The notes under the pieces: model-generated
What the model was told of the DNA's origin: nothing
Seen by the model: the letters and a program-made list of their open reading frames with translations, nothing else
Databases searched by the model: none
Origin: Alphaproteobacteria bacterium
Lineage (GTDB): Bacteria > Pseudomonadota > Alphaproteobacteria > Bin95
Reading direction: 5' to 3'
NCBI GenBank assembly: GCA_022822125.1
Contig: JAJECF010000088.1
Span: 1 to 18,928 of the forward strand
Length of the DNA: 18,928 nt
Program-made: the position numbers and the translations under genes
Shown here: positions 1 to 18,928 of the stretch, piece after piece
Numbering within the stretch: position 1 is the first letter of the stretch
Layout of the letters: every line of letters starts with the position of its first letter

Positions 1-556
1 CACCGGCGGCATCGGGCCGACCCATGACGACATCACGCCGGAATCCGTCGCCGCCGCCTTCGGGACGGACTGGCATTACCATCCCGAGAGCTACCGGCGG
101 ATGGGCGAGTGGTACGACCGGCGCGGGCAGGAGTTCACCGAGGCGCGCAAGCGCATGACGATCACGCCGGTCGGCGCGGAGCTCGTGGACAACAGCATCT
201 CCATCGCGCCCGGCTTCCGCATGGAGAACGTGTTCGTCTTCGCCGGCGTGCCGCAGATCATGCAATCCATGTTCGAGGCCGCCAAACCGTCGCTCAGGCG
301 CGGCACGGTCATCCATTCCCGGTCGCTCTCCACCCGGCTGGCGGAAGGCGTGCTGGCGGAGGGGCTGGGCGCGGTGCAGCAGCGATTCCCGGAGCTCGAT
401 CTCGGCTCCTACCCCTTCTACAACACCGACAAGGGCACCGGCGTGGCGCTGGTCGTGCGCGGGGCCGACCGGGCGCGCATCGATGATGCGGCGGCGGAAA
501 TCCATGCGTTCGTCGAAGCGCTCGGCGGCGAGGTGATCGAGGACAGCGCAAGCTGA
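1..556 (+). CDS. Molybdopterin-binding domain protein (CinA N-terminal/MoaB-like), 5' truncated by window edge
   Basis: Codons can be read from base 2 to a TGA at 554-556, with the true start outside the window. The first residues contain GGIGPTHDDIT, the signature loop of the MoCF_biosynth fold found in MoaB, MoeA and the N-terminal half of CinA. Further on come MTITPVGAELVDN, then an APGFRMENVFVFAGVPQIM stretch, which is typical of stand-alone CinA-type proteins ('competence/damage-inducible protein A'). Roughly 185 residues are visible, which fits the last two thirds of a ~250-aa single-domain protein. No C-terminal nicotinamide-nucleotide amidase domain follows, so this is not full-length CinA. 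Its role is probably nucleotide or pterin handling; the exact substrate of these stand-alone proteins is not well defined. The stop overlaps the likely start of the next gene, so the two are probably co-transcribed. Confidence 0.85.
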   Translation, partial: TGGIGPTHDDITPESVAAAFGTDWHYHPESYRRMGEWYDRRGQEFTEARKRMTITPVGAELVDNSISIAPGFRMENVFVFAGVPQIMQSMFEAAKPSLRRGTVIHSRSLSTRLAEGVLAEGLGAVQQRFPELDLGSYPFYNTDKGTGVALVVRGADRARIDDAAAEIHAFVEALGGEVIEDSAS

Positions 557-1404
557 CCCGCTTCGCCCCGTTCCTCTTCGTCCTCATCTGGAGCGGCGCC
601 TTCGTTGCCGTGCGCGCCGGGCTGCCGGACATCACGCCGTTCTACTTCCTGGCGATCCGCTTCACCATCGCCGCTGCGGTGCTGACGCTCGCCGCAGCCT
701 TCCTGGTGCGGGACTGGCGGCCAGGCCTCCCCACACTCGGCCATCTGGCGCTGTCGGGCGCAGTCATCAATGCCTGCTATCTGGGCGCCGCCTATCTCGC
801 CATGACCGAAATCCGCGGCGCCACCATGGCGCTGATCGGCGCGCTGCACCCCATCGCCACGGCGCTCGTCGCCGGCCCGCTGCTCGGCGAACGCTTCCGG
901 GGCCGGCAATGGGCAGGCTTCCTGCTGGGGGCGGGCGGCGTCGCGCTGGTCGCGGGCATCGGCGCCTTCGACCTCGGCCGGCCCGCCGGCATCATCTGGG
1001 CCGTCGCCTCCATCGCGGCGCTCACCGCCGGCACGCTCTACCATGCGCGCTTCTGCCGCGACGCGCCGCTCATCGGGGCCAATGCCGTGCAGCTTGCCTC
1101 CGCAGCAGCGGCCGCATGGGCGTTCACCTGGGCGTTCGAAACGCCGCACGCCGTCTGGACGCCCGGCATGGTCGCGGCGCTCGCCTATCTCACCTTCGGC
1201 GTCTCGCTCGGCGCCATGGCGCTGCTGCTCTACATGCTGCGCCAGGGCGAGGCGGGGCGCGCCGCCTCCAATTTCTACCTTGTGCCGGGCGTGACCGCGC
1301 TGCTCGCCTGGGCGTTTCTCGGCGAGACGCTTCCGGGCGCCATGTGGCCCGGTTTCGCGCTCGCCATGGCGGGCGTCTGGCTCATCCGCCGCCGGGCCGC
1401 CTGA
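553..1404 (+). CDS. EamA-family (DMT superfamily) membrane transporter
   Basis: This is a highly hydrophobic protein of about 283 residues with ten predicted membrane segments in two EamA repeats, the usual length for RhaT/YdcZ-like drug/metabolite exporters. Recognisable pieces are GALHPIATALVAGPLLGERF closing repeat 1 and FYLVPGVTALLAWAFLGETLP closing repeat 2; the 'P..xx.lgE' pattern is typical of the family. A GTG at 610 would cut off the first half of transmembrane segment 1. Reading upstream gives TRFAPFLFVLIWSGAFVAV, a normal first helix, and the only start-like codon is CTG at 553. It forms a CTGA overlap with the preceding stop and has GAGGA (539-543) nine bases upstream. I therefore prefer the CTG. 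Substrate unknown; it acts in the inner membrane. Confidence 0.85.
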   Translation: MTRFAPFLFVLIWSGAFVAVRAGLPDITPFYFLAIRFTIAAAVLTLAAAFLVRDWRPGLPTLGHLALSGAVINACYLGAAYLAMTEIRGATMALIGALHPIATALVAGPLLGERFRGRQWAGFLLGAGGVALVAGIGAFDLGRPAGIIWAVASIAALTAGTLYHARFCRDAPLIGANAVQLASAAAAAWAFTWAFETPHAVWTPGMVAALAYLTFGVSLGAMALLLYMLRQGEAGRAASNFYLVPGVTALLAWAFLGETLPGAMWPGFALAMAGVWLIRRRAA

Positions 1405-1408
1405 CGAG

Positions 1409-2320
1409 CTAAGGCCGGAAGACGGTCATCAGCAGGGCGGCGAGCGGCATGGCGGCCAGCGTCGAGAGCACCACCGCCGCCGAGGCGCGGCGCTCATAGG
1501 CGCCGTAATGCTGCGCCAGAACGAACACATTGGCGCCCACCGGCATCGCCGCCGCCAGCACCGCCACGGCCGTCTCGAACGTCCCGAGGCCGACCGCGCC
1601 CGCCGCCAGCCACACCATGACGGGATGCGCGACGAGCTTGAGCCCGCAGAGCGCCGCGCTGTCCCGCAGGTCGCCCGCGATGCGGTAGCCGGCCAGCGCC
1701 GCGCCCAGCCCCGCCAGCGCCGCCGGCGAAGAGGCCGCCGCCAGCAGGTCCACCGCCGCGGCGGCGGGGCCCGGCAGCCGCCAGGGCAGCAGCGCCCAGA
1801 GCGTGCCGAGCGCGATCGCGATCAGGAGCGGATTGCCGAGCACGCTGCCGAGCGCCGCCCCCGCCGCCCCGCGAGAGCCCCGCGCCATCTCGATCCGCAG
1901 CACCGGCAGGGCGATGAACAGCACGGTGGTGACCGCGATAATCACTGTCATCGGGCCGGCGGCCGCCCCGCCCATATGCGCAACGATTACCGGCATGCCG
2001 AGAAAGATATTGTTCGAGAAGCACGCGCCCATGCCGGAGAGCGCGCGCTCCTCGACCGGCTGGCGGCGGCCGAGCGCCTCGACCGCCGCCAGCAGCAGCA
2101 GCGTCGGGCCGAAATAGGCCGCGACCAGCCGCCAGTCGAACCCCTGGAGCAGCGCGCCCTCCGACGCCGCCCGGAAGAGCGCGGCCGGCATGGCGAGGTA
2201 ATAGACGAAGCCGTTCAGCCCCTTGCCGCCCGCTTCGTCGATCCAGCCGGCCCGCGCCGCCGCCGCTCCGGCGAACACCAGCAGGAAGGCCGGCAGCGCC
2301 ACTTCGAGAAATGCGCCCAT
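1409..2320 (-). CDS. AEC-family (auxin efflux carrier-like) permease
   Basis: The 303-residue product has about ten hydrophobic segments and matches the PF03547 membrane transport family. It opens MGAFLEVALPAFLLVFAGAAAARAG and contains FVYYLAMPAALFRA, the conserved 'y.a.Pa.lf' region of helix 2. It also contains CFSNNIFLGMPVI, the conserved 'Nt.flG.P' motif, and ends with a VGANVFVLAQHYG segment like other bacterial AEC proteins. The reading frame stays open far upstream, but homology begins at ATG 2320, which has AAAGG about ten bases upstream, so that start was chosen. Bacterial relatives export small carboxylates such as malate or malonate; the substrate here is unknown. Its 3' end lies 4 bases from the end of the EamA gene (tail to tail), and it is divergent from the Fe-S protein gene with 93 bp between starts. 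Confidence 0.85.
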   Translation of the reverse strand: MGAFLEVALPAFLLVFAGAAAARAGWIDEAGGKGLNGFVYYLAMPAALFRAASEGALLQGFDWRLVAAYFGPTLLLLAAVEALGRRQPVEERALSGMGACFSNNIFLGMPVIVAHMGGAAAGPMTVIIAVTTVLFIALPVLRIEMARGSRGAAGAALGSVLGNPLLIAIALGTLWALLPWRLPGPAAAAVDLLAAASSPAALAGLGAALAGYRIAGDLRDSAALCGLKLVAHPVMVWLAAGAVGLGTFETAVAVLAAAMPVGANVFVLAQHYGAYERRASAAVVLSTLAAMPLAALLMTVFRP

Positions 2321-2413
2321 GCGCCCGAGCCTTTCACGACCGGGCGGTCGGGGAAACGGGGCTGTTGCCGCAGGCGCTGACGGCCTGTCCGGAAACGCGG
2401 TAGTCTCCGGCGC

Positions 2414-3628
2414 ATGAGCTGGCCCGGAAACGAGGAGAGCCTGGAGGAGCGCCGCGCGCGCTGGCGGGAACGCTTCGCCGAAAGCGATGCGGCGGCGGGC
2501 ATCGAGACGACGGCGGCGTTTACGCCCTTCCGGCAGAGGGACGATGTCTTCACCCGCGCCTTCTGGGACGAGCGGGTGCGCACGCGGGAAACCGACGCCT
2601 TCTTCCATTCCTACCGGGCGGATTTCACCGCGCGCCGGGGCGACGGCTTCAACCAGCGTGATTTCGCGCTGCGCAACGCCTCCTGGCTGATCTCCGACCT
2701 GATTACCGACCGCCATATCGACCGGGGCCGGCGCGAGGGCTTCCAGGCGGCGATCTCGGATGACACGCCGGTCGTGGCGGAGCGGGTCGCCGTCGAGGAC
2801 CCGGCGGCGATGGCGGCCGAGATCCGGAAGGTCGCGCGCTTCTTCGGCGCAAGCCTTTGCGGCTTCACGGCATATGACGAGCGCTGGACCTATGAGTCGC
2901 GGGTGGATGTGCGCGACTTCACGGAGGCGCCGGTGGGCCTGCCCGACGGGTTGGAGCATGTCGTCGTGCTCGGCCACGAGATGGATGAGCGGCTTGTGGC
3001 GACCTACCCCTCCGCGCTCGCCGGCGCGGCGACCGGACGCGAATACAGCCATGAGGCGGCCATCGTCATGCAGCTCGCCGCCTATATCCGGGCGCTCGGC
3101 TACCGCGCGGTCGCGTCCATGAACGACACGGCGCTCGCCATTCCCTATGCGCTGAAGGCCGGGCTCGGCGAATATGCCCGCAACCAGCTCGTCATCACGC
3201 CGCAGACGGGCCCGCGGCTGCGCTTCTCCAAGATCTTCACCGACCTGCCGCTCGCCCATGATGCGCCGCGCAAATTCGGCGTGGCGAAGTTCTGCGCCAT
3301 CTGCACGCGCTGCGCCGACGCCTGCCCGGCGAAGGCCCTGCCTTACGGCCCGCCGAGCGCGGACCGGCCGAACCGGTCCGCCATTGAGGGCGTGGTGAAA
3401 TGGACCTCGGATGCGGAGAAATGCTTCGGCTACTGGGCAAAGCTGGCGTCGGACTGCGCGATCTGCATGAGGGTGTGCCCCTTCAACCGGGATTTCCGCC
3501 GCCGGACCGCCCGGCTGTGGCTGCGCCTGGCGCTCTCGCCGCTGCGCCGGCTGGCGCTCTGGCTCGACGACCGCTCCGGCCGGGCGCGGCGGCTGCGGCC
3601 CCGGGACTGGTGGGCGGAGAGCCGCTGA
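2414..3628 (+). CDS. Soluble reductive-dehalogenase-like double [4Fe-4S] cluster protein
   Basis: The 404-residue protein has two ferredoxin-type clusters: C294-x2-C297-x2-C300-x3-C304-P and C337-x10-C348-x2-C351-x3-C355-P. The second, with its KCFGYW lead-in and DCAICMRVCPFN, is the pattern of corrinoid-dependent reductive dehalogenases (RdhA) rather than of plain QueG. The segment before the clusters, SMNDTALAIPYALKAGLGE (236-254) followed by ITPQTGPRLR and FTDLPL, also matches the RdhA cobamide-binding domain. There is no twin-arginine signal peptide, no C-terminal reductase fusion and no RdhB anchor gene nearby, so it is cytoplasmic and unlikely to be respiratory. The start is ATG 2414; no strong ribosome site is seen. 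Alternatives are an epoxyqueuosine-reductase relative or a general dehalogenase/reductase. The family assignment is firm, the substrate unknown. Confidence 0.8.
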   Translation: MSWPGNEESLEERRARWRERFAESDAAAGIETTAAFTPFRQRDDVFTRAFWDERVRTRETDAFFHSYRADFTARRGDGFNQRDFALRNASWLISDLITDRHIDRGRREGFQAAISDDTPVVAERVAVEDPAAMAAEIRKVARFFGASLCGFTAYDERWTYESRVDVRDFTEAPVGLPDGLEHVVVLGHEMDERLVATYPSALAGAATGREYSHEAAIVMQLAAYIRALGYRAVASMNDTALAIPYALKAGLGEYARNQLVITPQTGPRLRFSKIFTDLPLAHDAPRKFGVAKFCAICTRCADACPAKALPYGPPSADRPNRSAIEGVVKWTSDAEKCFGYWAKLASDCAICMRVCPFNRDFRRRTARLWLRLALSPLRRLALWLDDRSGRARRLRPRDWWAESR

Positions 3629-3685
3629 CCCGCATTTCCGGCCGCCCCGGCGGCGTCGCATAATGCCGGCGCTGGGTCCGAAATG

Positions 3686-5536
3686 TCATTTTCCGCCCCG
3701 CGACCTGGATAATTCCGTCAACGCCTCCAGAAACGCCCCGCCATAGCGCCGGAGCTTCGCGGCGCCGACGCCCGGCACCTCGGCCATCTCGGCGAGGCTT
3801 GCGGGGCGGCGGTCGAGCATGGCGGCGAGCACGCTGTCGTGGAACACGACGAAGGGCGGCACGTTCTGCTCTTCGGCCAGCCTGCGGCGGAGCGCGCGGA
3901 GCGCCTCGAAGCCGTCCCTGTCCGCGACCGCCGCGCCCCGCTCCCGGCGCGGCCGGGCCGGACGGGCCTCCCGCTTCTCGCGGCGCAACGGCACCTTGCG
4001 CTCGCCGCGCAGCACGGCGCGCGCCTCCGGCCCGAGGCGGAGCACGGTGAAGCTTTCCAGCCGCTCCGCCGCCGCAAGCTCCGCCGCCGTTAACTGCCGC
4101 AGGATCGAGCGCCACTCCGCCGCGCTCCGCTCCCTGCCGACGCCGAAGGTCGGCAGGCGGTCATGCCGGAGCCGCAGGATGCGCTCGGTCTCGCGCCCGC
4201 GCAGCACATCGACGATATGCCCGCTCCCGAAGCGCTGGCCCGTGCGGTAGATGGCGGAGAGCGCCATCTGCGCCGCCTCCGTGCCGTCGAACATCTCGGG
4301 CGGGTCGAGGCAGATATCGCAATTGCCGCAGGGCTCGCAACCGTCGCCGAAATAGCCCAGCAGGATCCGCCGCCGGCAGTTCGCCGCCTCGGCATAGCCG
4401 AGCAGCGCCTCCAGCTTGCCCCGCTCGACGCGCTTCTGGTCCTCCGAAGCCTCCGAGTCCTCGATGAAGCGCCCCAATTGCGCCGCATCGCCCGGGCCGT
4501 AGAGCATCCAGGCTTCGGCCGGCAGGCCGTCGCGCCCGGCCCGGCCGGTCTCCTGGTAATAGGCTTCGAGGCTCTTCGGCAGGTCGAGATGGGCGACGAA
4601 GCGCACATCCGGCTTGTCGATGCCCATGCCGAAGGCGACGGTCGCCACCATCACCGCATCGTCCGAGGCGGCGAAGCGCGCCTGCCGCGCCGCGCGTTCC
4701 TCCGCCTCCAGCCCCGCATGATAGGCAAGCGCCGGAATCCCGGCCCGGTTCAGCTCTTCCGCGACCCTGTCGACCCGCGCGCGCGTCATGCAATAGACGA
4801 TGCCGGCCTCTCCCGGCCGCCCGGCCAGGAAGGCCAGCAATTGGGGCACGCGCTCCCGGCGCGGCCTGACCGTGTAGCGGATGTTCGGCCGGTCGAAGCC
4901 GGAGACGAAGCGCCGCGCTCCTTCCAGCCGGAGCTCGCGTGCGATGTCGGCGCGCGTCTCGGCGTCGGCGGTCGCGGTCAGCGCGATCCGGGGCACGGCC
5001 GGAAAGCGCTCGGCCAGCACGGCGAGGCGCCGGTAGTCCGGGCGGAAGTCGTGGCCCCACTGGCTGACGCAATGCGCCTCGTCTATGGCGAACAGCGCGA
5101 GCGGCGTCCGTTCGAGGGCATCGAGGAAGCCCGGCGCGGCGAAGCGCTCCGGCGCCACATAGACGAGGTCGAGCCGGCCCGCGCCCATCGCCCGCTCGAC
5201 GCGCGCCCGCTCGCGCCCGTCCATCGCCGAGTTCAGCGCCGCCGCGCGCACGCCGTTCTGGGCGAGCGCGGCCACCTGGTCCTGCATCAGCGCGATCAGC
5301 GGCGAGACGACGACCGCCACGCCCGGCCGGACCAGCGCCGGCACCTGGTAGCAGAGCGACTTGCCCGCACCCGTCGGCATCAGCACCAGCGCGTCCTCGC
5401 CCGCGACGACCGCGTCGATGGCCGCGCGCTGATGGCCGCGAAACGCCTCGAAACCGAAGACCCGCCGGAGGATTTCCAGCGGGTCCGGCGGCGGTTGTTC
5501 GCCGCGCGCGGGCAATCCGTTGCTATCGGATGGCAT
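3686..5536 (-). CDS. recQ: ATP-dependent DNA helicase RecQ
   Basis: This 616-aa superfamily 2 helicase has the full RecQ layout. Walker A is MPTGAGKS (53-60), the DEAH box lies in FAIDEAHCVSQWGHDFRPDY (149-168), motif III is LTATA (186-190), and motif VI is QETGRAGRDG (328-337). A zinc site follows, made of C387 plus C403-x2-C406-x2-C409; C400 is an extra cysteine. Next come an RQC winged-helix region (about 415-515), a basic Arg/Lys-rich linker (about 514-534) and a C-terminal HRDC domain (about 540-606) containing EVPGVGAAKLRRYG. RecQ unwinds DNA 3' to 5' in recombination repair and replication-fork restart. ATG 5536 puts the helicase core at the normal distance from the N terminus. It is downstream of the hydrolase gene on the same strand, but a 195-bp gap with strong hairpins probably separates their transcription. 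Confidence 0.96.
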   Translation of the reverse strand: MPSDSNGLPARGEQPPPDPLEILRRVFGFEAFRGHQRAAIDAVVAGEDALVLMPTGAGKSLCYQVPALVRPGVAVVVSPLIALMQDQVAALAQNGVRAAALNSAMDGRERARVERAMGAGRLDLVYVAPERFAAPGFLDALERTPLALFAIDEAHCVSQWGHDFRPDYRRLAVLAERFPAVPRIALTATADAETRADIARELRLEGARRFVSGFDRPNIRYTVRPRRERVPQLLAFLAGRPGEAGIVYCMTRARVDRVAEELNRAGIPALAYHAGLEAEERAARQARFAASDDAVMVATVAFGMGIDKPDVRFVAHLDLPKSLEAYYQETGRAGRDGLPAEAWMLYGPGDAAQLGRFIEDSEASEDQKRVERGKLEALLGYAEAANCRRRILLGYFGDGCEPCGNCDICLDPPEMFDGTEAAQMALSAIYRTGQRFGSGHIVDVLRGRETERILRLRHDRLPTFGVGRERSAAEWRSILRQLTAAELAAAERLESFTVLRLGPEARAVLRGERKVPLRREKREARPARPRRERGAAVADRDGFEALRALRRRLAEEQNVPPFVVFHDSVLAAMLDRRPASLAEMAEVPGVGAAKLRRYGGAFLEALTELSRSRGGK

Positions 5537-5573
5537 TTCCGTCCGAACCCGAAATCGCCGCCCCGCACAAAAC

Positions 5574-5660
5574 CCTCATCCCGAGTAGCCGCGCCAGCCG
5601 CGTATCGAGGGACGGTCCTTCGATACGCGCCCGCTGACGCGGTCGCTACTCAGGATGAGG
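5574..5660. repeat. Imperfect inverted repeat (dispersed hairpin element, copy A)
   Basis: The left arm starts CCTCATCCCGAGTAGC and runs to GCGTATCGAGGGAC; the right arm starts GTCCTTCGATACGCG and ends GCTACTCAGGATGAGG. The arms are near-perfect reverse complements around a one-base centre near 5614, giving a hairpin of roughly 40 bp with a few bulges. The same words occur at 12772-12879 in the opposite arrangement. Elements with this CTCATCC..GAGTAGC..GTATCGA wording are common between genes in alphaproteobacterial genomes (from memory). It lies between the hydrolase and recQ genes. Confidence 0.8.
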
Positions 5661-5682
5661 AAGTCGGCGGTCCACATCGTCG

Positions 5683-5716
5683 CCCCGGCCTCCCCCGCCG
5701 GCGGGGGAGGCCGGGG
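5683..5716. repeat. Perfect 34-bp GC palindrome downstream of the hydrolase gene
   Basis: The half-site CCCCGGCCTCCCCCGCC is followed immediately by its exact reverse complement, with the dyad centre between 5699 and 5700. It begins 15 bases past the hydrolase stop. On the minus strand it could form a very stable hairpin that ends or protects the hydrolase transcript. There is no T-run after it, so it is not a classic intrinsic terminator. Confidence 0.75.
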
Positions 5717-5730
5717 GTCCCTGGGAGCCG

Positions 5731-6435
5731 TCAGCCTTTCAGCGCCTGCTCGAACAGCGCGGCCGTGCGCCCGTTGGCGAGCGCGGCGTTCTCCTCGTCA
5801 TAGGGCTTGCCGCCGATGCGCGCGAAGGCGTGGTCCATGCCCGGATAGGAATGCACCGTGGCCTGTGCATTGCCGGCGAGCCCGTCGCGCACCGCCGCCT
5901 GCGCCTCTTTCGGCACGAAGCCGTCCTCCTCCGCGATATGCAGCATGAGCGGGGCGGAGATATTCGCCGCCTCGTCCAGCATCTCCTCGATGCCGACGCC
6001 GTAATAGCCGACATTGGCGTCGAGGTCCGCCCGGCAGGCCAGCATATAGGCGAGCTTGCCGCCGAGGCAGAAGCCGACCGTGCCGACCCTGCCGTTCGCG
6101 CCCGCCATGGCGCGCATATGCGCAGCGGTCGCCTTCAGGTCCTCGATGCCCTTGTCCGCGTCGAAGCCCTTGTAGAGCTCGAAGGCCTTCGCCCACTCCT
6201 CGTCGGTCTGGTCGGTGATATCCACGCCCGGCTCCTGGCGCCAGAAGAGGTCGGGCGCCACGGCGATATAGCCCTGGCCGGCCCAGTAGTCGGCGATGTC
6301 GCGCATGGCGTGGTTGACGCCGAAGATCTCCTGGATGCAGAGCACGCCCGGCCCGGAGCCCGAGGCCGGCATGGCGCAATAGGCGGTGAATTCTCCCGAG
6401 CCGTCGCTCGCCCGGATGGTGATGGTCTCGGCCAT
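5731..6435 (-). CDS. Dienelactone hydrolase family protein
   Basis: The 234-residue alpha/beta hydrolase has the dienelactone hydrolase triad: nucleophile C123 in GFCLGG, D171 in AEEDGFVP and H202 in MDHAFAR, with E36 in QEIFGVN as the fourth conserved residue. Cys rather than Ser as nucleophile is the hallmark of the family (PF01738). The frame is open further upstream, but ATG 6435 has a GGAGG seven bases upstream and gives the standard N terminus (AETITIRASDGSGEFTAY). Family members open the lactone ring of dienelactone to maleylacetate in chlorocatechol breakdown, but many homologues act on other esters. No chlorocatechol genes are seen here, so the substrate is open. Cytoplasmic, with no signal peptide. 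Confidence 0.92.
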   Translation of the reverse strand: MAETITIRASDGSGEFTAYCAMPASGSGPGVLCIQEIFGVNHAMRDIADYWAGQGYIAVAPDLFWRQEPGVDITDQTDEEWAKAFELYKGFDADKGIEDLKATAAHMRAMAGANGRVGTVGFCLGGKLAYMLACRADLDANVGYYGVGIEEMLDEAANISAPLMLHIAEEDGFVPKEAQAAVRDGLAGNAQATVHSYPGMDHAFARIGGKPYDEENAALANGRTAALFEQALKG

Positions 6436-6896
6436 GTGGAGCCTCCCTCTCGAATGTCTCTCGAATTGCGGAGCCCGGCCGCCGGACCCGCGCCCGCCCC
6501 GCCACCATAGCCGCGCCCTCCGCCGCCGCACAAGCCGGCCGGCGGCCCGCCCCTCCCGACCTGTCATGAAATGTCATGATGTGTCATGTTCTGTCATGAT
6601 TCCCATGTCAGAGACTTATATCCGATATCCCGCCGAGGCATGGAGCCGCCGGCGCGGAAGGGAGGCCCGGCATGCTGCGGGCGCCGAAGCCTCCTGCCCC
6701 ATTCTAGCATGGATCGGCAGGAGGCAAGCCTTTCACAGGAACTTAAACCTATTCCAGCCGGAGAATCCCGCCTTTCATGACAAGAGAGGTTCATGCCTTC
6801 TATTTCGTGTTGACAAAGGTGGCCGCGAGGAATTGAAAGGAGAGGCCAAGCAGCCAGTGCGCGGAACCGGCTGCACGCGACCGGGGAGAGATACTT
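6436..6896. other. Intergenic region without a supported gene; holds direct repeats and a drop in GC
   Basis: About 460 bases separate the hydrolase start from the small membrane-protein gene. The first ~120 bases are GC-rich leader. Then come the four TGTCATG repeats (6562-6598), and from about 6700 the GC falls noticeably below that of the core genes. A TTGACA word at 6810-6815 resembles a -35 box, but no good -10 follows at the right distance. Longer open frames on both strands here show no protein-like composition. Confidence 0.5.
6562..6598. repeat. Four TGTCATG direct repeats at exact 10-bp spacing
   Basis: TGTCATG begins at 6562, 6572, 6582 and 6592, separated by three variable bases each time (AAA, ATG, TTC). 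A weaker CCCATGT sits in the next register at 6602. Spacing of about one helical turn places all copies on the same face of the DNA, as in arrays bound cooperatively by a regulator. They lie 127-163 bases upstream of the hydrolase start on one side and about 300 bases upstream of the membrane-protein gene on the other. The binding protein is unknown. Confidence 0.7.
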
Positions 6897-7127
6897 TTGA
6901 CCGAATTCGAGATCGCCAGCCTTGGCTATGCGGCCGTGTCCGCATGGTCCACTCTTGCTTATGCGATTGTGTCTTTGGTCGTCGGCGTTATGCAATGCTG
7001 GCTTATCTGGCTCGGCTTGCGCATCATGCGGAAAGCGTCGGAACAGCGTGACAAGGCGCTTGACGCTCAAATGCTGGCCCTGCGGACACTGATCGAGCGA
7101 ACCGCGCCGCCAACCCAACCCGCATGA
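6897..7127 (+). CDS. Small single-pass membrane protein, unknown function
   Basis: The 76-residue protein starts at TTG 6897, with GGGGAGAG a few bases upstream. Residues about 6-45 (ASLGYAAVSAWSTLAY, then AIVSLVVGVMQCWLIWLGLR) form one long or two short hydrophobic segments. A charged, helical tail (IMRKASEQRDKALDAQMLALRTLIERT) follows, probably cytoplasmic and coiled-coil-like. Its TGA overlaps the ATG of the next reading frame (ATGA at 7124-7127), which implies translational coupling. I recognise no characterised family. The membrane segment plus a helical tail and a coupled coiled-coil partner suggest a small membrane complex in an accessory region. A long open frame on the opposite strand looks like a shadow, since it is rich in Arg, Cys and Pro and has no segment pattern. 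Confidence 0.6.
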   Translation: MTEFEIASLGYAAVSAWSTLAYAIVSLVVGVMQCWLIWLGLRIMRKASEQRDKALDAQMLALRTLIERTAPPTQPA

Positions 7128-7370
7128 ACACCAGACCCGGCTTGAACGGAAGCGCGAACCTGCTGGCGGATGCCATGCGGAAGGTCTTTACGGAGGCCGT
7201 CGAAGGGGCGGTCGATGTCCTGCGCACTGAGACGAGTCCGGGACGACATGAACAGCATGGAGTCTCGCCTGACCAAGCAGATCGATGAGCGCGTGGACAC
7301 CACGAACCAGAATGTCCAGACGCAGATCGCCGACATGGACGGCCGGATGCAGGAGCGGCGCTCGGAGTAG
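7124..7370 (+). pseudogene. Coiled-coil small protein, apparently frameshifted
   Basis: ATG 7124 overlaps the previous stop by four bases and starts MNTRPGLNGSANLLADAMRK, followed by VFTEAVEGAVDVLRTE, a regular amphipathic helix. After about codon 36 (near 7232) this frame degenerates and stops at 7286-7288. The helical, coiled-coil pattern resumes in the third frame as RVRDDMNSMESRLTKQIDER, then VDTTNQNVQTQIADMDGRMQ, ending at TAG 7368-7370. Removing one base around the GAGACGAG at 7230-7237 would join the halves into one helical protein of about 80 residues. I read this as one gene broken by a single-base insertion; alternatives are a sequencing error or programmed frameshifting. No known family is recognised. 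Confidence 0.45.
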
Positions 7371-7394
7371 AGTGTTACAGCGGCCGGGCTATAG

Positions 7395-7427
7395 ATTGTC
7401 GGTATAACCTTGGATTATTCCGACAAT
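7395..7427. terminator. Hairpin after the coiled-coil gene
   Basis: ATTGTCGG (7395-7402) and CCGACAAT (7420-7427) are perfect inverted arms, and the interior (ATAACC / GGATTAT) pairs further with one bulge, leaving a tiny loop. It lies 25 bases after the stop at 7370 and is followed by AT-rich sequence but no clear T-run. It could be a terminator or an operator for something downstream that the insertion sequence has separated. Confidence 0.4.
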
Positions 7428-7459
7428 TAAGGCAGAGAAGAAATGGAAATCCCCATACC

Positions 7460-7467
7460 TTTCGGTA
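7460..7467. repeat. Target-site duplication, left copy (TTTCGGTA)
   Basis: These eight bases directly precede the left terminal inverted repeat and recur directly after the right one at 9906-9913. An 8-bp duplication is typical of IS1595-family transposition. Confidence 0.95.
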
Positions 7468-7490
7468 GGGATTATATACGAAAGTGCCCA
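7468..7490. repeat. IS terminal inverted repeat, left
   Basis: This is the 23-bp left end of the insertion sequence, identical in reverse complement to 9883-9905, with an outer GGG as the terminal bases. Confidence 0.95.
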
Positions 7491-7511
7491 TAGGCGGCAC
7501 TAACTGGACGG

Positions 7512-7733
7512 CTAAATCCAGCCCGCCTCCTCCAGTTCCACCAGAAGAGCGCCCCGGTCCATTGCCACCACGATGCTGGTGCGGCCGCCGCCTTTTGAGG
7601 CAATGCCAAAGACTATTCGCAGCGTCTCATTGCTGTGTGCGACCCAGACGCTTTCGCACTCCAGTTTCAGCGTCTCCGGATTGGAGGCCGGCCCTCGATA
7701 GACTTTCGCGCCATCCCATATCCGGACGCTCAT
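7512..7733 (-). CDS. IS passenger protein of 73 aa, unknown function
   Basis: ATG 7733 overlaps the TGA of the upstream 49-aa gene (ATGA), so the pair is translationally coupled. The product starts MSVRIWDGAKVYRG and ends MDRGALLVELEEAGWI. Between these lie alternating polar/hydrophobic segments (LKLECESVWVAHSNETLRIVF, then RTSIVVAM) that look like a compact mostly-beta protein. No signal peptide, membrane segment or catalytic motif is visible. The stop lies only 22 bases inside the left inverted repeat, so it belongs to the mobile element. I do not recognise the family. Coupling to a very small basic-headed partner is the arrangement of many toxin-antitoxin or regulator/effector pairs, but nothing in the sequence proves that role. 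Confidence 0.65.
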   Translation of the reverse strand: MSVRIWDGAKVYRGPASNPETLKLECESVWVAHSNETLRIVFGIASKGGGRTSIVVAMDRGALLVELEEAGWI

Positions 7734-7879
7734 TGAGCCGGCTTCCGCTTGAGATAGTCCCAATCGTCCTCGGCGCGCGGCGGCGCGGTCACAAGCGCAC
7801 GCAGCACATTCTCCGGGCTGTCGGGTATGGCGTCCGGCTCCGGCTTCTCTACCGGGCGTCCTCGCTTGCGTTCGGTCAT
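7730..7879 (-). CDS. IS passenger protein of 49 aa with AT-hook-like N terminus
   Basis: The frame is open further upstream, but ATG 7879 has a strong GGGAGG about seven bases before it and gives a clean start, MTERKRGRPVEKPEP. KRGRP matches the AT-hook core, which inserts into the DNA minor groove. The rest, PDSPENVLRALVTAPPRAEDDWDYLKRK, is one helix plus an acidic-aromatic tail. Its TGA (7730-7732) overlaps the ATG of the 73-aa gene. The pair is divergent from the retropepsin cassette across about 190 bp containing a palindrome. The likely role is DNA binding or regulation within the element, inferred only from the AT-hook-like motif. It is too short for a secure family call. Confidence 0.6.
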   Translation of the reverse strand: MTERKRGRPVEKPEPDAIPDSPENVLRALVTAPPRAEDDWDYLKRKPAQ

Positions 7880-8015
7880 GGCATGTCCTCCCTGCCGGGC
7901 AGCACGGCATAGCTGATTATGGAAGCAAAGTGCCTTGACTGCATTTGCCGCCCGCCCTTCCAAGCCGGACATCGTGACAGTTGGACTGTGCCGCACTATA
8001 TGGCAGCATGTCAAG

Positions 8016-8038
8016 GATCACTAGCGCCCCTAGTGATC
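8016..8038. promoter_or_regulatory. Operator-like inverted repeat between the divergent IS cassettes
   Basis: GATCACTAG (8016-8024) and CTAGTGATC (8030-8038) are perfect 9-bp arms around the spacer CGCCC. The site lies 35 bp before the start of the 84-aa gene and 137 bp from the start of the 49-aa gene. That is where a repressor would control one or both cassettes. The regulator is unknown; the AT-hook-like 49-aa protein is one candidate. Confidence 0.55.
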
Positions 8039-8072
8039 GGGAATGAGCAACTGACGAGGGAGGCCGCACGCC

Positions 8073-8327
8073 ATGAACACCCCTTTGCTGGGGGAGGAGC
8101 TTTCGTTCTACGACGAGAACAAAGACGATTTCCTCCATAAGCACGCGAATCGGCACCTCCTCATCAAGGGGCGAGCGCTGATCGGCCACTTTTCCACGAT
8201 GGATCAAGCAGTAGGGGAAGGCGTTCGCCAATTCGGGATAGAGCCCTTTCTAGTCCGGCTGGCAGGAACGGATACGCCCGAATTTACTGTCCCGGTGCTT
8301 GCTCTGGGGCTGCCATGCCAATCCTGA
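8073..8327 (+). CDS. IS passenger protein of 84 aa, partner of the retropepsin
   Basis: ATG 8073 has GAGGGAGG about ten bases upstream. The soluble product reads FLHKHANRHLLIKGRALIGHF followed by STMDQAVGEGVRQFGIEPFLV, and then a short tail. The 'hlLIkgr.liGhFsTmdqAv..G...FG..PFLVR' pattern resembles small bacterial proteins I recall being encoded directly upstream of retropepsin-like proteases; that recollection should be checked. It overlaps the next gene by 13 bases (8315-8327), so the two are made together. No catalytic residues are evident. It may be the protease's substrate, chaperone or regulator. Base composition is clearly less GC-rich than the chromosomal genes. Confidence 0.65.
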   Translation: MNTPLLGEELSFYDENKDDFLHKHANRHLLIKGRALIGHFSTMDQAVGEGVRQFGIEPFLVRLAGTDTPEFTVPVLALGLPCQS

Positions 8328-8788
8328 ACTCCAGAATCGAAGTCAAGAATCAGAACGGAGACATTATTCCGGCCCCGGACGCGCTAGTGAGTCTGGGGCC
8401 TGTGCTCCCGGTGACACTTACGTTGTCGGATGAAGTTCAGAAAGTCTATGTCGAACGCGGAGAAAGCCCGCCTGCGGGGGTTGGTGGCTTTGCAATGATC
8501 GATACAGGGGCGACCGCAACATGCATTGACATAAATGCCGCGAATCAGGCGGGGCTTCCTACAGTGGGCACGGCGCGGATGACATCAGCCAGTCACGCCA
8601 ATCAGAATGTTCCCACCTTTGCCGGCAAGATTGTTGGGCCGACGATCAACATCAACGTGGAATCTGGCATGGGAGCGAATCTATCGTCATTCGGAAACAA
8701 CTTGATCGTCCTGCTGGGACGCGACCTCCTGAAATCAGCCGTATTCATCTACAACGGCCCAGACGGTCATTTCTCCATCGCAATCTAA
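8315..8788 (+). CDS. Retropepsin-like single-domain aspartic protease, IS passenger
   Basis: The 157-residue protein has the aspartic-protease signature AMIDTGATATCID, with the DTG at residues 63-65. About 70 residues later comes the hydrophobic-hydrophobic-Gly motif LIVLLGRDLL (130-139), spaced as in retropepsins and bacterial gag-asp-like proteases. Only one DTG is present, so activity would require a homodimer, as in retroviral proteases. There is no signal peptide or membrane anchor, so it should be cytoplasmic. The gene begins inside the end of the 84-aa gene in another frame (13-base overlap) and ends 55 bases from the transposase remnant. GC content is low for this genome, fitting horizontal origin. 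The fold assignment is confident; the physiological target is unknown. Confidence 0.8.
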   Translation: MPILNSRIEVKNQNGDIIPAPDALVSLGPVLPVTLTLSDEVQKVYVERGESPPAGVGGFAMIDTGATATCIDINAANQAGLPTVGTARMTSASHANQNVPTFAGKIVGPTININVESGMGANLSSFGNNLIVLLGRDLLKSAVFIYNGPDGHFSIAI

Positions 8789-8842
8789 GGGAATTCGCTT
8801 CCCCGTTTCGTCGGCGGTCGCGTATATCGAACGCGAAGTTGT

Positions 8843-9819
8843 TCATTGGCACGACCGCGCCCCCGAAGGCAGCCCGTTGTCGGCAATCAAATCCCGGTAG
8901 CGAAGCTGCTTGCCTTCCATGCCGATGGCTACCGACTGCATCATGTCCAGCGTGTCCCGCGGCCGGATGTTGTGGCGGCCGGCGAACTCCCCACATAGCG
9001 GTCAAGGTGCTTCTCACTGAACTTGTGGAAGGTGCCCTGATAGCCGCGTTTCAGCATGGCTCAGAACGACTCCATACCGTCCGTGTGTGCTATCTCCCGC
9101 ACGAACTCCTTAGCACTGTGATTGACGGCCTCATGGCTGTATTCGGGCATTCCGGCATAGGCGCGGGCTTCGTCTGTGTAGAGCGTCGCGCCCGACACCA
9201 CATTCTCCCACACAAAGCCCTGTAGCGCCGTCGCGTCGGTCTGGGAGACGCGGCCAGCGGCAACCTGATTGGTAGCGCGGTCCTTCACGCCCGCGACCGC
9301 AGCCTTGCCGACCGTCCTCCGGCTCGTTAGCTCTTTCCGCTTGGCGTTCGGCATGTTCTTCCGCTTGCCGCCGAAGTAGGTCTCATCCGCTTCTACCGGT
9401 CCACCGAACATGCCGCTCTCCCGCGCCCATGTCTCGCGGATGCGGTGGGCAAGGTGCCAAGCCGTTTTCTGCGTGATGCCTAGGTCGCGGTGCAGCTTCA
9501 TGGACGCCGCGCCTTTCAAGCCTGTCGTCATGATGTAGCTGGCGAGCGCCCAAATCTGGTAACCGAGCTTCGAGGACTGCATGACGGTCCCGGTCTTGAC
9601 CGAAAACCGCTTGCGGCAATCCCGGCAACGGTGAGGCATGGTCTTGTGCGCCGTGCTTTCCTGCACCCGGTGGCTGCCGCAATGCGGGCAGCGGATACCC
9701 TCGGGCCAGCGGGCCTTGATGAACCAAGCCTCGGCGGTCGCGTCCTCGGGGAAAATCCGCATGACCTCGACCAGAGGCATACCCTTGCGGAGGTGCTTGC
9801 CCGGTGCGTTCCTTGCCAT
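8843..9819 (-). pseudogene. IS1595-family transposase, inactivated by nonsense and frameshift
   Basis: It starts at ATG 9819 with GGGAGA upstream. The N-terminal zinc ribbon is C44-x2-C47...C65-x2-C68, and the ISXO2-like DDE domain follows with D145 in EADETYFGGK, D216 in YTDEARAY and E250 in GMESF. Family members continue ESFW; here the Trp codon is TGA (9061-9063). Beyond it the same frame continues MLKRGYQGTFHKFSEKHLDRYVG, and one base is missing near 8988-8992. The next frame then resumes EFAGRHNIRPRDTLDMMQSV to a TGA at 8843-8845. An intact enzyme would have about 325 residues. The truncated 252-aa product keeps all three acidic residues but loses the C-terminal part, so it is probably inactive. 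Confidence 0.93.
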
Positions 9820-9882
9820 AGCCCTGTCTCCCTATTTATGGAAACAGAGTGCCAGAAAACGGGTCAAACGTCAACCCCTAAA

Positions 9883-9905
9883 TGGGCACTTTCGTATATA
9901 ATCCC
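9883..9905. repeat. IS terminal inverted repeat, right
   Basis: This is the 23-bp right end, the exact reverse complement of 7468-7490, and it lies 63 bases upstream of the transposase start. Confidence 0.95.
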
Positions 9906-9913
9906 TTTCGGTA
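9906..9913. repeat. Target-site duplication, right copy (TTTCGGTA)
   Basis: It is identical to 7460-7467 and marks the right boundary of the insertion. The intergenic stretch that follows (9914-10170) contains an open frame without protein-like features and the palindrome upstream of the Fic gene. Confidence 0.95.
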
Positions 9914-10103
9914 ATGCCAAACGGGCCTTGGACGGATGAGCGACAGGCCGGCTACGACCTCGCCAGCTTCACGCCCGACGGCCGCACCCGGCTCCTCGAC
10001 GCGCATGTGTCCCTCATGCCGATAGCCTTCCAGGCGCGCTTCCGCCAGGGAGCGGCAGATGCTGGGGGCCGGCATTGCGGCGGCGCTCCGTCCGGTGCTA
10101 TTT

Positions 10104-10122
10104 AAATTCAGGCGCTGAATTT
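10104..10122. promoter_or_regulatory. AT-rich palindrome upstream of the Fic gene, candidate operator
   Basis: AAATTCAG (10104-10111) and CTGAATTT (10115-10122) are perfect arms around GCG. The site ends 48 bases before the Fic start in an otherwise GC-rich region. A possible promoter just before it has TTGCGG (10075-10080), an 18-base gap and TATTTA (10099-10104), which would place the palindrome over the transcription start. This is suggestive of repression but unproven. Confidence 0.4.
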
Positions 10123-10170
10123 TAATGGCATGCGCCGCTATTGACGAAACCTTAACAGGGCGGCCGCCAC

Positions 10171-11334
10171 ATGCAGCGCAGGGAGACCGGCCGATATGAG
10201 AGCGCAAGCGCGGGCGGCGAGCCGGTTCGCGCCTTCGTGCCTGCGCCGCTGCCGCCGGACCCCGCGCTGGTTCTGGACGGCCCCCTGCAGCAGGCGCTGG
10301 AGAGGGCGACGCTCGCCCTCGGGCGGCTCGACGCCGTTTCGATGCTGCTGCCGGACGACACCATTTTCCTCTACGCCTATGTGCGCAAGGAGGCGGTGCT
10401 GTCCTCGCAGATCGAGGGCACGCAGTCCACGCTGTCCGACCTTTTGCGCTTCGAGATGGAGGAGGCGCCCGGCGCTCCGGTCGCGGATGTTGTCGAGGTC
10501 TCCAACTATGTTGCGGCGCTCGACCACGGCCTGCGCCGTCTGGGCGAGGGCTTCCCGCTGAGCAATCGGCTGATCCGCGAGATTCACGCCGTGCTGCTGT
10601 CCCGGGGACGGGGCGGCGGCAAGGCGCCCGGCGAATTCCGCCGCTCACAGAATTGGATCGGCGGCACGCGGCCCGGCAATGCGCAATTCGTGCCGCCGCC
10701 CCACACCGCCGTGCCGGACTGCATGGCGGCGCTCGAACGCTTCTGCCACGCCGATGACGGTCTGCCCTCCCTTGTGCGGGCGGGGCTCGCGCATGTCCAG
10801 TTCGAGACCATCCATCCCTTCCTGGACGGCAATGGGCGCGTCGGGCGGCTGCTCGTCACCCTCCTGCTTTGCCATGCGGGCGCGCTGCGCCAGCCGCTCC
10901 TCTATCTCAGCCTCTACCTGAAGCAGCATCGCAGCCGCTACTACGACCTGCTGAACCGCGTGCGCCTCACCGGCGACTGGGAGGAATGGCTCGCCTTCTT
11001 CCTGGAGGGCGTGCAGGCTACGGCCGAGGGTGCCGTCGCCACCTCCCGCCGCCTGATGGAAACCTTTGCGGCGGACCGGGTTGCGATAGAAGGGAGCGCC
11101 GGGCGGCGCGCCGGCTCGGTCTTGCGCGTGCATGACGCGCTGAAAACGCGACCGATATTGTCGCTGTCCGAAGTCTGCGGGCGCAGCGGGCTGTCCTTCC
11201 CCACCGCCGCCGCCGCCATGCAGACCCTGATCGGACAGGGCATCGCGCGCGAACTGACCGGCCGGCCCCGCAACAGGCTGTTCTGCTACGACCGCTATCT
11301 CTCCATCCTCGCGGAAGGCGCCGAAGCGCCCTGA
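10171..11334 (+). CDS. Fic-family protein (class II, with C-terminal winged-helix/HTH)
   Basis: The 387-aa protein carries the Fic active-site motif HPFLDGNGRVGR (215-226), where His215 is the catalytic base for transferring AMP from ATP to a target hydroxyl. The N-terminal inhibitory helix is visible as SSQIEGTQS (78-86), matching the [S/T]xxxE[G/N] motif of class II Fic proteins. An N-terminal Fic_N-type domain occupies about residues 15-95. The C-terminal 70 residues (SLSEVCGRSGLSFPTAAAAM and the following wing) form a winged-helix-like domain that may bind DNA. The start at ATG 10171 has only a weak ribosome site. No antitoxin gene is adjacent, consistent with built-in inhibition. The protein modified is unknown. 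Confidence 0.92.
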   Translation: MQRRETGRYESASAGGEPVRAFVPAPLPPDPALVLDGPLQQALERATLALGRLDAVSMLLPDDTIFLYAYVRKEAVLSSQIEGTQSTLSDLLRFEMEEAPGAPVADVVEVSNYVAALDHGLRRLGEGFPLSNRLIREIHAVLLSRGRGGGKAPGEFRRSQNWIGGTRPGNAQFVPPPHTAVPDCMAALERFCHADDGLPSLVRAGLAHVQFETIHPFLDGNGRVGRLLVTLLLCHAGALRQPLLYLSLYLKQHRSRYYDLLNRVRLTGDWEEWLAFFLEGVQATAEGAVATSRRLMETFAADRVAIEGSAGRRAGSVLRVHDALKTRPILSLSEVCGRSGLSFPTAAAAMQTLIGQGIARELTGRPRNRLFCYDRYLSILAEGAEAP

Positions 11335-11356
11335 CCGGCGGGTCCGGCCGCCCCGC

Positions 11357-12364
11357 TCACGGCTCGACGGGCGCGCCGTCGATCTCGATGCGGATATTGT
11401 CGGCGACGAGGTCGATATGGCGGTTGCTTGTGATCGTCCCGCCGTATCTGTCCGCCGCGCGCCAGCCGATCAGGTGGTTGTCGCCGAGCGCGATATGCGC
11501 GGTGCCGAGGCGGAACTTGTTTTCCACATGGCCGACCGGGCGCGCGTGGCTGTTGGTGCCGAGACCCAGCTCGGCGAGCAGCCGCGCCTCGCCGTCCGCC
11601 GCGTCCAGCACCGCCTCCAGCCGCCTTGCGGCGCTGCCGCCGGAGAGGCGGGCCAGCCGGCCGGCGGCGAATTCCAGCCGGATCGGGTCCTCCAGCAGGC
11701 CGAGTTGCGGGCCGGCGCCGGCCAGATAGACGACCTGCCCGAAGGCATCCGCCACGAACACGCCTTCCGCGCTGCCCTCCTCCGGCGACAGCATGGCCTC
11801 GCCGCTCGGGAAGGAGCCGAAGCCCGTATCCTCCTCCGCGAAGCCGGTAAGCGGCAGGCAGGGCCGGCAGACGCGGACGGTGAGATCGGTCCCGTTCGGC
11901 GATGTGACGCGCACGGAACGCGCCGCCGAGACCTCGCGCGCGAGCCGCCGCGTGCGCCGCAGCAGCGCCTCGGGGTCGGCGAGCGCCGCGCCGCGCACGA
12001 ACTCCTCGAGCGGCGCGTTGTTGATGAGCACCTGCCGGCGGCCGGCGGCGAAGAGCGCGCGGCTCAGGTCGTCATAGGCGCGCGGGAAGCGCATGGAGGT
12101 CGCCACCACGGTAAGGCCCGCGCGCTCCGCCGCGGCGATGACCGGCGCGGGGTGGCGGTAATCGGCCATGTCGGCCGGGCAGGCGATGACGGCGGCCGTT
12201 ACCGTGCCCGCGCCGGCCGCATCGGCGGCCGCCGCGAGCGCATCGACCAGCGCCGGCTCCTGGTCCGAACTCGCCGCCACCAGCACGTCCTCGCCGGGGC
12301 GCACATTGCCGCCCGCCAGGTTCCAGGCCGCGCGGCGCAATTCGTGGAAGGGGAAGACGGGCAA
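11357..12364 (-). CDS. M29 aminopeptidase / NicX-like metalloenzyme
   Basis: The C-terminal half has the conserved metal-site pattern of the aminopeptidase T (M29) and 2,5-dihydroxypyridine 5,6-dioxygenase (NicX) family: ELGLGTNSHARPVGHVENKF, then GTAHIALGDN and a late SNRHIDLV. The N-terminal half (NLAGGNVRPGEDVLVAASSDQ) matches the family's opening 'l.v..Ge.vlv..D'. The length of about 335 aa is typical. The start is uncertain: TTG 12364 has GGGAG eight bases upstream and gives PVFPFHELRRAAW; GTG 12373 and TTG 12421 are alternatives without better ribosome sites. It could be a peptidase or a ring-cleaving dioxygenase; without neighbouring pathway genes I cannot choose. It is tail to tail with the Fic gene. 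Confidence 0.75.
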   Translation of the reverse strand: MPVFPFHELRRAAWNLAGGNVRPGEDVLVAASSDQEPALVDALAAAADAAGAGTVTAAVIACPADMADYRHPAPVIAAAERAGLTVVATSMRFPRAYDDLSRALFAAGRRQVLINNAPLEEFVRGAALADPEALLRRTRRLAREVSAARSVRVTSPNGTDLTVRVCRPCLPLTGFAEEDTGFGSFPSGEAMLSPEEGSAEGVFVADAFGQVVYLAGAGPQLGLLEDPIRLEFAAGRLARLSGGSAARRLEAVLDAADGEARLLAELGLGTNSHARPVGHVENKFRLGTAHIALGDNHLIGWRAADRYGGTITSNRHIDLVADNIRIEIDGAPVEP

Positions 12365-12421
12365 GGCGCGCACTCCCGGAAACGGGCCGCCGACCGTAGG
12401 GCCTCGCCCGACCGGCTGCAA

Positions 12422-12502
12422 TTACCGCCCTTCGGCCCGGGGACCGGCCGGCAGGAGGCCGATCTCCAGCTCCACAGGCGTCAATGCCGGGATGCGAAAG
12501 CG
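12422..12502 (-). pseudogene. Possible remnant of a FitB/VapC-type PIN toxin
   Basis: Overlapping the 3' end of the antitoxin gene in another frame is RFRIPALTPVELEIGLLPAG followed by PRAEGR and a stop. In FitB/VapC toxins the middle of the PIN domain reads like LSAiTi.ELEiGvl...rr...G, so ALTPVELEIGLL resembles that segment, including the second conserved acidic residue. The N-terminal part (the 'LDTNv.SE' segment) is absent. This is read as a deletion that joined the antitoxin's last codons to the middle of the toxin. The match is short, so confidence is low. Confidence 0.35.
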
Positions 12503-12720
12503 CGCGGCGGGTCGAACTCGATATCGGCCAGACCCGCCATCGACAGCGTGTCCAGAAGGCTGCGGCGCCTGCCGGCCAGCCGCCGGAACTCCTCGATCGA
12601 GAGCAGCACATGCGCCGGCCTGCCCCGGTCGGTGATAAAGACAGGACCCGCCTGCGCAGCCCTCTTCGCGCGGGCGACATCCCGGTTGAATTCGCGGCTG
12701 GTGACGGTTGCGATAGCCAC
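12481..12720 (-). CDS. Phd/YefM-family antitoxin, apparently orphan
   Basis: The 79-aa protein is GTG-initiated at 12720, with GGAG about seven bases upstream. The sequence MAIATVTSREFNRDVARAKR followed by AAQAGPVFITDRGRPAHVLL and SIEEFRRL is the standard Phd/YefM DNA-binding fold. In intact systems it represses its own operon and its C-terminal tail neutralises a downstream toxin. Here the tail is short and odd (DIEFDPPRAFASRH) and no intact toxin gene follows; only a short PIN-like remnant overlaps its end before the metalloenzyme gene. It is therefore probably a decayed toxin-antitoxin locus, although the antitoxin could still act as a repressor or cross-neutralise. Confidence 0.8.
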   Translation of the reverse strand: MAIATVTSREFNRDVARAKRAAQAGPVFITDRGRPAHVLLSIEEFRRLAGRRRSLLDTLSMAGLADIEFDPPRAFASRH

Positions 12721-12771
12721 GGGCAGGCTCCATAGCTGGAGTGGTATCGATCGGTGCGAAACCAGCAGCGG

Positions 12772-12905
12772 CCCTTCGATACGCGCCCGCCGGCGCGGGC
12801 GCTACTCAGGGTGAGGAATAAGAGGAAGGCAAGGCTCCGGGACCTCATCCCGAGCAGCGGCATAGCCGCATATCGAGAGCCTGTCCTGAGCTTGTCGAAG
12901 AGGAC
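12772..12905. repeat. Dispersed hairpin element, copy B, with an added GTCCTGAGCTTGTCGAAG module
   Basis: The first half (12772-12816) contains CCTTCGATACGCG...GCTACTCAGGGTGAGG, the same words as the right arm of the element at 5574-5660. After a ~26-base spacer the second half (12843-12879) reads CCTCATCCCGAGCAGC...CATATCGAGAG, like that element's left arm. The two halves are thus inverted and in swapped order relative to copy A. Next, TGTCCTGAGCTTGTCGAAG (12882-12900) plus AGGAC is a word I know from intergenic repeats in many high-GC proteobacteria; its ends can pair as GTCCT/AGGAC. Confidence 0.7.
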
Positions 12906-12970
12906 GGCCGCGCAAGCCGATGGTGCATCGCGCTATCCGGTATCGGCCCCGGCGGCGGCGACGCCGCCTT

Positions 12971-13054
12971 TTCGACACACGCGGCGCCGACGCTGCCGTT
13001 CGACACACGCGGCGCCGATGCTGCCTTTCGGCACACGCGGCGCCGATGCCGGTA
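12971..13054 (+). repeat. Three 28-bp tandem repeats upstream of the GNAT-like gene
   Basis: Units begin at 12971, 12999 and 13027 with TTCGACACACGCGGCGCCGA (twice) and TTCGGCACACGCGGCGCCGA. They end in variants of (C/T)GCTGCC and are head to tail with no spacer. The sequence just before the first unit (CGGCGACGCCGCCTT) looks like a worn end of another unit. Each unit contains the palindrome CGGCGCCG. There are no unique spacers, so it is not a CRISPR array. Confidence 0.8.
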
Positions 13055-13094
13055 GAATGGCCGCCCGCGAACACGCCATGCCGGAGCGCGCCCC

Positions 13095-13598
13095 ATGCAC
13101 GACCGCCGCCGCCTCGTCCCCGACGGTTTCGACGTTCCCGATATCCTCGAACATCCGCGGTTCCGCCTGCGGATGCTGACGGTCAACGATCTCGTCAAGG
13201 ACTACGACGCCGTGATGTCGAGCGTCGAACACCTGCGCGCGACCTACAGCCCGGAAAGCGGCGGCTCATGGCCCGAGGGACTCACCCTCGAGGACGACCT
13301 CGTCGATCTCGGCTGGCACCAGCACGAGTTCAGGCACCGCGCCTCCTTCGCCTATACCGTGATGGCGCCGGACGAGGGCCGCTGCCTCGGCTGCGTCTAT
13401 ATCAAGCCCACCCGCAAGCGCGGCCATGACTGCAAGGTCATGATGTGGGTGCGCGCCGACGCGCTCGCGAGCGGGCTCGACGAGGAGCTCTACCGGACGG
13501 TTCGCGCCTGGATCGCCGACATCTGGCCCTTCGCCAGTCCCGCCTATCCCGGCCGCGCCATCTCCTTCGAGGACTGGCGCGCCCTGCCGGGCGACTGA
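13095..13598 (+). CDS. GNAT-like N-acetyltransferase family protein
   Basis: The 167-aa protein starts at ATG 13095 with GGAG eight bases upstream. It contains LRMLTVNDLVKDYDAVMSSV (25-44), then LTLEDDLVDLGWHQHEFRHR followed by ASFAYTVMAPDEGRCLGCVYI. The last piece is the beta-strand pair leading into the acetyl-CoA-binding part of GNAT folds. It ends with WVRADALASGLDEELYRTVR and a WIADIWPF segment, which I recognise from small alphaproteobacterial GNAT-like proteins of this length. The usual Q/RxxGxG/A acetyl-CoA loop is not obvious, so catalytic activity is uncertain. It appears to be a single gene, 45 bases upstream of the operon that follows and preceded by the tandem repeats. Confidence 0.7.
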   Translation: MHDRRRLVPDGFDVPDILEHPRFRLRMLTVNDLVKDYDAVMSSVEHLRATYSPESGGSWPEGLTLEDDLVDLGWHQHEFRHRASFAYTVMAPDEGRCLGCVYIKPTRKRGHDCKVMMWVRADALASGLDEELYRTVRAWIADIWPFASPAYPGRAISFEDWRALPGD

Positions 13599-13643
13599 GC
13601 GTCCGGTATCGTCCCCGGCGGCGCGCTGGGCTAGTCTCGCGCC

Positions 13644-14567
13644 ATGGCAAGCGAAAAGATCGTCCTTTACGAAAACCTGCGCGCCTGCAGCTACACGCCG
13701 TTCTACCTGGCCGCGCTTTCGGGGCTGTTCGAGGCCGAGGGGCTGGAGGTCGAGCTCCGGCTCTCGCCCTCGCCGCCCGAGACGGCCCGGGGGCTGATCG
13801 ACGGGCGCGCGGACGTCTCCTTCGGCGGGCCGATGCGGGTGATGATGCACCACGACGCCGCCCACAAGCGGGGCGGGAAGAGCCCGCTGGTCTGCTTCGC
13901 GCAAGTGGTGGCGCGCGACCCGTTCATCCTGGTCGGCCGCGAGCCCAATCCGCAGTTCCGGTTCGAGGACCTGGTCGGTCCGCGCATCGGCGTCGCCACC
14001 GATGTGCCCACGCCCTGGATGCTGCTTTACGACGACCTCGACCGCGCCGGCATCGACCCCGCCGCCCTGACGCGCGCGCCCGACGCCTCGATGGCGGAGA
14101 ACGCCGAAGCGCTGAAACGCGGCGAGATCGACGTCGTCCAGTTGTTCGAGCCTTACGCCGAGCGCCTCACCGCCGGCGGGCACGGGCATCTCTGGCACCG
14201 GTTCTCGGCGCGCGGCGATATCGCCTTCACCAGCTTCTACACCACAAGGCGCTTCGCCGCCGAGCGCCGGCCCGCCTGCATGGCGCTCACCCGCGCCATC
14301 GCCGCCGCGCTCAGGCGCCTCCATGAGGCGGAGCCCGCCGAAACCGCGGCGCTGGTGGGGCCGGCCTTCTTCCCCGACCTGCCGCCGGAGGGCTTCGCGC
14401 GCATCGTGGCCGGCTACCGCGAGGCGCGTGTCTGGCCGCGCGGCACGGCGCTGCCGCCCGCCGCCTATGCGCGCCTCAAGGCGGCCCTGCTGGCGGGCGG
14501 GCTGATCTCTCATGACGCGCCTTACGAGGAAGCGGTGGACGCCGGGCTCTCGGAGGCGGCGGCGTGA
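13644..14567 (+). CDS. NMT1/THI5-like (SsuA-type) solute-binding fold protein without a signal peptide
   Basis: The 307-aa protein starts MASEKIVLYENLRACSYTPF and then YLAALSGLFEAEGLEVEL, the standard first lobe of NMT1/THI5/SsuA-like periplasmic-binding proteins. GLIDGRADVSFGGPMRVM and LKRGEIDVVQLFEP are the two conserved lobe-crossing segments. There is no signal peptide, and none can be recovered: an in-frame TAG (13632-13634) lies four codons upstream of ATG 13644. No ABC permease or ATPase gene is in view. The gene overlaps the next by four bases (GTGA), so it is co-expressed with two enzymes. It may be a cytosolic enzyme of this fold (compare THI5 pyrimidine synthase and 4,5-dihydroxyphthalate decarboxylase) or a binding protein that lost its leader. 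Confidence 0.8.
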   Translation: MASEKIVLYENLRACSYTPFYLAALSGLFEAEGLEVELRLSPSPPETARGLIDGRADVSFGGPMRVMMHHDAAHKRGGKSPLVCFAQVVARDPFILVGREPNPQFRFEDLVGPRIGVATDVPTPWMLLYDDLDRAGIDPAALTRAPDASMAENAEALKRGEIDVVQLFEPYAERLTAGGHGHLWHRFSARGDIAFTSFYTTRRFAAERRPACMALTRAIAAALRRLHEAEPAETAALVGPAFFPDLPPEGFARIVAGYREARVWPRGTALPPAAYARLKAALLAGGLISHDAPYEEAVDAGLSEAAA

Positions 14568-15583
14568 GCGCAGGCATTCCGGTCATCGACATCGCGCCCT
14601 TCCTCGACGGCAGCGGCAAGCCGGCGGTCGCCCGCGCGGCGGCGGCGGCCTGCGAGCGCATCGGCTTCCTCATCGTCTCCGGCCACGGCATGGACCCGGC
14701 GGTCATGGAGCGCGCCTTCGAGCGTTCGCGGGCCTTTTTCGACCTGCCGCGCGCGGAGAAGGAGCGCTGGCGGCCGACCGGCTTCTCGCGCCAGCGCGGC
14801 TTTCACGGCTTCGCCACGCGCGGCCTCGCCTACACGCTGGGCGAGGATGCGCCGCCCGACCTGCGCGAGACCTTTTTCCTCGGGCCCGTGGACGACCACC
14901 GGGACCGTTTCGCCCATATGCCGGAGGCGGCGAGTGCCTATGCGCCCAATATCTATCCCGACGCCCCGGCGGGCGCGGCCGAGGCGCTGGTCGCGATCTA
15001 CCGGGCCTATGAGCGGCTTTCGGCGGACCTGCTGCGCCTCTTCGCGCTGGCGCTGGGCGAGGCGGAGGACTATTTCGCCGGCTGGATCGGCCGCCATTTC
15101 TCCATCCTGTCGAGCCACCACTATCCCGCGCTCCGCGAACCGCCGAAGCCGGGCCAGCTGCGCACCGGCGCGCATACCGATTTCGGCGCGCTGACGATCC
15201 TCGCCATGACGGATGCCGATGGCGGGCTGGAAGTGCGGATGCCGGACGGCGCCTGGCGGCCGGTGCGCCCGCCGCCCGGAACGCTGGTCGTCAATCTCGG
15301 CGACATGATGGCGCGCTGGACCAACGGCCGCTGGACCTCGACGCTGCACCGCGTCGCCAATCCGCAGGACCTGAACAGCGCCCGCTCCCGCCGGCAGACC
15401 ATCGGCTATTTCATGCATCCGGACTATGACGCGCCGATCCGCGCGATCCCGTCCTGCGTCGCCCCGGGCGCGGCGCCGCGCTTCCCGCCGATCTCCGCCG
15501 GCGGGCATATCGCCATGAAGATCGCCGCCAGCCATGACGGCGCCGCACCGCAGGAGACGGACCGGCATGCCCGACTCGACTGA
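14564..15583 (+). CDS. Isopenicillin N synthase-family 2-oxoglutarate/Fe(II)-dependent oxygenase
   Basis: This is a 339-aa double-stranded beta-helix oxygenase. The iron ligands are H204 and D206 in GAHTDFGALTIL and H262 in STLHRV. R277 in RRQTIGYF is placed to bind the 2-oxoglutarate carboxylate. The N terminus IPVIDIAPFLDGSGK plus GFLIVSGHGMD is the DIOX_N domain common to plant-type 2OG oxygenases and IPNS. Such enzymes hydroxylate, desaturate or cyclise small organic acids and amino-acid-derived compounds using O2. The start is GTG 14564, overlapping the upstream TGA. Its own end overlaps the next gene by 17 bases, so all three genes appear to be one transcription and translation unit. 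The substrate cannot be named from sequence alone. Confidence 0.92.
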   Translation: MSAGIPVIDIAPFLDGSGKPAVARAAAAACERIGFLIVSGHGMDPAVMERAFERSRAFFDLPRAEKERWRPTGFSRQRGFHGFATRGLAYTLGEDAPPDLRETFFLGPVDDHRDRFAHMPEAASAYAPNIYPDAPAGAAEALVAIYRAYERLSADLLRLFALALGEAEDYFAGWIGRHFSILSSHHYPALREPPKPGQLRTGAHTDFGALTILAMTDADGGLEVRMPDGAWRPVRPPPGTLVVNLGDMMARWTNGRWTSTLHRVANPQDLNSARSRRQTIGYFMHPDYDAPIRAIPSCVAPGAAPRFPPISAGGHIAMKIAASHDGAAPQETDRHARLD

Positions 15584-17174
15584 CCTGATCGCAGAGCGGC
15601 TGGCCGCGGCCGGCTGCCGGCACGCCTTCGGCATTCCGGGCGGCGAGGTGCTGGCCGTCATGGACGCGCTCGACCGGGCCGGCATCCGCGTCACGCTTGC
15701 CCGGCACGAGACCGCCGCGGGCTTCATGGGCGAGGGCGTCCACCACCATGACGGCGCGCCGGCCATCCTGGTCGCCACCATCGGCCCCGGCCTCGCCAAT
15801 GCGGTCAATGTCATCGCCAATGCCTGGCAGGACCGCGTGCCGATGGTGGTGCTGACCGGCTGCGTCTCCACCGACGAGCGCCACGCCTACACCCACCAGG
15901 TGCTCGACCATGTGAAGCTGGTGGAGCCGGTCTCCAAGGCGGCCTTCCGCGTCGAGGACGGCATGGCCGCCCTGCTCGCCGACCGGGCGGTCGCCATCGC
16001 CACGGAAGGCCGGCCCGGCCCGGTGCTGCTGGACATCCCCATCGACGTGCAGACCCGCGAGCAGCCCGCCCCGCCGCCCGCCCCGGAGCCGACGCCCGCC
16101 CCGGTCGGCCCGGCGGAGGGCCCGGCGCTGGAGGAGGCGCGGTCCTGGCTCGCCGAGGCCCGCCGCCCGCTCGTCATCGCCGGCCTCGACGTGCCGAACC
16201 AGGGCGCGGAGGCGGCCGTCGCGGATTTCTGCCGGCGGTTCGGCGCGCCGCTCGTCACCGGCTACAAGGCGAAGGGCGCGCTGCCGGAAGACGACCCGCT
16301 GGCGCTCGGCGGCGCCGGCCTCAGCCCGCGCGCGGACCGCCGCCTGCTGCCGCTCATCGCGGCGTCGGACTGCGTGGTGCTTGCCGGCTACGACCCGATC
16401 GAGATGCGCATCGGCTGGCGCGACCCGTGGGCGGACGGCGCGCGCGTCATCGACCTGCCGGCCGTCCCCGGCGGCCACGGCATGCACCGGGCCCGGCTCG
16501 CCTTCCCCGGCAATGTCGCCGCCGGCCTGGAGGCGCTCGGCCGGGGCGTCGCGCCGCGCGAGGCCTGGCCGGAGGGCGAGCCGGCGGCGGCGAAGGCGGC
16601 GCTCCGCGCGGAAAGCCGCCTCGACGAGGAATGGGGCCCGGCGGCGGTCGTCGATGTGCTGCGCCGGGCGCTGCCGCGCGACGCGGTGGTGACGACCGAC
16701 AGCGGCGCGCACCGGATCGTGCTGAGCCAGCTCTTCGAATGCTACCGCCCGCGCGGCCTGCTCCAGTCCACCGGCCTCTGCACCATGGGCGGCGCCCTGC
16801 CGCTCGCCATCGGCCGCAAGCTGGCGGAGCCGGACCGCGCAGTGGTGGCGACGATGGGCGACGGCGGCCTGGAGATGGTGCTCGGCGAACTGGCCACGCT
16901 GCGCGACCTCGGGCTCGCGCTGCCCATCCTCGTCTTCGCGGACGCGCAGCTCGGCCTGATCGAACTGAAGCAGCGCACCTCCCAGCTCCCCAACCTCGCC
17001 GTGGACTTCGGCGCCACCGACTTCCCCGCCGTCGCAAGGGCGCTCGGCGGCGAGGGCGTCGCCGTCCGCGATCGCGCCGCGCTCGCCCGCGAACTGGAGG
17101 CGGCGCTCGCCCGCGACCGCTTCACGATCATCGCCGCAGAGATCGGCCGGCGGGCTTATGACGGGCGGATTTGA
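15567..17174 (+). CDS. Thiamine-diphosphate-dependent enzyme (acetolactate synthase large-subunit-like)
   Basis: The 535-aa protein has the three-domain ThDP layout. The N-terminal Pyr domain contains FGIPGGEVLAVMDAL and catalytic Glu48 in ARHETAAGFMGEG. A Pro-rich linker (about 167-183) leads to a central domain, and the C-terminal PP domain carries the GDGG motif (431-434). The usual 'NN' ending of that ThDP motif is replaced by VFADAQLG, which is unusual but keeps a metal-coordinating Asp. ATG 15567 (GGAGA ten bases upstream) was preferred to ATG 15534 because homology starts at DLIAERLAAAGC. It is probably a 2-oxoacid decarboxylase or carboligase acting in the same route as the oxygenase upstream. 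No small regulatory subunit gene is seen, so a role in branched-chain amino-acid synthesis is unlikely. Confidence 0.88.
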   Translation: MPDSTDLIAERLAAAGCRHAFGIPGGEVLAVMDALDRAGIRVTLARHETAAGFMGEGVHHHDGAPAILVATIGPGLANAVNVIANAWQDRVPMVVLTGCVSTDERHAYTHQVLDHVKLVEPVSKAAFRVEDGMAALLADRAVAIATEGRPGPVLLDIPIDVQTREQPAPPPAPEPTPAPVGPAEGPALEEARSWLAEARRPLVIAGLDVPNQGAEAAVADFCRRFGAPLVTGYKAKGALPEDDPLALGGAGLSPRADRRLLPLIAASDCVVLAGYDPIEMRIGWRDPWADGARVIDLPAVPGGHGMHRARLAFPGNVAAGLEALGRGVAPREAWPEGEPAAAKAALRAESRLDEEWGPAAVVDVLRRALPRDAVVTTDSGAHRIVLSQLFECYRPRGLLQSTGLCTMGGALPLAIGRKLAEPDRAVVATMGDGGLEMVLGELATLRDLGLALPILVFADAQLGLIELKQRTSQLPNLAVDFGATDFPAVARALGGEGVAVRDRAALARELEAALARDRFTIIAAEIGRRAYDGRI

Positions 17175-18928
17175 CGGGCGTCCTTTCGTTCGTATGACAG
17201 CTGGAACACCGCGTCCGTGAGCCAGCGCCTGAATCCCTCATTATCCATGAATTGTTTGAACAGCTGGTTGTCGTCCCTCATCATCGCGGTCATCACGCGC
17301 TGCAAGGCCTTGTCGTGTTCTATTCGGGCATTCTCGCGGTCCGAGTTTTGCTGGGCATTCTTGAAGGCGTTGTCGGCGGCGACCCGGTCGGGAATGGTCT
17401 CCGTGACCATTTGCCTGACGCGGTCGGCGTCTTCCCACCGGATATCTCCGAACAGGTCGTTGAAGGTCGCGACGATGTTCGAGAGCCTGTCCAGTTCCGG
17501 TTCGCCTTTGTGGCCGCCGGCGCTGGTCGGCACGGGTTCGATCTCGGCATCCTCGTCGGGCAGCAGGATTTTCTGCATCGCCCGTTTCTCTAAGCGGTAG
17601 CTGTCCATGTCGATGGCGTCGAGAATGCCCCTGGACAGGTCCTCTTCCTTCGGGGCCGGCAGCTTCGCGATCAGGAAATTCAGGAAGATCGAACGCTTTT
17701 CCCACGCTGCGTTCGTGTAGGGCAGGACGCAGGACAGGAAGGCATAGGTCCGCACAAACCCCTTGGCCTTGCCCTTGAAGTCCACCTGCCCGTCCTCGTT
17801 CAGGTCGCGCATGTAGGCGGCCACGCAAGCGTCGAGGATCGGGTCGAGCCGGTCGCGCTCCGCCCCGTCCAGATAGAGTGCCACCAACTCGTCGATCTGC
17901 TCGGATGAATAGACCTGGGCACCGTCCAGGTCCGCCTGAAGGTCGTGCAGCTTGTCCGGGTCGGTTTCGTCGGACAGGATCGTCGCCCGGTAGAAGTCCG
18001 AGAAGGCGTCGCGGATCGTCTCCGCTTCGTTGAAGAAATCCAGCACGAAGACATCGTGCTTCTTCGGGCGTGCCCGGTTCAGCCGCGACAGGGTCTGCAC
18101 CGCCTTGATCCCCGACAGGGTCTTGTCGACATACATGGTGTGCAGCAGCGGCTCGTCGTAGCCGGTCTGGAACTTGTCGGCGCAAACGAGGAACCGATAG
18201 GGGTCTTCCTGGATTTTCTCCGCGATCCGCCCGGACGGGAAGCCGTTCAGCGACGCTTCGCTCACCTTCGCGCCGCCATATTCATGCTCGCCGGAAAAGG
18301 CCACGATGGCCCGGTAGCGGCTCTTGCGTTCCTTCAGGTATCTGTCGATGGCGTGAAAATACTGGATGGCGCGCTCGATCCCGTTGGTCACCACCATCGC
18401 CCGCGCCCCGCCGCCGATCTTGTTGCGGGCAAGGACCTGCTCGTGGAAATGGTCCACCATGATCTCGGCCTTGAGGCGGATCGCGTGGTCGTGGCCCTCG
18501 ACGAAGCGGCGCAGCTTCTTCTGCGCCTTGTTCACGTCGAATTCCGGGTCGTCCTCGACCGTCTTGGCAAGCCTGTAATAGCTGTCCACGGGCGTGTAGT
18601 GCTCCAGCACGTCCAGGATGAAACCTTCCTGGATCGCCTGCTTCATGGTGTAGCTGTGGAAGGCGCGGTGCCTGACCGCGCCGTCGGGCTGCGGCTCCGG
18701 GTCGCCGAATATCTCCAGCGTCTTGTTCTTCGGCGTGGCGGTGAAGGCGAAGTAGCTGGCGTTGGGGAGCAGCTTGCGCGACTCCATCAGGCCCAACTTG
18801 AACAGTCGGTGTCGATTTTTGCGGGTTCCGGTTTCGCCAAGTTGTTGAAATGATTGGATAGTGGGGTGGTGGTTGGCGCGGGTTGAGAAAAATGTAGTGA
18901 AACATTTTTGCTGATTTGGTGTTGTTTT
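17156..18928 (-). pseudogene. hsdR: Type I restriction enzyme subunit R (HsdR), C-terminal half only
   Basis: Homology begins near 18790 at RKLLPNASYFAFTATPKNKT, helicase motif III of HsdR. It continues through FLVCADKFQTGYDEPLLHTM and the QTLSRLNRARPKK motif VI to the helical C-terminal domain ending WLTDAVFQLSYE. About 540 residues of a usual ~1000 are present; the nuclease domain, Walker A and DEAH box are missing. Upstream of 18790 the frame stays open to the window edge, but the sequence (KCFTTFFSTRANHHPTIQSF..) is not HsdR and is AT-richer, so a rearrangement or insertion is likely. The ATG at 18796 is internal. At the 3' end a ~10-residue tail runs into the convergent ThDP gene, overlapping it by 19 bases. 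No hsdM or hsdS is visible. Not functional as restriction motor or nuclease. Confidence 0.8.

Follow-up and report, generated by a model that had tools for sequence, protein, structure and literature searches.

Simple insertion sequences (ISs) are usually treated as transposase-only. In the 18,928-nt stretch of alphaproteobacterial DNA analyzed here (the window; contig JAJECF010000088.1 of assembly GCA_022822125.1), a transposase gene shares the space between two inverted repeats with four small genes (p1 to p4), which raises the question of whether the small genes travel as passengers of one mobile element and what such passengers may do. The window element is very probably a passenger-carrying IS1595 element ('tIS') that inserted as one 2438-bp unit, with p3-p4 as a recruited cassette. 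The features of the element, in window positions, are as follows.

7460..7467, no strand: target duplication, left copy, 8 bp, TTTCGGTA
7468..7491, plus strand: left terminal inverted repeat, 24 bp
7512..7733, minus strand: p2, 73 aa, no family match, four relatives besides itself
7730..7879, minus strand: p1, 49 aa, basic, RGRP core, of a family that recurs in related IS1595 elements
8016..8038, no strand: palindrome with 9-bp arms and a 5-nt gap, GATCACTAG-5-CTAGTGATC, between the divergent pairs
8073..8327, plus strand: p3, 84 aa, DUF5678-like family
8315..8788, plus strand: p4, 157 aa, retropepsin-like aspartic protease, D-T-G motif
8852..9819, minus strand: IS1595 transposase, broken
9882..9905, minus strand: right terminal inverted repeat, 24 bp
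9906..9913, no strand: target duplication, right copy, 8 bp, TTTCGGTA

Ends and layout of the element

The 2438-bp element (7468-9905) is bounded by 24-bp inverted repeats that pair with 100% complementarity. The original prediction had described perfect repeats of 23 bp and an 8-bp duplication; the perfection and the duplication stand, and the length is corrected to 24 bp, as an apparent 25th base of the repeat belongs to the target duplication. The ends were assessed against 200 first-order simulations of the window by a search for a 24-bp repeat (6 mismatches at most) with an exact 8-bp duplication and a spacing of 0.5-5 kb. The real window has one such structure, with 0 mismatches, versus seven matches in the 200 simulations, one with 5 mismatches and six with 6. 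The 8-bp duplication surrounds the whole 2438-bp unit and indicates a single insertion.

The transposase is the largest gene of the element and resides at its right-hand end. Its predicted membership of the IS1595 family is borne out by matches to PF12762 (E 3.7e-20, ending at profile position 121 of 153) and NF033547 (E 1e-36), and an N-terminal zinc ribbon is detected (PF12760, E 4.5e-08). According to the passages available of PMC8101967, the IS1595 family includes seven groups and is typified by 8-bp duplications and, in all groups but IS1016, a zinc ribbon. The window element has both terminal inverted repeats and the exact 8-bp duplication.

The small open reading frames (ORFs) form two divergent overlapping pairs, as predicted: p1-p2 on the minus strand, which share 4 nt, and p3-p4 on the plus strand, which share 13 nt. 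Together, p1 to p4 occupy 7512-8788, or 1277 of the 2438 bp, in agreement with the estimate that about half of the element is passenger DNA. The genes without a transposition function between the repeats are p2, p3 and p4, plus p1 if it is cargo. A palindrome does lie between the pairs, as had been pointed out, and is only mildly unusual, with arms as long found in 46 of 2000 simulated 193-bp spacers. It may serve as an operator; its reading as a strong operator was dropped on the basis of these simulations.

Other copies with the same cargo and different flanks, which the original prediction proposed to look for, were not found, nor was any further element that pairs these repeats with all four genes, or an empty insertion site in a relative. 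Plasmids gave no match by blastn of the element or by tblastn of p4 and p2. Just to the right of the element, the window carries a gene of the Fic/DOC family (PF13784, PF02661) at 10171-11334 on the plus strand.

The p3-p4 pair

The p4 protein matches the retropepsin-type profiles PF13975 and PF13650 above the cut-off, and PF00077 and TIGR models below it. The Asp and Thr of its motif (D63 and T64) are invariant across 44 aligned sequences, window included. The predicted model of p4 has a pLDDT of 88.8, and that of p3 is weaker (78.8). The best solved folds retrieved for p4 by Foldseek are the Rickettsia retropepsin 5c9f followed by Ddi1 (best 5.2e-05, TM 0.46-0.53). The p3 family is DUF5678-like in that 12 of its 52 members match DUF5678 at E 0.01; the window copy does not.

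Relatives of p4 occur at 77 sites in genomes of bacteria and archaea from many phyla, a lower bound that rests on one conserved stretch, and in 7 places in viral contigs, for a total of 84 loci; a tblastn search of phages with p4 gave no match. With a profile to which some of these loci contributed, a p3 gene is detected immediately before p4, in the same orientation, in 81 of the 84 loci; tblastn detects p3 in 65 of the 84. In two of the three remaining loci, fewer than 300 bases separate p4 from the locus end. The overlap is also common, as the p4 start falls within p3 in 52 of the 53 pairs measured, with start codons chosen by nearness to the aligned start. One locus has a single open frame (L060:3992-4564) that spans the middle of p3 and then most of p4; this frame is possibly a natural p3-p4 fusion, which would hint at physical contact. 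Compared to the decayed partner at L001, dN/dS is 0.26-0.36 for p4 and 0.12-0.13 for residues 15-84 of p3.

A conserved or defence neighborhood of p3-p4 is unsupported, as the neighbors vary between loci. Among the 141 of 145 neighbor ORFs scanned (four long ORFs were omitted, and L001 and L054 were excluded beforehand), no Pfam family is found in more than three members, and PADLOC families occur in two members each at most. Within Alphaproteobacteria the distribution of p4 is patchy, with 3 of 295 genomes in one family and 1 of 11 in one order, counts that include the genomes that led to those groups.

Occurrence of p3-p4 in and out of mobile elements

Most of the 84 p3-p4 loci are ordinary and stand-alone, without a mobile element or the repeats of the window. 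The original prediction held that the same four genes in an ordinary chromosomal locus devoid of the inverted repeats would speak against cargo. Such loci are found for p3-p4 alone, and L001 has p1 together with p3-p4, all decayed, and is devoid of p2, transposase and repeats. On the other side, two further elements that have repeats and a duplication (L054 and L025) enclose p3-p4, i.e., 2 of 84 loci versus 0.25 on average in simulations. In the first repeat scan, runs of N in L050 swamped the output, and only the single matches for the window and L054 were used.

L054, from a Terriglobia metagenome-assembled genome (MAG), is an IS1595 element of 3260 bp in which the transposase is open and p3-p4 is accompanied by a P63C gene; its 8-bp duplication is a run of T, which makes the exact ends less certain. 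L025, from another Terriglobia MAG, spans 4041 bp (L025:1788-5828), with 17 of 18 repeat bases and 7 of 8 duplication bases matching, and carries p3-p4 along with a Ser/Thr kinase gene and a short ORF that encodes a transposase. This ORF has no NCBIfam match and is 63.5% identical to a plasmid gene annotated as IS1 family; L025 is a probable IS1-type element. At L003, a decayed IS1595 transposase accompanies an open p3-p4, and recognizable ends are absent; a methyltransferase-like ORF was noted there by eye and has no NCBIfam match. Beyond the window, L054 and L003, tblastn detected no IS1595 transposase in p3-p4 loci. Since the L054 transposase and p4 are 33% and 29% identical to those of the window, respectively, and the nearest transposase to that of the window (L105, 61% identity) is associated with other cargo, the window and L054 are inferred to have obtained p3-p4 by separate captures and not from one shared ancestor.

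The p3-p4 pair is predicted to be a mobile protease-partner module, possibly addiction-like. The p3 protein would be made in step with p4 and act as its partner, whether inhibitor, adaptor or substrate, and the carrier would gain a regulated cytosolic protease. A stricter form of this idea, in which p3-p4 and perhaps p1-p2 are addiction or toxin-antitoxin (TA)-like modules whose small first gene restrains a harmful protease and so stabilizes the element and surrounding DNA, is of rather low probability. It would account for the overlapping two-gene layout with a small first gene (52 of 53 pairs), the patchy distribution (3 of 295 genomes in one group and 1 of 11 in another), the neighbors that change between loci and the presence of the pair in elements of two IS families; Tn3 transposons are also known to carry TA pairs (PMC7157771). 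However, none of p1 to p4 has a TA or PADLOC match, the order and overlap of the genes suit any coupled enzyme and partner, and retropepsins of known role are stress or processing enzymes (PMC12239564).

The p1 and p2 genes

The p1 protein matches no profile in any library searched, and its RGRP core is presumably AT-hook-like. A p1 profile, built from four p1 sequences and then iterated, detects the family in 11 of 24 complete IS1595 elements (three of which were seeds) versus none of the 713 ORFs in 120 kb of flanking sequence. The p1-family gene is located within about 125 bp of the transposase-distal repeat in 7 of the 11 elements. A p1 profile had matches at E 0.001 in only 2 of the 289 alphaproteobacterial genomes. 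Eight further p1 regions were fetched: (i) five have no IS1595 transposase within the stretch, (ii) L144 is the L001 locus again, (iii) L143 is a complete element, and (iv) L137 has a transposase piece 1.8 kb away. The p1 family looks like a recurrent companion of IS1595 elements, including those with other cargo, that is not exclusive to IS1595. The view that all four genes are unambiguously cargo is too strong for p1, as its family recurs in IS1595 elements with other cargo.

The complete element at L143:3915-7967 combines an N-6 methylase, a type I specificity gene and a p1-family gene. In L105, L123, L154 and L164, small ORFs near the distal end share a YQPxKAEL-like start; they are p1-like at a level that is not significant (E 0.1 for L105) and are excluded from the p1 count. 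These proteins may be a further companion family or else a p1 branch. A HicB-like reading of the gene that follows p1 in L113 was dropped, as the gene has no Pfam match.

The four relatives of p2 (77, 77, 87 and 81 aa) all extend past its last residue by a few residues, and no kin of p2 are known outside these four proteins. The p2 profile matched 0 of 11 and 0 of 289 genomes in searches run without a positive control.

Cargo of related IS1595 elements

Searches for related transposases covered seven genomes reached through the loci (7 of 7 matched) and 289 alphaproteobacterial genomes (12 of 289 matched at E 1e-50 or better). Two sets of 20 transposase regions were fetched, of which 9 and 11, respectively, have repeats with duplication; the other 20 were left out. 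The complete-element set comprises 24 members, window included, each with repeats and a duplication (matching at 6 of 8 bases in L123 and 7 of 8 in L109). All 24 have 1201-3498 bp beside the transposase; thus, passengers, which the original prediction described as known for IS1595, are even usual among these relatives. By a Pfam scan that covered 20 of the 55 listed cargo ORFs of at least 90 aa, DNA methyltransferases are present in at least 9 of the 24 elements, with HNH, T5orf172 or specificity domains fused to some of them, and other cargo includes P63C (L054), EamA (L159) and GIY-YIG (L156) proteins. The cargo types are interspersed in the transposase tree, in which good support is confined to 5 of the 19 inner branches, and the window is in none of the well-supported small sets.

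Two elements of one genome, L161:1176-5340 (4165 bp) and L163:4401-7568 (3168 bp), have nearly the same transposase and the same methyltransferase start, and offer a chance to see cargo gain or loss. This group of IS1595 elements looks like a set of small, modular transposons in which methyltransferases, transporters, P63C proteins and a protease cassette are exchanged next to a recurrent small gene.

Decay of the transposase

The description of the element as complete holds for its ends and fails for its transposase. The transposase frame, open from 9819, is ended at 9061-9063 by a stop that immediately follows the residues ESF, of which the Glu is probably the last residue of the catalytic triad; relatives continue for about 60-75 residues further. 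Homology can be followed to about 8852 and shifts frame near 8990, as judged by eye. A recoded TGA was rejected, as p3-p4 and nearby long genes (3686-5536, 616 aa; 10171-11334, 387 aa) are open. Intact relatives of the transposase occur elsewhere, and the break is decay of the window copy, not a sign of another family. With the transposase broken, the ends are complete but movement of this copy by its own means cannot be assumed.

It is distinctly unlikely that errors of sequencing or assembly account for the transposase breaks and the early p2 end in an element that is intact and active. The record looks metagenomic, with p2 placed on a 32,741-base contig, which would allow for such errors; however, two separate lesions in the transposase and an early p2 end would have to coincide with p3-p4 and nearby long genes that are open, and the transposase genes of relatives in other genomes are often broken too.

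Origin of the element

While p3-p4 is mostly a stand-alone locus, it is extremely improbable that it was already in place, or arrived otherwise, and that IS1595 ends closed round it by chance or later rearrangement, as the exact 8-bp duplication that flanks the two repeats identifies all 2438 bp as a single insertion, and p3-p4 lies between the transposase and the distal repeat like the cargo of other elements.

For the passenger-carrying IS1595 element that is favored here, the following history is proposed. The p3-p4 pair would have been taken up as a ready-made cassette, and an ancestor with a working transposase would have carried p1-p2 and p3-p4 together by IS1595 transposition. The p1 gene may serve the element or lead a passenger operon. 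The transposase of the window copy would then have decayed, while selection may have held p3-p4 open for a time. A broader proposal, put forward as speculation with a limited chance of being correct, is that p3-p4 is an undescribed two-gene module, a retropepsin-type protease checked by a DUF5678-like partner, that spreads between phyla both alone and by repeated IS1595/IS1 capture, with an addiction- or defence-like advantage, and that the p1 family is a hallmark accessory protein of passenger-carrying IS1595 elements.

Comparison with known systems

The literature search found no paper on a DUF5678-retropepsin pair or a p1-like IS1595 companion, and the search for DUF5678 gave one unrelated paper; the founding IS1595 paper (Siguier 2009) and ISfinder were outside the search, so that these cargo types may have been noticed before. 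The passages seen of PMC3942029, PMC11092175 and PMC7371123 hold nothing on such cargo.

ISs with passenger genes are termed 'tIS', with tISCpe8 and MTnSag1/tISSag10 as IS1595-type examples in the passages available of PMC5704250. As described there, these elements share with the window an IS1595 transposase, inverted repeats and passenger genes. They differ in that both are mobilizable, and tISCpe8 carries lincomycin resistance, whereas the window has p1-p2, the DUF5678-like/retropepsin pair and a broken transposase. The IS1595 elements with methyltransferases (e.g., L106, L108, L161 and L166) resemble the window in transposase group, length class and the position of the transposase at one end, and differ in cargo. 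Like the window element, L054 has p3-p4 and an IS1595 transposase between inverted repeats that are flanked by an 8-bp duplication. By contrast, L054 has other repeats, P63C as further cargo, an intact transposase and a duplication that is a run of T.

With bacterial retropepsin-like proteases, p4 has the retropepsin fold and the D-T-G motif in common; it is 13-15% identical to the Rickettsia chains (5c9f). PMC12239564 describes the Rlo retropepsins of Pseudomonas as secreted enzymes linked to osmotic stress, whereas p4 is coupled to a DUF5678-like gene. The p3-p4 pair provides a testable handle on bacterial retropepsins, including the question of why the same pair is found in two IS families. 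Overall, the window element is of a known kind, the passenger-carrying IS, and its new parts are the protease-pair cargo and the recurrent p1 companion.
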